Shown: in pieces, positions 1-64,000 of the stretch
Layout of the letters: every line of letters begins with the position of its first letter
How positions within the stretch are numbered: position 1 is the first letter of the stretch
Source: a virus
Virus record (IMG/VR): IMGVR_UViG_3300027917_000020
Coordinates: 97,608 to 161,607 of that record
Direction: 5' to 3' (one strand)
DNA: 64,000 nucleotides
Notes under the pieces: model-generated
Database searches by the model: none
Seen by the model: only the letters and a program-made list of their open reading frames with translations
What the model was told of the DNA's origin: nothing
Made by a program: the position numbers and the translations under genes

Positions 1-22
1 AAATTAGATAAAGGTTTTTGGT

Positions 23-1642
23 TTATGGTGTAAAAATATTTGGATAAACTGCTTTAGCTATCAAAGGCGTTAAAGGATTGCCCGTATCAGCCGGAGCATC
101 GGGAAGGTCTGCAGCCTCTTCAACTTCGTGTTTATTTTCTTTACGCTTAATTAATACAGGCTTTTTCTGAAATACAGTTTCAAGGATAATCTCCTTACCC
201 CATAAATCGTAAATATGGTTTAACGTCTTTTTGGTATATTCCAGTTGAAGCTCCGCACCGGCATATTGATGTTTAAGGTATAATTTGCCTGCGCCTTCAT
301 AATCCACGTTTACTATTTCAACTTGAGGTATATGGCTATGGGCAAAACTGGCTACAATTAAATCCCGAATCTGCTTGTTATCGTGATTAGTTACGATAAG
401 GTCATATGACATCGGATTCTCCTTACCCACAAAAATATAAAGGTCAAGGTCATCAACCAATTCAACGGTTAAAAAGTTCTGCATAAAAAACCAATCTTGG
501 TATGATTTAAGCACTTTAAACATTTGATTGTGGCCGTCCATTGCTTTGGTATCCCAATTTTCTTTAACTTTTCGGTCTTGGCAATCTTCCCAATCCCGTC
601 CATGTCGGCCTTTATCCCATCGGGTAACTATATCTTCCCATATTTTGCTTCCGATGAGATAAGGATTCATAGCGGTTCGGTGCTTGGCCTTAACGAGCGC
701 ATTGGCAAAATTATATTCCGCATGAGCTGTTCTATCCAGAGTACCTTCGGTAAACAGGTCACGCATTAATTTTTCATGCCAATATGTTGCGAAACCTTCG
801 TTCATATATTTGGTTTTAAGCTGTGGCCAAAAATACTGCCCTTCAGTCCGCAAAATCTCCAGTACATCTTTTTGCCAGTCTTCCAGTTTACGGGAATAAT
901 CTATAACATATCGGAGCAAATCACCGGCCGGTTCAATGGGCGTTTGGTTTTTAATCCTGCGCCATAGTTTTTGGTTATAAAGTTGAATATCCTGTTTAAC
1001 TTTTTCTTCATCATCATGGGAAGTGGTTAAATCAGCATAATCGCTTTTATTGATTTTGTGGTCTTTGCGCTTCTGCATTTCAAATACCCGTGCCTTTTTC
1101 TCATCTTCGGTTTGGGTATCAAATGGTGAAGAATGAAATTGCAAAGAATGTCCGGCATCTATGGTCATTTCCAGTTCATCAATCCCATAGGCTTTTTCAT
1201 ATTCGTTTAGCCGTTTACGAGCATTATCCATAATCTGGATAATATCCTTCCGGGTATTCTGGAAGTATTTATTCATAGTAAAAAACGCCACGTGACCTAT
1301 CACGTGCGCCATAACGAGGCATTGAACCCCGAAGGTATTGCTTTTCATAAGGTACGCACGTGAGGGGTCTGAATTAATTACAACCTCATACGGCAACCCA
1401 TCGTACATATTTTCATTTATGGTACGAATTCGCTCATAATCCCGTCCGTATTTCCAGTTAGAAATGTTACCGGGAATGCGGTACGCCATAATCTCAAACA
1501 TTTTCTGGTCTGGAATAACGTCCCATTCAATCTGGCAATAATTTAAACCGTAACCTTCGGCTAACTGGTTAAGGCGGTCTTCAATTTTAATCAGCCGTTG
1601 TAAATCATTGTTAGGAACTGGTTTATCCGGTTTATTATCCAT
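23..1642 (-). CDS. spoVR: SpoVR family protein
   Basis: Protein of 539 aa, near the family's usual 470-510 aa. The middle-N-terminal block with YEVVINSDPSRAYLMKSN and QCLVMAHVIGHVAF is characteristic of SpoVR/YcgB (COG2719). In bacteria SpoVR is linked to spore cortex formation or starvation physiology and is co-conserved with YeaH and PrkA; its biochemical activity is unknown. Start chosen at ATG 1642 because AAAGGAG lies just upstream. It is the last gene of the minus-strand set PrkA - small ORF - DUF444 - SpoVR, 12 bases after DUF444. The Pro-rich tail differs from the core. Family call is firm; a role in infection is inference. Confidence 0.93.
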   Translation of the reverse strand: MDNKPDKPVPNNDLQRLIKIEDRLNQLAEGYGLNYCQIEWDVIPDQKMFEIMAYRIPGNISNWKYGRDYERIRTINENMYDGLPYEVVINSDPSRAYLMKSNTFGVQCLVMAHVIGHVAFFTMNKYFQNTRKDIIQIMDNARKRLNEYEKAYGIDELEMTIDAGHSLQFHSSPFDTQTEDEKKARVFEMQKRKDHKINKSDYADLTTSHDDEEKVKQDIQLYNQKLWRRIKNQTPIEPAGDLLRYVIDYSRKLEDWQKDVLEILRTEGQYFWPQLKTKYMNEGFATYWHEKLMRDLFTEGTLDRTAHAEYNFANALVKAKHRTAMNPYLIGSKIWEDIVTRWDKGRHGRDWEDCQDRKVKENWDTKAMDGHNQMFKVLKSYQDWFFMQNFLTVELVDDLDLYIFVGKENPMSYDLIVTNHDNKQIRDLIVASFAHSHIPQVEIVNVDYEGAGKLYLKHQYAGAELQLEYTKKTLNHIYDLWGKEIILETVFQKKPVLIKRKENKHEVEEAADLPDAPADTGNPLTPLIAKAVYPNIFTP

Positions 1643-1654
1643 TGGTTCACTCCT

Positions 1655-2968
1655 TTACTTTTTTTGCTTTTCAAAAAGCATATGTTTTAAAGCAGGGAAT
1701 ACGTGGTCTCTGCTTTGAATAATGGATAGCAAAAATCGTTTTTCGTCATTCTTAAAAAAGGATGTTCCGCTATCTTTGGTCTCGCTAAAATTCCACGTCT
1801 TTTGAATCTCGTCTAAAAGAACGTGCCAGTTACCGTACATCATATCCTCTAACCTGATTTCGACATAAGATAACATATTAATATCTTTAGCAAGCATCTC
1901 TCCCATACGTCCTACTGTCAATTTGGGGTCCCAGTCTTCACCGTCTGAAATATAAACGCAATATACGTTCCATTCTTCAACGGGAAATTCGGTATCTATA
2001 ATATAGTTGCCCAATTCAAACGCACTGGCGCAAGAGGTTCCACCTGATTCGCCTTTATGGAAAAAGGTATCCTCATCAACCACTTGAGCGTCCGTTGTAT
2101 GGGTAATAAATTTGATTTCCACGTTATCATAACACTTTTTAAGAAATTCAACAAGCCAAAATAACATTGAACGGGCGAGATATTTTTTATCTCGGGTCAT
2201 TGAACCGGATACGTCCATCATACAAATAACAACCGCTTGTGATTGGTATTCAACATCGGGTTCAATTTGCTTATAACGCAGGTCATCATCGTTAATATAA
2301 ACACCGTCCTGACGTTCCTTAACTTTATCAGCCGCAATTAATTCTAAGGCTTCGTTAATATCACCATGCGCTTGCCGTAATGCGTTATTAGCGGTATCTT
2401 CATCACAACCGGATTCTTCCATTATCTCGTGGACAAATGCGGTCATACGTTTTACGGCTTCGAGCAGGGTGCGTTTTTTATGAAGTCGTGGTCTAATACC
2501 TTTTTTGGATATGGTCTCAAATTTCCATCCTTTAGGCACGAGCTGTTTTGCCTTTGTTTTATCTTCAATCCACGGCAAACCTAAATCCTCAAACATAATC
2601 TGGATAAGATAATCGATATCGACTTCAACATCCATATAATCAACACCGGGAATATTTCCGGGTTTATCGGGGTCACCGTCCCCGTCTCCGTCTTTGGGCT
2701 TACTATCAATTACATCGCCCGGTCCGGAATCCCCTTGACCGACTCCACCGACTCCGCCGTCGTTTTGTCCGTGTACAAAACGATAATCTTTCAAACCCCT
2801 AACTGGAATCCTTACTTTTTTACCACGCTTTTTAGTAATAATGGATTCTTCGGCAATAACATCACGGACGTTTTTGCGAATGGCATCATCTATTTTTTCG
2901 TGGTGACGTTCGGCGTCTTTTTGTCCCTTTTCCGAAAAGTCCCACTCATCATGAACTACTATGCTCAT
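1655..2968 (-). CDS. yeaH: DUF444 / YeaH-YhbH family VWA-domain protein
   Basis: Protein of 437 aa. The N-terminus (MSIVVHDEWDFSEKGQKDAERH, residues 1-22) and the downstream basic/Gly-Asp-rich linker fit DUF444. The C-terminal half is a von Willebrand A fold with a MIDAS motif (MMDVSGSM), a GGTSCASAF loop and YISDGEDW. DUF444 proteins partner PrkA-type AAA+ proteins in bacteria and probably act as a metal-dependent adaptor. Start ATG 2968 has AAGGAG 7 bases upstream. It overlaps the preceding small ORF by 20 bases and is followed closely by spoVR, so the three are likely cotranscribed. Confidence 0.92.
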   Translation of the reverse strand: MSIVVHDEWDFSEKGQKDAERHHEKIDDAIRKNVRDVIAEESIITKKRGKKVRIPVRGLKDYRFVHGQNDGGVGGVGQGDSGPGDVIDSKPKDGDGDGDPDKPGNIPGVDYMDVEVDIDYLIQIMFEDLGLPWIEDKTKAKQLVPKGWKFETISKKGIRPRLHKKRTLLEAVKRMTAFVHEIMEESGCDEDTANNALRQAHGDINEALELIAADKVKERQDGVYINDDDLRYKQIEPDVEYQSQAVVICMMDVSGSMTRDKKYLARSMLFWLVEFLKKCYDNVEIKFITHTTDAQVVDEDTFFHKGESGGTSCASAFELGNYIIDTEFPVEEWNVYCVYISDGEDWDPKLTVGRMGEMLAKDINMLSYVEIRLEDMMYGNWHVLLDEIQKTWNFSETKDSGTSFFKNDEKRFLLSIIQSRDHVFPALKHMLFEKQKK

Positions 2969-3158
2969 CGGTATCTCCTTCCGTTTCTTTTTTATTTGTT
3001 GCCGTAAACCCTAAAGTTCGAGTTTGTTTTTCTTCATTAAAAACTTTTACCTTTTCAATCCAAGCCGGTATCTTATCAAAATCTAAAAATTTAGCGGAAT
3101 GAGTTGAAGCTTCGGCATCGCAATCTTTATTGTCTATCGTTATTTTAACTGTTATCAT
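2949..3158 (-). CDS. small hypothetical protein between PrkA and DUF444
   Basis: Protein of 69 aa with no family I recognise. It starts MITVKITIDNKD and looks beta-rich at the N-terminus with an acidic, Glu/Ser tail. The ATG at 3158 is chosen over the one at 3164 because AGGAG lies at proper spacing only for the former. It overlaps the DUF444 start by 20 bases, which suggests translational coupling. Its place inside the PrkA-DUF444-SpoVR set suggests it may be an accessory part. Confidence 0.7.
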   Translation of the reverse strand: MITVKITIDNKDCDAEASTHSAKFLDFDKIPAWIEKVKVFNEEKQTRTLGFTATNKKETEGDTDEHSSS

Positions 3159-3175
3159 TCTCATCTCCTAAAAAG

Positions 3176-3212
3176 AAGCCCCGCCTGCGCTTGAACATCA
3201 CAGGCAGGGCTT
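3176..3212 (-). terminator. hairpin terminator or processing site after PrkA
   Basis: On the minus strand a 12-bp GC-rich stem (AAGCCCTGCCTG / CAGGCGGGGCTT with one G-U pair) is followed by CTTTTT. It lies just 3' of the prkA stop and before the small ORF. It probably attenuates transcription into DUF444 and spoVR, giving more PrkA than its partners. Confidence 0.7.
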
Positions 3213-3240
3213 TTATGAGACCAGTTGGACTGGTAGGTAT

Positions 3241-5256
3241 TTAGGTCTTACGCAAAATCTCCCCGACAAAGGCCAGAAGCATATTAGCGCAATTTTCGCA
3301 GTAGCCCTTTTCCAGAAGCGTCTTAAACGCTCGGCTCCGATGGCTTTTTGCCTTCGGGTTTGTATTGGTCGGGGATGCAATACTCAAGTTAACGACATTC
3401 TTTAGGTCACCCATAAGTTTTTTCTCAATGGCTTCCCGTAATGGCGCATAACTATCAAACTTGAATTCTTCACCGGATTCCAGTGCCGTTGATTTATGTA
3501 CAAAGATACCATTTCTAAAGGTATCTTTTGAAGCGGCCGGTACGCCGATAAGTTCTTCAAGGCTTCGCATTAAGGTATCATCGGGGTCGCTATATTCGCC
3601 GGTAACGGAGTCCATAACCTTTTCCTTTTTACAGAAGGCTTCGCAGTGCTCCATATAGCGGTTAAATAGCTCTTGCGCCTGTTCGTCATAGGCGTATAAG
3701 AAGCCCCGATTAACTTCTTTTTTAGCCAGTTCTTTAAATTCCGAAACCACCGATTGTTTATCGGCCATAAGGGTATTAAGGTAATTTTTAATATCCTCAT
3801 CCTTAATACCAACGTGATGCTCGAAATTATGTTTTAAGGTACGGATAAGGTCTATCGGACTAACACAACCCTTCCAGACTCTCTTTTCCCCGTCCTTAAA
3901 TTTGGCATCGGGATTTTCATTTCGACCGAGGGCGATGTTTAAGGCGTTAATAATAAAACGTGGACTGATACCTTCCATACCTTCGCCCAGTTTTTTGCCT
4001 TCTTCACGAAGGGCTTTAACGTCTATATCGGTCTTTTTAAATTCGTCCGATACTTCGCCATCATAAAGCTTCATCTTCTGGATGGGGCTTGTGACTTTGG
4101 TCGATTTTTTAAGCCGTGATAATACGGCAAATTCGGCGGCAATCCGCAGGGTATGAGGAGCGATATGGATATCACGGAAGTCGGACTCCGCAATCATCTT
4201 TTCGTAAATTTTAATCTCCTCGCTAACCTTGAGATTCCACGGAACCTTTACAACGTACATTCTGTCGTGTAAAGCTTCGTTTTTCTTTTCGGAACGGAAG
4301 CTGTCATATTCCGTCTGGTTGGTATGGCTTAAAATGCTTGTATCAATATACATCTGCGGAAAACCGGGTGCTTTAATCAACTGCTCTTGGGCGGCTGAAA
4401 TTAAAACGTAATGGAATTTAATATCCGCTTTTAAAATTTCGATGTATTCGATAATTCCACCATTGGCAACCTGAAGTTCGCCGTCAAACTGATAACCACG
4501 TGGGTCGGTTTCACCGAATCGGGCAATTTTAGCCATGTTAACACGTCCGATAAGCTCGGTAACGTCTTGGCTTTTTGGGTCGGATGGCTGAAACGTACCA
4601 ATACAGGTTCGTTTCTGTTCCGATATATGAATCTGCTCTACCGGAATTTCTTCCCATTTTACAATGCCGTTTTCATCGGTGTATTTTTCTTCGATTTCCT
4701 GTTGACAATGTGGGCATAAGAAACCTTCAATTTTAACACCTAACTGCTCTTCCCAAAAAGGTCTATCCTCTTCGGGAATAAGGTGTAAGGGTTCTTCGTG
4801 AATCGGGCATCCTTTAATGGCGTATTTTTCGGTTTCATCACGCTCAAGCCCTTTTTTAATAAGGCCTGCGATTGTTGATTTACCTGATGATACAGGCCCC
4901 ATCATAAGAAGGATACGCTTGCCCGTTTCGGTTCTTCGTGCGGCCGCTTTCATAAAGCGGAGCAAATCATGCAGGGCTTCAAGGGGACGGTCACCGAAAA
5001 TCTTGCCCTTGAAAAAATTATACTGGACAAGGTCTTCGTAACCTTGTGTTTTTAGCGCAGGGTCTACCGGACTCGTACCGTGTTTCATAATCATATTATA
5101 AATACGTCCGGGCGCAAAGTTAGCAATTTCGGGATTTTCCTGTACCTTTTCCAGATACGCAATAACTGGCCCTTCCCAGTTAGCCCGACCTTTACCTGTT
5201 TTTCTCTGTTCGAGAATAACCTTTCTAAAGTCGTCTGATTTCATCATTTTGTCCAT
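3241..5256 (-). CDS. prkA: PrkA-family AAA+ protein (YeaG-like)
   Basis: Protein of 671 aa; bacterial PrkA is about 630-640. The N-terminal AAA+ domain has Walker A GPVSSGKST near residue 120, the PrkA-typical GRVNMAKIARFGETDPRGY block, and a winged C-terminal region. PrkA was described as a serine kinase and later as an ATP-dependent protease-like protein in spore formers; E. coli YeaG acts in nutrient stress. Start ATG 5256 has AAAGGAG upstream; a longer start at 5271 lies before that RBS. A strong host-like promoter sits at 5290-5318. Family call is firm; phage role is inference. Confidence 0.93.
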   Translation of the reverse strand: MDKMMKSDDFRKVILEQRKTGKGRANWEGPVIAYLEKVQENPEIANFAPGRIYNMIMKHGTSPVDPALKTQGYEDLVQYNFFKGKIFGDRPLEALHDLLRFMKAAARRTETGKRILLMMGPVSSGKSTIAGLIKKGLERDETEKYAIKGCPIHEEPLHLIPEEDRPFWEEQLGVKIEGFLCPHCQQEIEEKYTDENGIVKWEEIPVEQIHISEQKRTCIGTFQPSDPKSQDVTELIGRVNMAKIARFGETDPRGYQFDGELQVANGGIIEYIEILKADIKFHYVLISAAQEQLIKAPGFPQMYIDTSILSHTNQTEYDSFRSEKKNEALHDRMYVVKVPWNLKVSEEIKIYEKMIAESDFRDIHIAPHTLRIAAEFAVLSRLKKSTKVTSPIQKMKLYDGEVSDEFKKTDIDVKALREEGKKLGEGMEGISPRFIINALNIALGRNENPDAKFKDGEKRVWKGCVSPIDLIRTLKHNFEHHVGIKDEDIKNYLNTLMADKQSVVSEFKELAKKEVNRGFLYAYDEQAQELFNRYMEHCEAFCKKEKVMDSVTGEYSDPDDTLMRSLEELIGVPAASKDTFRNGIFVHKSTALESGEEFKFDSYAPLREAIEKKLMGDLKNVVNLSIASPTNTNPKAKSHRSRAFKTLLEKGYCENCANMLLAFVGEILRKT

Positions 5257-5289
5257 TAGGTCTCCTTTCATTTTATTTGAGGTATACCG

Positions 5290-5318
5290 ATTATACCATT
5301 ACCATAATAAAATGTAAA
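5290..5318 (-). promoter_or_regulatory. host-like (sigma70-type) promoter for prkA set
   Basis: On the minus strand TTTACA (5313-5318), a 17-base spacer ending in TGG, then TATAAT (5290-5295). It is correctly placed about 35 bases upstream of the prkA start. The same architecture recurs at other sites in the window. Confidence 0.85.
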
Positions 5319-5335
5319 CGGCTAATTTTGTTTTA

Positions 5336-5842
5336 TTAATTATCAGTTGATTCTTTTTCTGAATCAGATTCATTGCCCCTACTTTCTAAGAGCTTGAGGA
5401 CATCTTCACGGGACGCTATGATTAAATTTTGATTTTTTGGGCGGTCAATTTTATATGATTTTATTTGGACTTCCTTTTCTTTTAACAAAGCCAGTTTTTT
5501 CCGTATATCCAAATATTTGTTATAATTAGCATTATCAATTAATTTAGAACTGGCGGCAGTTATGGAGTTGATTATTTGACCGGCGACCTCCACCAATCGG
5601 GCGGAAAAGTTACCGCTTTCCATCTCCTCTTTAACCATATCCAATATTTCATTTGCCCTTTCTATATTATTACGAAGGGCAGTTATATCAGAGGTTTCTT
5701 CTTCCCATTCTAACTCAAACGGGTCAGGCCCCTCATCCACGATTTCCGGTTCAACCACTTCGGGTTCGGCCGGAATATCAAATTGTTCTTCTAAATTTTG
5801 CCTATTCAAAGTTGGCACTACATCCTCCTCAACGCCCCACAT
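5336..5842 (-). CDS. 16: small terminase subunit, T4 gp16-like
   Basis: Protein of 168 aa (T4 gp16 is 164). It has an acidic N-terminus, a central helical segment (LRNNIERANEILDMVKEEM then ARLVEVAGQIINSITAASSKLI) and a C-terminal NQNLIIASREDVLKLLES element. This layout parallels gp16, where the central coiled coil forms the ring that recognises DNA for packaging and the tail follows a NATVFMGSPTELM-like element. Position next to the head module supports it. The match is from remembered pattern, so moderate confidence. It lies between an early-type promoter upstream and the prkA promoter downstream. Confidence 0.65.
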   Translation of the reverse strand: MWGVEEDVVPTLNRQNLEEQFDIPAEPEVVEPEIVDEGPDPFELEWEEETSDITALRNNIERANEILDMVKEEMESGNFSARLVEVAGQIINSITAASSKLIDNANYNKYLDIRKKLALLKEKEVQIKSYKIDRPKNQNLIIASREDVLKLLESRGNESDSEKESTDN

Positions 5843-5887
5843 CTATCTAAAAGTTCACACAAGGTTTAGAGTTCGGGGCTTCAAAGA

Positions 5888-5924
5888 TATTTATAATTAT
5901 ACCACAAAATTTATGGATTGTAAA
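5888..5924 (-). promoter_or_regulatory. tandem late box and host-like promoter for gp16-like gene
   Basis: On the minus strand TTTACA (5919-5924), 17-base spacer ending TGG, TATAAT (5896-5901), immediately followed by a T4-type late box TATAAATA (5888-5895). The two elements abut, so one gene could be read both early and late. Confidence 0.75.
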
Positions 5925-5932
5925 TGAAGAGA

Positions 5933-5962
5933 AAAGCCCCGTCCCTTGCGGAACGAGGCTTT
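5933..5962 (-). terminator. rho-independent terminator after major capsid gene
   Basis: A 13-bp stem with a four-base loop (AAAGCCTCGTTCC / GGGACGGGGCTTT, including G-U pairs) followed by TTCTCTT on the minus strand. It lies 31 bases after the capsid stop codon. The plus strand also ends in a T run, so it could work both ways. Confidence 0.8.
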
Positions 5963-5993
5963 AATTTTTTTTAACTAACTAAAAATCTGGTTT

Positions 5994-7217
5994 TTACGCA
6001 GGAAGGTTAGTTAGGCTTACTTTCTGGTAATAATTCTTGCTACCAAACAAGTGGTCGTGAATTCCGTAACGGCTCATCAATCCAAGTGCAGGATTAAAAG
6101 AATCCTCAAAGGTCGCACGAGAAGCAAGTAGCTGAATATACGGCAAATAAATAACGCCAGTATCATACTCACTTGGGCCTTTGTAACCAACGATAAATTG
6201 GTTGCTACTCTGGAAGGTATCACGGTATACGCTTAGTCTACCGTCAAGGGAACCGATTCGAGAAATTCCAACAGCAGAAGTATTAACATTTCCGGGTACC
6301 GGCGCAATTGTAAATGCCGCCATTGACTCAAATATCGCTACTGAGTACGGGTCACCTACAATCCAGTTACCTGAACCACGTCTTGTGTTAATAGCAATCT
6401 GTTGTGCTCTGCGGAGAATGTAGTGATATAGTTCTCTATATCTTTCCATTTCCCATCTACCACCGGGTACGCCTGTTCCTGAAGCGGCTTGGTAATTCCA
6501 AGTCAAGTCATAGTTAGCACCACCGGCTACGCAGACTGCGTCAATTTTCTCGATGAGTTCACGGTCAATTTCTGCCGTAATTTCATAAGCAAGAATATCC
6601 ATCATTTCCTCTTCGAGGTTAAGACCGTGCATTGCTTTAAGGTCTTGGGCTACCTCAAGAGACCAACGGCTTCTTAACTTACGGGTTTTGGCTTCAATCT
6701 GTGCCTTCTCAACGGTCATATTAATTTCATTAATATGTGTTCCGGCACCGACACCTAAACCAACGTCATTACCAACACCTGCGCCTGCTTTTGAACCCAA
6801 CGCTTCACCGGCTGATGTTACATAAGAACCTGAGTAAGAGCTATCGATTGTATTGTAACCAAGTTCAGTGGTATTTGCGGTATAATTACCGGCAGTCGTA
6901 CCAGCTCTAAAACGAAGAGCAAATGCCAATCCAACAGGACCGGTCATCGGCTGAACACCTACTAAATCGTGAGCTACTAATTCAGGGAATGTACGTCTAA
7001 CCATCGGTACTGCGATTTTGTGAAAAATACCTGAAGTCGGATAACCGGCTTTCGTACCGAATGAGTCATTAGGATAGGCATAGGTTGTGGCTTCTTGCAA
7101 CCAGTTATGCTGATTCTCAAGCATAATTGCGGTTGACTTGCGGACATTGGTATTACGGATTTCATTGCCCTCATTAAGAACCTCTTCCCACTTTTGCATT
7201 AGTTCTCTAATGTCCAT
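5994..7217 (-). CDS. 23: major capsid protein, T4 gp23-like
   Basis: Protein of 407 aa (T4 gp23 is 521 before cleavage). The block MVRRTFPELVAHDLVGVQP followed by MTGPVGLAFALRFR is the gp23 signature. A prohead protease site LQE|A occurs after residue 42 (another, LNE|G, after 16), so about 365 aa would remain in the mature shell. AAAGGAGG precedes ATG 7217. It follows the scaffold gene in T4 order and ends in a strong terminator. Confidence 0.95.
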   Translation of the reverse strand: MDIRELMQKWEEVLNEGNEIRNTNVRKSTAIMLENQHNWLQEATTYAYPNDSFGTKAGYPTSGIFHKIAVPMVRRTFPELVAHDLVGVQPMTGPVGLAFALRFRAGTTAGNYTANTTELGYNTIDSSYSGSYVTSAGEALGSKAGAGVGNDVGLGVGAGTHINEINMTVEKAQIEAKTRKLRSRWSLEVAQDLKAMHGLNLEEEMMDILAYEITAEIDRELIEKIDAVCVAGGANYDLTWNYQAASGTGVPGGRWEMERYRELYHYILRRAQQIAINTRRGSGNWIVGDPYSVAIFESMAAFTIAPVPGNVNTSAVGISRIGSLDGRLSVYRDTFQSSNQFIVGYKGPSEYDTGVIYLPYIQLLASRATFEDSFNPALGLMSRYGIHDHLFGSKNYYQKVSLTNLPA

Positions 7218-7267
7218 TTACTTTTTTCCTCCTTTAAATATTTGAACAGCTTTTAATTAAACGCTTT

Positions 7268-8116
7268 TTATGAAATTTTGTTTTCTTTTAAAACTTGTAA
7301 GTACCGCTTTGTGTACTCAGCGAAGGGGCTTGTATCTTCTTTCATATCGCCCTTCTTCTTTTTGTCGCCGTCCTCATCTTCTTCATCTTCTTCATCGAGT
7401 TCGGCCTTTCCTTTCCCTTCTTCAACTTGGTCTTCGTTGTTTTTCGGGTCAGACTTTTTCTTTTGCTTTTCGATTACGTCCTCTCCTTCATCATCACCAA
7501 CGTTTACGGGTTCAAACCGTTCACTATCGGCAATAACTTGGAATTTACGGTCAATCTCAGCTTTGTCAGTTACGCCACTTAGAATATCAAAAATTTGTGC
7601 TTTTTGACTTTCTGTTAGCCCCTGACATTTCTTGTGCAAATAAAGTTCTGCAGCCATTTCCTGTGCATCGCCTTTAAGCTCAAGGTTTTCTTGGATTGTC
7701 TTGTCCATCTGCTTGCGGAGACCTACGATTTCTTCTTTAGCCTCTTTAAGTAGACTCTTAACTTCTTCATCAAGCAATCCTTGGTCAACGCTCAAGCGCA
7801 CTTTAAATTGCTCAATAAGGTCATGATATAGCTCGCCTTTTTTCGCATACTCCAAAACCTCTTCTGGAATCTTAAGCTCTTCTTCAAAAACTCCGTCTAC
7901 GAAGTTAGAAAATTTGCCGGTCATATCGTTTTTATACTCGTCAAATTTTAGCTCATATTCTTCCACGAGCTGTTCCTTCGCTTCTTCCAGTTTGGATTCG
8001 AGTAACTCTTTGGCCTTAACATCAATGACGGTATTGAGCTTCTCGGTTAAGTCAGCCTGTACTGCTTCATCAAGCTTGTCTGCACCAAGTAGTTCCAAGA
8101 TTTTGGTCAAGTCCAT
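7268..8116 (-). CDS. 22: prohead core scaffold protein, T4 gp22-like
   Basis: Protein of 282 aa (T4 gp22 is 269), strongly helical and acidic, with a Glu/Asp/Lys-rich segment at about residues 210-265. Its place between the protease and capsid genes matches T4 gene 22. In T4 this protein forms the core around which the shell assembles and is then degraded by gp21. AGGAGG precedes the ATG. A late box lies about 40 bases upstream. Confidence 0.85.
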   Translation of the reverse strand: MDLTKILELLGADKLDEAVQADLTEKLNTVIDVKAKELLESKLEEAKEQLVEEYELKFDEYKNDMTGKFSNFVDGVFEEELKIPEEVLEYAKKGELYHDLIEQFKVRLSVDQGLLDEEVKSLLKEAKEEIVGLRKQMDKTIQENLELKGDAQEMAAELYLHKKCQGLTESQKAQIFDILSGVTDKAEIDRKFQVIADSERFEPVNVGDDEGEDVIEKQKKKSDPKNNEDQVEEGKGKAELDEEDEEDEDGDKKKKGDMKEDTSPFAEYTKRYLQVLKENKIS

Positions 8117-8155
8117 TAAGCTAATACCTCCTTGTAAGATTTACTCAAATATATT

Positions 8156-8163
8156 TATTTATA
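8156..8163 (-). promoter_or_regulatory. T4-type late promoter for scaffold and capsid
   Basis: TATAAATA on the minus strand, about 40 bases upstream of the scaffold start. The adjacent TGG-TACTAT could add an extended -10 element, but its -35 is weak. Confidence 0.75.
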
Positions 8164-8210
8164 GTACCATATTTGTTAAAATTGGTTGTAAGTTAGGGAT
8201 ATGATAGAGA

Positions 8211-8238
8211 AAACCCGAATCCTAATGAATTCGGGTTT
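8211..8238 (-). terminator. hairpin terminator upstream of scaffold gene
   Basis: A 10-bp inverted repeat (AAACCCGAAT / ATTCGGGTTT) with an 8-base loop, followed on the minus strand by TCTC. It separates the 8.3-11.9 kb genes from the scaffold-capsid pair. Confidence 0.65.
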
Positions 8239-8272
8239 CGTGAGGGATAGGGGAACTGTCGGAATTTATATA

Positions 8273-8524
8273 TTATATATACTTTCCTAAAATCATATTG
8301 TTAAAAAATTGTAAGGATTTTTTAGCATTAACAAGGTCTTTAGAAAGCATCCCTGTTTCGCCATTAAATGAATTCATTTCTCTTACTAAATTTGATATAT
8401 GGTCACCAACACCATAATAAGCATCTCTTAATCTTGTAAAATCTCTACTATCCATATTTTTAAATGCTTCTCTTATATCTTTATCAGTCTCAGACGCCTC
8501 GGTTAAATATTTTTCAAAGTTCAT
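8273..8524 (-). CDS. small capsid-targeted internal protein (CTS)
   Basis: Protein of 83 aa starting MNFEKYLTE|AS, a T4-like capsid targeting sequence with a predicted gp21-type cut after LTE. The remainder is helical and unassigned. AGGAGATAAA precedes the start. It belongs to three small genes inserted between the protease and scaffold genes, where T4 has none. Confidence 0.75.
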   Translation of the reverse strand: MNFEKYLTEASETDKDIREAFKNMDSRDFTRLRDAYYGVGDHISNLVREMNSFNGETGMLSKDLVNAKKSLQFFNNMILGKYI

Positions 8525-8532
8525 TTTATCTC

Positions 8533-8997
8533 CTATGCATAACTGCTTGAAAATTTAGGCTTACCGTCCCATTTAGAACACCATCCATGACCGGACGGGG
8601 AGTTAATATAAACTGAACCAGAGCTAATGCCCCATCTTTTTGTAATAGCGGAACCTTTAAATTTCCCTTTTAGTGGAGTTGTCTGGCCACTCATAAATCC
8701 GGTTTCTTTATATTTACCGTTTATGGGTCTAATTTTAACGGATTTACCACTACCCGTAATTTGTACGACCTGCCACCAGTCTATATTAGTCTGGTCATAA
8801 CCCCAAGAATCGTAAAATATATCCCCGACAGCTATCGGTACTTCAGCAGGCTCTTGTTTTACTCCGGGCTTTTTTTGGTCTCCTTGTGTTCTGGTAGTTG
8901 TAAACCCTTTAAAGTCCTTACCGACTTTACCTCTACTTCTAAGAAGGTCTATATCGGATTGGCTTAGTTTTTCATCTATCCTTTCTAATATATCCAT
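8533..8997 (-). CDS. small virion-associated protein with variant CTS
   Basis: Protein of 154 aa starting MDILERIDEKLSQ, similar to MSILDRIDEHLNE of the gene at 14715, so probably a second class of head-targeting leader. The C-terminal half (residues 55-150), with DSWGYDQTNIDWWQVVQI, resembles small beta-barrel domains seen in many phage proteins; function unknown. Translation is probably coupled to the gene at 8999. Confidence 0.7.
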   Translation of the reverse strand: MDILERIDEKLSQSDIDLLRSRGKVGKDFKGFTTTRTQGDQKKPGVKQEPAEVPIAVGDIFYDSWGYDQTNIDWWQVVQITGSGKSVKIRPINGKYKETGFMSGQTTPLKGKFKGSAITKRWGISSGSVYINSPSGHGWCSKWDGKPKFSSSYA

Positions 8998-8998
8998 T

Positions 8999-9247
8999 TT
9001 AAGTATCCATATCCATTATAATATACCCACGGGCCTGAGCATCATGCCTTACATCCCCGACCATATCAGTTCCGGCCGGAAATTCATGACTATTAGACCA
9101 GAGCACCTCACCGTCATTGTTTACATAAATCATCGGGCTTCGTTTATTCCAAAAATTCATCATTTCATATGACGTGCCTGCGCCACTGGACTCGTCTAAT
9201 TTTTCTTTTTTAGGTGTTAGGTATTTTTCTATTAGGTCCGTTCTCAT
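8999..9247 (-). CDS. small hypothetical head protein
   Basis: Protein of 82 aa. The N-terminus MRTDLIEKYLTPKKEKLDE|SS is a longer version of the CTS pattern (EKYL then LDE|S). The rest has YVNDGEVLWSNSHEF-type beta segments and no recognised family. It follows the protease gene in the same transcript. Confidence 0.65.
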   Translation of the reverse strand: MRTDLIEKYLTPKKEKLDESSGAGTSYEMMNFWNKRSPMIYVNNDGEVLWSNSHEFPAGTDMVGDVRHDAQARGYIIMDMDT

Positions 9248-9269
9248 TAGGTAAAATTCTCAACCATTA

Positions 9270-9893
9270 TTAGTTTTTCTCCGTTAATTGTAACCATTTA
9301 ACAATCGTACTGGTCGGTCTTTTTAGAATTCCCTGTAAACGGTCAAGAGTATCTGCCATCTCCTGCTCTTCCGGGGTCATGCCCATAGCCATATTAGGAA
9401 GTACCCAATCACGTCCTTCATAAACACCGTTTACCCATGACGGATGGTTACTTGGGTCTGTTACCATATCCCAAGTAATAAGATTAAAGTCCTCATTTAC
9501 CGTACCATCTTCGGCCACTGAGCCAAGTCCACGACTTGAGATTCCCATAGAACCTTCTTTAATAAGGGTTTTAGCAATCTCGCCATGAGGTGTATCGAGT
9601 ACCTTAGATTTACCGTATAGGTCATTGCCTCTCCATTCCAACATAGTAGTTAGAATAGCAATTCTCTCAGGGTTGACTTCCGGGTTCGGTGGATGACCAA
9701 GTTCACCCCATAGGGTTTTCTTTTCAATCTTTTCCTGAACCTTACCCACTTCCCTTTCAAGCACCGACTTTTTATATACACGGTTGTTATTGTTTTTGCG
9801 TTCCGCAGAACTGTAGATACCTACGATATGAACCCCTTTGCTTTTGGACTCAACGAGTTCAAAATCATAACTGGTTTCTGTTATAAGTTTCAT
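9270..9893 (-). CDS. 21: prohead core protease, T4 gp21-like (peptidase family S78/U9)
   Basis: Protein of 207 aa (T4 gp21 is 212). Conserved GELGHPPNP (His67 as catalytic candidate) and GISSRGLGS (Ser118/119) match gp21, as does GNDLYGKSKVLDTPHG. In T4 it matures inside the prohead and cuts scaffold, capsid and internal proteins after (L/I)xE. Here it is the expected processor of the many CTS-bearing proteins in this window. RBS GAGGGAG precedes the ATG. Order 20 - core - 21 - 22 - 23 is kept. Confidence 0.93.
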   Translation of the reverse strand: MKLITETSYDFELVESKSKGVHIVGIYSSAERKNNNNRVYKKSVLEREVGKVQEKIEKKTLWGELGHPPNPEVNPERIAILTTMLEWRGNDLYGKSKVLDTPHGEIAKTLIKEGSMGISSRGLGSVAEDGTVNEDFNLITWDMVTDPSNHPSWVNGVYEGRDWVLPNMAMGMTPEEQEMADTLDRLQGILKRPTSTIVKWLQLTEKN

Positions 9894-9913
9894 TTGTTTC
9901 TCCCTCTTTCTCC

Positions 9914-10261
9914 TTACTTAAACATTGCTTTGGACGTATTATAAATCCATTTTGCTTGGTCGGGTGAAAAGCTACCATTTTTCTTAAAATAATCTCTTAA
10001 CCCTCTGGCCATTTTAAGAATTTCATTTTTTGGGTCGGGTTTATCACCAGATTCCAATGCGCCGAGAATAGCATCTAAACTCTTTTTAGCATCTTCAGTG
10101 GAACCCTCGTCTACCTTTTTCTCTGCTAAATCGATTCCGGTCTTATCTTTAATCCAATCTACTTTAGCGTCCGTAATCTCCTTGCGTAAAATTTCTTGAG
10201 CATCGGTAAACTCATCGTTCTCAAAATGGTCTAATGCCTTTCTAATTCTTTCAGTATCCAT
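9914..10261 (-). CDS. prohead core protein in the gp67/gp68 position
   Basis: Protein of 115 aa, helical, ending in a basic segment with RGLRDYFKKNGSFSPDQ. No clear family. It sits between portal and protease, exactly where T4 has core genes 67 and 68, so a prohead core role is inferred from position. AAGGAG precedes the ATG and a late box lies about 33 bases upstream. Confidence 0.6.
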   Translation of the reverse strand: MDTERIRKALDHFENDEFTDAQEILRKEITDAKVDWIKDKTGIDLAEKKVDEGSTEDAKKSLDAILGALESGDKPDPKNEILKMARGLRDYFKKNGSFSPDQAKWIYNTSKAMFK

Positions 10262-10285
10262 ACGTTTTACTCCTTATATGATAAT

Positions 10286-11917
10286 TCAATTATTATTTAT
10301 ATAAACTATATCTTCTTTTAATCTTCTATCAGACCAACTGCCGCCGCCACTATCGGCTTCTTCTTCGGCAAACCCAAGTTTTTTATCCTTTTTAAGCCCC
10401 TCCACGTTCTTCGTAATATCATCTTCCGTCCAGTGGAGCATTTCTTTCATCAGGTAATACTTGCTAATTTCAGGTCTGTCGGCTAATGCCTGATAGTTAT
10501 TAAAACGGGATTCTAAGAAGTTTTGTTCCATTTGCTCCTTGTAATTTGAAGGCGGATTTAGCGTAACTTTTATTTTTTTAATATCTAAATCATACTGCTT
10601 CGCCAGTCCTTTAAACTCAAGGTGGATTAAGAACAGTCTTGTAAACTCCCGGCAGAATTTATTCTGCTGACGTTCTAAAAATTTAGCCCATTTGACCTCG
10701 TCCCGGCCAATCTCTCCGGTACTATTTCCGCCAAACATAATATCCGAAGAACTCTTATTCTGTTCAGCTTCAACTCGGCTCATTGGGTATTTTAGCGCAC
10801 GGTACATCTTTCGGGCGAAATAATAAATATCATCTAATTCTGCGAATCCGGCCGGGTTACCTCCTACCGTTTCAATCTGGCTACCTCTGCCTTCCGATGA
10901 TTGTGGAAGATAGAAGTTTTCAAGCATCGAGAAAATCTCCGGTTCGTGCGTTAATTGACCGCTTTTCGGGTCATATGTTTGTTTACGGGTTAGTTTATTT
11001 TTAATCTTTTCAACGTATTTTAACGCCTTATCTCGTGGCATATTGCCCGTATCAATTCTAAATACGAGTCTTTCGGGGGCCCGAATAAGACGGTAAATAA
11101 CGACTGAAGTTTCTAAAAGTTTTAATTGGTTATATGGAACCCTAACTTTTTCCAAATAACCGAATATTTCTTGTTTTGTCCGGCCATAAATGCCGTAATT
11201 TAAAAATCCTATCTGTTCAGGGTTAAATAGCACTACATCATTGCGCTTTTCGGCCTCCTCAATTGACTTAGGTCGGCCGCTGTCCCTTTTTAAATACTGC
11301 ATGAAAGCCAAAATCTTGCCGGTTGTCGGGTCATATATATAATCCATAGACTCTGACGGCAGTTTCTTTATATTAACTATGCCTTTTTGTTTTTTCTTAG
11401 TATTGATTACACGTTCGTAATAACATCTGCCGTCTATATAATAGGTACGGAACATATCCCACAAAATATCTAAAAAGTTATCGAGCTGTTTATAAAACAA
11501 GTCATTAAATTCTCGTGTTATATTGTTTACGATATTCTCGTTTTTAGCTAATTCGGGGTCAACTATTTCAAGATGGATATAGCGGTCATCGTGGTCAACC
11601 TGAGTGGATTCGTTAGTGGCGTCCTCAATTACATCGGCAATTTCTGTATAATCAGCCATCTGGCGATATTCCAAAATCTTATTAAACTCATTTTCGTACA
11701 TTCTATTAATATAACTATTATAGAACGTATTAAATGAGGCCAATGTAATATTCGCTACGCCCGGAATTGTGGCCAAATGCTCCCAGCCTTCACCTCTTTC
11801 AGCGTGTAGCATATCGTCTGTACGTTTGTCCCCGACTGCGGTAAAAGCAGGAATGGATTCGTGTACCATTTCTGTGCTTTCTTCTTCGGAGTTTTTAAAC
11901 CAATCTAATACACCCAT
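10286..11917 (-). CDS. 20: portal protein, T4 gp20-like
   Basis: Protein of 543 aa (T4 gp20 is 524). Blocks typical of gp20 are visible: FNKILEYRQMADYTEIADVI, NKKKQKGIVNIKKLPSESM-like and EQNKSSSDIMFGGNSTGEIG. The dodecameric portal forms the special vertex, nucleates prohead assembly and is the DNA channel. GGGAGAAAAT precedes the ATG. It is the first gene of the 20-to-23 head module. Confidence 0.93.
   Translation of the reverse strand: MGVLDWFKNSEEESTEMVHESIPAFTAVGDKRTDDMLHAERGEGWEHLATIPGVANITLASFNTFYNSYINRMYENEFNKILEYRQMADYTEIADVIEDATNESTQVDHDDRYIHLEIVDPELAKNENIVNNITREFNDLFYKQLDNFLDILWDMFRTYYIDGRCYYERVINTKKKQKGIVNIKKLPSESMDYIYDPTTGKILAFMQYLKRDSGRPKSIEEAEKRNDVVLFNPEQIGFLNYGIYGRTKQEIFGYLEKVRVPYNQLKLLETSVVIYRLIRAPERLVFRIDTGNMPRDKALKYVEKIKNKLTRKQTYDPKSGQLTHEPEIFSMLENFYLPQSSEGRGSQIETVGGNPAGFAELDDIYYFARKMYRALKYPMSRVEAEQNKSSSDIMFGGNSTGEIGRDEVKWAKFLERQQNKFCREFTRLFLIHLEFKGLAKQYDLDIKKIKVTLNPPSNYKEQMEQNFLESRFNNYQALADRPEISKYYLMKEMLHWTEDDITKNVEGLKKDKKLGFAEEEADSGGGSWSDRRLKEDIVYINNN
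10294..10301 (-). promoter_or_regulatory. T4-type late promoter inside portal 3' end
   Basis: TATAAATA on the minus strand, inside the last codons of the portal gene and 33 bases upstream of the core gene start, a normal distance for a late promoter. Confidence 0.6.
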
Positions 11918-11933
11918 ATTTTCTCCCTAAACT

Positions 11934-11941
11934 TATTTATA
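11934..11941 (-). promoter_or_regulatory. T4-type late promoter for portal gene
   Basis: TATAAATA on the minus strand, 17-24 bases before the portal ATG and overlapping the stop of the upstream small gene. A second TATAAATA lies at 11984-11991, so this junction may carry two late starts. Confidence 0.65.
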
Positions 11942-12101
11942 CAACTGATATCTCAAATGTTAAAAATTGAGTACTATTTAGTATATTTATATCGTTTGTT
12001 AGCTCAAGACTTAACGATGGCGCAGATATTTTAGGTTTTAGGTCATCATTAGTTAGCTCAAACGTGAGCAATGGCTCTTCGTTGTTATTAATCTCCATCA
12101 T
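11937..12101 (-). CDS. small hypothetical protein upstream of portal
   Basis: A 54-aa ORF with ATGA overlap to the upstream gene. It contains two similar halves (LLTFELTNDDLKPKISAP and LSLELTNDINILN), an internal repeat of an EL-T-ND motif. Probably a small virion protein; function unknown. The tight overlap and repeat support it being real. Confidence 0.6.
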   Translation of the reverse strand: MMEINNNEEPLLTFELTNDDLKPKISAPSLSLELTNDINILNSTQFLTFEISVV

Positions 12102-12619
12102 CTATCCTTGCGTTTCGGGGCCTTTCCGGTTTTACGAATCCCTTTAGCCCGTTTAAAAACTCCCCTTAGTTTATTAATAATGGATGCTTTAACTTTCTTA
12201 CTAAAATCTTTAGAATATGTGCTTACAACTGCTTTCTCAAAATCCTGAAATGGTATTTCAACGGGCTGTGATATATATGTTTTAGGACGGGTTAAATATC
12301 TGCGTACTGCGTGTTGTATATAAGGATATTTACGCTTTATTAATTCCCATCTAAATTTTGGATTATCTGTTTTGCTTAATATTTGAAGCCAATCTTTAGC
12401 GAATTTTTTACGGTGAGCACGTGGAATATAGGTAAAATTTATAGCTTGAAATAGACTCCAATTATGTTTAGAGACATCATGTACACCTTGTAAATGATAC
12501 ATTAATATAATAGTCGGTTTTGGGTCATTCTCCCATGCGGAATATTTGAACGAATACACGTGACCGCTTTTCCAGTTTACACCTTTAAATTTCTTTTTAT
12601 AAACTCTGCGTACTGCCAT
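12098..12619 (-). CDS. conserved T4-superfamily virion protein
   Basis: Protein of 173 aa, basic C-terminus. The pattern AWENDPKPTIILMYHL ... FTYIPRAHRKKF ... RRYLTRP matches a family conserved in T4-like and cyano-myoviruses, where it is annotated as a structural or DNA-end-associated protein; I cannot say which. It lies near the head-completion gene, which fits a virion role. Confidence 0.6.
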   Translation of the reverse strand: MAVRRVYKKKFKGVNWKSGHVYSFKYSAWENDPKPTIILMYHLQGVHDVSKHNWSLFQAINFTYIPRAHRKKFAKDWLQILSKTDNPKFRWELIKRKYPYIQHAVRRYLTRPKTYISQPVEIPFQDFEKAVVSTYSKDFSKKVKASIINKLRGVFKRAKGIRKTGKAPKRKDR

Positions 12620-12921
12620 TATCCATATCTTATATCAACTTTATTGACTCTGCCTATACTGTTATATTCAATTGTTGATTTTATTGTATCTTTAAGTTCC
12701 TTTTCACCTCGGACGGCAAACCCACCAAATCTTACTTCCAATTCAAGTTCGATTTTGTTTTTACCTTCACGACCCATAGCGTTTAATCGTATTCCGTCTT
12801 TATGTGCAAATGCCTGTCCGATTTTACGGTCAATATCAGATGGAAGTTTCATTACAGGGCTAAAAGTTACCACTGCGAATATTAATTCTGTCCCCTCTTT
12901 TATATAATCCCTAAACTTCAT
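12619..12921 (-). CDS. capsid-targeted internal protein (CTS)
   Basis: Protein of 100 aa starting MKFRDYIKE|G, a clear CTS with cut after IKE. The rest is predicted alpha/beta (LIFAVVTFSPVMKLPSDID; EVRFGGFAVRGEKELKDTI) and unassigned. It overlaps both neighbours by a few bases (ATGA-type junctions), indicating one transcript. Confidence 0.75.
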   Translation of the reverse strand: MKFRDYIKEGTELIFAVVTFSPVMKLPSDIDRKIGQAFAHKDGIRLNAMGREGKNKIELELEVRFGGFAVRGEKELKDTIKSTIEYNSIGRVNKVDIRYG

Positions 12922-13370
12922 TTATTAAACAACTCCTTCTCGGTTAAAACCTTAAATTCCATACCCATCTTTTTACAATAATCAGAAGCGGCTTTAAATT
13001 TAGCCGCATTCCGTGCGTACATTAACTGTCTTTCCATTAGGGTATTCTTAGATTTTTTACCTCTCCTCGGTGGTCTGGTTTCTCTATAAGGTTTAATTTC
13101 TATTAAGTATTTACGTCCGCCAGTTTCCATATAAACATCAGGGTAATAACGCCTCAAAGCAGGCTTGCCTTTATGTAACGTGGTCGGGTCTTGATATTTA
13201 ATCTCTACGCTTTCCGAAGACCATTTATCAATTGCCGGATTTACATCACACCATTGATAAAATAGGCGTTCCCACGAACTACGCACAAGTATAGGATATT
13301 TACCTATGTATTTCTGTGGATTTTTGGGAACAAATTCTTTAGTGTTCTTCGTATGACGTTTTATATACAT
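12918..13370 (-). CDS. 4: head completion nuclease-like protein, T4 gp4-like
   Basis: Protein of 150 aa (T4 gp4 is about 150). It has SSWERLFYQWCD, then YYPDVYM...YLIEIKPY, a PD-(D/E)xK nuclease core, and the ERQLMYARNAAKFKAASDYC helix seen in gp4-type head completion proteins. In T4 gp4 is needed to finish filled heads before tail joining. The nuclease fold is visible; activity is inference. Confidence 0.78.
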   Translation of the reverse strand: MYIKRHTKNTKEFVPKNPQKYIGKYPILVRSSWERLFYQWCDVNPAIDKWSSESVEIKYQDPTTLHKGKPALRRYYPDVYMETGGRKYLIEIKPYRETRPPRRGKKSKNTLMERQLMYARNAAKFKAASDYCKKMGMEFKVLTEKELFNK

Positions 13371-13377
13371 TATTCCC

Positions 13378-13941
13378 TTATACTTTAATTCCGAATTCTA
13401 ATTGAAAATCATGTTTAGACATAGTCCACCACGGTTGCCAACCTTTACCTTTTCCTTTTTCAAAAACGGTTACAGTATCAGAAAATGCATCTTTCCACTC
13501 TGGACTTTCTGCTTCTGGATTTCCGATAACATACGCCTGAGTTGCATTTATGAGTTTAGCCCCTTTCGGCAATTTTCTTTCAGAATAATTACCTTTTAAA
13601 GCCTTCCCACGCTTTAATGCTTCCATCATACCGTCACCTTCGGTATATTCAGCATCCTCATCTTCACCATCTCCTGTATCATAAGTTAAATCAACATTCT
13701 CTGGTGGTTCTGTTTGACCGGCACCTCTGGCGACCTGAAGCAACTTTTCTCCGGCCAATGCACTAACGACAGGGTCATCATCAAGTTCACGATATAAAAT
13801 CTCTTGCCAAAGAACATCATCAGTCGGGTTACGTCTAAATTTAGCAAGCAGTTCTTCATCCGTATAGTCCTGTGCTATATATTCGCTAACTTGTTTAGTG
13901 GAATCCGCTAAGTATAAATTAATCTTTTTTATAACGCTCAT
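13378..13941 (-). CDS. hypothetical virion protein with CTS-like leader
   Basis: Protein of 187 aa when started at ATG 13941, which has AAGGAG at ideal spacing (the upstream ATG at 13968 does not). It begins MSVIKKINLYLADSTK, resembling the CTS but with D in place of the E. An acidic segment lies at about residues 85-110. The C-terminal part (GNPEAESPEWKDAF...WWTMSKHDFQLEFG) is unassigned. Confidence 0.6.
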   Translation of the reverse strand: MSVIKKINLYLADSTKQVSEYIAQDYTDEELLAKFRRNPTDDVLWQEILYRELDDDPVVSALAGEKLLQVARGAGQTEPPENVDLTYDTGDGEDEDAEYTEGDGMMEALKRGKALKGNYSERKLPKGAKLINATQAYVIGNPEAESPEWKDAFSDTVTVFEKGKGKGWQPWWTMSKHDFQLEFGIKV

Positions 13942-14008
13942 TTCAGTCTCCTTAATATTATTGTCCAAGCCCTCTACCCGGAGGGGTCACGCATTTTTTT
14001 TGAACAGG

Positions 14009-14488
14009 TCACCATTTTTGTCCGGGTGGACATTTTTGGTCTTCTTCTTCTATTCCGGCATCCTTTTCCATCTTTTTTAAACGGTCATAATAGTCCGGTA
14101 TTTCATCAAGGTGGTCTAAAGCAATTTCAGCCGCTAATTTTTTATCATCAACGTGCTCCATTTCAACTTTAGTTCCCATTTCAATTTGTTTTTTAATTTT
14201 ATCAACCGATATGCCATGTTTTTTGGCTATATCCTCTGGTGTTTTATTATCGGCTTTTCCGCCTTTTATTTTATCCTCGGATAGGTTTTTATCAACCTTA
14301 ACGTACTGCGTTAATATAGCATATATATGCTCCTCAAATTTATGAGGGTCTATACCCATATCTTCCGCAAAATCATGAACAGCATCATCTGAAGGATTAG
14401 GGTTTTTCTTAAAAAACTCTTTAATTTTAGCTTTGATATCGCCGTCTTTTTTTGCTTCTTCTTCTCTTAAAAAATTTCTTAGTTTCAT
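14009..14488 (-). CDS. capsid-targeted internal protein (CTS)
   Basis: Protein of 159 aa starting MKLRNFLRE|E, a CTS. Residues 20-60 resemble a helical domain (FFKKNPNPSDDAVHDFAEDM) and residues 90-140 contain DELDEIPDYYDRL-like helices also seen in other phage core proteins. It overlaps the upstream gene by four bases. Function unknown. Confidence 0.72.
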   Translation of the reverse strand: MKLRNFLREEEAKKDGDIKAKIKEFFKKNPNPSDDAVHDFAEDMGIDPHKFEEHIYAILTQYVKVDKNLSEDKIKGGKADNKTPEDIAKKHGISVDKIKKQIEMGTKVEMEHVDDKKLAAEIALDHLDEIPDYYDRLKKMEKDAGIEEEDQKCPPGQKW

Positions 14489-14715
14489 GTGTTATACTCC
14501 ACTTTATGACGGCCAGTCGGGGTCTTACGTTGTTTAGCCATAATAGGTTCCATTCTATCTCGCACTTTACCATCGGCAGACCGTTCTAAATCTTTTTTCT
14601 TTTTCTTGACCTTTACCGGGTTTTGACGGTAATACTGGTCGGCATATATCTTTTTAGTTTTAGCCGTTTTTTTGGCTTTTATTTCCTCGTCTATTAACCA
14701 GTCTCTAAACTTCAT
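14485..14715 (-). CDS. small basic capsid-targeted protein (CTS)
   Basis: Protein of 76 aa starting MKFRDWLIDE|E. The body is Lys/Arg-rich, so once cleaved it could bind packaged DNA like T4 internal proteins. It has one-base or four-base overlaps with both neighbours. Confidence 0.72.
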   Translation of the reverse strand: MKFRDWLIDEEIKAKKTAKTKKIYADQYYRQNPVKVKKKKKDLERSADGKVRDRMEPIMAKQRKTPTGRHKVEYNT

Positions 14716-15251
14716 TATTTACCTTTTCTTAAATCCATCCATTGCATTTTTCCAGCAAGATTCTCAGTTGTTCCATATTTTCTAAAATCAAAAAGGTCTT
14801 CAAGCTCTTTATTCAATTTTTTAAAATTTACTTTTGAATTAAGTAAATTTAATACATCTTTTTCAGAACCATTTGCTAAACCCTCTCTATATTTAGGTGT
14901 AGTTTTTATAAAAACTTTCGGTAATGGACTTCTCATTTGCATATTGCTTATGGCCAATGGAGTTCTACTTTTATCTCTAAAACCGCCGCCCGCAAAGTCC
15001 CAGCGACCTTCAATAACTTGAGTATTAGGATTAAAATCAAAAAATAATTCTAAAGAATGATTATTCCCATACCCATCTTTAGTCGGCCAGCCCACTTTAA
15101 AGAAATAATTATCTTTATTTTGTAAAATTATCTGATTAAGTTTATCTGCCGCTCCTTCATCATCCATCATAAAATCACGGCCGCAATGTGGACAAACAAT
15201 TTTTTGTGATGCTTCGTTTAAATGTTCATCAATTCTATCTAATATACTCAA
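14715..15251 (-). CDS. internal protein with variant CTS and CxxC motif
   Basis: Protein of 178 aa starting MSILDRIDEHLNE|AS. A CPHCGRDF motif follows at about residues 19-26, with no second pair, so a full zinc ribbon is not shown. The remainder includes VGWPTKDGYGNNHSLELFF and FDFAGGGFRDK-type beta segments. Family not recognised. Confidence 0.68.
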   Translation of the reverse strand: MSILDRIDEHLNEASQKIVCPHCGRDFMMDDEGAADKLNQIILQNKDNYFFKVGWPTKDGYGNNHSLELFFDFNPNTQVIEGRWDFAGGGFRDKSRTPLAISNMQMRSPLPKVFIKTTPKYREGLANGSEKDVLNLLNSKVNFKKLNKELEDLFDFRKYGTTENLAGKMQWMDLRKGK

Positions 15252-15451
15252 AGCAAACCTCCCTCTCGTATTTCCTCTATTTTCTCTTTAACTTCTGGCA
15301 TAAGACCGGATATAATCTCCTCTATCTTATCTTTAGGTGATTCGGTGATAAGCTCTAACGCCTCATCTAAGGTTAAAATTCGGTATTTAAGTTTTTCTTT
15401 AAAATCGACCTCATATAGGTATCGATTTAATCTGGTAAGAGTCGTTACCAT
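15248..15451 (-). CDS. small hypothetical virion protein
   Basis: Protein of 67 aa starting MVTTLTRLNRYLYE|VD, a CTS-like leader. The rest is helical and acidic (EALELITESPKDKIEEIISG). It overlaps both neighbours. Confidence 0.6.
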   Translation of the reverse strand: MVTTLTRLNRYLYEVDFKEKLKYRILTLDEALELITESPKDKIEEIISGLMPEVKEKIEEIREGGLL

Positions 15452-15735
15452 TCTTGTACCTCTAATTGTGTAATATGGTAATAGGTACTGCCGCTTTTTT
15501 TAATCTGCCATATTACCTTATAGTCACCGGCAGTTCCGGTAACTGTTGTATCTATTTTTTTAGTAACCACGTTTTCTGATACGGCCGCCGATGCCGCCAC
15601 TACCGTTGTGCCGTTTTCGTTTTTAATGTTCACTGCGGCGGCACTGGGCGCAAAAGCGTTACCATCTTGGTCGTGTATGGTTAACTGTAAGTCCCTAACC
15701 TCATTTATATAAAATGCTTGGTATGTTTCGGCCAT
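15445..15735 (-). CDS. small beta-sandwich (Ig-like) virion protein
   Basis: Protein of 96 aa with alternating hydrophobic beta strands (DLQLTIHDQDGNAF; NIKNENGTTVVAASA; AGDYKVIWQIKKSGSTYY), typical of a small Ig-like or fibronectin-like phage surface domain. It shows no CTS, so it is more likely external decoration or tail related. Confidence 0.65.
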   Translation of the reverse strand: MAETYQAFYINEVRDLQLTIHDQDGNAFAPSAAAVNIKNENGTTVVAASAAVSENVVTKKIDTTVTGTAGDYKVIWQIKKSGSTYYHITQLEVQEW

Positions 15736-16331
15736 TATGCTGATTTAACTCCATCAATATTCAAACCCCAAGTTCCTTCAGGTACAAGTTTATTTAATGT
15801 CGAAACTGCTTTTTTTAGATTATCAATTTTTTTTCTATCACTCGCACTAAATCTTCTTTCTTGATTAGTCGGTTTTTGAATATAAGTAACAAAAAAATCG
15901 TGACCCTCGTTTGTTAATGAATATTCTATCATATCAGTTCTTTCATTTACGCCTTGTGTTTCTTCGGGCGGTCCGGGCGGTCCTTGCTCTGGTGGGTTAT
16001 TTTGAAATGCAGCCCGATTTGCGAAATTAGCATGACCTTGACTGCGAGGAATTGTTTTGCCTCCGCCATCGATAGTGGCCGCTATCCGTTTCATAGCCAT
16101 TAAAAATTCTGAATGCTCTTTATTGGCGTCCGCTAACATCTGGTACAGTTTTTGCTGATAGGTCGGATTATCGTCTATTTTCTCAATTTTCTTTTCGACC
16201 TCATCAATAAAATCATCAATTTTATCGTCAAGAATCTGTACACTGCGCCTTACGCCTTTAGAGCTTTCGTTAAGAATGTTGTCCTCATATTTACGTTGAA
16301 TATCTTCATTTGCCCATTTAACTGCTCTCAT
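15735..16331 (-). CDS. hypothetical coiled-coil virion protein
   Basis: Protein of 198 aa. N-terminal YEDNILNE|SSK resembles a protease site. Residues 30-90 are helical (DDKIDDFIDEVEKKIEKI), followed by a Pro/Gly-rich linker (PPEQGPPGPPEE) and a C-terminal alpha/beta part. First gene of the 12-16.3 kb minus block. Function unknown. Confidence 0.65.
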   Translation of the reverse strand: MRAVKWANEDIQRKYEDNILNESSKGVRRSVQILDDKIDDFIDEVEKKIEKIDDNPTYQQKLYQMLADANKEHSEFLMAMKRIAATIDGGGKTIPRSQGHANFANRAAFQNNPPEQGPPGPPEETQGVNERTDMIEYSLTNEGHDFFVTYIQKPTNQERRFSASDRKKIDNLKKAVSTLNKLVPEGTWGLNIDGVKSA

Positions 16332-16405
16332 ACTAAAATTCTCCTAATTTAGTTCTGATATTATATCAGTCATTATTTATTTATTTATTATGTAATATAA
16401 AAAAA

Positions 16406-16413
16406 TATAAATA
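16406..16413 (+). promoter_or_regulatory. T4-type late promoter for 16.4-19 kb genes
   Basis: TATAAATA on the plus strand, 36 bases upstream of the GTG start of the PAS gene, in an A/T-rich divergent intergenic region. Confidence 0.7.
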
Positions 16414-16448
16414 TAAATTGATAAAATAGAGGTGTAGGAGTCTATCAA

Positions 16449-16898
16449 GTGAAACAAAATTGCGAAGAAATACTAAAAGAATCACCAAGCCCAATTATCG
16501 TTTATGATTCAACCGACAAATTGGTATATGTAAACCCATCTTTTGAAATTCTAACTGGTTGGAATGAAGAAGAGGTTATAGGTCAAAAGTTACCATTTCC
16601 GTGGTGGCCCCAAGACCTTATACCAGATATTATGACTAAATTTCGAAATGCTGTTCATAAAGGATTGCGGAATAAAGAAATGCGTTATATATCAAAATGC
16701 GGGCATGATTTTTACGTGGATGAAAATATGTCCAGAATAAACGGCAATGGTCAATGTATTTCCACTTGGACTGATATAACAAATGATGTTTTGGGAAGAA
16801 TTAAAATGGAAACTATGCTTCGTAATGCTACCGCCCGAATGGAAAATTTAATAGCAGAGCAGAGAATAGTTAACGCTTCGATTATGGCACGAATGTAA
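16449..16898 (+). CDS. PAS-domain protein
   Basis: Protein of 149 aa, GTG start. Residues 5-120 form a PAS domain: SPSPIIVYDSTDKLVYVNP, FEILTGWNEEEVIGQ and ISTWTDITN are hallmark segments, including the PAC-like end. A C-terminal helix follows. PAS domains sense small molecules, redox or light and mediate protein contacts. There is no kinase or DNA-binding domain. It is read from a late box with a membrane protein and head genes. A late-expressed sensor is unusual; role unknown. Confidence 0.85.
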   Translation: MKQNCEEILKESPSPIIVYDSTDKLVYVNPSFEILTGWNEEEVIGQKLPFPWWPQDLIPDIMTKFRNAVHKGLRNKEMRYISKCGHDFYVDENMSRINGNGQCISTWTDITNDVLGRIKMETMLRNATARMENLIAEQRIVNASIMARM

Positions 16899-16907
16899 GG
16901 AGTGGAA

Positions 16908-17324
16908 ATGGACGAAAAATTATTGGATTTATTTGGGGGTTTTTTAAATAAGACCGTGGAGTTACATACTGAATCTAAAGTAGCACTTGGTCTTATCAAT
17001 AAAGATTTGGGAGAAATAAAGGAAACTTTAGGTAAAAGCGATAGAACGATTATGAGTTTACTTCATGGATTAGAGAAAAAAGGCGACTCCGACCAAGTAA
17101 AAAACTTTATTGAAACTTATACAAAACGAAATTATACAGATAACGAAATACAGGATTTAGGGCATCACGTTGAGCAAGTTAACGATATGCACAAATTTTC
17201 TATGAAATTAAAAGGCCGACTGGCTATAACAGCCGCTTTAATTGCGGCAATTATTGGTATAGCCACGCTCGGTGAAAAAATAGTAGCCCTATGGGAATTT
17301 TTAGTTAGTTTAGGAGGAGTATAA
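16908..17324 (+). CDS. membrane-anchored helical protein, possible holin-like
   Basis: Protein of 138 aa. ATG 16908 is preferred over GTG 16902 because AAGGAG ends just before. Residues 1-100 are charged and helical; one hydrophobic segment lies at about residues 107-130 (LAITAALIAAIIGIATLGEK), with a short tail. A single C-terminal membrane helix could fit a holin or spanin-like role, but nothing else supports this. Confidence 0.65.
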   Translation: MDEKLLDLFGGFLNKTVELHTESKVALGLINKDLGEIKETLGKSDRTIMSLLHGLEKKGDSDQVKNFIETYTKRNYTDNEIQDLGHHVEQVNDMHKFSMKLKGRLAITAALIAAIIGIATLGEKIVALWEFLVSLGGV

Positions 17325-17615
17325 ATGAAGGTTTTAGAAGAATACGTTAAAAAAGCAATGAAAGAATGTGAGCCGGTAAATGAAGAAAATCTGGGTATGA
17401 ATGCTTCCGAAGCTCAAATGTGGGTTTTTTTAGAAAGAATGCCTATAAAAGAATTAGATTTTATTATTAAAGCGGTTAATAATAGTAAGAAAATTATAAA
17501 AACTAAAAAAAATGGTTGGGGAGGTTTCAATGAGGTTATTCAGGAATTAAGTGTTATACAAAAAACCGCCGCATCATTAGAAAAAGAATTAATGAATTAT
17601 AGACGTAGGAGTTAA
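17325..17615 (+). CDS. small helical hypothetical protein
   Basis: Protein of 96 aa, charged, helical, no recognised domain. It starts immediately after the preceding stop with GGAGGAG just upstream, so translation is coupled. Confidence 0.65.
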   Translation: MKVLEEYVKKAMKECEPVNEENLGMNASEAQMWVFLERMPIKELDFIIKAVNNSKKIIKTKKNGWGGFNEVIQELSVIQKTAASLEKELMNYRRRS

Positions 17616-17617
17616 TT

Positions 17618-18316
17618 ATGCCAGCACCACCACGAGCCGGTGAGGAAAAAGACGATTTTTTAGGCCGGTGTATACCATTTTACGTTAAAGAGGGCAAACC
17701 TCAAGACCAAGCAGTCGCTATTTGTTATAGTATGTGGAGACGCAAGGACGAAGAACGTATTATTAAAAAAATAGATATGTTCTTAGGAGAAACCGAAGGA
17801 GGAGCAACCACCACCGGGGACGTGGCCATAAATACATCCGGTAAGGGATACCCAATAACCAGACGAATAAAGAAAAAGAAAAAGAAAACCGATGAAACCA
17901 TTGTAACAGGCGGTCCTTATTTAAGCGGAACTTCAACTGCGGCCGGTTCTGGTCAAACCAGAGTGGTCGGGGATAAGGATAATGAAATAGACGCATTAAA
18001 AACTAAACCTAACGCACGGTTTAATAAACTATTAGGAGCATATATTAGTGAAGCAAAATATATCCCAAATATGAAATATTGGCCGGATGATGCAGATGAT
18101 ATTATAGATTATAAAGCGGCCGGTCGAGAGTTTGCCGAAATAGCCAGAATAGCAAAAGATTTGCCAACACAAATGAGAGATGTTACGGCTTCTATTGGAT
18201 GGGCTATGGAAAAAAATGATAAAAGAAAGGTCGCATTATTAGTAAAAAGATTTCCTAATGATATTATAGGTGGAACGGGTACTTTAAATCGAATAATAAA
18301 ATGGATTAAAAGTTAA
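17618..18316 (+). CDS. virion/core protein with N-terminal Cys motif
   Basis: Protein of 232 aa. The N-terminus (APPRAGEEKDDFLGRC...QAVAICYSMW) is a short domain common in phage head-associated proteins: two Cys about 16-20 residues apart and a closing YSxW. Potential gp21 sites follow (FLGE|T near 60; YISE|A near 143), and a basic KKKKKK patch. So it may be processed into segments inside the prohead. Role inferred. Confidence 0.65.
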   Translation: MPAPPRAGEEKDDFLGRCIPFYVKEGKPQDQAVAICYSMWRRKDEERIIKKIDMFLGETEGGATTTGDVAINTSGKGYPITRRIKKKKKKTDETIVTGGPYLSGTSTAAGSGQTRVVGDKDNEIDALKTKPNARFNKLLGAYISEAKYIPNMKYWPDDADDIIDYKAAGREFAEIARIAKDLPTQMRDVTASIGWAMEKNDKRKVALLVKRFPNDIIGGTGTLNRIIKWIKS

Positions 18317-18327
18317 AGGATAAAATT

Positions 18328-18642
18328 ATGAGTGAAAAATTTAGACAATATTTAACAGAATCAAAAGTGGCGAGAACCATTTTAGACCAGATACGGGCTT
18401 TAGATAAGTATGCTCTACCGGCTTGGGGAGCAAAGGATTTTGTAAGTTTTGATAAGGGTATCCAATTTGACGTCCGAGGTTCTAAACATCGTGGTCGGGT
18501 TATCGTGGGTTTAGATAAAGGCGACCTTTATAGTATTGAGATAGGCAAAATAAACAGAGCTAACGATTGGGTATCGATTAAGAAAAATAAAGGTATACAA
18601 GCGGCAAATTTAGTTACCGCAATAGACGAATTGGTAGGATAA
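18328..18642 (+). CDS. capsid-targeted internal protein (CTS)
   Basis: Protein of 104 aa starting MSEKFRQYLTE|SK. The remainder is alpha/beta (FDVRGSKHRGRVIVGLDKGD) and unassigned. It lies 11 bases after the preceding gene. Confidence 0.72.
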   Translation: MSEKFRQYLTESKVARTILDQIRALDKYALPAWGAKDFVSFDKGIQFDVRGSKHRGRVIVGLDKGDLYSIEIGKINRANDWVSIKKNKGIQAANLVTAIDELVG

Positions 18643-18646
18643 CCAA

Positions 18647-18654
18647 TATAAATA
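18647..18654 (+). promoter_or_regulatory. T4-type late promoter
   Basis: TATAAATA starting 7 bases after the TAA of the preceding gene and about 35 bases upstream of the ATG at 18689. Confidence 0.65.
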
Positions 18655-18688
18655 TAAGGGAATAACCTGTATAAGGAGACAGATAAAA

Positions 18689-19066
18689 ATGAGCGATTTA
18701 GAGGGTGCGACTCAACTGGAAACTTTTAAAAAACATTTGAATGCGCTAAAGGAAAAGGGTGTTGATATTAATCCCGAAAAAGTGGTTGACGAGGTTATGG
18801 CTCCTCCCACAGAAGCCCCTGAAAAGGATTCGTTTGATAGGAAACGATGGGCTATGCTTAAAACGCAGTTAAATAAACTGCTTGATGATTTTGAGCATTT
18901 TTATGGGGATAAAGGTAGAGGTATCGGAGTAACGGTGCATATTACTAAAGCCAATAATGCTGATAGGTTTACCGAAAAATTTGAATACGATAAAAATATG
19001 GTGTTATTACATATACAAGATATCGGTACTAAAGGTAAATATGAGCCGGTAGTGCCGGGAGAATAA
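18689..19066 (+). CDS. hypothetical protein
   Basis: Protein of 125 aa. N-terminal half is helical with a Pro-rich break (MAPPTEAPEKD); the C-terminal half has alternating strands (GIGVTVHITKANNADRFTE). No family recognised. RBS AAGGAGACAG is good. It precedes the Cys-cluster pair. Confidence 0.65.
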   Translation: MSDLEGATQLETFKKHLNALKEKGVDINPEKVVDEVMAPPTEAPEKDSFDRKRWAMLKTQLNKLLDDFEHFYGDKGRGIGVTVHITKANNADRFTEKFEYDKNMVLLHIQDIGTKGKYEPVVPGE

Positions 19067-19067
19067 A

Positions 19068-19508
19068 ATGGATTGTAATGGATGTACTTTGTGCTGTAAA
19101 TTGTTATGGGTAAAACCGTTAAACAAAAAAGCAGGCGTAGAATGTGAGCATTGTGAAACGGGCAAAGGTTGTAAAATATATGAAGACCGCCCGGACGCTT
19201 GTAAAGAATATCAATGTGTTTATTATACAGCTAAAGAAGGGCCGATAGAATTAAGGCCGGATAATTGTGGGATTGTTTTTAACCAATTAACAAATAATGT
19301 TATATCAGGGGACGTTGACCCCAAAATCGAAGAATTAAACGAATTTGTAAAAAACCAAATCCATAGTTTTTTAGATAAGGGGCTATCGGTTGTTTTATTT
19401 AATGTTAAATTCGATACGCCTTTTATTATTCCTGCCTTTGGTCGGCCATTAGATAGCGTATGGACTGAAGCCTATAATGCCATTAAGGGATGTAAAAATG
19501 GAATGTGA
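19068..19508 (+). CDS. YkgJ-like Cys-cluster protein, copy 1
   Basis: Protein of 146 aa. CNGCTLCC at the N-terminus, then CEHCETGKGCKIYEDRP and CKEYQC fit the YkgJ (CxxCxxCC) family, which binds zinc or an Fe-S cluster; function unknown. It is directly followed by a paralogue. Both sit just upstream of tail protein genes. Confidence 0.78.
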   Translation: MDCNGCTLCCKLLWVKPLNKKAGVECEHCETGKGCKIYEDRPDACKEYQCVYYTAKEGPIELRPDNCGIVFNQLTNNVISGDVDPKIEELNEFVKNQIHSFLDKGLSVVLFNVKFDTPFIIPAFGRPLDSVWTEAYNAIKGCKNGM

Positions 19509-19953
19509 TGGATGTACTTTGTGCTGTAAGGTATTAGATATCCCGTGGATGAATTCACCTGCCGGGGAATATTGTAAAGAATGTGAACCCGGAGTCGGTT
19601 GTAAAATATGGGATAGCGTACCGGAACATTGTAAAAAATATAATTGCGCCTATCGTTTAGTTGAAAAGGTTAACATAAATTTAAGGCCGGATAAAAGCGG
19701 AGTGGTTTTTGAAAAAGCAACCGATAAGATATTTTTCGGGACTATTACCGAAGGTGTTTATATGTTAAATGAAGAAACAATAGCACAAATAAATAAATTT
19801 TTAGAAAAAGGATTCTCGGTAGTTTTACGGCATTTAGAAATACGAGAACATTGTGTTTTTAATACAGAAGATAGAACGTCAGATGACGTATGGAAGGAAT
19901 ATAAAGAAGCGGTAAATAAATGGCAGGAATTCCAGCATATAAAACAGACTTAA
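19498..19953 (+). CDS. YkgJ-like Cys-cluster protein, copy 2
   Basis: Protein of 151 aa when started at ATG 19498, giving MECDGCTLCCK, which aligns with the start of copy 1 (MDCNGCTLCCK). The extended start at 19477 lacks this match. Cys spacing CKECEPGVGCKIWDSVPEHC mirrors copy 1. Tandem duplication with divergence. It overlaps the preceding stop by 11 bases and the next gene by 34. Confidence 0.78.
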   Translation: MECDGCTLCCKVLDIPWMNSPAGEYCKECEPGVGCKIWDSVPEHCKKYNCAYRLVEKVNINLRPDKSGVVFEKATDKIFFGTITEGVYMLNEETIAQINKFLEKGFSVVLRHLEIREHCVFNTEDRTSDDVWKEYKEAVNKWQEFQHIKQT

Positions 19954-21554
19954 AAGATATTAGTTTAAATGATGCGGTAGGAACTTGGGTTGAAATGCAA
20001 AACCATAAAGGTGGTGGTTCTCCCGTACAGGAACAAGACTATTTTATTCAGGGAACTGCTTGTGTATCACAATCAACTGGTACTTCTACCGGAACAGCGG
20101 CAGGAATGGCTATGGATTATACCACACCCATACCCTCATGGCGAAGTGGATATGTTATTCTTATGTGGCAAGTTCTTTTGGCCGGTAATGCCGTTTTTCC
20201 ATATGCTCAAGGTGGTTTGCGGATAGCAATAGGTTCTTCTAACACTGCTTATAATTTATGGAGAGTCGGTGGTTCAGATTTAGGAAGAAATCCATATGGT
20301 GGATGGCAAAATATAGCAGTCGACCCAACTTTATCTCCTGATTATGTAGAGGGTACACCAGCGGCCGGTGTTTATCAATGGTTCGGGAGTTTACCAAATT
20401 TGGCCGCTCAGATTTCTAAAGGAAATCCACATGGAGTTGATGCGTTACGTTGGGGCCGGGGTGCTCTTAATGTATCAGCCGGTGAACCAAACAACCCTGC
20501 GACATTTAGAGGCATGGTTGCGGCAAACGATGCACAAGCTAATAGATGGGGTTTATTTCAAGGACAACCCGGTGGTTATTTATGGAAAGGAAAGATGCAA
20601 ATCGGCAGTTCCTTTTCAGCGGCGACATCCGCATATTTTGTGGATGCTAACGCTAATATTACAGTAGATAATACGCCTAAAACATATCGTGAATTTAATA
20701 AAATTGAATTCGGAAATACTGCTTCTTATATATACTGGACAGGTGTAAATGTTCAAGCCGCTTCAGCTACACAATTATCTCGTGGTATTTTTGAAATAGC
20801 AGAAGATTGTGACGCAACTTTAGATACTTGTGTTTTTACAGATATGGATTATTTTACATTCTTATCTATTAATCAGAGTATTCTTAATACCACATTTAGA
20901 CGTTGTAATAATGTTTTACAAAGCGGTGCGGTATTTACATCTTGTGTTTTTGAAGAAAGTACCGCAGGGATTGCCTTATCAGCAAACTCTCTTAATTATA
21001 TTACATACTGCGATTTCACAAGAGCAACAAATAGAGGTGGGCAAAGTCACGCTATATCTTGCAATATATCCGGTTCTTATAATTTTTACGGTAATACATT
21101 TAATGATTATGGCGCAAGCGGAACCGTATCAGCAGCTTTTTATAACAACTCGGGTGGGCTTATAACACTAAATGTTTTTGATGGTGGTGATTCTCCGACA
21201 GTTTATAATGCCCCTAATGGCTCAACCACTGATATCGTTTTAGCGGTAAGTCATACTTTAACCGGACTCGTATCCGGTTCAGAGGTTACATATCAACTTC
21301 AGGGAGTGACACCGAGCGCAGCAGGTGCTCAAGTTTATCATGTAGAAAATGCTAATGTCCCGGTTGATATCGGTGACCTTTCAAAAGGCTATAAAACAAC
21401 TTATTCTTATAACTTTGTAGAGAATAGGGATGTAGATATATATGTACATAAAGTGGGTTATGTTTGGTATCCAATTAGAAACCAAACTCTAACTAATGAA
21501 AATCAGACGATTCCGGTTTTTCAAACAATAGATAGAAATTATAATAATCCATAA
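19920..21554 (+). CDS. tail fibre/virion protein with beta-helix-like region
   Basis: Protein of 544 aa. The middle to C-terminal part (about 285-420) has repeated strand-turn segments with N, C and F at regular spacing (ATLDTCVFTDMDYF; ILNTTFRRCNNVLQSG), typical of parallel beta-helix fibre domains. It ends in IDRNYNNP, almost the same as the end of the next protein. Likely a host-contacting or baseplate-attached structural protein. Overlaps the Cys-cluster gene by 34 bases. Confidence 0.7.
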   Translation: MAGIPAYKTDLKDISLNDAVGTWVEMQNHKGGGSPVQEQDYFIQGTACVSQSTGTSTGTAAGMAMDYTTPIPSWRSGYVILMWQVLLAGNAVFPYAQGGLRIAIGSSNTAYNLWRVGGSDLGRNPYGGWQNIAVDPTLSPDYVEGTPAAGVYQWFGSLPNLAAQISKGNPHGVDALRWGRGALNVSAGEPNNPATFRGMVAANDAQANRWGLFQGQPGGYLWKGKMQIGSSFSAATSAYFVDANANITVDNTPKTYREFNKIEFGNTASYIYWTGVNVQAASATQLSRGIFEIAEDCDATLDTCVFTDMDYFTFLSINQSILNTTFRRCNNVLQSGAVFTSCVFEESTAGIALSANSLNYITYCDFTRATNRGGQSHAISCNISGSYNFYGNTFNDYGASGTVSAAFYNNSGGLITLNVFDGGDSPTVYNAPNGSTTDIVLAVSHTLTGLVSGSEVTYQLQGVTPSAAGAQVYHVENANVPVDIGDLSKGYKTTYSYNFVENRDVDIYVHKVGYVWYPIRNQTLTNENQTIPVFQTIDRNYNNP

Positions 21555-21556
21555 AA

Positions 21557-21564
21557 TATAAATA
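21557..21564 (+). promoter_or_regulatory. T4-type late promoter for tail genes
   Basis: TATAAATA directly after the preceding stop codon and about 45 bases upstream of the ATG at 21610. Confidence 0.72.
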
Positions 21565-21609
21565 AATATTAAGGAGATTTAGTTTTTTAAATTTTAGAGG
21601 AGAGAGAAT

Positions 21610-23022
21610 ATGGCTAAAATAGTAGACCCGGATTTGCTAACCCAAGGAGAGGAAATTGTAATTTCTCCCGGTGTATCCGGCACAATTAGATTACGTCCCG
21701 GTAAGGGGGATTTGCTTGGGGAAGATGGTATCACTTTACAGTGTATCTATTCATTTCTTAAAGAAGAATGGAAAACAGATGACCTGTTAATTAAATATCC
21801 GTTCCCATTAATCTCAATTACGGAAGAACAATTTGAATTACAGAACGGATGGAACTGGGCAAATACCACAACTATCCAAACAATTAGAGACGGCGGATGG
21901 GCTTTAAAAGCGGCCGATAACGCAACATCAAAAGCGGAATACATGAACCTAACAACTCTTGGTTCTTTTGTGGATTCCGCTAATGACCTTGCGTATTATG
22001 TTAATACATCCCCAGTATCAGCCGGTACTCCGGTTGACTTCGTATATGCCGGTCCTGTAAACGAGGCAGTACAAATTTACGGTGTTCCGGGTTACGGTCA
22101 TGGTGAAGATAGACGTGGAACTTTTGTTACCTTCTTACGTGAACAAGGCAAAACATATGACCAATACGACCTTTTAACAGAGCAGAATTTAACGGCTTTA
22201 ACGTATAAGAAATATGCATTGCCGCTATCCAATTCATCTGATGTTAAAATTAGTACCAATGACCCTCAAATTGCTTCTGGTGCAACCTATTCTGGTATTG
22301 ATATTAGTTATTATACTTTACCACAAGCAAGAATAATTGGTGGTATAACATATTATTTTCATATTATTATAGATGCCGCCGGCCAAGTTGCAGAAACAGT
22401 TTATGAAAAGGTTCAATATTTACTTAGACAAACCTATAATATAAACTCCAATCCGGCAACATCGGCAGGCTTCCCAATCAGAGGTGATGTTAACGATGAA
22501 TTGCTTCAGTTTATTGGTGATACCCTCCGTACAAACTATGTAGACGGATGGGGAGGTGTTTACATTGATAATTTTGATACCGATGATATCAATAGACTGG
22601 AATTTACCGATGATGCTGGCGAAATTAGAACATTTCCATATACTGCTACGGGTACATTGGCGTTTAACGATAACTTGGTAAACGACTCTGGATTCCCACC
22701 TTATGGCAATGCGAGATGGTGGATGTTCTTTACGGCTATTGGTACATCTGCTTATGGTACTTCAGCTGCAATCCTTGTGGAAAACGCAAGTGGTAAACAA
22801 TTATACGGTGAAGTATCAGCGGCATCAATTCCGTGGACATTTGACTATGACGGTAATGAACAAGCCGGAAGAACTAAAAAGACGAATGCAGCCGTTACGG
22901 TTGTGGCCATCGGTGTCGATACAGCACAATGGGTTAAAACAACTTCAACTATTACTCGAACAACCGGCCAAACAATATCACTTGTTGCCGCACTCGAGAG
23001 AAATTATAGTAACCCAGCATAA
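21610..23022 (+). CDS. virion structural (tail) protein
   Basis: Protein of 470 aa. It starts MAKIVDPDLLTQGEEIVISP, a beginning I associate with large-phage virion proteins of unknown assembly step. It ends LERNYSNPA, echoing the C-terminus of its upstream neighbour. Mostly beta-rich; no catalytic motif. GGAGAGAG precedes the start. Confidence 0.72.
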   Translation: MAKIVDPDLLTQGEEIVISPGVSGTIRLRPGKGDLLGEDGITLQCIYSFLKEEWKTDDLLIKYPFPLISITEEQFELQNGWNWANTTTIQTIRDGGWALKAADNATSKAEYMNLTTLGSFVDSANDLAYYVNTSPVSAGTPVDFVYAGPVNEAVQIYGVPGYGHGEDRRGTFVTFLREQGKTYDQYDLLTEQNLTALTYKKYALPLSNSSDVKISTNDPQIASGATYSGIDISYYTLPQARIIGGITYYFHIIIDAAGQVAETVYEKVQYLLRQTYNINSNPATSAGFPIRGDVNDELLQFIGDTLRTNYVDGWGGVYIDNFDTDDINRLEFTDDAGEIRTFPYTATGTLAFNDNLVNDSGFPPYGNARWWMFFTAIGTSAYGTSAAILVENASGKQLYGEVSAASIPWTFDYDGNEQAGRTKKTNAAVTVVAIGVDTAQWVKTTSTITRTTGQTISLVAALERNYSNPA

Positions 23023-23042
23023 GGAAATAAGGTGATGTACTT

Positions 23043-23627
23043 ATGGCTGAATACGTTACATTCAACGGGCCAGAGAAGCTCATTATCGTTAATGACGGTG
23101 TGACTTCTCTGGACGCTCAAAGGGATGTGTACTCTGCTTGGAAACGCTGGATGTTTTCAGAGAGTGCGCCAGTTAGTGGTGGCGACCCTGTTCATCATGC
23201 CGCTTATTTACAAGCAGTTAGAACAATTGGTGGTGACCCGATTGGTGGTGGGCAAGTTGTATCACCATATTTCTTTTTAGTCAATGGATGGAGAATTCGG
23301 CCATATGAAGGAAACCATAGATTAGTTGTAGATGGAAACTTGTTCGTAGATGGTGGTGGAAATCCGTTTGTACCGACACAAGGTAATTATAATGTCGTGG
23401 TAGAATTACAAACATCTTCAAAATCTATTACGACAACCGTATCTGTTAGTGGCGGAACATTGCTTACTCAAGCACAAGAAGATGCTATATTTGCTTTACC
23501 CAACGAAGCTGTAATAGCAGACGCTATATGGGATGAATTTTTAAGTCAACATACATCCGCAGGCACAGCAGGTGAAATTATAAACAAAATAAAGAGGCTT
23601 GTGTCTTTGATTCCGGCAGGTGTATAA
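23043..23627 (+). CDS. virion structural protein with VWDE/AGT repeat unit
   Basis: Protein of 194 aa. The segment RDVYSAWKRWMFSESAP and the C-terminal AIWDEFLSQHTSAGTAGEI are typical of phage tail-associated proteins. The latter motif recurs twice in the 24733 protein, linking the two structurally. Overlaps the next start by one base (TAATG). Confidence 0.7.
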   Translation: MAEYVTFNGPEKLIIVNDGVTSLDAQRDVYSAWKRWMFSESAPVSGGDPVHHAAYLQAVRTIGGDPIGGGQVVSPYFFLVNGWRIRPYEGNHRLVVDGNLFVDGGGNPFVPTQGNYNVVVELQTSSKSITTTVSVSGGTLLTQAQEDAIFALPNEAVIADAIWDEFLSQHTSAGTAGEIINKIKRLVSLIPAGV

Positions 23628-24736
23628 TGGGCGTGATTGTAACCAGAAGCATAGGAACCGGAAGTACTGCCACCGCTGGATGTGGTGTCTTTACACCGGC
23701 GGAAAAACTTGCACTCCAAATGGAGATGGAGTTTAAGACTGCCTATGCAAGTTATTATAAAGAATTTGTCTATATAGATGGCGGAGTAAATGATGGTACT
23801 TTAGTGAGTGCCGCTATATGGATTGACCCTGTTAAAACTACCAGACTTTTTACCAAAGATTTTACATATGAAATTGGTGGTGGTGGAAAATATAGCAATC
23901 TGGCTCAAACGCTTTTGCATAGAGATTCAGATAGTGCTCAGTTATTAAAAATATTTGGGTACGATAATGATGATAATCTGGCAAGTGTAACAATATCGGC
24001 ATCGCCTTTTGTTAGCGCAGGTGAATGTGACTGGACTGAAGTGGTTCAGGATGCTGTTGCTGACTTATTAACTGCTGGCCCTAATATCCAGTTAACCTAT
24101 GATGATAATGCAGGTTCTTTAGAAATATCAGGAGCAAATTGGGGCGGATATATTAATGACCAAATAGTAGCGGCGAGCGCATCTTTAATAAGTTATATAG
24201 ATACAGTTTCTGCCGCATCTGTGGAAGCTGATAATCAATTAAGAAATGAATTTGATTGGACATATACATCGATAGTTGATACAAACACTGGAGCAACTTC
24301 TTATACTTTGACGTCCTCTATTCCAAATAACGCAAAAGCGGTAGAGGTTTTGATGCTCGGTGTTAGCACAAATACAAATAGTCAACCACCTATTGTAAGG
24401 TTAGGAGATGCTGGTGGTGTGGAAACAACCGGATATGCTGGAGTGGTCAGAGGGCCAACTGGTGAAACTGCTGTTTCGAATGGATTTTATCCTTTTAGAA
24501 CAAATGCATGGAATGCAGCCGATTTGCTTGATTGTAGAATAAGATTGACGAGATGGGATGAGAATCTAAATACATGGTTTGCAGATTCTCTTGCTAATGA
24601 TGGAGCGCAGCTTAGCACCTTTTCCGGTAAAAAAACAACATCGGAAGTAATGACTACAATACAGTTAACTACACCCGGTGGTACGGCAACATTTGATGCG
24701 GGTCAGGCAAGAGTTAGATATAGAAATATAAAATGA
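23627..24736 (+). CDS. virion structural protein
   Basis: Protein of 369 aa, beta-rich. A segment at about 225-369 (NTGATSYTLTSSIPNNAKAV then LLDCRIRLTRWDENLN) resembles receptor-facing domains of fibres. No recognised family. ATGA overlap with the next gene. Confidence 0.65.
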   Translation: MGVIVTRSIGTGSTATAGCGVFTPAEKLALQMEMEFKTAYASYYKEFVYIDGGVNDGTLVSAAIWIDPVKTTRLFTKDFTYEIGGGGKYSNLAQTLLHRDSDSAQLLKIFGYDNDDNLASVTISASPFVSAGECDWTEVVQDAVADLLTAGPNIQLTYDDNAGSLEISGANWGGYINDQIVAASASLISYIDTVSAASVEADNQLRNEFDWTYTSIVDTNTGATSYTLTSSIPNNAKAVEVLMLGVSTNTNSQPPIVRLGDAGGVETTGYAGVVRGPTGETAVSNGFYPFRTNAWNAADLLDCRIRLTRWDENLNTWFADSLANDGAQLSTFSGKKTTSEVMTTIQLTTPGGTATFDAGQARVRYRNIK

Positions 24737-26760
24737 AAATTTTAGCATTTTTTACAAATAGTGGAGTACCTGCGACCGGCCTATCTCCTACAATTAGAAT
24801 TAGAGAGTTAGCCGGGGATACACTTGTGGTCACCGATGCCGCCATGTCCGAAGTAGGGGACGGGCATTACAAATATAATTTTACCACTTATGATGCTACT
24901 GTAGATTATTCAATTCGATGTGATGGCGGTGTAACTTTACCAACTGCGGAACGCTATACCTATGCCGGTAACGAAAATTATTTTGAGGATACACAGGAAG
25001 CTGTATGGTCAGCACCTGTGACAGCATATTCAGGAATGAATATGACAGGCGCAATGCAATCATTAATTTATGGTGATTTAGTTCATGTTGACGAGGTTTC
25101 CGGGACGGGTGTGGGAACAGCATTTCCAGCAGGAACTTTAAGATACCCTGCTAATGATTTAAACAATGCTCTAACAATAGCGAGAACAAGAGGTTTACAT
25201 ACGGTTCATATTCACAATGACTTAACCATAGGTAATGGTGCTGATGCAAGTAAATTAATTTTTACTACTGATGGTTTTATGGGAACCGATGTTACTTTAG
25301 AAGATGGTGCTGATATAGACAGATCCTCTTTTAGATATTTGAATTTACAAGGTGTGCAAACTACCGGAACGCAAATATTAGTTGAAGCGTGTACTATTTA
25401 TGATTTAGAGAATTTCCAAGGTGTTATGAACAATGTAGCATTCGGGCAAGCAAGTGAAATAACACTTAACCCAAATGGGTGGGCGCAAATTATACAGGCA
25501 ACAGCAGCAGGGGATGCTGGAAACGAGCCTGAAATCCATATTGGAAATGCCATGTTGAATATATCAGAAATGACCGGACTCCTTAAATTAAAAGGTAAAA
25601 TTGGTACTGACAGAACGGTCATAAACAGTACATCAAGTTTTATTATAATAGATTCAACTTGTGTGTCAGGTTCGATAGAACTAATTGGTACAGGTGGATT
25701 TAAAGATAATTCAGGACCAAATTGTAATGTTGACACCGATGCCTTTATTTCACTTTTGACTATCTCTGACCATGTTTGGGATGAAACAGCAAGTGAACAT
25801 ATAATTGCAGGGTCTACTGGACAGATATTACAAGATATTGATACTAATATAATCGGTGCTTCTGCTACACTTTATAACCAGTTAAGTACAATAATACCAT
25901 TTAATGTATGGGAAGAACAATTAGCAGACCATAATGTAGCCGGTACTTATGGAAACGAATTAGCAACTAAAGCTGATATAGTAGCCGCAACATCAACCAC
26001 AGAAACAGTAGCAACAAGCGGTGAAACTATTTTCGGAACTGAAACCGGAACATTTTTAAATACCAGATTAAGAGATGACTCATACTGGCAGATTCAGGAA
26101 AACGCCACAACGGGTATTACGGTTGAATTATCATTTAATATACCGGATGAAGATAGAGCAGGTGTTGTAAAAACATATGGTAGATATATTGGTTTACCGG
26201 CCGCAACCCATCATATGGAATTATGGGCATATAATTATGAAGCTATGGCTTGGGAAGAATTAAAAGAAGAATATTTGCCCGGTGGAAATACATCTGATGC
26301 TGAATATACCCATGAATATTATGAGCGAAATATAGATAGAACTAATAACAATACTGTCCGTATTAAATTCATTCATCATCCGACAACCTATAATGCGGCT
26401 CATTATATGTATCTTGATTATGTAGTGGTAACTTCGATTGATGTTATAACCGCTAAAGATATAGCTGAAGCCGTATGGAGTGAGAAAACATCCGGTTATA
26501 CTGATATAACTCGATTTGGTGGATTGGTTGCGATAGAAATTAGTAATGATTTAAAACGATTACTTGGTTTAACGCACGAAAATATATTTATCGACAATCC
26601 GATTTATGATGGCTGGGGCAACCTAACCTCGGCAAGGGTCAGAATCTACGGAAATTCGGCCTCTGTGGGGACGTCAGGGGCAGTTATAGGGGAGTATGAG
26701 ATAACCGCACCGAGCCACGAGGCAGGCCGATTTAATTCATGGAAACAAATAAAGGTATAA
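24733..26760 (+). CDS. large tail fibre-like structural protein
   Basis: Protein of 675 aa. The N-terminal 100 residues are an Ig-like module (FFTNSGVPATGLSPTIRI). Residues 120-350 look like a beta-helix. Two copies of a V-W-(D/E)-E...H..AG(S/T).G motif lie near 350 and 400, followed by VWSEKTSGY near 580. Likely a trimeric fibre or baseplate protein. Function assigned by pattern and context only. Confidence 0.68.
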   Translation: MKILAFFTNSGVPATGLSPTIRIRELAGDTLVVTDAAMSEVGDGHYKYNFTTYDATVDYSIRCDGGVTLPTAERYTYAGNENYFEDTQEAVWSAPVTAYSGMNMTGAMQSLIYGDLVHVDEVSGTGVGTAFPAGTLRYPANDLNNALTIARTRGLHTVHIHNDLTIGNGADASKLIFTTDGFMGTDVTLEDGADIDRSSFRYLNLQGVQTTGTQILVEACTIYDLENFQGVMNNVAFGQASEITLNPNGWAQIIQATAAGDAGNEPEIHIGNAMLNISEMTGLLKLKGKIGTDRTVINSTSSFIIIDSTCVSGSIELIGTGGFKDNSGPNCNVDTDAFISLLTISDHVWDETASEHIIAGSTGQILQDIDTNIIGASATLYNQLSTIIPFNVWEEQLADHNVAGTYGNELATKADIVAATSTTETVATSGETIFGTETGTFLNTRLRDDSYWQIQENATTGITVELSFNIPDEDRAGVVKTYGRYIGLPAATHHMELWAYNYEAMAWEELKEEYLPGGNTSDAEYTHEYYERNIDRTNNNTVRIKFIHHPTTYNAAHYMYLDYVVVTSIDVITAKDIAEAVWSEKTSGYTDITRFGGLVAIEISNDLKRLLGLTHENIFIDNPIYDGWGNLTSARVRIYGNSASVGTSGAVIGEYEITAPSHEAGRFNSWKQIKV

Positions 26761-26761
26761 A

Positions 26762-27049
26762 ATGAAATATGAAAATTTTTTAAACGAAATGGGAGCATCA
26801 TTACAAAAATTAGCTTTTATCACAGTTAAGGAAATATTGGCTATGGGTTTAAAAAAAGCTGATATTTCAATCTTACAAAAAGATAAAAAACTCCGGGTAA
26901 AAATGCCTGATAGACCGGCCGGTCCCACTCAAACATCTCAAAAAGGATTGGAGTTTGTCGTGGATGTTCTCGGAGAAAATAAAATTTTAATAAATAATAA
27001 AGAGAAGGATATAAACGAGTTTATAAACGAGGTACTCGGACCAAAATAA
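26762..27049 (+). CDS. capsid-targeted internal protein (CTS)
   Basis: Protein of 95 aa starting MKYENFLNE|MG, a CTS. The rest is helical then beta; no family. Starts two bases after the fibre stop. Confidence 0.7.
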   Translation: MKYENFLNEMGASLQKLAFITVKEILAMGLKKADISILQKDKKLRVKMPDRPAGPTQTSQKGLEFVVDVLGENKILINNKEKDINEFINEVLGPK

Positions 27050-27059
27050 GGAGCAAAAA

Positions 27060-27374
27060 ATGAGCGCATTAGATAATATTGAATTTTATCTGGCATCGGA
27101 AGAAGCCATAAATGGTGTAATGTCATTAATTAAGGAGGAGATTCAAATATCCTCTGCGGTAATGAAAAAGACGCTTTTCCGGTTTAATAGCTTTGTGGAA
27201 AAGGCCGCTGATATGACCAAACTCCATAATATGATTAACCTTAGAACCAAAAAAATGAATAAAGTTGATAAACTTTTGGCTTGGTTCAGGGTACTGGAGA
27301 ATGAAAACTTCCATGATGAGGCCGCATATGCAGCGATGAGACTCAGAGAACTGGGTTATAGCGGACCTTATTAA
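27060..27374 (+). CDS. small helical protein with CTS-like start
   Basis: Protein of 104 aa. MSALDNIEFYLASE|E is a looser CTS variant (FYLASE). The rest is helical. AAGGAG precedes the ATG. Function unknown. Confidence 0.65.
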   Translation: MSALDNIEFYLASEEAINGVMSLIKEEIQISSAVMKKTLFRFNSFVEKAADMTKLHNMINLRTKKMNKVDKLLAWFRVLENENFHDEAAYAAMRLRELGYSGPY

Positions 27375-27385
27375 GGGGTAAAATA

Positions 27386-27697
27386 ATGAGATTTAAAGAA
27401 TATTTGATAAATGAAAAACTAAAAAAACCATCTAACCTTAGTGGGGCAAGTGACGAAGAGTTAATGTCTTATGCCGGGGATTTTGAAAACACTAAATGGA
27501 ATCCAGATAATAAAGCCGAAGTAATGAGAATAGCTAAAGCTATAAACAAAGAAATTAAAAAAAGAGGGTTCCGTGGTAATGAAATTAAACCGATATTTGA
27601 AGCCAAAGGAGAAACTTGCCCAGTATGTGGTAAAAAGAACGCAAGCGGAAAGCATATTGATAAATGCTTAAAAAAATCAGGGGAGTATGACTGGTAA
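27386..27697 (+). CDS. capsid-targeted protein with zinc-finger-like motif (CTS)
   Basis: Protein of 103 aa starting MRFKEYLINE|K. Residues 75-95 hold CPVCGKKNASGKHIDKC, a CxxC...HxxxC zinc-binding arrangement. A DNA- or protein-binding cargo is plausible. One-base overlap with the next gene. Confidence 0.75.
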   Translation: MRFKEYLINEKLKKPSNLSGASDEELMSYAGDFENTKWNPDNKAEVMRIAKAINKEIKKRGFRGNEIKPIFEAKGETCPVCGKKNASGKHIDKCLKKSGEYDW

Positions 27698-27936
27698 TGA
27701 AATTTAGAGATTATTTAAACGAGGGAAAGAATTCCATAATTGCTAAAGGCAAAGGAAAAGGCCAGCCAAGATGGGAATATTATGATAGCAGAGGAGTAAA
27801 ACATTTTGGATGGGTAGAAAAAACATCAGACAGAGGGGGAACTGATGTTACCTATTTTTTCAGAGATGAAAATACTGACGAGCTTTCCGTTGTCTCAGGA
27901 AGTATTTTGAAAAAAGCAAATAGGATATGGAAATAA
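27697..27936 (+). CDS. small capsid-targeted protein (CTS)
   Basis: Protein of 79 aa starting MKFRDYLNE|GK. The body has WEYYDSRGVKHFGWVEK-type strands, consistent with a small SH3-like barrel, and is basic. Function unknown. Confidence 0.72.
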   Translation: MKFRDYLNEGKNSIIAKGKGKGQPRWEYYDSRGVKHFGWVEKTSDRGGTDVTYFFRDENTDELSVVSGSILKKANRIWK

Positions 27937-28173
27937 ATGTCGATAGCAATAGCCACTATGGGAAAATATGTCCGGTATACTTTACAAACCGGCTCACGTG
28001 AAGGCGGCGGAACTTATGGTTATCCCGTATGGGAACCTTTTAGAAAAAGCAAGCCACAGGTGGTAGTGCGTTCAGTTAGCGTAGATGATAAATTAAGGAG
28101 ACAAAAACCGAGGGTAAAAATCGAGACCATTGAAAACGGTAATGGCGAGATTAATTTACAATCATTTAATTAA
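27937..28173 (+). CDS. small basic hypothetical protein
   Basis: Protein of 78 aa without CTS. Basic and Gly-rich, predicted beta. It starts immediately after the previous stop. No recognised family. Confidence 0.55.
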   Translation: MSIAIATMGKYVRYTLQTGSREGGGTYGYPVWEPFRKSKPQVVVRSVSVDDKLRRQKPRVKIETIENGNGEINLQSFN

Positions 28174-28181
28174 GGTGAGAT

Positions 28182-28448
28182 ATGGATACATATAAAAAAT
28201 ATCTAAACGAAAGCAAATTGATTAGAAGCCCAAAAGATGATTTTGAAAAACGGCTTTCAGCTTTAGATTCAGAAGTAGAAGATTTTGTTATGTTTCTATT
28301 TAATCAAACAAAAAAACCAAAGAAAACAGAAGCAGATGCTTATAAAGTCCTTTATCAAACATATGCCCAAAAGATGAAGGATTTTCAAAGAGTATTAGTA
28401 GAAATCCTAAAATATAAAGATAAGGAACAGCAAAGATTTGGTTTTTAA
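28182..28448 (+). CDS. capsid-targeted helical protein (CTS), paralogue A
   Basis: Protein of 88 aa starting MDTYKKYLNE|SK. This is the leader closest to T4 internal proteins (which begin MKTYQEFIAE). The helical body (EKRLSALDSEVEDFVMFLFN) is similar to that of the gene at 28979. Confidence 0.75.
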   Translation: MDTYKKYLNESKLIRSPKDDFEKRLSALDSEVEDFVMFLFNQTKKPKKTEADAYKVLYQTYAQKMKDFQRVLVEILKYKDKEQQRFGF

Positions 28449-28460
28449 AGGTGAGAAACT

Positions 28461-28979
28461 ATGATTAGAATAAATACCGCAGAACGAAAGAAACTCAAGT
28501 TTGGTGTAGCGGTAAGTGGAGTCCAGACGAGAGACTTAAACGGCGTACTTAGACTTACATACGAGGGAGTTGAATACGGGTTCAAAACCGAAGTCCTTGA
28601 CGATAAATTAGCGGTTGAGATTCCGCCGTTGGATAGTATAATAGCATATGAATTACCCGAAGGTGCTAAACTTACCGGCCGTCTTGAAGTTGTGGCTGAA
28701 GATACTTATATAGTACCGTGGACGGATAACTTTTCCGTTATTAGACCTATTAAAGTCGAGGCAACAATTACCGAAGATGAGGATATACCGGAGAAAGAAA
28801 TTAGCGTTAAGGCTACGGTAACTGAAGAAGAGGACGTTAAGGACGTTAAGGAAGGTCTAAAAGGCGCAATAGCTCGAACTGTAGTTAAAGCGGCCGGTAC
28901 TCATATAGCCAAGAAGGTCGTGGATAAAAAGAAAAAGAAAAACGAATCTAAATTTAGTAAAGCATTAAGAGGGGAATAA
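28461..28979 (+). CDS. hypothetical virion protein with acidic and basic tail
   Basis: Protein of 172 aa. Beta-rich N-terminal 95 residues; then a tandem repeat (VEATITEDEDIPEKEI / VKATVTEEEDVKDV), then a basic KKKKKNES tail. Lies between two CTS paralogues and overlaps the second start by one base. Likely core or internal head protein. Confidence 0.62.
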   Translation: MIRINTAERKKLKFGVAVSGVQTRDLNGVLRLTYEGVEYGFKTEVLDDKLAVEIPPLDSIIAYELPEGAKLTGRLEVVAEDTYIVPWTDNFSVIRPIKVEATITEDEDIPEKEISVKATVTEEEDVKDVKEGLKGAIARTVVKAAGTHIAKKVVDKKKKKNESKFSKALRGE

Positions 28980-29236
28980 TGGATACTTATAAAAAATACC
29001 TAAATGAAGCCGCTTTATCAGGCAAAACAGTATCAAAAGAAATTGAAAGAGAATTTGAAAGACTTCAAGATGAAATAGATGATTTTATGATGCATACGGA
29101 AATGGTTACAAGAGAATCTGGACCAGATATTGAAAAAATAATGATAGGGCCTTGGAATGCTTTAGATAAAGCCTATGATAATTTTGTATCCAGAGCTAAA
29201 AACTTTATAAAAGCCGCTCATAAACATACTAATTAA
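28979..29236 (+). CDS. capsid-targeted helical protein (CTS), paralogue B
   Basis: Protein of 85 aa starting MDTYKKYLNE|AA, identical over the first ten residues to paralogue A, with a similar helical body (EREFERLQDEIDDFMMHTE). A cut after LNE before Ala is the best T4-type site. Overlaps the end of the convergent lysis gene by eight bases. Confidence 0.75.
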   Translation: MDTYKKYLNEAALSGKTVSKEIEREFERLQDEIDDFMMHTEMVTRESGPDIEKIMIGPWNALDKAYDNFVSRAKNFIKAAHKHTN

Positions 29237-30302
29237 GTTTCGCCAGTTCGTCTTTAACAAACATTTCTAATAAAGGTTTATCATTAGTAACCATATCTTC
29301 GGGTATGGTTATTTTTGTTCCTATCCCCATTCTCTCCGGTATGAGTTCAGGATTTGCGCCCAGTATTTTTTGCCAGTTACCGGCCTTGCCTGTGTACCAT
29401 TTTGAAATAATAGCAACCGATTCCCCTTTAAATTTTACAGTATGGGTTAAATCTTGTTCAGAATCTGCTTTTTTCTGTCCTGTATCAGGTATTATCAGGA
29501 CATTATGTCCGCTTTTTTGTCCTGATTCGGTTTTTTCGGTATTATCATCGGGACTATTTCCGTTTTCATCGCTAATATTAAACGACCTGAATACCACAAA
29601 TTTACCCATCGTTTCATAAACCTCTTTAGCATAGCGGTCACTTCCGCCCACGTATTTATACAGAGCTTTCTTCATATCGTTATGTGTTTCATCAAGATAA
29701 ATTCGTAATATACGACAACCAGAATCGATATTGGTTTCAATATCGTGTAAATCATATTTGCTTTTAAGCCCAAGTTTTTCACCCCATACACCGAAGCGCA
29801 CCTGCATTAAACCTCTGGCAGGGTCTTTTTTAAGTTGACTTATGGCGTATGGATTATAGCCGGATTCCACGTCCATAACCGCTAATACAGCAACAAACGG
29901 AACCCCATGCTCGGCAGATTTATCAAGAATATGAACCGCTATTTGGTCAGCTACTGTGGGCGGAACGGTCTTGCGATATTTAAGGATAAATGCCTTAATC
30001 TCATCTTTGGCTTTATTGCCGACTGCTTCTAACTCCTTAATCCTGTTAGCCGCTTTTAGAACATCATTTGTAAGGGCATCCACTATTTTTTGTTTAGTTT
30101 CAAGGGTTTCCAGAGTATGAGACAGTTTTTGTTCGGTTATATCAGCTTTATCCTCAAACCTATTATACTTAAAAATCGCAAAGAAAAAGAGACCAATAAG
30201 CAAAAGAGTCAAAATACAATGACCCCAATCTATACGGTCTCTCCAATCTCCCCAAGTTCGTTTTTCTCCGGGGAATGAGAAATCATCATAGCGTCCTTTC
30301 AT
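29229..30302 (-). CDS. membrane-anchored lytic transglycosylase with LysM
   Basis: Protein of 357 aa. One membrane helix at about residues 27-44 (CILTLLLIGLFFFAIFKY), a coiled coil, then an SLT-type lysozyme-like domain (catalytic Glu in VMDVESGYNPYAIS; ARGLMQVRFG), and a C-terminal LysM repeat that binds peptidoglycan (GNWQKILGANPELI). Start ATG 30302 is chosen because AAAGGAG lies just before it. A host-like promoter at 30331-30359 drives it. Role: cell-wall cutting during lysis or injection. Confidence 0.85.
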   Translation of the reverse strand: MKGRYDDFSFPGEKRTWGDWRDRIDWGHCILTLLLIGLFFFAIFKYNRFEDKADITEQKLSHTLETLETKQKIVDALTNDVLKAANRIKELEAVGNKAKDEIKAFILKYRKTVPPTVADQIAVHILDKSAEHGVPFVAVLAVMDVESGYNPYAISQLKKDPARGLMQVRFGVWGEKLGLKSKYDLHDIETNIDSGCRILRIYLDETHNDMKKALYKYVGGSDRYAKEVYETMGKFVVFRSFNISDENGNSPDDNTEKTESGQKSGHNVLIIPDTGQKKADSEQDLTHTVKFKGESVAIISKWYTGKAGNWQKILGANPELIPERMGIGTKITIPEDMVTNDKPLLEMFVKDELAKLN

Positions 30303-30330
30303 AACGGATTCTCCTTTCAATTATTCCGTT

Positions 30331-30359
30331 ATTATATAACACTTTTTATCAATTGTAAA
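30331..30359 (-). promoter_or_regulatory. host-like promoter for transglycosylase
   Basis: TTTACA (30354-30359), 17-base spacer, TATAAT (30331-30336) on the minus strand, about 30 bases upstream of the chosen ATG. Confidence 0.82.
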
Positions 30360-30370
30360 TAAAATTTAGG

Positions 30371-30805
30371 CTATTTTTGGTTTTGTAATTCTTCTATACG
30401 GGCATTTAATTCTGCAATTTTTGAATTTAACAAGCGTTCTGCGTTTGCAAATCCTTCACTTATGCCGTCCCCTTTGCCTTCGTGCAAGCCTTCTTCATAA
30501 CCCTTTTCATAACCCTGACGCTCACCTTCTTCATAACCTTCACTCCAACCGTCTTCCATACCGGATTCCCGGCCATCTGAAAAACCATCATCATATGCCC
30601 CATCATCATCTAATTGAAAACCGTCACTTCGGGCTTCCTTATAGCCTTCGGTTTGACCGGCCTCAAAAGCGGCATCCCAAATTGCGTCTATATACATTCC
30701 CATTTTTTCTTCATCGCTTCTGATTGACCGAGAATAAGCGATATAAACGTCATTTGCGGTTTCACGATTTACAATTGTTTCTAATGCATCTGTAAAAACT
30801 GCCAT
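30371..30805 (-). CDS. GxxxG-repeat helical protein
   Basis: Protein of 144 aa. ATG 30805 is chosen because GGAG precedes it. Residues about 55-115 carry glycine every four residues in an acidic context (GFSDGRESGMEDGWSEGYEE and onward), some fifteen repeats, then a coiled coil (NSKIAELNARIEELQNQK). Similar GxxxG runs occur in FliH-type proteins and favour tight helix packing. Lies just after the DNA polymerase gene. Function unknown. Confidence 0.7.
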   Translation of the reverse strand: MAVFTDALETIVNRETANDVYIAYSRSIRSDEEKMGMYIDAIWDAAFEAGQTEGYKEARSDGFQLDDDGAYDDGFSDGRESGMEDGWSEGYEEGERQGYEKGYEEGLHEGKGDGISEGFANAERLLNSKIAELNARIEELQNQK

Positions 30806-30815
30806 AACACTTCTC

Positions 30816-33479
30816 CTATCCAAAAATGGAATCTATCATACGTTCTGCCGTAGCCATACTGGTTAACAAATGGTCTTTTCCCATAGGCTGAAGCAGGAAC
30901 CCTATTTTTTTAGTAAAAAATTTATCAATCATAGTATCATAATCAATAACCATATACTGGCTAAATTCTTGCGGCCAGCGGTCATTAAAAGTTACAACAT
31001 CAACCTTAAACATATTATCCTTAACATATAAAACTTTTGCTTTATTCCCGTCATATATATCTTCATATTTGTTTGTAAGATTAAGTGCTTCTAAAAGCGT
31101 CCGGTAATTATGCACTCCCCTAACGTGATATGGCGTATGTTTAATTGGGTCATTAACGTCATCTTCATCATCCCTGAATACTCCGTTAAACGCATCGCTT
31201 ACTTTTGCCGGTTCTCCGATATATTTATCTATATTGTTTACACTTAAATTGCTTGCTATTTCTTCCGGTGCTACTTCTTTTAATTCTTTTTTATACTGAC
31301 GAATAGTTTCTAAAATTTTATCATCCGGTACATTCTTCATAATCATTTCATAAACGTGTTTAAGCCGGGTTCGAATAGCCTCCGCACTATCTGAACGAAC
31401 CAATTCAAGTCCCTTAACCGCAAGCTCGTCAGTCGGCACTCCCTCTTCGTTAACAACCCAATACGAGTATTTTTTCTTTTTAACAAAGAGTGCGGTCTTG
31501 GCGATAATCTCCTGCTTAAACATTATGTAAAAATCTTTAACTTGGGAGTTATAATCCTTTAATTGCGTCTCTTCAAAAGTTCGTTTATTTACATAATCTT
31601 CCAGTTTGCCTGAAAATTCTAATATTTTTTCTATTTTTTCATCGTCCGTATAATCAGCCCACCAGTCAAATTGTTTAAAATAATACCCTAATTTTATAAA
31701 CAGAGAATCAGTATCGATATAAGCAACCATATCTTCATCCATCCCCTGCTCTTTAAAAAAGTCGTTAATAAAAACTTCGGCTTGTTTAATTGAATGTCGA
31801 CCACAAGAGGTAATGGCTTCCGCTATATTGGTATTAAAAAATCGACTATAAGGCACTGCGGTGATACCAAACATAGCGTTAAGAATAATCTTTAAAGCCC
31901 ATTGTAGCGCAAATAATTCGTTACCTCTATTCCGTACTTTATCCCTTTCTTCGCCTTCCTGCATATCTGCGGCCTTATTAAAGGTCTGCTTCATTTGAGG
32001 CTTGACTTCCTCAACCCGTTTATTAAATAACTGTCTCTGAACTGCGGCAATAACGCCTAACGGTTTAGTCCTAAAAACAGAACCACATGGGGCTATGGCC
32101 AAAAGACCCCGACTAACCGCTTCGTTAAATTTAGCAAGGCCAAGACCTCTAAACTCCGCACGTTGCCCGTCCGCCTTAATAATAAAAAATGGCGGAAATT
32201 CCCTATCTCGTACTGCCGCAATCACTTGTTGTTTTGAAAGGTCTACAATCCGCCCAAAATAGGTTTCATTACTCATGTTTAAGGCTATAATATGGGACGG
32301 GTATGAAGATGTAATATCAATATCTATAATCCAGTCCCACATACCTTTATGCGGTTCTTTAACATAGGCCGCCGGGAATGTTTCCTGCGTACCACCTGCA
32401 TGATATGGCGCACAAAGTCCGGTGCGCCTAAAATAAGTTAATAAAACCCCTTCTATTAATTGCGTCATTGACTGATAATATTTCATAGGGCATTTTGTAA
32501 GTAGGGATAAGGCTTGTATAAGTTTAATATAACCCTTTTTATCCTCTAACTCATCCACCCGCTTACAGTCAATTATATTATAATCAACGTATTTATCCCA
32601 GTCTTTTATGTATAGTTCTCGTAAATCCTTATACTCTGAATAATCCAGTTTGCCCTTTTCAAGTTCATAGTTGGCTACAAAGTCCAGAGTATATCTCTCT
32701 AATTTATCACGGGCGTACCATTTATAAACATCAATATAATCCAATATATGAATACCGGCTATATCCACGTTTAAATCGTTATATTTGTTAGACCGCCACG
32801 TCCTAACGTCCCCGACTGGCGACATCCTTTTAAAAATACTGGTATTATTGCCATAAAGATTCCGACATCTATTAATAATATACGGCAGGTCAAACCCATA
32901 AACGTTCCATCCGGTAATAACATCCGGGGGATTGTCGTTCATAAACTGTAAAAAGTTTTCAAGCAGTAATTTTTCGTTAGGGCAATGAGAATAATCGGTA
33001 TCACTATTGCCGGTATATTTCTTTTCCCCGAAAGTAAATGTCTTTTTATTTATGGAATTTTTTATCGATATTAAACTTATTGGGTCATTTGCCTCAGTTA
33101 TACTTGGAAATCCTTCGTTATTAACAACTTCAATATCTATGGTATAGGTAAGCAGTTTAGGTACTTCTAATTCATCGTCAGGGATGTTATGATATCGTTC
33201 CGCTAAAAACTGTATTTCAGGCTTAACTTTGTTCTCAAATATAAATTCGTTATCTTTACAGTATTCGTAATAATGGGAATATGACCTAAAGTCCTTACGG
33301 ACGACCTGAGTTCCGTCTATCGTTTTAATATCGGGATATGCGCCACCTGAATGGCCATTTGCCCGTACAAAAACATAAGGAACCCATTCTATCGTATCAT
33401 AAAAGCGTTCCCCTTTAATCTGCTCCCATAAATGTATTTTATTTGTTCGGTGTTCGTAGTGTACGTTTATAAAACTCAT
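30816..33479 (-). CDS. 43: family B DNA polymerase, T4 gp43-like
   Basis: Protein of 887 aa (T4 gp43 is 898). Exonuclease motifs: TYTIDIEVV (Asp115, Glu117), ITGWNVYGFDLPYI, YNIIDCKRVDEL. Polymerase motifs: DIDITSSYPSHI (A), LKIILNAMFGITAVP (B), AYIDTDSLFI (C), and FVKKKKYSYW. All catalytic residues look intact, so polymerisation and proofreading are expected. Start overlaps a 55-aa gene by an ATGA-type junction. Confidence 0.97.
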   Translation of the reverse strand: MSFINVHYEHRTNKIHLWEQIKGERFYDTIEWVPYVFVRANGHSGGAYPDIKTIDGTQVVRKDFRSYSHYYEYCKDNEFIFENKVKPEIQFLAERYHNIPDDELEVPKLLTYTIDIEVVNNEGFPSITEANDPISLISIKNSINKKTFTFGEKKYTGNSDTDYSHCPNEKLLLENFLQFMNDNPPDVITGWNVYGFDLPYIINRCRNLYGNNTSIFKRMSPVGDVRTWRSNKYNDLNVDIAGIHILDYIDVYKWYARDKLERYTLDFVANYELEKGKLDYSEYKDLRELYIKDWDKYVDYNIIDCKRVDELEDKKGYIKLIQALSLLTKCPMKYYQSMTQLIEGVLLTYFRRTGLCAPYHAGGTQETFPAAYVKEPHKGMWDWIIDIDITSSYPSHIIALNMSNETYFGRIVDLSKQQVIAAVRDREFPPFFIIKADGQRAEFRGLGLAKFNEAVSRGLLAIAPCGSVFRTKPLGVIAAVQRQLFNKRVEEVKPQMKQTFNKAADMQEGEERDKVRNRGNELFALQWALKIILNAMFGITAVPYSRFFNTNIAEAITSCGRHSIKQAEVFINDFFKEQGMDEDMVAYIDTDSLFIKLGYYFKQFDWWADYTDDEKIEKILEFSGKLEDYVNKRTFEETQLKDYNSQVKDFYIMFKQEIIAKTALFVKKKKYSYWVVNEEGVPTDELAVKGLELVRSDSAEAIRTRLKHVYEMIMKNVPDDKILETIRQYKKELKEVAPEEIASNLSVNNIDKYIGEPAKVSDAFNGVFRDDEDDVNDPIKHTPYHVRGVHNYRTLLEALNLTNKYEDIYDGNKAKVLYVKDNMFKVDVVTFNDRWPQEFSQYMVIDYDTMIDKFFTKKIGFLLQPMGKDHLLTSMATAERMIDSIFG

Positions 33480-33643
33480 TCAGCGTCTCGTGCTTCTTCC
33501 AATTTTTTAATAATATAATCTATATCCGCTTTACTTCTAATGATTATTGTTTGGCTTCCGATAGATGATTGAAAATTACCAAAATACGTTAACTCATAAT
33601 CACCGTTTTTTCTTTTTTCTACTTTTGCTCCGCTTGCCTTCAT
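33476..33643 (-). CDS. small protein upstream of DNA polymerase
   Basis: A 55-aa ORF starting MKASGAKVEKRKNGDYEL, ending IIKKLEEARDAE. GGGGACAAAAA precedes the ATG and its TGA overlaps the polymerase ATG (ATGA), a strong sign of a real coupled gene. It overlaps the upstream gene by 44 bases. Function unknown. Confidence 0.65.
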   Translation of the reverse strand: MKASGAKVEKRKNGDYELTYFGNFQSSIGSQTIIIRSKADIDYIIKKLEEARDAE

Positions 33644-33923
33644 TTTTTGTCCCCTTTTTTGTTTTAAGTTTAGGTTTTGGCATCTGACGTTTTGTACAAT
33701 TTACTTTATGAAACTCATATTTATTGTCAGCCGCTTCTGCATCACGGCCATAAAAATTCATACCACAATGCGGACAAGTTACGCACGTTACTTCCGATAT
33801 ACTATCATAAACCGGAATAGCCTTGAATACAAATGGCTCGGTACAGGTGCGTTCCCCTTGTTTAGCAGTACATAAAAAAGCGACTTTAACCTTATCACAA
33901 CCTTCTTGATTTGTACACATCAT
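33600..33923 (-). CDS. small zinc-binding protein with basic tail
   Basis: Protein of 107 aa. Several Cys (CTNQEGC; TCVTCPHCGMNF; VNC) suggest zinc binding; the C-terminal 30 residues are almost all Lys/Arg, consistent with nucleic acid binding. Lies between helicase and polymerase genes in one transcript. Confidence 0.65.
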   Translation of the reverse strand: MMCTNQEGCDKVKVAFLCTAKQGERTCTEPFVFKAIPVYDSISEVTCVTCPHCGMNFYGRDAEAADNKYEFHKVNCTKRQMPKPKLKTKKGTKNEGKRSKSRKKKKR

Positions 33924-34357
33924 ATTTCAAATAACTCGTCATCTAAATGTTTAGTTTTAACCGCTTTTATTTTTGTACGTTTAGGTTTATCAGGCATACC
34001 ATCGGTTGTCCATATATCGTCACTAAAACCTTTTTCGTAAAGTTCCTTTATCATTTTTTGTCGGAGTTCTTCGGCTAAACTTTCCTGAAGGCGGGATAAA
34101 TTATCCATTTTCCATCTTTCATATTGCTTAATCTCTTCCGCAGTTCTCGCAATAGCAGTGCCTGTTATTGCCCCTGATGCGGCAACTGAACCCATCGCAA
34201 GCCGTCTTTCTTCTAACTCCATATCATCAATCATTTTACCGATTCGAGCCATATAATCGGTATCATTTGCCGCTTTAATTTGTTCCGCTTGTCTTTTTTC
34301 TAAATGTTTTCCGAATTTATGCATCCGGTCTAACCATTCACTATCTTCTACGCTCAC
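33920..34357 (-). CDS. helical hypothetical protein in replication operon
   Basis: Protein of 145 aa from GTG 34357, chosen because AAAGGAG lies 8 bases upstream; the ATG at 34408 lacks an RBS. Helical, charged (RMHKFGKHLEKRQAEQIKAA). Overlaps the helicase stop by 17 bases. It could be a helicase loader by position (T4 gp59 has a similar role), but I see no sequence match. Confidence 0.6.
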   Translation of the reverse strand: MSVEDSEWLDRMHKFGKHLEKRQAEQIKAANDTDYMARIGKMIDDMELEERRLAMGSVAASGAITGTAIARTAEEIKQYERWKMDNLSRLQESLAEELRQKMIKELYEKGFSDDIWTTDGMPDKPKRTKIKAVKTKHLDDELFEI

Positions 34358-35711
34358 GTGGTTCTCTCCTTTGTGGTTCTGGCGCACGTTCCCGATATCC
34401 ATCGGCATCCCTTATCCATAATTCCATTTCTGTTTCGTCATATATTTTTAGGGAACGGTCATCGTAATACCATTTCCATATATCTCCGACTCGGCCGCCT
34501 AACCTATTCTTTAATATTTTATTATGCAACTCATGCTGATATATCCAGTCGTCAGCATTTGTTCCTATCACGCTCATAAAATCAGCCGTAGCCGGTACGC
34601 CTAAACTCTCCGCTATATAATTAAAATCGACTTCTTCAAATCCGGCAAATCCACCTTCCCTATTTAATTGACTAACCGATACCACAGGAGTTGCAAATTC
34701 AAAACTTAAAGCCCGAAGTTCTTCGGCAACCGCTTTAACCGATTGATAAAGGTCATTAACCTTTTTGAAAGCCGAGCGCATTAGGTTTATATAATCAACG
34801 TATATAACATCAATACGAATATCTCTTAAAACCAGCTCCCGTAAATACGTCCTAAAATCCCGTACTGACGCCGACCCCGTTGGATACTGCTTAATATGTA
34901 ATTCGCCACGACCTTCGGTTTCTTTAATCGTTTTTAAAGCGTTTTTTAATCGGATACGGTTATCCCCGAAATACATACGGTTTATATCGAGCTTACTAAA
35001 TATAGCGTCAAACCGTTGAGCAAACATATCCTCGGACATTTCAAGGGTAATTAACACCACGTTTTTACCGTGGAGCACTTGTCTGGCCGCCCAGTTTGCC
35101 ATTAAACCCGATTTGAAACCGTGTATTTTAGCCACTATCACCGATAGCGTCATCGGCGGAAAGCCGCCATTAATGAGTTCGTCAAAGGTCGGAAAATATG
35201 TGGGTAAACGGATATCCGTAACCGTGAACATTTTCCGAAGACGCTTCCCCAGTTCGGCAAAATACATTAAGCCGAGGTCTACTTTTAAATCCTTACAGAG
35301 AGCATCCTCTATTTTTTCACGGAGATGTTCCAGATTCCTGCCGGAGTCGATAATATCAATCGACTGCGTCATAGCGTGTTTTATGGCTTTATCTTTTAAA
35401 TATTCGTTTGTTTGGTTTAAAAGATAACCGCTTTGCTCCGCTATATTAAAATCCAGAGCATTGATTTCGTTTAAATACTCACTTACTTCAGGTTCGTTAA
35501 TGGTATTTTTTATTATATCTTGAGAAGGTAAAGTATTAAACTCGTCAAGATGCTCTGCTGAAGTCTTAAAAATTTTAGCGGCTGAGTCGCTATTAAAATA
35601 TTCCGGTATAAAAGCGTTGGTTACTAAAACTAAAAACGCTTTATCGGTTAAAATCCCCTTTGTTATTATTTTTTCTATAAAATTGTCGTCCGGTCTCCCT
35701 TCGTTAACCAA
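34341..35711 (-). CDS. 41: replicative DNA helicase, T4 gp41 / DnaB-like
   Basis: Protein of 456 aa (T4 gp41 is 475). RecA-like core with Walker A variant AKIHGFKSG at about residue 195, VVLITLEMSEDMFAQR (H1a), Walker B DVIYVDYINLM, and VVSVSQLNREG. N-terminal domain resembles the DnaB/gp41 helical collar. Start is TTG with AGGGAGG upstream. Drives unwinding at the phage fork together with gp43. Confidence 0.9.
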   Translation of the reverse strand: MVNEGRPDDNFIEKIITKGILTDKAFLVLVTNAFIPEYFNSDSAAKIFKTSAEHLDEFNTLPSQDIIKNTINEPEVSEYLNEINALDFNIAEQSGYLLNQTNEYLKDKAIKHAMTQSIDIIDSGRNLEHLREKIEDALCKDLKVDLGLMYFAELGKRLRKMFTVTDIRLPTYFPTFDELINGGFPPMTLSVIVAKIHGFKSGLMANWAARQVLHGKNVVLITLEMSEDMFAQRFDAIFSKLDINRMYFGDNRIRLKNALKTIKETEGRGELHIKQYPTGSASVRDFRTYLRELVLRDIRIDVIYVDYINLMRSAFKKVNDLYQSVKAVAEELRALSFEFATPVVSVSQLNREGGFAGFEEVDFNYIAESLGVPATADFMSVIGTNADDWIYQHELHNKILKNRLGGRVGDIWKWYYDDRSLKIYDETEMELWIRDADGYRERAPEPQRREPRERRR

Positions 35712-35726
35712 AAAGCCTCCCTAACC

Positions 35727-36029
35727 TTACCTCCAGATACTCCTTTTATGAATCCAAACTTGCTCTGCGTTGGTACGGTTTTTAATATTTCTTATCCAGT
35801 TATCACGAGTTATGACCCCGTAATTACAGCATACGTTATCTATATATTTTTTTATCGGCACAAAATTCTCGGGATGATAGACATCTTGTTTACACCATAT
35901 ATCCTTATAAACAGTGAATTGTGCGGATTGATTTACAAAAATAATACCGGGTGCTCGTAATAAACCGGCCATAAAATGTCCAGTATTATCCTTAACCACC
36001 ACATATAATTTGAGATTTTGGCCATCCAT
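35727..36029 (-). CDS. hypothetical protein
   Basis: Protein of 100 aa from ATG 36029 (GGAAGG upstream); the extended ORF start at 36089 lies inside the promoter. Segment HFMAGLLRAPGIIFVNQSAQF and a C-terminal basic stretch; no family recognised. First gene behind the minus-strand promoter at 36069. Confidence 0.6.
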   Translation of the reverse strand: MDGQNLKLYVVVKDNTGHFMAGLLRAPGIIFVNQSAQFTVYKDIWCKQDVYHPENFVPIKKYIDNVCCNYGVITRDNWIRNIKNRTNAEQVWIHKRSIWR

Positions 36030-36068
36030 AGCATTTTTTCCTTCCTTTTCATATAAATATATACAGCA

Positions 36069-36126
36069 ATTATACCCTAAAATCGGCAAGTTGTAAATTT
36101 ACAATAGGCACTTTTTGTGCTAAAAT
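36069..36126. promoter_or_regulatory. divergent host-like promoter pair
   Basis: Minus strand: TTTACA (36092-36097), 17-base spacer, TATAAT (36069-36074). Plus strand: TTTACA (36098-36103), 17-base spacer, TAAAAT (36121-36126). The two -35 boxes abut in the palindrome TTGTAAATTTACAA, so replication helicase genes and uvsY/uvsW share one control point. Confidence 0.85.
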
Positions 36127-36135
36127 GGATAAAAA

Positions 36136-36546
36136 ATGACGAATGACGAAGAATTAGCAAAACTGCACGAAGAATATCCCATAGAGGATATGGTAAAATT
36201 TACGGAACTTAACTTACAGGAAAAACTGCAAGATAACCCCTATCAAATAGTTCGTTTCCGGGATTTATACCACAAAGAATTATCGGAACTTGACCGCTTA
36301 AATGACCTTCATGAAAAATTGGTCGGAAAACGATATGAGTATTACCGTTTTAAGGACGACCACGAGTGGACCAAACCCGAAATAGAGAAGTACGCCTTAC
36401 CAAAGGATGAGAAAATAGTCCGCATGAAAAAGATTATTAGGCGACAAGAAGTACGGGTTCGCTTCTTTGAGATGTGCTTCCGGGCGTTTGAAAAACAGGG
36501 TTGGTCGATGAAAGGTTTTATTGATACGATTAAAGGGGGATATTAA
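36136..36546 (+). CDS. uvsY: recombination mediator, UvsY-like
   Basis: Protein of 136 aa (T4 UvsY is 137). Helical, with LYHKELSELDRLNDL, a basic Tyr-rich turn (KRYEYYRFKDDHEW), VRMKKIIRRQEVRVRF and an aromatic C-terminal helix ending FIDTIKGGY, parallel to UvsY. It is immediately followed by uvsW, its usual neighbour in T4-like genomes. UvsY loads the RecA-like UvsX on gp32-coated DNA. Confidence 0.75.
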   Translation: MTNDEELAKLHEEYPIEDMVKFTELNLQEKLQDNPYQIVRFRDLYHKELSELDRLNDLHEKLVGKRYEYYRFKDDHEWTKPEIEKYALPKDEKIVRMKKIIRRQEVRVRFFEMCFRAFEKQGWSMKGFIDTIKGGY

Positions 36547-38004
36547 TTGGTAACGATTAAGGTTTATAACTCCTTAAATCTAAAAGTTGATACCGATGAC
36601 GCAGATTATATGGATTTAATGCGTCAGGAATTTACCCGCCGAGTACCGAATTTCCAGTTTACGGCCGCTTATAAATCCGGCCATTGGTCGGGTTCGGTCT
36701 GCTTAATTGATAGGTGGAAAAATACCTTTCCTTACGGGTTATTAATGGATTATGTACGGGAGCATAAACGCAGTTTTCCCCGTATGCCGATTAAAGTGGA
36801 ACCAGCGGTTAAGGAAATATTCCGGGGACCGGAATTCGAGATTATATACGACCTACCAACCCATAAAGTTAGACCATATCAAGACGATTGCATTCGTGCC
36901 TGCATAAAATATACCAAAGGTATTATTCGTTGTGCGACTGCATCCGGTAAATCGCTTGTTATCGCTTACGTTATCCGCAATCTATTAAGGGCAGATATTA
37001 TACAAAAGAGTATAATAATTGTACCCAGTACAGGCTTAATAACACAGTTTTATCAAGACCTCGTGGATTATGGCTTTGATAGTAAAAAAATTGGTACGGC
37101 ATTCGCCAGACGCAAGCAATGGGATAAACAAATCGTTATATCTACATGGCAGACCCTTGCTAAAAATCCCGAAAAATTAAACGAATTTGACTGTATTTTC
37201 TGTGATGAGACTCACGGGGCTAAAGCCCATGAGCTAAAAAAACTATTGGAAAACGCCACTAAAGCGAAATATAGATTAGGTTTTACGGGTACGCTACACG
37301 CAGGAACTCTGGATAATTGGAATACAAAATCCTATTTAGGGCCGGTAATACGGGAATATCCGGCCGGTCTATTAGCAGATGAGGGATGGATTAGTAAAGC
37401 AACAATCCATATGCTTAATATAGAGTATCATCAAGATACTTGGGATGGGGAATACCATGATATTAGGGACGCTATATTCCAGAATCCATACCGTTTAGAC
37501 CTGATTAAGGAATTAACCGAATATTTAGACCATAATGTCCTAATATTGGTCGATAAGGTGGAAAAAGAAGGCGAGCTGTTAGAAGGGCTTCTGGGTACCG
37601 GCAAAAAGGAAGTGGTGTTTCTATCTGGCCGAGATGATGTTAAAGTGCGGGAGGAGTGGAGAAAGGCCGCAATGAGGCGCAAAGATATAGCCCTGATAGC
37701 CACATATGGCATATTTCAGCAAGGAATTAACATCCCTAACCTAAAGTATATAATCTTGGCGGCACCGTTTAAGGCTAAAATAAGGGTACTTCAGTCGATT
37801 GGAAGGGCATTACGGATTCACTCGGACAAGAAAGACGGGGCGCAGATTTTTGATATCCATGACCATACTAAATTTTTTGAAAAGTACGGGGATATCCGTC
37901 TGCGCTATTATGACCAAGAGAAGTTTGATATTAAGGAACACGTCTTTTATGAGGGTGAGTCTTTTGATTTTAAAAAGGTTTATTCTATTTCTTCATCGAT
38001 TTGA
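36547..38004 (+). CDS. uvsW: UvsW-like SF2 helicase
   Basis: Protein of 485 aa (T4 UvsW is 503). Walker A CATASGKS at about 135, Q-like KVRPYQDDCI, DExH box FCDETHG, GFTGTLHAG (motif III-like), ATYGIFQQGINIPNL and QSIGRALR (motifs V, VI). UvsW unwinds branched DNA and R-loops and helps switch off origin-dependent replication. TTG start behind AAAGGGGGATA, one base after uvsY. Confidence 0.93.
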   Translation: MVTIKVYNSLNLKVDTDDADYMDLMRQEFTRRVPNFQFTAAYKSGHWSGSVCLIDRWKNTFPYGLLMDYVREHKRSFPRMPIKVEPAVKEIFRGPEFEIIYDLPTHKVRPYQDDCIRACIKYTKGIIRCATASGKSLVIAYVIRNLLRADIIQKSIIIVPSTGLITQFYQDLVDYGFDSKKIGTAFARRKQWDKQIVISTWQTLAKNPEKLNEFDCIFCDETHGAKAHELKKLLENATKAKYRLGFTGTLHAGTLDNWNTKSYLGPVIREYPAGLLADEGWISKATIHMLNIEYHQDTWDGEYHDIRDAIFQNPYRLDLIKELTEYLDHNVLILVDKVEKEGELLEGLLGTGKKEVVFLSGRDDVKVREEWRKAAMRRKDIALIATYGIFQQGINIPNLKYIILAAPFKAKIRVLQSIGRALRIHSDKKDGAQIFDIHDHTKFFEKYGDIRLRYYDQEKFDIKEHVFYEGESFDFKKVYSISSSI

Positions 38005-38158
38005 TACTAATAATTCTTTCCCCGGATTTTAATTGTTCTTCGGCTTCAACTTCAGCATGAGATTCACTGGATGCCATAACCGTGATTTTTCGTTTATTTG
38101 TTTTAATGACCCATATATCAGGGAACATTCCTTCACATAAATAATCTTTGAATCTCAT
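37985..38158 (-). CDS. small capsid-targeted protein (CTS)
   Basis: Protein of 57 aa starting MRFKDYLCE|GM. ATG 38158 is chosen because it gives the CTS and an ATGA overlap with the upstream gene. The C-terminal part (WVIKTNKRKITVMASSESHA) looks alpha/beta. Its 3' end overlaps convergent uvsW by 20 bases. Confidence 0.7.
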   Translation of the reverse strand: MRFKDYLCEGMFPDIWVIKTNKRKITVMASSESHAEVEAEEQLKSGERIISIKSMKK

Positions 38159-38373
38159 CCTACCCATTTTCCTTTTGGTTTTTGTACCGGAGTATTAATT
38201 ATTTTTTCAATCCGAGCAACTACGCTTTGAGTATTACTGGCTAAAGCATCAATCGCAGTTCTATTATCCGTTGTTCTTTTTGCTGTGGCCGCTGTGCGTT
38301 GCTCGACTGCCTTTAAACGGTCTATAATTTTTTTTAAGAGTTGTAAAGTGCGTTGGTCTTGTTCTTCGTTCAT
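38155..38373 (-). CDS. small coiled-coil protein
   Basis: Protein of 72 aa; heptad pattern through most of its length (LLKKIIDRLKAVEQR; ALASNTQSVVARIEKI). Lies between two CTS genes with four-base overlaps. Function unknown. Confidence 0.6.
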   Translation of the reverse strand: MNEEQDQRTLQLLKKIIDRLKAVEQRTAATAKRTTDNRTAIDALASNTQSVVARIEKIINTPVQKPKGKWVG

Positions 38374-38882
38374 TTAACCGTCCCAAGAACTTTATTTAAA
38401 ACTTTTTTATATATAGGAACTACATTGATTGTATGCATTTTTAAAGCCTTTTTAATTGCTTTTAAAATTATAGGTGTTACATAAATCGAACGCCTTTTTA
38501 ATAAATCCATAAATTCTATATGATGACCGAGTTCCTTGTCCTCAAGTTCACCGAGTGCGCCCCAGAAAGCCATTACTTCATCTTCCGGTAATTTAATTTG
38601 ACCAAGTATTGTTCTTGGATTCTGTGACCCCTCGATAACCAATACAACTTCATTCTTTTTATTTAAGTGCTTATATTTTTTGCCTTGGTCATCCAAAGCA
38701 TCCACTAAATTCATAATAACCTCATCGGCTTCAGCCGGTACAGTTATTTTATTATTAGCGGCCTTAACTGTATATCCGCCTATTTTAATTGTATCATACG
38801 GATTTTGAACGAGATTTAGAAGTGCTCTTTTTTCTCGGCTTGTTAGCCTTTCCTCGTTTAGTAAGTACTCTCTCAGCTTCAT
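38370..38882 (-). CDS. capsid-targeted internal protein (CTS)
   Basis: Protein of 170 aa from ATG 38882, giving MKLREYLLNE|ER behind GGAG. The body has a nearby LLNLVQNPYDTIKIGGYTVK segment and a basic C-terminal helix set. It overlaps the upstream gene by 89 bases in another frame. Function unknown. Confidence 0.7.
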   Translation of the reverse strand: MKLREYLLNEERLTSREKRALLNLVQNPYDTIKIGGYTVKAANNKITVPAEADEVIMNLVDALDDQGKKYKHLNKKNEVVLVIEGSQNPRTILGQIKLPEDEVMAFWGALGELEDKELGHHIEFMDLLKRRSIYVTPIILKAIKKALKMHTINVVPIYKKVLNKVLGTVK

Positions 38883-39300
38883 TGTTATTTCTCTCCTCAT
38901 AATCCGCAACCCACCATATGTTTTCTAAAATTCGGATTATGTTATGAATCTCCTCTTCAATTTCATTTTCATTTATATACCGTTGTCTCGCTAAAGAGTT
39001 TATACGGCTTAAAAACAGTTCAGTGGCTTCGTGAAAAGCCACTTTTCGTATTTCAAAATCATTAGGTGGAATTCCTGACCATGTTTTGCTTAATGTTACA
39101 AGGGCTAAACGGGCTTCTTTATCGGTGCTAACCGAAGCTCTTGCGTCCTCAACATCCCCATGTATGTAATGAAACTCCCATCCTTTAACGCCATAATGGT
39201 GAATCCAATTAATAAATTCTTCTCTAAAAACATCAAACCATTTTTCACTTACATCATATTCAGTCTTCAGTATCTCGTCAATGGTTTTTTCTTCTTCCAC
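38794..39300 (-). CDS. putative HExxE-type metallopeptidase-like protein
   Basis: Protein of 168 aa. Residues about 88-100 (RKVAFHEATELFLSRI) place a HExxE in a helix, as in small zinc peptidases of phage origin, though a distant third ligand is not obvious. The C-terminal 25 residues are Lys/Arg/Ser-rich. Late box 26 bases upstream. Confidence 0.55.
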   Translation of the reverse strand: MEEEKTIDEILKTEYDVSEKWFDVFREEFINWIHHYGVKGWEFHYIHGDVEDARASVSTDKEARLALVTLSKTWSGIPPNDFEIRKVAFHEATELFLSRINSLARQRYINENEIEEEIHNIIRILENIWWVADYEERNNNEAERVLTKRGKANKPRKKSTSKSRSKSV

Positions 39301-39325
39301 AAGCAGTTGTCTCCTTACTATTATT

Positions 39326-39356
39326 TATTTATATCTGGTAAAAATAAATATAAATA
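39326..39356. promoter_or_regulatory. divergent T4-type late promoters
   Basis: TATAAATA on the minus strand at 39326-39333 and on the plus strand at 39349-39356. They serve the metallopeptidase-like gene (minus) and the 39.4-50.6 kb block (plus). Confidence 0.75.
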
Positions 39357-39386
39357 GATTATGATAATTATAAGTTGGACAACTAT

Positions 39387-39812
39387 ATGAGTAAAGACGT
39401 ATTTTTATGGAGAATGGCACGGCATGACCAAGGAACTGAAGGTTTTTTATTTACCGCAGGTTTTGATTGTCGGTCTTTAGAATTGCCGTGGAGAGATAAT
39501 CAACGAAGTATATCTTGTATCCCTCCCGGCTCTTATAATGTCGAAATTCGACTCTCACCGAAATATGGTCGTATATATTGGGTACGAAATGTACCAAATC
39601 GTAGCTATATTCTGATACATTCTGGCAATTTTGCAGGCGACACGAAAAAAGGCTTTAAAACTCACGTAAATGGTTGCATTTTGCTTGGACGTAAAATGGG
39701 CTATTTAAGTGACCAACGTGCGGTGTTAAATTCCAGAATTACGGTCAGAGCTTTTATGGAACATATGGCCGATGAACCGTTTATGTTTCATATTATGGAG
39801 GCTTTTGGATAA
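39387..39812 (+). CDS. DUF5675 family protein
   Basis: Protein of 141 aa from ATG 39387; a TTG at 39375 is possible. The sequence LELPWRDNQRSISCIPPGSYNVE, then ILIHSGNFAGDT and GCILLGRKMG fits DUF5675, found in many phages and prophages and often next to lysis or tail genes; catalytic role unknown but conserved His and Cys are in place. One-base overlap with the next gene. Confidence 0.82.
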   Translation: MSKDVFLWRMARHDQGTEGFLFTAGFDCRSLELPWRDNQRSISCIPPGSYNVEIRLSPKYGRIYWVRNVPNRSYILIHSGNFAGDTKKGFKTHVNGCILLGRKMGYLSDQRAVLNSRITVRAFMEHMADEPFMFHIMEAFG

Positions 39813-40276
39813 TGAGTAGTTTTTTAGGAGCAGGGTTTAATTTTAATTTGAAATCTGGTGGATTAAGTGTACCAACATGGGTTGAATATTTTGATAATAC
39901 AGTTTGGGTTGCTGATGGCCCTGATAATGATGGCTCATGGGATGCAGCGAATAATGAATGGGATTCTGGCCATGAACCAAAAGATGATAATGTGATTTAT
40001 TTAAGTCCGTTAGGTGGCTGGGAGGTTAATTTCCGCCCATCAAAAATACGAGTTACCCATAGTAGAGGAAATGACTCGGATGCTTTTATTTACCTTAGAG
40101 GAACGAATGGTGGTATTATAGTAAGACAAGGTGCTTCTTTTGGAGGTACTTTTTATTCAGGTCAGGAAATTGACTTAACATGGAGTGGTTTTGATATATT
40201 ATATTTGATAATGAATATAACATCCGGCGGTGAAATTTCTTGGTCAGTAACTAATATCGAATTTTTAATAGGATAA
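39812..40276 (+). CDS. beta-rich virion protein (lectin-like)
   Basis: Protein of 154 aa, strands with many Gly/Asn/Trp (WEVNFRPSKIRVTHSRGNDS; GGTFYSGQEIDLTWSGFDIL), a jelly-roll or carbohydrate-binding look. Probably surface exposed. Assignment by composition only. Confidence 0.55.
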   Translation: MSSFLGAGFNFNLKSGGLSVPTWVEYFDNTVWVADGPDNDGSWDAANNEWDSGHEPKDDNVIYLSPLGGWEVNFRPSKIRVTHSRGNDSDAFIYLRGTNGGIIVRQGASFGGTFYSGQEIDLTWSGFDILYLIMNITSGGEISWSVTNIEFLIG

Positions 40277-40277
40277 A

Positions 40278-40742
40278 ATGGAAAAAATAACAAAACTCAA
40301 TAATTACGTTGATTTGGTTCATAGAGTTCAAGAATTGGGTGAATCAACAGGATTTATAGTACATCTTGATAGAGTAAAAAATGAAAAAGATTATAAAGAA
40401 GCATTTTCATATGAAGATGGTACATTGATTTCATTTTCTAAATATTGTAAAGATTATAAGGATAAAATTTATATTTTCAAATATTTCAGAGTTTATGAGC
40501 AAAATAAAATGAAAGGTTTAGAGTTAATGAAATCCCACCATGATTATTTTTTTAATCAAGGTGTTCGTTATCTAATTGCTCGTGTTTCGCCTTTGTATGA
40601 AAATAGAGAAGATTATAAAAACAAAACAAAGGTCAAAACAGATACAGAAACTTTGATAAATCATTATATAGAAAATTATACATATAGAGGGAATTATGTT
40701 TGTATGAAAAATACTAATATAATTGTAAAGGAGATGAAATAA
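40278..40742 (+). CDS. possible GNAT-like protein
   Basis: Protein of 154 aa. KIYIFKYFRVYEQNKMKGLELMKSHHDYF and GVRYLIARVSPL recall the middle of N-acetyltransferases, but the acetyl-CoA P-loop (Q/RxxGxG/A) is not clear. Lower GC than neighbours. Treat as hypothetical. Confidence 0.45.
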   Translation: MEKITKLNNYVDLVHRVQELGESTGFIVHLDRVKNEKDYKEAFSYEDGTLISFSKYCKDYKDKIYIFKYFRVYEQNKMKGLELMKSHHDYFFNQGVRYLIARVSPLYENREDYKNKTKVKTDTETLINHYIENYTYRGNYVCMKNTNIIVKEMK

Positions 40743-41068
40743 TGGCTTTAAGAAATTTATGGTCGGAATCAACCGCAGGACAACCAAAATCCCACGTTAT
40801 TAACGTGCCGACAGGAAGTAAAATCGCATATTTTGATTCATTAACAGTCTCAACTCATGGGGCTGACGTAGCGGCCGATGTCGGGATTACTATTGTAAAC
40901 AATGGTCGGACAAAATGGGGAGCATGGTTGCGTAGCGCACAAATCTATGGTGCACATTTTAGCGACATAGGTGATATAGAATTAACAAGTAATGATTTAA
41001 CAGTTGAAACAACTTCAGGCGGAGCTGGCGTTATTGTATCCGTTGCCGCAGTTGTTAACATAAGATAA
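40742..41068 (+). CDS. small beta-structured virion protein
   Basis: Protein of 108 aa, Ala/Gly/Val rich (VSTHGADVAADVGITIVNNG), probable decoration or fibre-tip protein. No recognised family. Confidence 0.55.
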   Translation: MALRNLWSESTAGQPKSHVINVPTGSKIAYFDSLTVSTHGADVAADVGITIVNNGRTKWGAWLRSAQIYGAHFSDIGDIELTSNDLTVETTSGGAGVIVSVAAVVNIR

Positions 41069-41084
41069 TAAGTAGGAGGAAGAA

Positions 41085-41906
41085 ATGGATAAAATCCAAA
41101 CTGATTACACAGATAAAATTCAGGAGGCTTATGAAAAAGTATTAGAGCAAACCCCATATAGCGGTACACATATTAACCATTCAAGTTCAGTATCGCATAT
41201 TAAAAAGGTTTACGGTAATACCTATAAAGTCGTTCAAAGCCCGAGTACAGGCTCATGGTATGTAATGGGCAAAAATGCAGGTGACTGGGTTCCGGTAACA
41301 ACTCCATTTGCGAATAAGGAAATGGCTAACCAATTTAAGAGTTGGTTAGATGATTCCACTTCGGATACGCAACAAATGGTCGGAACAACTACAGGTGGGA
41401 AACGTATTAGAGATAACAAGGATGGTACGGAACCGGCGGCCAGTACTTCTAAGTTAACTGAAGCTTGTGCAAAAAAGAAAAAGAAGATGACTGAAGAGGA
41501 TGATAAAAAAGGCGCAAAGTATCAAGCCTTCTTCAAAAAAATGGCCAAAAAGATGGGAATCGACCCGGAAAAAATTGAGGATTTACCGGCCGATAAGAAA
41601 AAGAAGTTTTTCGATGCAGTAGATAAAGGTTGGAAAGCAGATAAAGAGACCGATGTTGATGAGTCAACTATGTTAAATGAACTTACCATACCATCTATTA
41701 CAGATATGAAAATCAAGTTAGGGCAAAGCGGAACATCATTTACTGCTTCATCGGATGGTTTTGATGATAGATATGATGGTCACTTTAAAGGGAGTTTTAT
41801 GGGTATAGGTCAAACTCCAGATAAAGCATTATCCGACCTAATGAAAAATATCTATAAACATTATTCTAAAAGCCCACAAATGGGAAAAGGTCATAGGATT
41901 AGATAA
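41085..41906 (+). CDS. prohead core-like protein with KYQAFF domain
   Basis: Protein of 273 aa. The middle (about 148-190: GAKYQAFFKKMAKKMGIDP, then a basic helix with FFDAVDKGWKAD) is a small helical domain frequently present in core or internal proteins of T4-like phages. It carries a possible cleavage site (TMLNE|L near 205). AGGAGG precedes the ATG. Confidence 0.65.
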   Translation: MDKIQTDYTDKIQEAYEKVLEQTPYSGTHINHSSSVSHIKKVYGNTYKVVQSPSTGSWYVMGKNAGDWVPVTTPFANKEMANQFKSWLDDSTSDTQQMVGTTTGGKRIRDNKDGTEPAASTSKLTEACAKKKKKMTEEDDKKGAKYQAFFKKMAKKMGIDPEKIEDLPADKKKKFFDAVDKGWKADKETDVDESTMLNELTIPSITDMKIKLGQSGTSFTASSDGFDDRYDGHFKGSFMGIGQTPDKALSDLMKNIYKHYSKSPQMGKGHRIR

Positions 41907-41928
41907 TTAATAATAAAGAGGTGACGTT

Positions 41929-42555
41929 ATGATATTAGAGACAATTCTCGGTGGCGTAACGGGTTTAATCGGCAATGTCGTGGGTGGAATTTTTAAATAT
42001 AAGACCGCTAAACTCCAAGCAGAGCACGATGAGAAAATGATTAAACTGGAAACAGAAGCAATGGTTATGGAGGCTAAAGCCAATATTGCCATTACACGAG
42101 CCACAGTAGAAGGAGAAATTGAAATAGCCGATAGTAAGGCTTATATGCACAGTCAGATTGCCGGGAATCAAAAATTATTCGGGCAAAAATGGATTGATAT
42201 GCTATTGGGAATCGAGGGTAAATGGAAAATTATTACGGTTCCAGTAGCCGTATTAGTATCATTTTTATTCGGATTCGTAGATTTTTTACGGGGAATAATG
42301 CGACCTGCGCTTACCGCATATTTAATGGGTATGGCAACATATATAACTATATGGGCATATCATATAATGCAGGGTGCAGGAATAACCGTATCCACTGACC
42401 AAGCAGTTAAAATATTTGAAGATACGACTTCGATTATTGTATACTTAACTGTTTCATGTGTAACGTGGTGGTTTGGTGACCGCAGAATGGCTAAAACGAT
42501 TATGCAGATTAAAGGTGCGGATAGAACAAAAATCGATGACGATATAACGATATAA
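41929..42555 (+). CDS. membrane protein, candidate holin
   Basis: Protein of 208 aa. A Gly-rich amphipathic N-terminus (ILGGVTGLIGNVVGGIF), a charged coiled coil, then hydrophobic segments at about 103-123, 130-150 and 165-182. This layout matches a conserved phage 3-TM membrane protein family often called holin-like. Function not proven. Confidence 0.6.
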   Translation: MILETILGGVTGLIGNVVGGIFKYKTAKLQAEHDEKMIKLETEAMVMEAKANIAITRATVEGEIEIADSKAYMHSQIAGNQKLFGQKWIDMLLGIEGKWKIITVPVAVLVSFLFGFVDFLRGIMRPALTAYLMGMATYITIWAYHIMQGAGITVSTDQAVKIFEDTTSIIVYLTVSCVTWWFGDRRMAKTIMQIKGADRTKIDDDITI

Positions 42556-42565
42556 AGGAGATAAG

Positions 42566-43048
42566 ATGAGTTCGTTAATTGATAGAATAAACCAGATTAT
42601 AAACGAGGTTGGTAGCCTTGATAATTGGATGGATAGAAAAAGAGAAATGGATGAAAGACCCGTCCAGATGTATAAATCCTTAAACGATGCCGCCATATAT
42701 TTTCCAGAATTAAAAAAAGGCAGAACTGAGATTTGGTATAAAAAAGGCGAATATCAAATTATGGCTGATTGGGGATTGGGTTATAAATGGTTATTAAAAA
42801 ATGACCTGCTCCCACGAAGCACTAAAGATATCCAAAACACCCATATACCACTTGGTAGCGTTCAGGGAACTAATTTAGAAAGAATATTCTATATAATGCA
42901 GGGCGAAAACTGGAGTCCAAATGGCGAGGCCAGAAACCTAATACGCAAAAAAGGTTTAAAACATACCAGTATGAGCGTGGGTGATATCGTTAAAGTCGGC
43001 AACAGTTGGAATTTAGTGGACGGAGTCGGATTTAAGAAAATTCTATAA
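42566..43048 (+). CDS. virion-associated protein with variant CTS
   Basis: Protein of 160 aa starting MSSLIDRINQIINE|VG, a leader related to the MSILDRIDEHLNE class. The C-terminal part (residues 112-158; GLKHTSMSVGDIVKVGN) is a small domain common in phage and plasmid proteins of unknown function. AAGGAG precedes the start. Confidence 0.7.
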   Translation: MSSLIDRINQIINEVGSLDNWMDRKREMDERPVQMYKSLNDAAIYFPELKKGRTEIWYKKGEYQIMADWGLGYKWLLKNDLLPRSTKDIQNTHIPLGSVQGTNLERIFYIMQGENWSPNGEARNLIRKKGLKHTSMSVGDIVKVGNSWNLVDGVGFKKIL

Positions 43049-43071
43049 AAATACTTGACAAGGACGGTAAA

Positions 43072-43587
43072 ATGAGGTTAAATAGTTACTTAAAAGAGGA
43101 TAAAAAGGTAGTCGGGCTTTTGGGTAAAAAACTGGAGAAACTTAAAAAAGAGCACGGATTTATTTCTAAATCCATGTTAACCAAACAAGAGCTTGAGCAA
43201 CTTAAAAAATCAGGCGGAAAGGTTCAGGAAATGGTATCAGGCCCCGGAGCACTTGATGGTAAAAGTAAACAGGCGGCTAAAAACGCTATCCTTAAAGCAA
43301 CTCAAAAGTTTACCCATAATAAACTTTATAAAGACCAATATTGGCAAGGGCCAAATGGTGTTTTTAAAGAGTTTGATAATATGAACCTTAATTGGCAACT
43401 CGATAAAAACGAATATCGTAAAGACCGGGATTCCGGTAAAACCACAAGCAAAGTATGGGATTTTACGATATGGTTTGATGATAATAAAGGCAAACAACAA
43501 AAGATAGGCGGACAGGTTATTGCTTCCGGTGCCGGTAGTGTAAAAGACCCCTTAGACCGATATGATTTAGTGGTAACGGTTTGGTAA
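43072..43587 (+). CDS. capsid-targeted internal protein (CTS)
   Basis: Protein of 171 aa starting MRLNSYLKE|DK. Helical first half, then a beta C-terminal half (WDFTIWFDDNKGKQQKIGGQ). No recognised family. Confidence 0.73.
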   Translation: MRLNSYLKEDKKVVGLLGKKLEKLKKEHGFISKSMLTKQELEQLKKSGGKVQEMVSGPGALDGKSKQAAKNAILKATQKFTHNKLYKDQYWQGPNGVFKEFDNMNLNWQLDKNEYRKDRDSGKTTSKVWDFTIWFDDNKGKQQKIGGQVIASGAGSVKDPLDRYDLVVTVW

Positions 43588-43596
43588 GGAGTATTT

Positions 43597-43884
43597 ATGC
43601 GATTAAAAAATTATTTATTGGAAGTCAAAGACTGGCAGAAAAAAAATAAACGATTTGAACTTGAGGTTAAGTATAGTAGTGATGCCGATAAAATTCCAAT
43701 TTTATTTAGAGATGCGGGACTTAAAATTGGGGATGATTGGGATTGGTTAACCTCAAATATTATAGGGATAGGCAAAAAGGCATTTGATGAGGTAGAGGAT
43801 TGGCTAATGTTCGGTAAAAAGAACAAAGATGGTTCATGGCCGATAATGAGTGTAGGGACAATCCCACCTAATAAGAGAAAGTAA
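43597..43884 (+). CDS. small capsid-targeted internal protein (CTS)
   Basis: Protein of 95 aa starting MRLKNYLLE|VK. AAGGAG precedes the start; its stop overlaps the next ATG (TAATG). Confidence 0.73.
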   Translation: MRLKNYLLEVKDWQKKNKRFELEVKYSSDADKIPILFRDAGLKIGDDWDWLTSNIIGIGKKAFDEVEDWLMFGKKNKDGSWPIMSVGTIPPNKRK

Positions 43885-45320
43885 TGCGATTTAAACGATA
43901 TCTTGCGGAGGCAAGGGAAATGTTTAAAGAGTGGCAAAAATATGTGCGTGATAATAAAGAACTTACCGCCGCTGTCGGTGTCCTTGATAAAATAAATAAG
44001 TCTGGATACAAGGCTTATATAGTGGGCGGAACGGTACGGGATATTATTCTCGGAAACCTTAAACCCCATGATATAGATATAGCAACAAATGCGCCTATGG
44101 ATGAACTTGGGCGTATGTTTAAAACCTTTGATATTGGCAAGTCTCGTGACTTCGGTATCGTGGTTGTAAGGTACGGCTCATTTTCCTTTGAAGTAGCGCA
44201 ATTTAGGCAAGATGGAAAATATAAAGATGGACGCAGACCAGAAGCGGTTACAATTTCAGGCAGTTTTGAGCAGGATGCGGCAAGACGAGATTTTACAATT
44301 AATGCAATGGGCATTAACGCCAGCGGAGAAATTATTGATTATTTTGATGGACGAAAAGATATCCAAAACAAAGTGCTTAAAACCGTTGGCGACCCTCGAG
44401 AGAGATTCGGTGAGGATTATCTCCGAATGCTCCGAGCACCAAGATTTGCTTCAAAACTTGGCTTAGAAATTGAGAAGGGAACCGAAAAAGCAATTCAAAA
44501 ATTGTCGACTAATATAAAAGAACTTGCACCAGAACGTATTTACGATGAACTCGTAAAGGCGGCATCACAAAGCGGTGATAAGTTTGCGGATTATATTGTC
44601 CAGTTGGATAAACTTAAACTTTTAAAATATATTCTGCCGGAAGTCGGAAACCTAAAATGGTTTAGGGAAAACTTAAAACATCATCCCGAAACAAAGGGGG
44701 AAGGTGGAACAGTATATAGTCACGTATTAGCTGCCCTGAGAAAGAGCGATACTGCCGACCCTATAAAGAATTTGGCTATATTATTACATGATGTCGGCAA
44801 GGGTGTGACGTTTGCTCAAAAAGAAGGGCTTCCTACTTATTTTGAACACGCTAAAATGGGCATCGAGCTTGTGCGCCATATTGCTAACCGACTTAGAATG
44901 AGCAATAAAGATAAGGACGCTTTATTATTCGCAGTCGGCAACCATATGAAGTTTCATAATATCCTAAAAATGAGGCCATCTAAAGTTGCTAAACTTGTAA
45001 ACGATGACCACTGGGATGTTCTAATAGCGGTAGCCAGAGCAGACGAATTTGCACGTGGCGAAACCTTTATGTATAAAGGTGAATTTGAAAAAATAGTTGA
45101 TAAGGCCATCAAAATTAAAGAAAAATTTGGTATGCCTGTCGTTAACAAACAGTTAAAACTCGTGGACGGTAAACACGTTATGAATCTTACCAGCCTTAAA
45201 CCGGGGCCAAAAATTGGTGAGGTTATTCGTAAAGCAACAGAGTGGATTATGGATAACGATATTACCGACCAAGGAAAAATAGATAATTATATTAAAAAAA
45301 TTGCGGGAGAAGCAAAATGA
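43884..45320 (+). CDS. cca: capsid-targeted CCA-adding tRNA nucleotidyltransferase (CTS)
   Basis: Protein of 478 aa. Leader MRFKRYLAE|AR is a textbook CTS. Then a class II nucleotidyltransferase head: VGGTVRDIILG, HDIDIATNAP (catalytic DxD), RRDFTINAMG and ERFGEDYLRMLRAPRFASKL. A C-terminal HD domain follows (NLAILLHDVGKG, VGNHMKFHN). The enzyme adds or repairs the CCA end of tRNAs. Here it would be packed in the head, cut after residue 9 and injected. The tRNA cluster in the same genome gives context. Enzyme call is firm; packaging is inference. Confidence 0.93.
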   Translation: MRFKRYLAEAREMFKEWQKYVRDNKELTAAVGVLDKINKSGYKAYIVGGTVRDIILGNLKPHDIDIATNAPMDELGRMFKTFDIGKSRDFGIVVVRYGSFSFEVAQFRQDGKYKDGRRPEAVTISGSFEQDAARRDFTINAMGINASGEIIDYFDGRKDIQNKVLKTVGDPRERFGEDYLRMLRAPRFASKLGLEIEKGTEKAIQKLSTNIKELAPERIYDELVKAASQSGDKFADYIVQLDKLKLLKYILPEVGNLKWFRENLKHHPETKGEGGTVYSHVLAALRKSDTADPIKNLAILLHDVGKGVTFAQKEGLPTYFEHAKMGIELVRHIANRLRMSNKDKDALLFAVGNHMKFHNILKMRPSKVAKLVNDDHWDVLIAVARADEFARGETFMYKGEFEKIVDKAIKIKEKFGMPVVNKQLKLVDGKHVMNLTSLKPGPKIGEVIRKATEWIMDNDITDQGKIDNYIKKIAGEAK

Positions 45321-45613
45321 CTAAATGGAATAAATTAGATGAATATGCCAGTGAGATTGAGGCATATGAAAACGTATTAAATGAAAAATGGAATAAAGAA
45401 GAAATTTCGGAAGGTTTAAAGTGGAAAAAATTATCACCTAACGAATACGAAGCAGTTGGTAAAAAGGTAATTTTTTATGCTATGAAAAAAGGCGGAATAT
45501 ATAGCCTGCTTGTTTTAGATAAAAAAGGCAAAGGCGATGATGACCCTATTGACTGGTTAGATGCTGATAGCATAGAAGATGCCAAAGCTCAAGCTGAAAA
45601 ATATAAGGAGTAA
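45317..45613 (+). CDS. small internal protein with CTS-like sites
   Basis: Protein of 98 aa. YENVLNE|KW near residue 23 and EISE|G near 32 resemble gp21 sites; the classical leader is absent. The rest (LSPNEYEAVGKKVIFYAM) looks alpha/beta. ATGA overlap with cca. Confidence 0.62.
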   Translation: MTKWNKLDEYASEIEAYENVLNEKWNKEEISEGLKWKKLSPNEYEAVGKKVIFYAMKKGGIYSLLVLDKKGKGDDDPIDWLDADSIEDAKAQAEKYKE

Positions 45614-45616
45614 ATA

Positions 45617-46282
45617 ATGCGATTTAAAAATTTTCTAAACGAAAAAAAATTTGCTATTGAAGTCTCTGTAAGGGACGCAAGGCGAGCATTAGCTTTGTTA
45701 AAAGATGAACGCATTCCATATAAACCAGATGGGTCTAATTATTATATTTTTAAAACTATGGATGCCCTTTTAAATGCGGAAGATGCTTTTAAACGGGGCA
45801 AAATTGAAGTCCTTGGTATTACAGAATCGGCAGAATCGGTAGAGATTGCTTATACTGATTTGCGTAAAAACAAACGAATGCGCAAAAAGTTTAAAGACCA
45901 AAAAGCCCTTGAAAAATGGCTCGATAAAATGGAAGGCAATATTATTGTTGACGCTTATCTAAATGAAGCCAAAACTATAAAATCCCGTAATGGCATATGG
46001 GGTTTTTATAACGAGGCACATAGACGGCTCGGTAACGAAAAACTGGCAAAAGAGGCTTTCAGCAAAGCCGCTAATGCACTTATGATGGCAATGAAAGTTA
46101 AAGATACAGTAGCAAGGGATTTTCTTGATTCAAGAGGTGGGCGGCATTTGGCAGATTCTTTAACTGATGCCAATTTAGCAAATCCGAATGTTGTAAATAT
46201 GATAAAACATCCGTGGCTTAAAGCAGAGTTTAAGCGTTTTATGAAAGATTACGACCCGGCAGAGTTTACGGCAAGTTTATAA
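45617..46282 (+). CDS. capsid-targeted internal protein (CTS) with internal cut site
   Basis: Protein of 221 aa starting MRFKNFLNE|KK. A second likely site (DAYLNE|AK, near residue 116) would split it into two mature fragments. N-terminal half is alpha/beta (FAIEVSVRDARRALALL); C-terminal half is helical. Function unknown. Confidence 0.72.
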   Translation: MRFKNFLNEKKFAIEVSVRDARRALALLKDERIPYKPDGSNYYIFKTMDALLNAEDAFKRGKIEVLGITESAESVEIAYTDLRKNKRMRKKFKDQKALEKWLDKMEGNIIVDAYLNEAKTIKSRNGIWGFYNEAHRRLGNEKLAKEAFSKAANALMMAMKVKDTVARDFLDSRGGRHLADSLTDANLANPNVVNMIKHPWLKAEFKRFMKDYDPAEFTASL

Positions 46283-46283
46283 A

Positions 46284-46592
46284 ATGAGATTTAAACGCTA
46301 TTTACAAGAATCTAAAATGACCGATGTGGAAGCATTATCAATCTTCGGCTTAACGCCGGATGATTTAGGGAATAGTGCGCTTATAAAAAAGCGTTATCGG
46401 GATTTGGTTAAGACATATCACCCCGATAAAATCGGCAAAAATGATATGATGGTAAAAGTAAATTTAGCTTATGAGATAATTAAAAAACTTAAACCGAGTA
46501 AGATATCGGACAAGGATGTGGAAAATCTAATGGCTGATTTATATCCCATCTTTAAAAAACCTAAACATAAATTTAAGGGAGTATACGCATGA
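46284..46592 (+). CDS. capsid-targeted J-domain (DnaJ-like) protein (CTS)
   Basis: Protein of 102 aa starting MRFKRYLQE|SK. Residues 20-75 form a J domain: IKKRYRDLVKTYHPDKIGKN contains the His-Pro-Asp motif that activates Hsp70 ATPases. A head-delivered J protein could recruit host DnaK at the start of infection. J-domain call is firm, delivery inferred. Confidence 0.88.
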   Translation: MRFKRYLQESKMTDVEALSIFGLTPDDLGNSALIKKRYRDLVKTYHPDKIGKNDMMVKVNLAYEIIKKLKPSKISDKDVENLMADLYPIFKKPKHKFKGVYA

Positions 46593-46792
46593 GTAAATTT
46601 GAAAAATATATTACAGAAGGTTCCATGTCATGGAGAGGGGAAAAAGCTAAAGCCACTATGGAAATTGCTTATGGAGAACCAGCCGTGAGGATTAAATCCA
46701 AAGGAATGGATATTAGAATATTGTTACCAAAAGAGGCGATAAATTTCCCAACAAAATTTGATACAGTAGTAGATGTAAGCGTTCAGGTATAA
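46589..46792 (+). CDS. small capsid-targeted protein (CTS)
   Basis: Protein of 67 aa starting MSKFEKYITE|GS. Beta-rich remainder (AKATMEIAYGEPAVRIKSKG). Overlaps the J-protein stop by four bases. Confidence 0.72.
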   Translation: MSKFEKYITEGSMSWRGEKAKATMEIAYGEPAVRIKSKGMDIRILLPKEAINFPTKFDTVVDVSVQV

Positions 46793-46794
46793 TT

Positions 46795-47091
46795 ATGAGA
46801 TTTAAAAATTATCTAACCGAATCCATGAGCAGATATTGCCATATTTATAAAGCCAAAAACCGTAAATGGTATGTTGATTTGGCCGATAACGAATATGGTG
46901 AAGAATATGATGCGACCACCTATGGCCCGTTTAAGGATTTAAAAAACGCAGAAAAAGAACTTGATTACCATTCAAATCCGGGTGGTTATTCAACTGATAA
47001 ATCAGGAAAACACCCGACACCTAAAAGGTCGCCTAATGGTTCCCCTATTAGAGAACCAAGTGCTAATAGAAGACCTTCATATAGTTATTAA
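46795..47091 (+). CDS. small capsid-targeted protein (CTS)
   Basis: Protein of 98 aa starting MRFKNYLTE|SM. Middle is beta (YCHIYKAKNRKWYVDLADN); C-terminal 35 residues are basic, Pro/Ser-rich and probably disordered. Confidence 0.73.
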   Translation: MRFKNYLTESMSRYCHIYKAKNRKWYVDLADNEYGEEYDATTYGPFKDLKNAEKELDYHSNPGGYSTDKSGKHPTPKRSPNGSPIREPSANRRPSYSY

Positions 47092-47100
47092 GGAGTAATT

Positions 47101-47364
47101 ATGAGATTTAAAGAATATATAACTGAGGCTGATAATAAACATTGGATTACCAGTATTACAAGTGCAACTCATGAGTATATGTTTTTAGGTGGTGGATATA
47201 AAGGCAAGCCTGAAAATGATGAGGCGAGAAAAAAAGCCATTCAAATTAGAAAAAAATATCCAGAATTGAAAAGCGGGACGATTAAACAATTCAAATTTAG
47301 GGAAAATGAAATAAGGGGCAAACTTGATAAATTAAGAGAATTGCCTGAAGGAGCAAAAAGATAA
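47101..47364 (+). CDS. small capsid-targeted protein (CTS)
   Basis: Protein of 87 aa starting MRFKEYITE|AD. Basic helical body. AAGGAGTAATT precedes the start; its stop overlaps the next ATG by one base. Confidence 0.73.
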   Translation: MRFKEYITEADNKHWITSITSATHEYMFLGGGYKGKPENDEARKKAIQIRKKYPELKSGTIKQFKFRENEIRGKLDKLRELPEGAKR

Positions 47365-47885
47365 TGAGGTTTACAAGGTTTCTTAAAGAAAGTGTAATAG
47401 ACGATGCTCTAAAAGTTGATGAGCCGTCTGTCCGCAGAAAATATAGCGAAGAGGGTGTAAAGAAAAAATTAGACCTTATTCAAAAAGCTATTAAAGAATT
47501 GCGTAATAACGATAAATACGATGATGATGCTAAAGACGCTATTATGGCGGATTTAGAAGATAAACAAGATAAATGGAGTAACGTGGACTCTGAAACAAAA
47601 CCACCTAAACCAGTTGCACCACCTCCTGAAGGTGAAGCGGAACCGAAAACTGATGCGGAAGTTGCGGCCGCAGAAAAAGAAGATGAAATAGCACAAAAAG
47701 AAGAAGATAAGGCTAAACAAAAAGAGGATGAAAAGGCCGCAAAAGAAGAGGAGTTGGCGAAAAAGAAAGAGGATAAGGCCAAAAAAGAAGAAGAGAAAAA
47801 GAAGAAAAACATGGAACGTGCGGAAATGGCCGCAAAAAAGAAAAACGAGGAGCGACTAATTAAGTCTAAAATCTCTTTAAAATGA
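47364..47885 (+). CDS. capsid-targeted, highly charged coiled-coil protein (CTS)
   Basis: Protein of 173 aa starting MRFTRFLKE|SV. After a Pro-rich linker, about residues 95-165 consist almost wholly of Lys, Glu, Ala and Asp (single alpha-helix or coiled coil). Similar charged segments occur in phage core proteins. Overlaps the next start by four bases. Confidence 0.72.
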   Translation: MRFTRFLKESVIDDALKVDEPSVRRKYSEEGVKKKLDLIQKAIKELRNNDKYDDDAKDAIMADLEDKQDKWSNVDSETKPPKPVAPPPEGEAEPKTDAEVAAAEKEDEIAQKEEDKAKQKEDEKAAKEEELAKKKEDKAKKEEEKKKKNMERAEMAAKKKNEERLIKSKISLK

Positions 47886-49306
47886 AATATGAAAAGTATT
47901 TAACCCCTAAAGAAGAGGGTACTTTATACGAAGAATATATAACACATTTACTAAGCGAGGCTAAAGGTAAGCTTCGCTTTGTTGTAATAACAGATGAACC
48001 GGAAACCGATTCAGAATTATTTTATACTGCTCGCCGGATTTTAGATGAATCCGGCAAAAAGGGATATGGCGCATATGCTGTAATGGTTGACGGTGCTTAT
48101 ATTAAAGTTGAAGATGGTGTACGCACTATCCATAATGCGGATGATAAAAAAGGTTTTAAAATACAAAATGAAGATACTGTTTGTATAATCCGTGGCTCGA
48201 TTACCCGTAAAGACAGTTGGCTTGATTTAGTAACACAAATGGAAAAGGCCAATATTTGTTGCGTAAACAGTCGAGAATGTATAGAAGTATGTGCTGATAA
48301 ATATAGAACCTATCTCCGGTTGAATGAATATGGTTTAAACCAACCTAAAACCGTTTTAATCCCCAATAAAGGTTATCTTGAGCAGGCTGTCGAGAATTTA
48401 GATATTAAAAAATTCCCAATGATTTTAAAAACATTGAGGGGTTCTAAAGGCATCGGTGTTGTGTTTATTGAATCCGAAAGGTCATTGGACGCCATTGTTC
48501 AGTTAGCATATAAAAGCGATGAATGGGCAGAATTGCTCTTACAGGAGTATATTGAAACCGATAAGGATATTAGAGTACTGGTTTTAGGTGGTAAAGTTTT
48601 AGCATCCATGCAAAGAGAGGTTATTCCCGGTGATTTTAGGTCTAATTTTTCACGTGGGGGCAAAGTTAAAAAGTTTAAGTTAACCTCTTATGAGATAGAG
48701 CAATGTATTTTAGCCGCTAAAGCGGTAAATGGCGTATATGTTGCCGTTGATTTTATACCGGGGAAAAATAGGGATAAAGACCAACCGTTTATTCTTGAAG
48801 TAAACTCATCACCGGGGTCAGAAGGCATAGAAAAGGCCACTGGTGAAAATGTAATAGGTGATATGCTAATGTACTTCGAAGACCCCAAGAATCGCTATTC
48901 AGTGCCTTCTGAGGTAGGTTATAAAGAGATTGTAACCATAGAACCCTTCGGTCAGGTGATTGCTAAATTTGATACGGGCAATTCGGGTGAAAATGTTATC
49001 CATGCCGAAAATATGAAGATTAAGGGCAAAAAGGTAACATGGACGCTAAATGATAAAACGATTACAAGCGATATAATAGATAAAATAAAAATTAAAGTGG
49101 GTGGACTTCGTGATTACCCAGAGGAAAGAGTTTTAATCCATTTAGATGTGGAATTTTTAGGAACCATATATAAGGATGTACCGTTTACTCTGGATGATAG
49201 AGAGCACAGGTCACCAGTGCTTTTAGAACGCCAGTTTATGAGCAGATTAAATGTAATGGTTAACCCACGAAGACGTTATATCGTAACAACAAAATATAGT
49301 TTATAA
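47882..49306 (+). CDS. RimK-like ATP-grasp ligase fused to retropepsin-like domain, CTS leader
   Basis: Protein of 474 aa. Leader MKYEKYLTPKEEGTLYEEYI then THLLSE|AK, an extended CTS. ATP-grasp domain (about 25-340): FPMILKTLRGSKGIGVVFIE, LLLQEYIETDKDIRVLVLGG, FILEVNSSPGSEGIEKATG. The C-terminal domain (about 345-474) has KFDTGNSGENVIH and RSPVLLERQFMSRLNVMVNP, matching the retropepsin-like/RimB-type zinc protease family. RimK ligases add Glu or other residues to proteins or peptides. Substrate unknown. Confidence 0.88.
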   Translation: MKYEKYLTPKEEGTLYEEYITHLLSEAKGKLRFVVITDEPETDSELFYTARRILDESGKKGYGAYAVMVDGAYIKVEDGVRTIHNADDKKGFKIQNEDTVCIIRGSITRKDSWLDLVTQMEKANICCVNSRECIEVCADKYRTYLRLNEYGLNQPKTVLIPNKGYLEQAVENLDIKKFPMILKTLRGSKGIGVVFIESERSLDAIVQLAYKSDEWAELLLQEYIETDKDIRVLVLGGKVLASMQREVIPGDFRSNFSRGGKVKKFKLTSYEIEQCILAAKAVNGVYVAVDFIPGKNRDKDQPFILEVNSSPGSEGIEKATGENVIGDMLMYFEDPKNRYSVPSEVGYKEIVTIEPFGQVIAKFDTGNSGENVIHAENMKIKGKKVTWTLNDKTITSDIIDKIKIKVGGLRDYPEERVLIHLDVEFLGTIYKDVPFTLDDREHRSPVLLERQFMSRLNVMVNPRRRYIVTTKYSL

Positions 49307-49315
49307 TGAGGTAAA

Positions 49316-49510
49316 ATGGAAAAATATCAAAAATATTTGAAAACTAATATAGATGAATCTTTTTTTTCAGACCCAAGAAATAAGAAAAAAGCACAAGGAT
49401 GGTTTGATTCTTTATGGAGAGAAGCGGATAGCGCAGATAGAAAAGGGCAAAAAGATTACGCAGATGGTATGAGAACTGTATTACACGCATTTAGGCAATC
49501 ATTTCTATGA
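49316..49510 (+). CDS. small internal protein with CTS-like leader
   Basis: Protein of 64 aa starting MEKYQKYLKTNIDE|SF; IDE|S is the likely cut. Helical, basic remainder. Overlaps the next gene by four bases. Confidence 0.68.
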   Translation: MEKYQKYLKTNIDESFFSDPRNKKKAQGWFDSLWREADSADRKGQKDYADGMRTVLHAFRQSFL

Positions 49511-49884
49511 GATTAAAACGATACTTACAAGAAGCAATAACACTTGATATAGAAATAGGCGATACTGTTTTAGGCGGAAAGTTTAAAAACAAGCGTGTTG
49601 TCGTTAAAGAGATAGGCAAAAATGAGAAAGGGGACTGGACTATCAACGGCAAGCCTTTATTAAAATTCAGGATATTACCCAAAGAAGAAGTAACAGAAGC
49701 ATCAAAAACTTGTTGGAAATGTGGCGCAAAAGAACGCAAATGGGGACATAGAACAGTTGATGGAAAGGATTATTGTAATAAATGTTTTAAAAAACTCCCG
49801 AAAGAAAAACAAGAAGAATGGTTAAAAGCGCATAAACAAAAAGATAAAGACCTTGAAAAACGGATGATGGATTTATTAAAATGA
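49507..49884 (+). CDS. capsid-targeted zinc-ribbon protein (CTS)
   Basis: Protein of 125 aa starting MRLKRYLQE|AI. A small barrel-like part (GDTVLGGKFKNKRVVVKEIG) is followed by a zinc ribbon CWKCGAKERKWGH...YCNKCFKKL and a basic helix. Possible second site VTE|A near residue 64. Likely nucleic-acid-binding cargo. Confidence 0.76.
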   Translation: MRLKRYLQEAITLDIEIGDTVLGGKFKNKRVVVKEIGKNEKGDWTINGKPLLKFRILPKEEVTEASKTCWKCGAKERKWGHRTVDGKDYCNKCFKKLPKEKQEEWLKAHKQKDKDLEKRMMDLLK

Positions 49885-50579
49885 GACTACAGACTTACCT
49901 AATTGAATCCAGTTTCGTACTAACGATTAAAGACATAGAACAAGTCGCTATGAAAGCAGGCGGACGCTTCCGCAGTGAGGCTGAAAAAAACGCAGAGCAG
50001 TTTTTAGACTGGTGGTACGAGAAACCGGAACTAAAAAAGGATTTAGGTTATTTTTTTAAGGCCGCAACAAAGGCAGGGCAAATGGCGTTAAAGATGCTCG
50101 GCCCCGTACCTTACTATAACAGAAATGACCTTATTAACAATATTTTAGATACGCAAGAATTCCCAACCAATCCTAAAGATTTTTTTCCCATCCCCATATA
50201 CATATCTTCAGGCAAAAATGACCGCTTTACAGTGGGTATACTTATCCATGCTAACGGTAAAAAAGAGTTATTTGAGGGCAATGACGAGGCCACAAGCGAG
50301 ACTTATGACTTAGTGGACAAGATATTAGGTAACGTCAAGCCCGTAACCGTTTATGGTTATCACGGTGAAAAGACTGTAGAGGATATACGCAGAACAAATA
50401 CCTTACCGGAAGGGCTTTATATGTCTCCCGATAAAAAATATGCGTTAGGATACTGGTCATTGAAAGAAAATCGGATTCCCTTCTCCTGCGTGGCTATGAG
50501 TAACGCCTTTAGAAAGGAATCCGATAAAGATTGGAAAGTAAAAAAAGATACTAAAATTAAAAACTTTAAGTTTATATAA
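49881..50579 (+). CDS. capsid-targeted protein, possible ADP-ribosyltransferase fold (CTS)
   Basis: Protein of 232 aa starting MRLQTYLIE|SS. The C-terminal third has VYGYHGEKTVEDIRRTN, LPEGLYMSPDKKYALGYW and SCVAMSNAF, an order of H-G, Y-x-S-x-D...A..Y like that of ADP-ribosyltransferases. T4 delivers an ADP-ribosyltransferase (Alt) from the head, which would fit. The catalytic Glu is not clear and the match is by eye, so the assignment is tentative. Last gene of the block. Confidence 0.6.
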   Translation: MRLQTYLIESSFVLTIKDIEQVAMKAGGRFRSEAEKNAEQFLDWWYEKPELKKDLGYFFKAATKAGQMALKMLGPVPYYNRNDLINNILDTQEFPTNPKDFFPIPIYISSGKNDRFTVGILIHANGKKELFEGNDEATSETYDLVDKILGNVKPVTVYGYHGEKTVEDIRRTNTLPEGLYMSPDKKYALGYWSLKENRIPFSCVAMSNAFRKESDKDWKVKKDTKIKNFKFI

Positions 50580-50580
50580 T

Positions 50581-50715
50581 TGGCACCGGACGATGGATTC
50601 GAACCATCAATGGCTTAAAGAATATCGGCCTAATACTCAACCATTCCTACAACCTTATTCCGGCTTTCCCTCATCCCTCATGAGCAGGATTTAGTATCCG
50701 GTAGATGCGTCCGGT
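50581..50715 (-). ncRNA. tRNA-like RNA at end of the ubiquitin-like gene set
   Basis: On the minus strand: 7-bp acceptor ACCGGAC/GTCCGGT, discriminator G, encoded CCA, and a perfect T-arm (GATGG-TTCGAAT-CCATC). The 110 bases between are not a normal D and anticodon arm. They fold as CTAC/GTAG and CCGG/CCGG helices, a CTCAT/ATGAG hairpin, and a long arm with 7+6 bp and the loop TAGGCCG. Total 135 nt, far above a tRNA. Starts 8 bases past the JAMM gene stop, so it is on the 3' end of that transcript. Confidence 0.6.
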
Positions 50716-50722
50716 GTAATAT

Positions 50723-51715
50723 TTAATCCTGCGGAAACGCTTCGTCTAACGCTTCCATTAACGACATATCTTCAGTTCCCGTTGATATAACTTCAGGGGC
50801 ATCATCAGAAGCCGTTTCGGTTAAACCGCTATTCCATTCATCATCATCGTCTGCGCTTGCGTTTTCTATGGTGTTTCCATTTCCGCTTTTTACCGGGACG
50901 TTTACCGGAATGTTTGTGTTTTTTCTTCCGGTTGGTGTTGTTGTGCTTCTTACGTTTGCCCCGGTATTGTACTTTTTTGACGCAATTTTCTCCACTTCTT
51001 CTTTAATAAACGCTTCTTTATCCCATTCACAGGTGATAAACGGTTTGACTTTTGCGTCCACAATTTTCATTGCGCCACAAGGTGCCTTCCATCGTACCTG
51101 ACCGGCTACACCATTTTTAGCGATAACAAGCGATATGTTATGGTTTTGATTAACAAATGCATGGTCTGTGCCGGAAAAACCCGTACCCATTCCGTGGTGG
51201 GAATGTATAGCCCCGATAACAGGTAAGTTATTAAATTCTTCGCATTCAATGTTATCGACACTGGTTGCGGTAACTTCCTGTTTGGGGATAAAAATATCAC
51301 TGACCACGTGGGGTTCTTTTTCAGCGTCATCGCTAAGTAAATAAGCAAACCATTCAATGTTCGGGAACTTTTCCATCAGGGCATCGATTTTAACTTTCGC
51401 TAAAGGCTTAACCCACACTTTAACATGGCCGGGGGCTTTGCTACAATCTTTAACTTCATCAACTTCCGTTTCCCAACATTCTTCTTTAGGTTGAGAATAT
51501 ACGTTGTTGATATAAGTCTGGTTGTTAAAATGATAGCCCTGACCTGCAGGCCATTGACCATTCCAATTCTTATTGTAATTCATTTTTGCTCCTTTCGGTT
51601 TCTTGGGAAGGTGCTTAATAGCATTTCCTCTACACCACGGACAATTTTTATGCGAACCATCCTGACCATCTCGCCAGTATTTCATTCCGCAAAAACCACA
51701 TAAAATGATAGGCAT
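50723..51715 (-). CDS. JAMM/JAB-domain isopeptidase with zinc ribbon
   Basis: Protein of 330 aa. N-terminal zinc ribbon (CGFCGMKYW, KNCPWC). JAB domain at about 95-225 with the full JAMM motif: Glu121, His171-Ser-His173, x7, Ser181-x2-Asp184 (IHSHHGMGTGFSGTD). C-terminal 100 residues are low-complexity and acidic. Such enzymes remove or process ubiquitin-like tags. Its ATG overlaps the E1-like stop (TAATG), so it is cotranscribed with E1 and E2. Confidence 0.9.
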   Translation of the reverse strand: MPIILCGFCGMKYWRDGQDGSHKNCPWCRGNAIKHLPKKPKGAKMNYNKNWNGQWPAGQGYHFNNQTYINNVYSQPKEECWETEVDEVKDCSKAPGHVKVWVKPLAKVKIDALMEKFPNIEWFAYLLSDDAEKEPHVVSDIFIPKQEVTATSVDNIECEEFNNLPVIGAIHSHHGMGTGFSGTDHAFVNQNHNISLVIAKNGVAGQVRWKAPCGAMKIVDAKVKPFITCEWDKEAFIKEEVEKIASKKYNTGANVRSTTTPTGRKNTNIPVNVPVKSGNGNTIENASADDDDEWNSGLTETASDDAPEVISTGTEDMSLMEALDEAFPQD

Positions 51716-52308
51716 TAAATTCTCCTTGCGTTGAATAAACCTTTTATATTGGTAACAACTTCATTATCACTGTATTTTAAAATTTTAGCAACCGCAAGTG
51801 CGGCAATTATCGAAGCCGGAACGACCCACGAAGGTACGGTGCGGTATCCGGGTTCAGTTTCTCCCCATTCAGCAACACGGTTATGAAGACTCATATCTTC
51901 ACCATCATAACCGGCCTTGAAATAACGCATTCCCTGTTGTTTAGCCAGTCTTTGATTTTCGGCTTGAATTTTATCATCATCCGTACAATCCACCAACCAT
52001 TTGGTTCCGGGCGCATGGGCATCATTGAATTTATACGGCATAGCATATACCGTACAATCCGGTCTGAGAGTGTTAATAACGACCTTGAGAGCATCGGTTT
52101 TATTATAACCAATAAACTTATGCGGTACATCTAACCGATTAAGGTTATGCTCTTCAATTTCATCGAAATCAAAAAGCCATAACAGCTCGACTCCCGACAT
52201 TGCTAAAAATTTTCCGACCCAAAAACCAATTCCGCCACAACCAACTATGGTAACGGACGTGTCGGTATTAAGTTTAAGTTTTTCCTGTCTGGTGTATAGG
52301 TTACTCAT
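51715..52308 (-). CDS. ThiF/E1-like activating enzyme
   Basis: Protein of 197 aa from ATG 52308 (AAGGAG upstream; the ORF extends to 52341 without an RBS). Rossmann motif VTIVGCGGIGFWV at 20-31, then FDFDEIEEHNLNR at 46-58, both typical of ThiF/E1 adenylation domains that activate the C-terminal Gly of a ubiquitin-like protein. No separate catalytic Cys domain; candidate Cys are in LRPDCTVYA and LVDCTDDD. Compact form as in bacterial Ubl systems. Confidence 0.9.
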   Translation of the reverse strand: MSNLYTRQEKLKLNTDTSVTIVGCGGIGFWVGKFLAMSGVELLWLFDFDEIEEHNLNRLDVPHKFIGYNKTDALKVVINTLRPDCTVYAMPYKFNDAHAPGTKWLVDCTDDDKIQAENQRLAKQQGMRYFKAGYDGEDMSLHNRVAEWGETEPGYRTVPSWVVPASIIAALAVAKILKYSDNEVVTNIKGLFNARRI

Positions 52309-52322
52309 TTTATCTCCTTTCT

Positions 52323-53225
52323 TTAACCGTCTATTGACCAAACATCTTGAGTTGTATTGCCTGTAACTCCGGTTCTAACCGATTCCTGACCGATGTTAAG
52401 GCGTTCATCTGTAGCCCGTCTACGTTCTGACCTTGAGTTTATAACTCTATGGCGAAACAATGTCGCCTTGCGTGGCAAACCACGTGGTGAACTATGAGCA
52501 ATTGAATTTGAATTTACATTTTCTAATACCGCTTCAGCCGCTCTGGCTATCGCTATAATATCATCTGCATTTCTCCATGATTTTGGGTAACTCCATTGTC
52601 CCCAACAATCTGGATTTTGCTGATGATAATGGTCAAAATATTCAAGGCCGATAGGTTTATGCGTTGATACTCTCGTAACTCTGTTATCTTTTGTTTGAAC
52701 CATATAAATTACATTAGATATTAATTTTTTAGAATATCGTGGCTCAATCGGTCTTTGGTCAACAAATTTAGGCCAATATACACCCTGTACTAACCAAATT
52801 AATTCCCCTTGCCGACTGCCTTTTACAACGGACAATCCCCGTTTGGCGTGTTCCATTGTAACTTGAGGCATCGGAATCGCCTGTTGTAATTGACGCTTTA
52901 ATTCCCGTTCCTTGCGCTCGGCTTCTGCCTTAATACGAGATGTGGATTCAACAATTTCGGTAACTTTTTGGTTAAGGCGATTCTTAATCTCCTGCATTTT
53001 GGTACGCAGTTTTTGCCTAAACTCTTCCCGAATTTCATCCTCAATGGCTATCGGTTCTTCACTAACGACCTGTAACTTTAAAAGTTTATTACCGGAACGA
53101 ATGGTTATTCCTTCGTTTTGAATATCGTCAACTTGAACGCTATCAACAATACCAAACATTTCCGTTAAGGTACGTTGCGCCGTTTCACTTAGATTTGAAT
53201 CTATTTCTGGTGGTCGTGGTGCCAT
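52323..53225 (-). CDS. E2-like conjugating protein with coiled-coil extension
   Basis: Protein of 300 aa. Residues 60-115 form a coiled coil. About 120-245 look like a bacterial E2-type UBC domain: HKPIGLEYFDHYHQQNPDCW with Cys207 as candidate catalytic residue, then GQWSYPKSWRNADDI and a closing helix with VNSNS. The C-terminal 55 residues are basic and Arg-rich. Position directly before E1 and JAMM genes supports it. Own promoter at 53253-53281. Confidence 0.75.
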   Translation of the reverse strand: MAPRPPEIDSNLSETAQRTLTEMFGIVDSVQVDDIQNEGITIRSGNKLLKLQVVSEEPIAIEDEIREEFRQKLRTKMQEIKNRLNQKVTEIVESTSRIKAEAERKERELKRQLQQAIPMPQVTMEHAKRGLSVVKGSRQGELIWLVQGVYWPKFVDQRPIEPRYSKKLISNVIYMVQTKDNRVTRVSTHKPIGLEYFDHYHQQNPDCWGQWSYPKSWRNADDIIAIARAAEAVLENVNSNSIAHSSPRGLPRKATLFRHRVINSRSERRRATDERLNIGQESVRTGVTGNTTQDVWSIDG

Positions 53226-53252
53226 ATATAAACTCCTAACGATTTTTTATAT

Positions 53253-53281
53253 ATTATATAATGAAAAAACTAAAATGTAAA
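53253..53281 (-). promoter_or_regulatory. host-like promoter for E2-E1-JAMM genes
   Basis: TTTACA (53276-53281), 17-base spacer, TATAAT (53253-53258) on the minus strand, about 30 bases upstream of the E2-like start. Confidence 0.82.
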
Positions 53282-53287
53282 CAAATA

Positions 53288-53322
53288 AAAAGAGGATTTC
53301 CTAAAAGAAAATCCTCTTTTAC
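53288..53322 (-). terminator. terminator after Ubl gene
   Basis: AAAGAGGATTT paired with AAATCCTCTTT around a short A/T loop, followed on the minus strand by TTATTTG and on the plus strand by ACTTTTTT. It separates Ubl transcription from the E2-E1-JAMM promoter immediately downstream. Confidence 0.8.
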
Positions 53323-53327
53323 TTTTT

Positions 53328-53343
53328 TGTGATGGCCATCACA
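53328..53343. promoter_or_regulatory. 16-bp perfect palindrome, CRP-site-like
   Basis: TGTGATGGCCATCACA is a perfect palindrome and fits TGTGA-N6-TCACA, the CRP/Fnr-type operator. It lies about 90 bases upstream of the expected start of the E2 promoter, but 3' of the Ubl gene, so it could instead be an RNA hairpin. A second inverted repeat (ACATATTTT/AAAATATGT) abuts it. Confidence 0.45.
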
Positions 53344-53375
53344 TATTTTATCCGAAGGCAAAATATGTAATAATA

Positions 53376-53642
53376 TTAGCCTGCTACGTCATAAGGACGT
53401 AATTCAAGCCTCATGCCCTCTTCGATGGTATCCGGGGCCTCTGACGGGCGAATCTCGTCACCATTCAAAAAGGTACGGAACTTGCCGAGACCGGCATCAC
53501 GGGCGGTGCTTTTAACAACCTCTACGAAGTTGGCACCGGGTTCGATTTCACGGTCACTGTTGTTAACCCGAATTGAGGTTGAGTAACGTGACGGTTCGTC
53601 ATCATAAACTTGCTCTGGTGTGCTATCCCAATTATCAGTCAT
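53376..53642 (-). CDS. ubiquitin-like protein (Ubl)
   Basis: Protein of 88 aa. Beta-grasp pattern: strand pair RYSTSIRVNNSDREIEPGAN, helix FVEVVKSTARDAG, FRTFLNGDEIRPSEAP, EEGMRLELRPYDVAG, ending in a free Gly suited to adenylation. The first 15-20 residues are an acidic extension. TAGGAGG precedes the ATG. Own promoter (53706-53734) and terminator, so it can be made in excess of the enzymes, as expected for a tag. Confidence 0.8.
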   Translation of the reverse strand: MTDNWDSTPEQVYDDEPSRYSTSIRVNNSDREIEPGANFVEVVKSTARDAGLGKFRTFLNGDEIRPSEAPDTIEEGMRLELRPYDVAG

Positions 53643-53705
53643 TTTTTTGCCTCCTATAAGATTTTAATTGTTGATAAAATAAAACTTCAACTTTTAAGTA
53701 ATACC

Positions 53706-53734
53706 ACTATACCATAAAGTGATTAAGTTGTAAA
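53706..53734 (-). promoter_or_regulatory. host-like promoter for Ubl gene
   Basis: TTTACA (53729-53734), 17-base spacer ending TGG, TATAGT (53706-53711) on the minus strand. It overlaps the end of the upstream Cys-rich gene. Confidence 0.82.
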
Positions 53735-53980
53735 CAAACTTTCTGATTTTTCTTTCCAATGTTCACATTTATTATTAGAATCATTAATAATAGAATCGCA
53801 TATATCCGGTCTTTTTATATGCATACATAGGTCATGTGCCTTTAATACAGTTTTATCAGATTGATAAACAATCGGCCCTTCTAAAAAATGATGACAGTTA
53901 CTGCATTTTTTATATCCTATACCATACCATACATCATAGGCTTTTAGTTTTCTTTTACTTTTTAATATATCGTCAAACAT
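53723..53980 (-). CDS. small Cys-rich protein
   Basis: Protein of 85 aa with Cys/His spacing CSNCHHFL...HDLCMH...DIC...CEHW suggesting a zinc site or an Fe-S cluster. Follows the sliding-clamp gene after two bases. Function unknown. Confidence 0.65.
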   Translation of the reverse strand: MFDDILKSKRKLKAYDVWYGIGYKKCSNCHHFLEGPIVYQSDKTVLKAHDLCMHIKRPDICDSIINDSNNKCEHWKEKSESLFTT

Positions 53981-53982
53981 AT

Positions 53983-54732
53983 TTATAGTTCTCTATTAAA
54001 TAGGTAATACTGTTCAGATTCATCCGCATTGATTGCGTGAATAAATCCACCGTCCGCTTTTTCAAGATATGCAAACTTTAAAACAAACGTATCATTAATA
54101 ACCGCAAGCAGACTTAAAATATTTTTATAATCATAACATATCTGAACATCGGCTTGACCTGCTTCAGCTTCACCAAACGGAAATATATGCCGACTTGAAA
54201 ACTCGTTTGTTAAGTCGGTTATCTCAAGCGTAAAGCGTCCATCTTTAACAACCACATACGCCTTACCAAAGTTAGGCGCAACAGTTTTAATTTTCTCTAT
54301 ACGTTCCTGCATAGCATCATCAATCGCTATGGTCTTAAATGATGGATATTCGTCTCTTGCACTTTTAGGAAATATATTCCTTTGAATTGATACTGGCTTA
54401 CAAAAGTTAATAAAACTTTCGGATACCGATGATATAACGTGTATATGGGGCTTATCTCCATCCACGATTTCAATATCGGCTTCTTCATCCCATATTTTTA
54501 GCGCAGGGTCAAGCACCCTCAACGGTTCTGAAAAATGAAACTCGATATCATCCGTTGTCGGAAAATCAATCATATTGTTCGGTATGTTAATCTGCGTAAT
54601 AATATCTTTTTGCTGAGATATCATACTGGATTTAATCCGACCCTCTTCAAATTTTAAATGTAAAGCTGCTATACTGTTGTTTAACGTCACCTTCTTTATT
54701 ACTTCTCTAAACTCCGGGATATTAATTTTCAT
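53983..54732 (-). CDS. 45: sliding clamp, T4 gp45-like
   Basis: Protein of 249 aa (T4 gp45 is 228). Strand-rich PCNA/gp45 fold pattern (IAALHLKFEEGRIKSSMIS; DIEFHFSEPLRVLDPALKIW; GRFTLEITDLTNEF). It directly follows clamp-loader genes 44 and 62 with overlaps, the T4 order 45-44-62 rearranged. Tethers polymerase and, in T4, activates late transcription; late boxes in this window fit that. Confidence 0.85.
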   Translation of the reverse strand: MKINIPEFREVIKKVTLNNSIAALHLKFEEGRIKSSMISQQKDIITQINIPNNMIDFPTTDDIEFHFSEPLRVLDPALKIWDEEADIEIVDGDKPHIHVISSVSESFINFCKPVSIQRNIFPKSARDEYPSFKTIAIDDAMQERIEKIKTVAPNFGKAYVVVKDGRFTLEITDLTNEFSSRHIFPFGEAEAGQADVQICYDYKNILSLLAVINDTFVLKFAYLEKADGGFIHAINADESEQYYLFNREL

Positions 54733-55145
54733 AATACTCTCTCCATGAATTTTTTCACCATACTCGCTTCCCTTTCCGACATATCATATTCTAACATTAA
54801 ACGGTTTATGTCTTCTTGTTCACGTAAATAGGTTTTTTGCTTTTTTGTATATCGTATAAAACGCCGTCCTTTTGGAATAGAGGCATAATAATAATTATAC
54901 ACCATTTCATCAGGAATGTAAAAAAGCAGGGGATTAATTTTTGAAACATATTCTATACAATCCGCCTCGTGGCTCAACCATAATGATAAAAGGAAAGCCG
55001 GTGCTGCTTTTTTAACATAAGCGTATTTATTCGTTTTGTTACATATTTGATTTAGAAAGTCAAACAGGTTTGGTCCCTTCTCTTCTTCTTCTTCGGGTTC
55101 CTGTTTAATCTTTTTGCGTTCCTGTAAAACATCAAGGATGCTCAT
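54729..55145 (-). CDS. 62: clamp loader small subunit, T4 gp62-like
   Basis: Protein of 138 aa (T4 gp62 is 187). NQICNKTNKYAYVKKAAPAF, FLLSLWLSHEADCIEYVSKI and VYNYYYASIPKGRRFIRYTK match gp62 segments. Overlaps both clamp loader large subunit and clamp genes by four bases. Confidence 0.8.
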   Translation of the reverse strand: MSILDVLQERKKIKQEPEEEEEKGPNLFDFLNQICNKTNKYAYVKKAAPAFLLSLWLSHEADCIEYVSKINPLLFYIPDEMVYNYYYASIPKGRRFIRYTKKQKTYLREQEDINRLMLEYDMSEREASMVKKFMERVL

Positions 55146-56044
55146 ATAGCACCTATCTTAGACATAGTATGTACCATTTGCATAAAATTTATCTCCTTAA
55201 TGGGATAATCCAAGTCGTTACGCAAATGCTCACCTATTAACATAATGGTCTCATCCGGTTTTTTAAACTTTTGCCAGTTTTCATATAGAAAATTAAACAG
55301 TGCAACATAGTTTATATAATTGCTCCGTAATAAAACCCTGATTCTATCGTAGTTCTTATCAAACATACAATCTAATATCTGGGCATATATATCCTCTGGA
55401 GAATATATATCGGAGTCCCTTAATTCCCCATCTATTGAATTCTCCTGCATAGCCCATATGGTTTTGCGGATATCTGGATAGCATTTTTTAATAAGGTTAG
55501 CCAATACTTTCGATTCGAATTTAATACCTTCAGTTCTGAGGATATTGGCCATAAATAGGCCGATATCTCTTTTAGGTGGGTTATCGAAGGGTATCTCAAT
55601 ACAACGTGACCGGATGGGGCTTAAAATTTGATGGACTTCATTGGTCATAAGAATAAAGCGGCACAATTCTTGTACATCTTCCATGAGCTGTTTAAGCATT
55701 TTTTGTGCGCCAGACTGCCCTTTGGATAATGCGTCCGCTTCGTTTAATATGACTATTTTAAGTTTTGCGCTACCAGCGTATGCGAATGGTTTAACGTCTT
55801 CCCGAATAAACTCGATACCAGTTTTATCCGATGCGTTTATCCACATATTAGGAAGGTCGGTCTCTTTTAGGTATATTTTGGTAAATGTTCCCTTACCGAC
55901 TCCGGCTGAGCCATATAATAATAGGTTGGGTACTTCTTTAATTGCTTTTTCAAGTTTAGGTCTTATAGTATCGTTTAAGACCATTTCGTTTAAATTTTGA
56001 GGTTCATATTTGAACGTCCAAATCTCACGTTCGTCTTTTATCAT
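55142..56044 (-). CDS. 44: clamp loader large subunit, T4 gp44-like AAA+
   Basis: Protein of 300 aa from ATG 56044 (T4 gp44 is 319). Walker A LLYGSAGVGKGT at about 45, Walker B region KIVILNEADAL, sensor 1 LMTNEV, and arginine-finger segment LSPIRSRC. The Walker B reads NEAD rather than DEAD/DExD, as in some RFC subunits. Loads the gp45 clamp at primer ends. The 27-base longer start at 56071 lacks an RBS. Confidence 0.88.
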   Translation of the reverse strand: MIKDEREIWTFKYEPQNLNEMVLNDTIRPKLEKAIKEVPNLLLYGSAGVGKGTFTKIYLKETDLPNMWINASDKTGIEFIREDVKPFAYAGSAKLKIVILNEADALSKGQSGAQKMLKQLMEDVQELCRFILMTNEVHQILSPIRSRCIEIPFDNPPKRDIGLFMANILRTEGIKFESKVLANLIKKCYPDIRKTIWAMQENSIDGELRDSDIYSPEDIYAQILDCMFDKNYDRIRVLLRSNYINYVALFNFLYENWQKFKKPDETIMLIGEHLRNDLDYPIKEINFMQMVHTMSKIGAI

Positions 56045-56045
56045 A

Positions 56046-56618
56046 TTATAAATCCCATCCCCATCTTTCATCTAATTCTTCTTGCGTTGGTATTTCTTCT
56101 GGTTTAGGCGGAGGTGGGGGCCCGCCTGACGTCCATACTTCTTTTTCCTCAACATCTTCCACTATTTGTTCTACCATACCCTCTACATTTATATCTTCAG
56201 GTACAGGTAATAGCGTCCCACAATTAGCGCATTCTGAACCGCTAATTTTATAATTTATTTCGTGATGGCAAGTATCGCAATATTTCGGCAAATTTGATTC
56301 ACTAAGCGAATCCCATACCCGTTCTGCTTCTTCAGGTGTTAACACATTACTATTTTCAAGAATATCCATTATATCGGTATCTATATTATCAAGCGTGGTT
56401 TCTATTTCAAGTGAAGCTTGTGCATCTATTAAATCTACCGTATCAACCGCACTTTCAAATATTTTTTCCACAATTTCTTGCGCTAACGGGCTATTATCCG
56501 GGACGCTTATTTTCACTTCAGGATTATTAAAAATATGTTTAACTCGTTCTGTTAACGAATCTGCCAATTCTTTAATAATCAGTTCTTTAACTTTTTGAGA
56601 TATGCCTAATGTTTCCAT
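56046..56618 (-). CDS. zinc-ribbon protein with Pro-rich linker
   Basis: Protein of 190 aa from ATG 56618 (AGGTG upstream). Helical N-terminal 105 residues, zinc ribbon CDTCHHEINY...SECANCGT, acidic segment, and a run of Pro (GPPPPPKPEE). Precedes the clamp loader in the same transcript; its end abuts the gp44 start. Function unknown. Confidence 0.65.
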   Translation of the reverse strand: METLGISQKVKELIIKELADSLTERVKHIFNNPEVKISVPDNSPLAQEIVEKIFESAVDTVDLIDAQASLEIETTLDNIDTDIMDILENSNVLTPEEAERVWDSLSESNLPKYCDTCHHEINYKISGSECANCGTLLPVPEDINVEGMVEQIVEDVEEKEVWTSGGPPPPPKPEEIPTQEELDERWGWDL

Positions 56619-56634
56619 TTTCACCTACTTGCTT

Positions 56635-56838
56635 TTAGATAATAGGTTTATCTGAAACTATCCATCCCAATTCTCTAACAATCCAATCGTAACCAGCCAC
56701 AACTGAAGTGCCGTTTATTTTACACCCCGCATTGCGACTGCCATAACAATATTCAAGTGTATGAACCCTATCTTTTCGAATTACCCATATGTTACCATTG
56801 GGTAATTTTACTTTTATAGTCTCTTTTTCCCAACTCAT
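56635..56838 (-). CDS. small hypothetical protein
   Basis: Protein of 67 aa, beta-rich (ETIKVKLPNGNIWVIRKDRV), with two Cys. It starts on the last base of the HU gene stop. No recognised family. Confidence 0.6.
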   Translation of the reverse strand: MSWEKETIKVKLPNGNIWVIRKDRVHTLEYCYGSRNAGCKINGTSVVAGYDWIVRELGWIVSDKPII

Positions 56839-57116
56839 TATGAAGTCATCACTGCATCTTTTAGTTTACGGGCAGGCTTAAATCTAACCACAAGCCTTTC
56901 CGGTACAAAAACCTTTTCTCCAGTTCTCGGGTTTCGAGCTGTCCTTGATTCGGTTTTTTTAACTTTAAAGGTTCCAAAGTTAGGTAAAGTCGCTTTTCCA
57001 GTTTTTAAAATACTTTCAGTAATACCGGACATTAAAACATCCACAACTATACCGGCTTCTTGGGCAGTGATTCCCGTCTTATCCATTAAATATCGTTTTA
57101 ATCCACCTTTGCCCAT
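56838..57116 (-). CDS. HU/IHF-family DNA-binding protein
   Basis: Protein of 92 aa, the standard HU length. Helical dimer part (LKRYLMDKTGITAQEAGIVV), LPNFGTFKVKKTESRTARNP and GEKVFVPERLVVRFKPARKL are diagnostic. Bends and compacts DNA, and may act in replication or chromosome handling. First gene of the clamp transcript, behind the promoter at 57148-57176. Confidence 0.95.
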   Translation of the reverse strand: MGKGGLKRYLMDKTGITAQEAGIVVDVLMSGITESILKTGKATLPNFGTFKVKKTESRTARNPRTGEKVFVPERLVVRFKPARKLKDAVMTS

Positions 57117-57147
57117 AAAATCACCTTTTTATACAAAATTTTATTAC

Positions 57148-57176
57148 ATAATACCATACTGAGGCCATATTGTAAA
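57148..57176 (-). promoter_or_regulatory. host-like promoter for HU - clamp loader - clamp genes
   Basis: TTTACA (57171-57176), 17-base spacer ending TGG, TATTAT (57148-57153) on the minus strand. Confidence 0.82.
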
Positions 57177-57202
57177 CAGACCTAAAAAAAATATACCGTT
57201 TG

Positions 57203-57231
57203 TTTACAATTTTAATAAAAAATGTTACACT
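57203..57231 (+). promoter_or_regulatory. host-like promoter for 57.3-58 kb genes
   Basis: TTTACA (57203-57208), 17-base spacer, TACACT (57226-57231) on the plus strand, 30 bases upstream of the ATG at 57264. Divergent from the HU promoter. Confidence 0.8.
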
Positions 57232-57263
57232 ATACGCATTTTAAAAAGGAGAGGAGTATAATT

Positions 57264-57560
57264 ATGGTTAAAAAACACATTTTCGAATTACCAAATCCTG
57301 AAGCTAAACGTCTACCTATTGTAGACCAGTGCTTGGGTGGACGGGAATATGTAACCGTTGAAAAAGGCAAAAAGGTTACAAAAGTTATTCCCGATTGTAG
57401 CCGTATTTTTGAGCTTACTAACGGCACTAAGGTTTGTTGCGCTTATGGGAACCCTGCCGCAATCCATAGACAGGGATGTGCGCTCGGTGATAACAAAGAA
57501 GATATTAGACAAGAAACAGGCACAACCTTAAAACGGAAATTTAAGCGGAAAAATTGGTAA
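57264..57560 (+). CDS. small Cys-containing hypothetical protein
   Basis: Protein of 98 aa from ATG 57264 (AAGGAGAGGAG upstream; the ORF start at 57222 overlaps the promoter). Contains CLGG...DCSRIFELTNGTKVCC...GCALG and a basic tail, possibly metal binding. Stop overlaps the next ATG. Confidence 0.65.
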   Translation: MVKKHIFELPNPEAKRLPIVDQCLGGREYVTVEKGKKVTKVIPDCSRIFELTNGTKVCCAYGNPAAIHRQGCALGDNKEDIRQETGTTLKRKFKRKNW

Positions 57561-57766
57561 TGCTTTATTGTGACGAATGTGCGGAAAATCATAATTTAGA
57601 AAAACGAGCATTTAGAATTTTTTATGCCGACTGTGAGTTATGCGGTAAAAAATTTATTGAGTGCAATTTCTCGTGCGAGGTTGACGATTGGAAAAATACA
57701 CTACTGGAACGGGTCAAAAAATTTTGGTACATCATAAAGAAGATTGTGAAGGTGAATACTGCGTAA
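57560..57766 (+). CDS. small zinc-finger-like protein
   Basis: Protein of 68 aa starting MLYCDECAENH at the TAATG junction. CDEC...CELCGKKF...CNFSC gives two CxxC pairs, so a zinc ribbon is likely. Overlaps the next gene by 79 bases. Confidence 0.6.
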   Translation: MLYCDECAENHNLEKRAFRIFYADCELCGKKFIECNFSCEVDDWKNTLLERVKKFWYIIKKIVKVNTA

Positions 57767-57996
57767 TTCATAACCCGTCTGACCATATTATGAAAGATTG
57801 GCCGACCCATTGGCGTGACGATAGGCGAATAATGGAACGCATATGTCCGCACGGCATTGGTCATCCTGACCCTGATGATTTGGCCTTTAAAAGACGTATG
57901 GCAGAAAAATGGGGACGAAAAGATTATGATAAAGGTATCCACGGATGTGATGGATGCTGTAGTGATTCTTTAAAAGATATCGATTTTGACCTTTAA
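57688..57996 (+). CDS. conserved small phage protein with HGCDGCC motif
   Basis: Protein of 102 aa with TTG start (start uncertain). CVIHNPSDHIMKDWPTHWRD, ICPHGIGHPDPDDL and GIHGCDGCC form a pattern conserved in many phage and bacterial hypothetical proteins; the Cys/His set suggests zinc binding. Precedes the SPFH gene. Confidence 0.7.
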   Translation: MEKYTTGTGQKILVHHKEDCEGEYCVIHNPSDHIMKDWPTHWRDDRRIMERICPHGIGHPDPDDLAFKRRMAEKWGRKDYDKGIHGCDGCCSDSLKDIDFDL

Positions 57997-58052
57997 GGTC
58001 ATTAACAGGGGATAGACTAACCCCATAAAATTCAACGGAAGGAGCAAAACCT

Positions 58053-59363
58053 ATGAAAAAACTTAGTCTAACTAAAATCGTAGGTATGGTCTTTATCGGC
58101 ACTCTCTTTATTATTGGTCTTATTTGTACGCCAATGATTTTTGAGACTGTTGAAAAAGGAACATACCAAGTTAAACAAGCCGCTGTAAGCGGTACAATGT
58201 CGGCCAAAATGACACCCGGACTTTGGTTACAAATGTTCGGTGATATTGATACTTGGCCAAAAGCTGAAACCTACTTTTTTACCGCAGAAAAAGATACTGA
58301 TGCCGGTGATGAAGATGGTGACGCTTCAATAGAAGTGAGGTTTAATGACGGTTCACTTTGTAAAATCAGTGGAACGCTTCGTATTGTAATGCCGACTACT
58401 GAAGGTGAAGCCATATCTCTTGTTGTTAACCGGGGTCATAAAACATATAATGACCTTCAGGAAAAACTTATTAAACCGACCCTTCGTAACGTCCTTCGTT
58501 CCACTGCCAACCTTATGTCGGCACGGGAATCTTATTCAGAAAAACGCCTTGATTTTATCACATGGTCACGTGACCAGATTAATAATGGCGTATATAAAAC
58601 TGAAGAAGAAGTCCGTGAGGTTACAGACCTTGTAACGGGCGAAAAAACTTGGCGTAAAGTCAAAAAGATTCGCACTGATAATAGTGGTACACCTTTATAT
58701 GAGTCCAATCCGTTAAATGGTTTGGGTATCCAATTGGCCAACTTTGAAATCAAGACATTCGTCTATGAGAAAAAAGTTCAGGAGCAGATTGCAGCCCAAC
58801 AGGAAGCACGGATGGCCGTGGAAACTGCTAAAGCAAAAGCCGAAGAAGCCAAACAGGAAGAGCTAAAAGCGGTTGCCGAAGGTAAGAAAAACGTAGCCAT
58901 TGCGAAGTACGAAAAAGAGCAGGAAAAAGTGAAAGCGGTTGTCGATGCTCAAAAGGCCAAAGAAGTTCAGGAGCTTGATGCTCAGAGAGACAAAAACGTT
59001 GCGGTTATTGCCGGTGAAAAACGTAAAGAAGTTGCCGCTCTTGATAAAGATGCCGCCGCTTTGAAAAAGCAAGAGCAAATCTTGTTAGGTCAGGGTGAAG
59101 CCGAAAGGAAGAAATTGGTATTAGCCGCTGACGGTGCTCTGGCGCAAAAACTTGAGACTTATGAACGGGTTAATGCTATGTACGCTGAAGCCATTAAAGG
59201 CTATAAAGGCAACTGGGTGCCGACTACTGTGTTAGGCGCAAGTGGTAACTCAGAAGCCGCTGGTGGCGCACAGACGCTTATTAATTTATTAACTGCTAAA
59301 ACCGCCGCTGACTTGGCACTTGATATGTCAGTTCCGGCCGGTGCATCCGTTGACAAAAAATAA
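58053..59363 (+). CDS. SPFH / Band-7 domain membrane protein
   Basis: Protein of 436 aa. N-terminal membrane segment (about 7-30, VGMVFIGTLFIIGLICTP) then SPFH domain (VEKGTYQVKQAAVSGTMSAK to about 250), then a long Ala/Glu/Lys-rich coiled coil (about 235-360). Stomatin/flotillin-type proteins assemble at membranes and guard proteases or microdomains. A hairpin and a small single-TM gene follow, perhaps a partner. GGAAGGAG precedes the ATG. Confidence 0.85.
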   Translation: MKKLSLTKIVGMVFIGTLFIIGLICTPMIFETVEKGTYQVKQAAVSGTMSAKMTPGLWLQMFGDIDTWPKAETYFFTAEKDTDAGDEDGDASIEVRFNDGSLCKISGTLRIVMPTTEGEAISLVVNRGHKTYNDLQEKLIKPTLRNVLRSTANLMSARESYSEKRLDFITWSRDQINNGVYKTEEEVREVTDLVTGEKTWRKVKKIRTDNSGTPLYESNPLNGLGIQLANFEIKTFVYEKKVQEQIAAQQEARMAVETAKAKAEEAKQEELKAVAEGKKNVAIAKYEKEQEKVKAVVDAQKAKEVQELDAQRDKNVAVIAGEKRKEVAALDKDAAALKKQEQILLGQGEAERKKLVLAADGALAQKLETYERVNAMYAEAIKGYKGNWVPTTVLGASGNSEAAGGAQTLINLLTAKTAADLALDMSVPAGASVDKK

Positions 59364-59378
59364 GTCCTTTTAAGGCCA

Positions 59379-59406
59379 GATGGCTTGAGCTACGGTTCAA
59401 GCCATC
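59379..59406 (+). promoter_or_regulatory. intercistronic hairpin
   Basis: GATGGCTTGA and TCAAGCCATC form a perfect 10-bp stem with an 8-base loop 13 bases after the SPFH stop. No T run follows, so it is more likely an RNA-stability or attenuation element than a full terminator. Confidence 0.6.
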
Positions 59407-59448
59407 GAGCAATATGAGGACAAAACATAACATAAAAAGGAGCAAACT

Positions 59449-59718
59449 ATGTTTATTCAGGCTATTATCGTAATATTATTACTTGTTGGTTTATTATATG
59501 CGTTCTGGCGTATATTTGTTAAAGATTGGCTTATTGATTTAGGTTATATCCCAAAGGAACCTAAAACACATTATACAGAACGACTGGATAAAACTCAAGA
59601 GAATTATGAAAATATAAAAGCCAGTACTGAAGCCGTTAAACAAGAAAAAAAGCTTGTCGGTGAGATTAAAAAGATGGAAAAGACCATCGAAGAAGCCGAT
59701 AATGAAATTGACAATTAA
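59449..59718 (+). CDS. small single-TM coiled-coil protein
   Basis: Protein of 89 aa. One membrane segment at residues 2-22 (IQAIIVILLLVGLLYAFWRI), then a charged coiled coil (EAVKQEKKLVGEIKKMEKTI). AAAGGAG precedes the start. Likely works with the SPFH protein, given the shared transcript. Confidence 0.7.
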   Translation: MFIQAIIVILLLVGLLYAFWRIFVKDWLIDLGYIPKEPKTHYTERLDKTQENYENIKASTEAVKQEKKLVGEIKKMEKTIEEADNEIDN

Positions 59719-59726
59719 TTTTTTTG

Positions 59727-59755
59727 TTGACAATACTTCCTATTTAGTATATACT
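59727..59755 (+). promoter_or_regulatory. host-like promoter
   Basis: TTGACA (59727-59732), 17-base spacer, TATACT (59750-59755); a second TGG-TATAAT lies at 59758-59766. Serves the gene at 59785. Confidence 0.75.
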
Positions 59756-59784
59756 CGTGGTATAATTACGGATAGGAGTATGCT

Positions 59785-60261
59785 ATGGAATTAAAATATT
59801 CGGCTAAAGGTACGCCATATATTGATTTAGGCAAATATGGTCGATTGATATTCAGCAAGTATACCGCACACCCGGAATTGGGATATAAATATCTTGCGTA
59901 TAACAATAGTGGTTTCAAAAAAATAGCGACCACTATTGTTAATGCAGAAGGTAAAAAAGAACGGATATTTACATATAAGCAATTTCGGGATTCCGATATG
60001 TTTAACTTTAAGATGAAAAGGGATGAAAAGGGTATTAGGGGAATTCCACGTGGAACTATTCCGCAAAAAATAGGGCAAGCCTTAATACAGATATTTGATT
60101 CCTTAACCGAAGATGGTTATATGCCCTATTCTAATTTGGAATTATTAGGGACTATATTGACCGAATTGGATATGAACGAAATAAAGAAAGTGACGAAGAA
60201 AAAGGCGAGGAGAAGTATCAAGAAGGAGATTAAAAAGGTTGACGAAAAACGTAACGATTAG
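59785..60261 (+). CDS. hypothetical protein with basic tail
   Basis: Protein of 158 aa. N-terminal part alpha/beta (GTPYIDLGKYGRLIFSKYTA), C-terminal about 30 residues Lys/Arg-rich. No family recognised. Overlaps the next gene by 23 bases. Confidence 0.62.
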   Translation: MELKYSAKGTPYIDLGKYGRLIFSKYTAHPELGYKYLAYNNSGFKKIATTIVNAEGKKERIFTYKQFRDSDMFNFKMKRDEKGIRGIPRGTIPQKIGQALIQIFDSLTEDGYMPYSNLELLGTILTELDMNEIKKVTKKKARRSIKKEIKKVDEKRND

Positions 60262-60541
60262 ATTATATGATTGTAATAGATGTGGGAGAAACGGTTGTCG
60301 GGGAGATATCATTAGGGACGGAAAAGGCGGAATTAAAAAATTTATCGGCTGTCCGGGTATGGTAACACCAGATTATATGAGGTGTACGTTATTAGAACGG
60401 GCTTCAGAAAATCACGGTTCTTTTATAGCATTAGGAACTATATTAGAGCAAATGGATTTACAGTTTGACGAGATACCTCGATGGCCTTATTTTAGGTTTA
60501 TATTTAAAGAATCACAACAGGAAGTGCAGACCATAATTTAG
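60239..60541 (+). CDS. small Cys-containing hypothetical protein
   Basis: Protein of 100 aa with TTG start after AAAAAGG. Cys pattern CNRCGRNGCRGD...CPG...RC suggests a zinc site. Function unknown. Confidence 0.6.
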   Translation: MTKNVTIRLYDCNRCGRNGCRGDIIRDGKGGIKKFIGCPGMVTPDYMRCTLLERASENHGSFIALGTILEQMDLQFDEIPRWPYFRFIFKESQQEVQTII

Positions 60542-60549
60542 GAGTCATC

Positions 60550-60696
60550 ATGTATAACAATATAACATCCGAAGACGATTTTGAAATGGAAGAAATCGAG
60601 TGCGATTGCGGAGACCCTGATTGTTTAATTTGCAATCCGCCAGAAGATGATTGTGAAAACGAAGGTGATGAGTGCGAACAATGCGGTGGCGGATGA
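60550..60696 (+). CDS. short acidic Cys-rich protein
   Basis: A 48-aa ORF with AGGAG upstream of ATG 60550. It holds CDCGDPDCLIC, then C...C, CEQCGGG at the end: eight Cys in an acidic chain. Probably metal binding. Too short for certainty, but the RBS and Cys pattern support it. Confidence 0.6.
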   Translation: MYNNITSEDDFEMEEIECDCGDPDCLICNPPEDDCENEGDECEQCGGG

Positions 60697-60719
60697 GGGA
60701 CTCAGCCGTAAACAGTTTG

Positions 60720-60757
60720 TTTACAAGTTCAGATTTTTGAGTTATAATATATAAATA
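60720..60757 (+). promoter_or_regulatory. host-like promoter followed by late box
   Basis: TTTACA (60720-60725), 17-base spacer, TATAAT (60743-60748), then TATAAATA (60750-60757). Same tandem early/late arrangement as at 5888-5924. Confidence 0.78.
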
Positions 60758-60781
60758 AGAAATGAGGAGAAGTTTAGACTA

Positions 60782-60931
60782 ATGTCCAGAACTGAATTTA
60801 TAACTATTCATAGAGAACGCCAAACGCTCATTAAGAGTGGCGGGACAATTGCGGCCATGCCGAGACCTCTGTTTACAATGCCATCCCACTTATGGTATAA
60901 TATTAATGAATCAGAGGATAAAGGCGTATGA
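60782..60931 (+). CDS. short hypothetical protein
   Basis: A 49-aa ORF starting MSRTEFITIHRERQ behind GAGGAG and the promoter above. No recognised domain. Confidence 0.55.
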   Translation: MSRTEFITIHRERQTLIKSGGTIAAMPRPLFTMPSHLWYNINESEDKGV

Positions 60932-60964
60932 TTGGATAGAGTGTATATATAGATTTTTATAAAA

Positions 60965-60998
60965 CCCTCTATCCACATACCGGATAGGGGGTTTTTTT
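60965..60998 (+). terminator. rho-independent terminator
   Basis: CCCTCTATCC paired with GGATAGGGGG (10 bp, two G-U or G-C variants), loop ACATAC, followed by TTTTTTT. Ends just before the ATG at 61005. Confidence 0.85.
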
Positions 60999-61004
60999 AT
61001 TGTT

Positions 61005-61244
61005 ATGAACATTTATGACCCAAAAAATAAAGATGTGGTAAACGCCATTAAGTTTTGCCTTAATTGGGGAAACGGTATGAAATTACTCGGTGTTAAATAC
61101 AGCACTGATAAAGAGATATATAAATGCCGAGTGTTTGACCCTAACTGGGGCGGACGAACCACAATCCGGTTAGATGAGAAGTTTGTACGCCATGCAATCC
61201 AATGGATACAGAAAGGTGGTAAGGCATTATGGACTGGCAATTAA
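61005..61244 (+). CDS. small hypothetical protein
   Basis: Protein of 79 aa, alpha/beta (GNGMKLLGVKYSTDKEIYKC). Its start lies within a few bases of the terminator T run, so its RBS is not clear. Overlaps the next gene by 16 bases. Confidence 0.55.
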   Translation: MNIYDPKNKDVVNAIKFCLNWGNGMKLLGVKYSTDKEIYKCRVFDPNWGGRTTIRLDEKFVRHAIQWIQKGGKALWTGN

Positions 61245-61462
61245 GAGTTGTTAAACAATACAGAGATGTTCCTTATGGACAGGGTAAAAAAGATTGGTTT
61301 TACGGCATATTTGAAGTGCTATTAAATGAAGATGGGGAACTTCTTTGTATGGGATTAGACCCTATCGCACCTATGCCCACGGAATTTGAAGAGCTAAGAG
61401 GGGACGTTGTAAGAATGCTCGACTCAATGGGTAAGCCTGTTTTAGAATGGCAAGGCTTGTAA
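61229..61462 (+). CDS. small hypothetical protein
   Basis: Protein of 77 aa (WFYGIFEVLLNEDGELLCMG). Conserved-looking small phage protein of unknown function. Last protein gene before the tRNA cluster. Confidence 0.6.
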   Translation: MDWQLRVVKQYRDVPYGQGKKDWFYGIFEVLLNEDGELLCMGLDPIAPMPTEFEELRGDVVRMLDSMGKPVLEWQGL

Positions 61463-61479
61463 ACCCTTAATTAACGGGG

Positions 61480-61509
61480 CTTGACGGGTAGTATTTAGAG
61501 TAGTAAAAT
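61480..61509 (+). promoter_or_regulatory. putative promoter for tRNA cluster
   Basis: TTGACG (61480-61485), 18-base spacer, TAAAAT (61504-61509), about 230 bases before the first tRNA. A hairpin overlaps the -10. Confidence 0.55.
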
Positions 61510-61527
61510 TATATCTACTCTCATAAA

Positions 61528-61608
61528 CTGAACCGGATTCAGTGGCCAAAAGTGGCGTTTTCAGAGGATCCGGGTGAAATGGTATAAGTACCCGAATTCA
61601 TTACACCC
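61528..61608 (+). ncRNA. structured leader RNA with competing helices
   Basis: CTGAA (61528-61532) can pair with TTCAG (61538-61542); alternatively CCGGATTC (61533-61540) pairs with GGATCCGG (61566-61573). The latter conflicts with GGGTG (61572-61576) pairing CACCC (61604-61608), which encloses GGTA/TACC. Mutually exclusive helices suggest a switch or processing signal. No gene is visible in 61463-61740; this is the only structure I see there. Confidence 0.4.
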
Positions 61609-61740
61609 GAGTCCCTATACTGTTATAAGGGGATAGACGAGAAAATCGATTGTGTGGCCTCTCACGGGGCCGGTTGAAAGCACCTATAAAAACGGGCATT
61701 TATGGGGCAATTTTCACTGAATAAGGTTCATTAATTATAA

Positions 61741-61815
61741 GCGGGTATGGTGTTAGTGGTAGCACGATTGATTGCCTATCAGTAAGGCTCGGTTCGAGTC
61801 CGAGTACTCGCTCCA
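61741..61815 (+). tRNA. tRNA-Gly(GCC)
   Basis: Acceptor GCGGGTA/TACTCGC, anticodon loop TTGCCTA, T-arm CTCGG-TTCGAGT-CCGAG, encoded CCA. All arms canonical. Confidence 0.93.
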
Positions 61816-61834
61816 AAAGGTTTTGTGATGGAAT

Positions 61835-61912
61835 CGGGAATTAGTGTTTAACGGACAAGCACGAGGCATTTGGGATGCTTTAGACTCGGTTCAAATCCGG
61901 GATTCCCGACCA
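61835..61912 (+). tRNA. tRNA-Pro(TGG)
   Basis: Acceptor CGGGAAT/ATTCCCG, D-arm GTGT/GCAC, anticodon arm AGGCA-TTTGGGA-TGCTT, T-loop TTCAAAT, encoded CCA. Confidence 0.92.
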
Positions 61913-61922
61913 AATAAAAAAC

Positions 61923-61996
61923 GGACCCGAGGCGAAAGTTGCCGATGAGTCTCCAAAACTCATGTCGATGGGGAGCATTACCTCACGGGTCTGCCA
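61923..61996 (+). tRNA. tRNA-Trp(CCA), degenerate D and T loops
   Basis: Acceptor GGACCCG/CGGGTCT, anticodon arm TGAGT-CTCCAAA-ACTCA, encoded CCA. The D-loop lacks GG and the T-loop reads AGCATTA instead of TTCNANN, so elbow contacts are missing. May be a tRNA with altered fold or a decaying copy. Confidence 0.65.
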
Positions 61997-62003
61997 GATA
62001 TAA

Positions 62004-62079
62004 TGCAGGGTAGCTTAATTGGCAAAGCGTCTGACTGTTAATCAGAAAGATGGAGGTTCGATGCCTCTCCCTGCAGCCA
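62004..62079 (+). tRNA. tRNA-Asn(GTT)
   Basis: Acceptor TGCAGGG/CCCTGCA, anticodon arm TCTGA-CTGTTAA-TCAGA, T-loop TTCGATG, encoded CCA. Confidence 0.93.
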
Positions 62080-62092
62080 AAAAATATAATAT

Positions 62093-62171
62093 GCAGAGGT
62101 AGCTCAGTCCGGTAGCAGCTCTTGGGTGAAGTCCAAGGTAGTCGGGGGTTCAAATCCTCCTCTCTGCACCA
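62093..62171 (+). tRNA. tRNA-Phe(GAA)
   Basis: Acceptor GCAGAGG/TCTCTGC, anticodon arm CTTGG-GTGAAGT-CCAAG, T-loop TTCAAAT, encoded CCA. Confidence 0.92.
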
Positions 62172-62176
62172 GTTTT

Positions 62177-62252
62177 GGTCGGCTCGTCCAAATGGCAAGG
62201 ACGCTCGCCTGATTAGCGAGAAATCAAGGTTCGAATCCTTGGCTGACTACCA
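62177..62252 (+). tRNA. tRNA-Ile(GAT)
   Basis: Acceptor GGTCGGC/GCTGACT (two G-U), anticodon arm CTCGC-CTGATTA-GCGAG, T-arm CAAGG-TTCGAAT-CCTTG, encoded CCA. Confidence 0.92.
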
Positions 62253-62264
62253 AATAAAATATGA

Positions 62265-62339
62265 TGCGGAGTAGAGGAGTGGTCACCTTACAAGGCTCAT
62301 AACCTTGAGACACGGGTTCAAATCCCGTCTCCGCTACCA
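62265..62339 (+). tRNA. tRNA-Met or Ile2 (CAT) with mismatched first acceptor pair
   Basis: Acceptor pairs 2-7 GCGGAG/CTCCGC; position 1 T faces T72, so the first pair is open. Anticodon arm CAAGG-CTCATAA-CCTTG, T-arm ACGGG-TTCAAAT-CCCGT, encoded CCA. An open 1-72 pair is an initiator trait, but the anticodon stem lacks the three G-C pairs of initiators. CAT could also be lysidine-type Ile. Confidence 0.88.
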
Positions 62340-62344
62340 ATTTT

Positions 62345-62422
62345 GCTGGCATCTTCTAAAAGGAATAGGCTGCAAGCCTTTCAAGCTTGACGATGCGGGT
62401 TCGAATCCCGCTGCCAGCACCA
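62345..62422 (+). tRNA. tRNA-Glu(TTC)
   Basis: Acceptor GCTGGCA/TGCCAGC, anticodon arm CAAGC-CTTTCAA-GCTTG, T-arm GCGGG-TTCGAAT-CCCGC, encoded CCA. The D-arm is weakly paired. Confidence 0.9.
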
Positions 62423-62428
62423 GTTTCA

Positions 62429-62580
62429 AGGATGGTTACAGCAAACAAAATCATTCCATTGTAAGGACGTGGTTGTGGGTTCGAGTCCCACTCCGTGGTT
62501 GTGGGTTCGAGTCCCACTCCCGGCCCCAAAATTATGGCCGGGATAGCTCAATGGGTAGAGCACGAAGATAATACCATCCT
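62429..62580 (+). tRNA. circularly permuted tRNA-Thr(TGT)
   Basis: The 3' part (62455-62528: TCC, loop ATTGTAA, GGACG, TGGTT, T-arm, acceptor 3' strand TCCCGGC, C, CCA) precedes the 5' part (62537-62564: GCCGGGA, TA, D-arm GCTC-AATGGGTA-GAGC, A, CG) with an 8-base linker. Joined 5' to 3' part at position 28/29 they give a perfect tRNA-Thr: anticodon stem CGTCC/GGACG, acceptor 7 bp. Flanking AGGATGGT (62429-62436) and ACCATCCT (62573-62580) pair over 8 bp, bringing the ends to be joined together. The T-arm is present twice (see repeat). Confidence 0.75.
62469..62520 (+). repeat. 26-bp perfect tandem duplication within permuted tRNA
   Basis: Unit GTGGTTGTGGGTTCGAGTCC plus CACTCC, at 62469-62494 and 62495-62520. 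It spans the variable loop, T-arm and first acceptor bases. One copy gives a canonical tRNA; two give an extra T-arm. Could be real or an assembly artefact. Confidence 0.9.
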
Positions 62581-62590
62581 GACTTTTTAA

Positions 62591-62716
62591 GGGGCAGTCC
62601 CTGTTGGATATTTTTGCAAGAGGGTGTCTGGCAGGGGATTAAAATTTACCCTGCATAAGGATAATTACAGCAAAGAACACTTGGTTAAAGAGGTTCAATT
62701 CCTTACTGCCCCGCCA
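62591..62716 (+). ncRNA. elongated tRNA-like RNA (126 nt)
   Basis: Acceptor GGGGCAG/CTGCCCC, discriminator G, encoded CCA, T-loop TTCAATT with a weak stem. Inside are CCCT/AGGG and a GCAGGG/CCCTGC hairpin, then GGATAATTACAGCAAA, which recurs with two changes (GGATGGTTACAGCAAA) at 62430 in the permuted tRNA. If the middle is an intron, GGTGT-CTGGCAG + ACACT would give an Ala(GGC) arm, but this is not certain. Confidence 0.5.
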
Positions 62717-62723
62717 ATTTTGG

Positions 62724-62873
62724 ACCCTAAATGATGCTAATAGGGAATTAGCACTTTGTGAAGATAGGCCAATCTTTGTATGCAAAGTCCGGTTCGATTC
62801 CGGTGCGAAGCAGTGGACTGCATTTCTGTTAGCGCAGAAATTAGTTAGGTTCGATTCCTAACCGTTTAGGGTT
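62724..62873 (+). ncRNA. unresolved tRNA-like segment with two T-arm motifs
   Basis: ACCCTAAA and TTTAGGGT can pair at the ends. Inside are a D-arm-like TGCTAATAGGGAATTAGCA, a hairpin with loop around AGGCCA, CCGG-TTCGATT-CCGG, GCAG/CTGC, ATTTCTG/CAGAAAT, and GTTAGG-TTCGATT-CCTAAC. No CCA and no clear anticodon. Possibly split, permuted or decayed tRNA sequence. Confidence 0.35.
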
Positions 62874-62882
62874 TAATTTAAT

Positions 62883-62958
62883 GGGCCTGTGGTGTAATAG
62901 GGAACACGGAACCCTTGCAAGGTTTAAGCTGAGAGTTCGAGTCTCTCCGGGTCCACCA
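62883..62958 (+). tRNA. tRNA-Ala(TGC)
   Basis: Acceptor GGGCCTG/CGGGTCC (G-U pairs), anticodon arm GAACC-CTTGCAA-GGTTT, T-arm GAGAG-TTCGAGT-CTCTC, encoded CCA. Confidence 0.92.
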
Positions 62959-62959
62959 T

Positions 62960-62988
62960 TTGACAATTTTACGCAATAGACGTAAAAA
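62960..62988 (+). promoter_or_regulatory. possible promoter after tRNA-Ala
   Basis: TTGACA (62960-62965), 17-base spacer, TAAAAA (62983-62988). A TTTTACG/CGTAAAA hairpin overlaps it. Weak -10, so tentative. Confidence 0.4.
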
Positions 62989-63006
62989 AATTAAGGCTTT
63001 TGTGTT

Positions 63007-63177
63007 ATGGAGTCATATTTAGAATATAATATGCGGATGTTACGAAGTAAAGTTAGAGTGGCTAAAGAGGCTAAAAAAAATGACTGGCCTGACCTATATA
63101 GATATTCTATAAAATCAGCGGAAGAATTAATTGAAGAATTAGGAGAGTACCTCAATTCGGTGATAAACAAGGTTTGA
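63007..63177 (+). CDS. short hypothetical protein overlapping tRNA-Ser
   Basis: A 56-aa ORF (MESYLEYNMRMLRSKVRV...), helical and charged, weak RBS AAGG. Its last 36 bases overlap the tRNA-Ser gene, so either the ORF ends in tRNA sequence after a rearrangement or it is not translated. Confidence 0.45.
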   Translation: MESYLEYNMRMLRSKVRVAKEAKKNDWPDLYRYSIKSAEELIEELGEYLNSVINKV

Positions 63178-63227
63178 ACCCTTGGGCATGGTAAAACATG
63201 GGCGTTCGATTCGTCTACTCTCCTCCA
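63142..63227 (+). tRNA. tRNA-Ser(TGA)
   Basis: Acceptor GGAGAGT/ACTCTCC, discriminator T, anticodon arm CAAGG-TTTGAAC-CCTTG, long variable arm, T-loop TTCGATT, encoded CCA; 86 nt as expected for a class II tRNA. D-arm poorly paired. Confidence 0.83.
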
Positions 63228-63242
63228 AAAAGGACTTGACTT

Positions 63243-63413
63243 ATGAAATGGTGCGATTTATTATGTAAGTACGCTGAATGGCCGGATAAGATTCAAGACG
63301 GGTCAAAATCCTGTCAGACGTTTGTCGGGCTATATTGTAAGAAAAAGAAGCGAATAGTTTATAAAAATCAACCTTGTGATGAGAAAGAAGAGGTAAAATG
63401 TTATGGATGCTAA
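63243..63413 (+). CDS. short Cys-rich protein
   Basis: A 56-aa ORF with seven Cys (MKWCDLLC...SCQTF...YCKKKK...PCDE...KCYGC). A metal site is likely. Overlaps the next start by 11 bases. Confidence 0.6.
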   Translation: MKWCDLLCKYAEWPDKIQDGSKSCQTFVGLYCKKKKRIVYKNQPCDEKEEVKCYGC

Positions 63414-63594
63414 AGTATTACGTTGTTTAATGGAAGGGGATTTAGAAGAAAGATTTGATAAAATTACGTTTTTTCTCTGCGATTTGGTGGTAGACGCAGT
63501 TGAAAAGTGGCTTAGTTTATGCGAATGGGTCGGGGATAAAGCAATTATAGTTTTTGATGGCATATTTAATCCGGCTGAGTTAGGACCACGATAA
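63403..63594 (+). CDS. small hypothetical protein
   Basis: Protein of 63 aa, helical with a hydrophobic middle (ITFFLCDLVVDAVEKWLSLC). Last base of its stop is the first of the next ATG. Function unknown. Confidence 0.55.
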   Translation: MDAKVLRCLMEGDLEERFDKITFFLCDLVVDAVEKWLSLCEWVGDKAIIVFDGIFNPAELGPR

Positions 63595-63842
63595 TGGCTC
63601 ACGACTGGAAATATGTAAATATCACTCCCGGTACGAAATATTTTAAATATTTCGGTTGCCATGACCTTAGAGAGTGCCGAAAATGTGGCAAAATACAGGC
63701 AAAACACGCCGATTATATTTGGGGTCGGGTAAGTGGATATTATTGGGAACCCAAAGTCGGACGTTGTCCTACCGATAAAAAGGGAGATAAAAATGATAGC
63801 ATCAATGGCACAAGGAAGAAGATTAAAGTATCAAATGGCTAA
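63594..63842 (+). CDS. small zinc-site protein
   Basis: Protein of 82 aa with FGCHDLRECRKCGKIQAKH, a CxxxxxxCxxC...H zinc-like pattern. TAATG coupling to the previous gene. It overlaps the last gene by 50 bases. Confidence 0.58.
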   Translation: MAHDWKYVNITPGTKYFKYFGCHDLRECRKCGKIQAKHADYIWGRVSGYYWEPKVGRCPTDKKGDKNDSINGTRKKIKVSNG

Positions 63843-64000
63843 ATTTACTGATGGTCAACTCAAAACAGTAAAAAAGAAATACCCTGCGCTTGCCGATATG
63901 ATTGATGAACTTTTAAAATGGCCAGAGCATATTAGAAAGGAAGATGGGTTTGACCCTGATAAATGCAATTGCCCTGATTGCCGTGATGAAAGGAAAAAAG
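63793..64000 (+). CDS. hypothetical protein, cut by window end
   Basis: Starts at ATG 63793 behind AGGGAG: MIASMAQGRRLKYQMAKF... and runs open to base 64000 (69 codons seen), with CNCPDC near the edge. Incomplete; function unknown. Confidence 0.6.
   Translation, partial: MIASMAQGRRLKYQMAKFTDGQLKTVKKKYPALADMIDELLKWPEHIRKEDGFDPDKCNCPDCRDERKK

What the first reader, a model, noticed from the sequence alone, without database searches (positions are those of the whole stretch)
62429..62580. Circularly permuted tRNA-Thr(UGU) in a phage tRNA cluster
The 3' part of a tRNA, ending in CCA, lies upstream of its 5' part with an 8-base linker. Joining 5' part (GCCGGGA...GAGCACG) to 3' part (TCC-ATTGTAA-GGACG...) restores a perfect five-pair anticodon stem, seven-pair acceptor and all conserved bases. 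An 8-bp helix between flanks (AGGATGGT/ACCATCCT) would hold the ends together. Permuted tRNAs are known in some red algae and archaea; I know of none accepted for phage.
Basis: partly seen in the sequence, partly recalled or inferred. Interest (0 to 1): 0.9.

Follow-up and report, generated by a model that had tools for sequence, protein, structure and literature searches.

The report
Phage Y-like RNA mimicking permuted tRNA
The "scrambled tRNA gene" is real, but it is best read as one member of a large, apparently undescribed family of small phage RNAs that carry a tRNA look-alike on a conserved stem and are encoded beside a phage Ro60-like RNA-binding protein, rather than as a tRNA that the cell stitches together.

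Summary
The anatomy is confirmed to the base: P1 stem AGGATGGT/ACCATCCT enclosing a tRNA 3' half, an acceptor hairpin and a tRNA 5' half; joining restores a 5-bp Thr(UGU) anticodon stem. The same frame (7-bp covarying stem, then CAGCAA motif) occurs in 431 distinct elements from 158 loci. Elements sit next to a gene for a DUF2828+vWA protein (median 174 bp, 78/78 same strand; conversely 49/80 independently found DUF2828 loci carry one on the gene strand, 0/80 on the other). Its predicted fold matches Ro60/Rsr (top 5 PDB hits). This record encodes one DUF2828 gene, flanked by three mini-elements; the window element is the only other strict one in 161 kb. Relatives usually close the acceptor with 3-8 nt loops and lack CCA; a third of mini-elements are just an anticodon stem-loop. 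Best reading: Y RNAs (YrlA-like tRNA mimics) of a phage Ro60-like RNP, with a different protein-binding stem. Ligation into a working tRNA is not supported. Binding and decoy function are inferred. New variant of a known kind.

The parts
62429..62436 (+). 5' strand of terminal stem P1 (AGGATGG + T, 8 bp with 62573-62580)
   Evidence: sequence; MFE pair; 7-bp P1 perfect in 80 of 108 relatives found without using P1, control 0.7%
62436..62444 (+). conserved motif UUACAGCAA directly after P1
   Evidence: logo of 431 elements N-T-[A/T]-CAGCAA; scrambled-motif controls
62445..62454 (+). A-rich spacer before the tRNA 3' part
   Evidence: sequence; A/T-rich in relatives
62455..62469 (+). anticodon arm positions 29-43 (TCC-ATTGTAA-GGACG), anticodon UGU (Thr)
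   Evidence: sequence; hairpin in MFE; same organisation in 43 relatives
62469..62494 (+). 26-nt repeat copy 1 (holds a T-arm, 62475-62491)
   Evidence: exact tandem duplication with 62495-62520
62495..62520 (+). 26-nt repeat copy 2 (holds the T-arm next to the acceptor, 62501-62517)
   Evidence: exact tandem duplication
62518..62543 (+). acceptor hairpin: TCCCGGCC (62518-25), loop CCAAAATTAT (62526-35), GGCCGGGA (62536-43); CCA at 62526-28 lies in the loop
   Evidence: MFE; closed acceptor hairpins in 122 relatives
62544..62564 (+). D-arm (GCTC 62546-49 / GAGC 62558-61), A26 (62562), 27-28 = CG (62563-64) pairing with 42-43
   Evidence: sequence; bridging-pair covariation in relatives
62573..62581 (+). 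3' strand of P1 (A + CCATCCT) followed by the family's G
   Evidence: closing G used as a filter
62658..62673 (+). second, orphan copy of the 5' module (AGGATAA-TTACAGCAA) without closing strand, inside the anticodon-loop region of a tRNA-like unit 62591-62716

Best explanation
The locus encodes a small structured RNA, not a decoding tRNA: a phage Y RNA. Its terminal stem P1 followed by UUACAGCAA is the docking module for the phage's own Ro60-like ring protein (DUF2828 + vWA, record 74,532-75,989), and its interior is an effector domain that copies a tRNA in circularly permuted order (anticodon arm - T-arm - closed acceptor hairpin - D-arm). Shown here: the family, the P1 and junction covariation, tight same-strand linkage to DUF2828, and the Ro60-like predicted fold. 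Inferred: that DUF2828 binds P1-CAGCAA; that the RNA stays unjoined with a closed acceptor; and that the displayed tRNA or anticodon-loop mimic engages tRNA-recognising enzymes, most likely as a decoy or adaptor that shields phage tRNAs from host tRNA-cutting defences (about 0.4 for this function; the identity as a Ro-linked Y-like RNA about 0.85).
For: 431 unique elements in 158 loci share A-G-G-A-T-N-N / N / T-[A/T]-CAGCAA ... P1' + G. P1 was perfect in 80 of 108 permuted hits selected without it; control 0.7%. DUF2828 in 41 of 49 element-bearing records and in the own record at 74 bits; among 45 records taken because the motif seemed to match by chance only 2 had it, and these two (L007, L033) carry real or near-perfect elements on inspection. 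Nearest element to DUF2828: median 174 bp, 78 of 78 same strand. Converse test: 49 of 80 independently found DUF2828 loci have a strict element on the gene strand, 0 on the other strand, scrambled motifs 0,0,0,0,2,0. DUF2828 model (pLDDT 79.8): top five PDB matches are all TROVE/Ro60/Rsr, E 1e-9 to 4e-6. In the own 161-kb record the only four strict elements are three flanking DUF2828 and this one. P1 positions 2 and 5 are record-specific (within-locus identity 0.94 and 0.85, shuffled 0.64 and 0.58) while 4, 6 and 7 drift, as expected if read by a co-evolving protein. Minis: 59 of 177 contain a canonical anticodon stem-loop, 1.7 expected. Cultured phages show the same pairing: Lolly9 gp54, PhiImVa-1, vB_VpaP-MS02, KP13-26.
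Against: No RNA or binding data. The window element lies 85 kb from the DUF2828 gene. This copy has C73-CCA and its record shows no conventional tRNA-Thr, so a decoding role is not excluded; its doubled T-arm could also mean a decaying gene or an assembly error. Sequence homology of DUF2828 to TROVE is weak (PDB profile search E 0.22), so the link is by fold. Not every element-bearing record shows DUF2828 (8 of 49 lack a hit; some are fragments). Anticodons of the mimics are neither enriched nor depleted relative to the conventional tRNAs of the same locus, which gives no support for any particular target.
Confidence: 0.83

Rival explanations
1. True permuted tRNA gene: the transcript is cut at P1, ends 28 and 29 are ligated through a circular intermediate, and the acceptor loop is opened to give tRNA-Thr(UGU).
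For: Perfect 5-bp anticodon stem on joining here and in 40 relatives; bridging pairs covary; CCA in the right place in this copy; no conventional tRNA-Thr in the record; the phage encodes a tRNA nucleotidyltransferase at 43884-45320.
Against: Two T-arms here; relatives mostly have 3-8 nt acceptor loops including stable tetraloops, NCCA in only 19 of 122; about half of the parsed relatives lack U33/R37 loops; minis have no tRNA body; no RtcB or RNA_ligase family in the record. The bridging pairs would also form in the unjoined RNA.
Confidence: 0.08
2. Genuine YrlA (RF02553) of a TROVE/Rsr system.
For: Same permuted T-acceptor-D layout; below-cut-off YrlA matches here and in relatives.
Against: No match reaches the YrlA cut-off; TROVE in 0 of 45 element-bearing records and not in the own record; the terminal stem and CAGCAA motif differ; an anticodon arm is present. 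Phage Blueeyedbeauty, which encodes TROVE, has a permuted tRNA-like RNA without CAGCAA.
Confidence: 0.05
3. Accident: two neighbouring tRNA-Thr copies lost opposite halves, leaving a pseudogene; the flank helix is fortuitous or an assembly artefact.
For: 26-nt tandem duplication in this copy; disordered tRNA-like units follow (62591-62716, 62725-62872).
Against: More than 100 distinct relatives with the same frame, covarying P1, strand-specific linkage to DUF2828, including complete cultured phage genomes.
Confidence: 0.04

Closest known systems
YrlA bacterial Y RNAs (Rfam RF02553) with Rsr/Ro60 (TROVE)
   Same: Ends paired in a protein-binding stem, permuted tRNA-like T/acceptor/D domain with closed acceptor, encoded beside a Ro-fold protein, present in phages
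   Different: Different stem (P1 + CAGCAA, no match above the RF02553 cut-off), partner is DUF2828 not TROVE, anticodon arm retained in many, tandem arrays and mini forms
Permuted tRNA genes of red/green algae and archaea
   Same: 3' half before 5' half; joining gives a cloverleaf with anticodon
   Different: Acceptor closed by short loops mostly without CCA, conserved P1/CAGCAA frame, many members cannot decode; joining undemonstrated
Dictyostelium Class I RNAs (Rfam RF01414)
   Same: Short stem joining the ends, CUUACAGCAA right after it, variable A/U-rich middle, 3'-CUG (alignment); 31 of 32 element-bearing records have E<=1 matches, best 4e-7
   Different: None reaches the cut-off (41.5 bits; best about 36); 5 of 14 control genomes also ring at E<=1; no tRNA mimicry reported; relation may be convergent
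Phage TROVE/Ro60 proteins (jumbo phages, PMC7824862; Thermus phage phiLo 9l5y)
   Same: Phage-encoded Ro60 fold
   Different: DUF2828+DUF7788 architecture, no Pfam TROVE match

Membership tests
YrlA (RF02553) | Score above Rfam gathering cut-off | tested here: not met
   37.4 vs 69 bits; relatives 24.6-40.7
YrlA (RF02553) | Permuted T-arm / closed acceptor / D-arm domain | tested here: met
   window fold; 122 relatives
YrlA (RF02553) | Linked to TROVE-family Ro60/Rsr | tested here: not met
   TROVE 0/45 and none in own record
Y RNA in the broad sense | Encoded with a Ro-fold protein | tested here: met
   DUF2828 linkage and Ro60/Rsr fold match
Y RNA in the broad sense | Physical binding to the Ro-fold protein | not testable with these tools
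   needs pull-down or binding assay
Permuted tRNA gene | 3' half precedes 5' half and joining gives a cloverleaf with anticodon | tested here: met
   (with an extra T-arm in this copy)
Permuted tRNA gene | Acceptor end that can be opened and carry CCA | tested here: inconclusive
   CCA present here but inside a 10-nt hairpin loop; NCCA in 19/122 relatives
Permuted tRNA gene | Mature joined tRNA or circular intermediate | not testable with these tools
   no RNA data
Dictyostelium Class I RNA (RF01414) | Score above Rfam cut-off | tested here: not met
   best about 36 vs 41.5 bits in relatives; no match to RF01414 in the window

The most novel reading that the evidence does not exclude
DUF2828 proteins and stem-CAGCAA RNAs form a second, widespread Ro/Y-type RNP system, separate from TROVE/YrlA, that large phages use to display tRNA and anticodon-loop mimics against host tRNA-cutting immunity; the abundant Class I RNAs of dictyostelid amoebae would be its eukaryotic branch.
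Probability: 0.25. Interest if true: 0.95.

Novelty: new variant of a known kind. Interest (0 to 1): 0.82.

Why it matters
It links an orphan domain family (DUF2828) to a fold (Ro60), a genomic partner (hundreds of unannotated phage RNAs) and a testable role. It shows that tRNA mimicry in phages extends from whole permuted tRNAs down to bare anticodon stem-loops, which makes the old question of why Y RNAs imitate tRNAs testable in a tractable phage. It also explains some odd "suppressor" phage tRNA calls, such as tRNA-Sup-TTA of Vibrio phage PhiImVa-1.

Tried and rejected
Relatives via the nearby 436-aa protein (window 58053-59363): one locus, no tRNA. INPHARED similarity with the window DNA: only a tRNA-Gly-like stretch. 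Known Rfam family: none above cut-off except tRNAs. YrlA/TROVE membership: rejected. RtcB and RNA_ligase in the record: none; other ligase families and the rest of the pathway were not searched. The hypothesis that mimics copy, or replace, the phage's own tRNAs: no signal (37/64 vs 34.7 shuffled for minis, 10/27 vs 9.4 for permuted). The hypothesis that AGGATNNTTACAGCAAA alone is diagnostic: about half of 115 distinct hits lack the closing strand, mostly chance matches, so the paired strand is needed.

Full report
OBSERVATION. The window is the last 64 kb of a 161,607-bp IMG/VR phage record. At 62429-62580 the sequence reads P1 (AGGATGGT) - TACAGCAA - spacer - tRNA positions 29-72 - C-CCA - AAATTAT - tRNA positions 1-28 - spacer - P1' (ACCATCCT). 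One fact was missed: a 26-nt exact tandem repeat (62469-62494, 62495-62520) duplicates the T-arm.

A FAMILY. A scan of IMG/VR with AGGATNNTTACAGCAAA returned many hits inside phage tRNA clusters, with the matching NN'ATCCTG downstream. In these 108 unique hits, chosen without reference to P1, 80 have a perfect 7-bp Watson-Crick P1, against 0.7% when stems and regions are exchanged. A strict search of the loci that the DNA scans fetched gives 431 unique elements with 148 different P1 strands. They fall into minis of 75 nt or less (177), 76-100 nt (40), 101-150 nt (174) and >150 nt (40). Loci hold up to ten strict elements.

WHAT THE INTERIOR IS. 59 of 177 minis contain a canonical anticodon stem-loop (5 bp, U33, R37) against 1.7 in shuffles; anticodons are mostly Lys UUU, Thr UGU, Tyr GUA, Arg UCU and Asn GUU. 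122 larger elements are permuted tRNA-like with a closed acceptor hairpin; loops of 4-6 nt are commonest, NCCA follows in 19. In 43 of these, joining gives a canonical anticodon arm, and the base pairs that bridge the junction (27:43, 28:42) are standard in 31 of 33, against 12.2 (maximum 20) in 2000 shuffles. These pairs can form without ligation, so they show selection on the arm, not joining. Others, including a group with hairpins such as CTATC-AAAC-GATAG, have no usable anticodon loop.

THE PARTNER. Mycobacterium phage Lolly9 has three elements right after gene 54, annotated RNA-binding protein, which is Pfam DUF2828 + DUF7788 (vWA-like). DUF2828 is found in 41 of 49 element-bearing records, and in the window's own record. 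Of 45 records chosen because the motif appeared to match by chance, 2 had it, and both proved on inspection to carry elements. Within the fetched loci the nearest element lies a median of 174 bp from the DUF2828 gene, always on the same strand (78/78). Starting from the protein instead, 49 of 80 DUF2828 loci carry a strict element on the gene strand, 0 on the other, and six scrambled motifs give 0-2. In the own record exactly four strict elements exist: one before and two after the DUF2828 gene, and the window element 85 kb away; all four P1 strands end in TGG. Positions 2 and 5 of P1 are shared within loci far more than between them, while positions 4, 6 and 7 are not, which points to a co-evolving reader. 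The predicted DUF2828 structure matches TROVE/Ro60/Rsr chains as its five best PDB hits, followed by vWA domains alone. TROVE itself is absent from 45 element-bearing records; Streptomyces phage Blueeyedbeauty, which encodes TROVE, has a permuted tRNA-like RNA without the CAGCAA motif.

CONCLUSION. The element is a Y-RNA-like RNA of a phage Ro60-like RNP; its effector domain is a permuted tRNA mimic. Shown: sequence family, covariation, linkage, fold of the partner. Inferred: binding, absence of joining, decoy or adaptor function. Published knowledge covers YrlA tRNA mimicry and its basal Rsr-binding stem (PMC8394870), TROVE in a few jumbo phages (PMC7824862), a Ro60-like fold in mycobacteriophages (PMC12363180) and YrlA in phages (cited in PMC7765460). 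The library searched held four papers mentioning DUF2828, none of whose titles or abstracts concerns phage. Hence: new variant of a known kind. A formal resemblance to Dictyostelium Class I RNAs (described as unique to dictyostelids in PMC7919456) is recorded as a lead.

Noticed in passing
62591-62716: tRNA-like unit (acceptor GGGGCAG/CTGCCCC, CCA) with a roughly 50-nt insert in the anticodon loop that ends in an orphan module AGGATAATTACAGCAA lacking its closing strand; not called by ARAGORN. Possibly an element recombined with a tRNA.
   Followed up: partly
62725-62872: Outer acceptor CCCTAAA/TTTAGGG with D- and T-arm encloses a second T-arm (CCGGTTCGATTCCGG) and extra hairpins; not called as a tRNA.
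   Followed up: no
43884-45320: Phage-encoded tRNA nucleotidyltransferase (phrog_2244, E 2e-74) although the conventional tRNAs of the cluster mostly encode CCA.
   Followed up: no
L094:2757-2811, L076:2702-2757 and others: Mini-elements match Rfam Dictyostelium Class I RNA full length (33 bits, cut-off 41.5): same terminal stem, CUUACAGCAA and 3' CUG.
   Followed up: partly
L071, L091, L041, L025 (230-260 nt), L048:9456 and L071:5284 (166-173 nt): Large RNAs framed by the same P1/CAGCAA module with conserved non-tRNA interiors; L091 has no Rfam match.
   Followed up: partly
L351:3038-3152 (Vibrio phage PhiImVa-1): Annotated tRNA-Sup-TTA of 115 nt is probably a mis-call spanning two adjacent elements of this family.
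   Followed up: partly
L353, L354 (Streptomyces phage Blueeyedbeauty, Mycobacterium phage Phabba): Permuted tRNA-like RNAs in these phages share a GTTATCT/ATTATCT-type stem motif instead of CAGCAA; none reaches the YrlA cut-off. Blueeyedbeauty encodes TROVE.
   Followed up: partly
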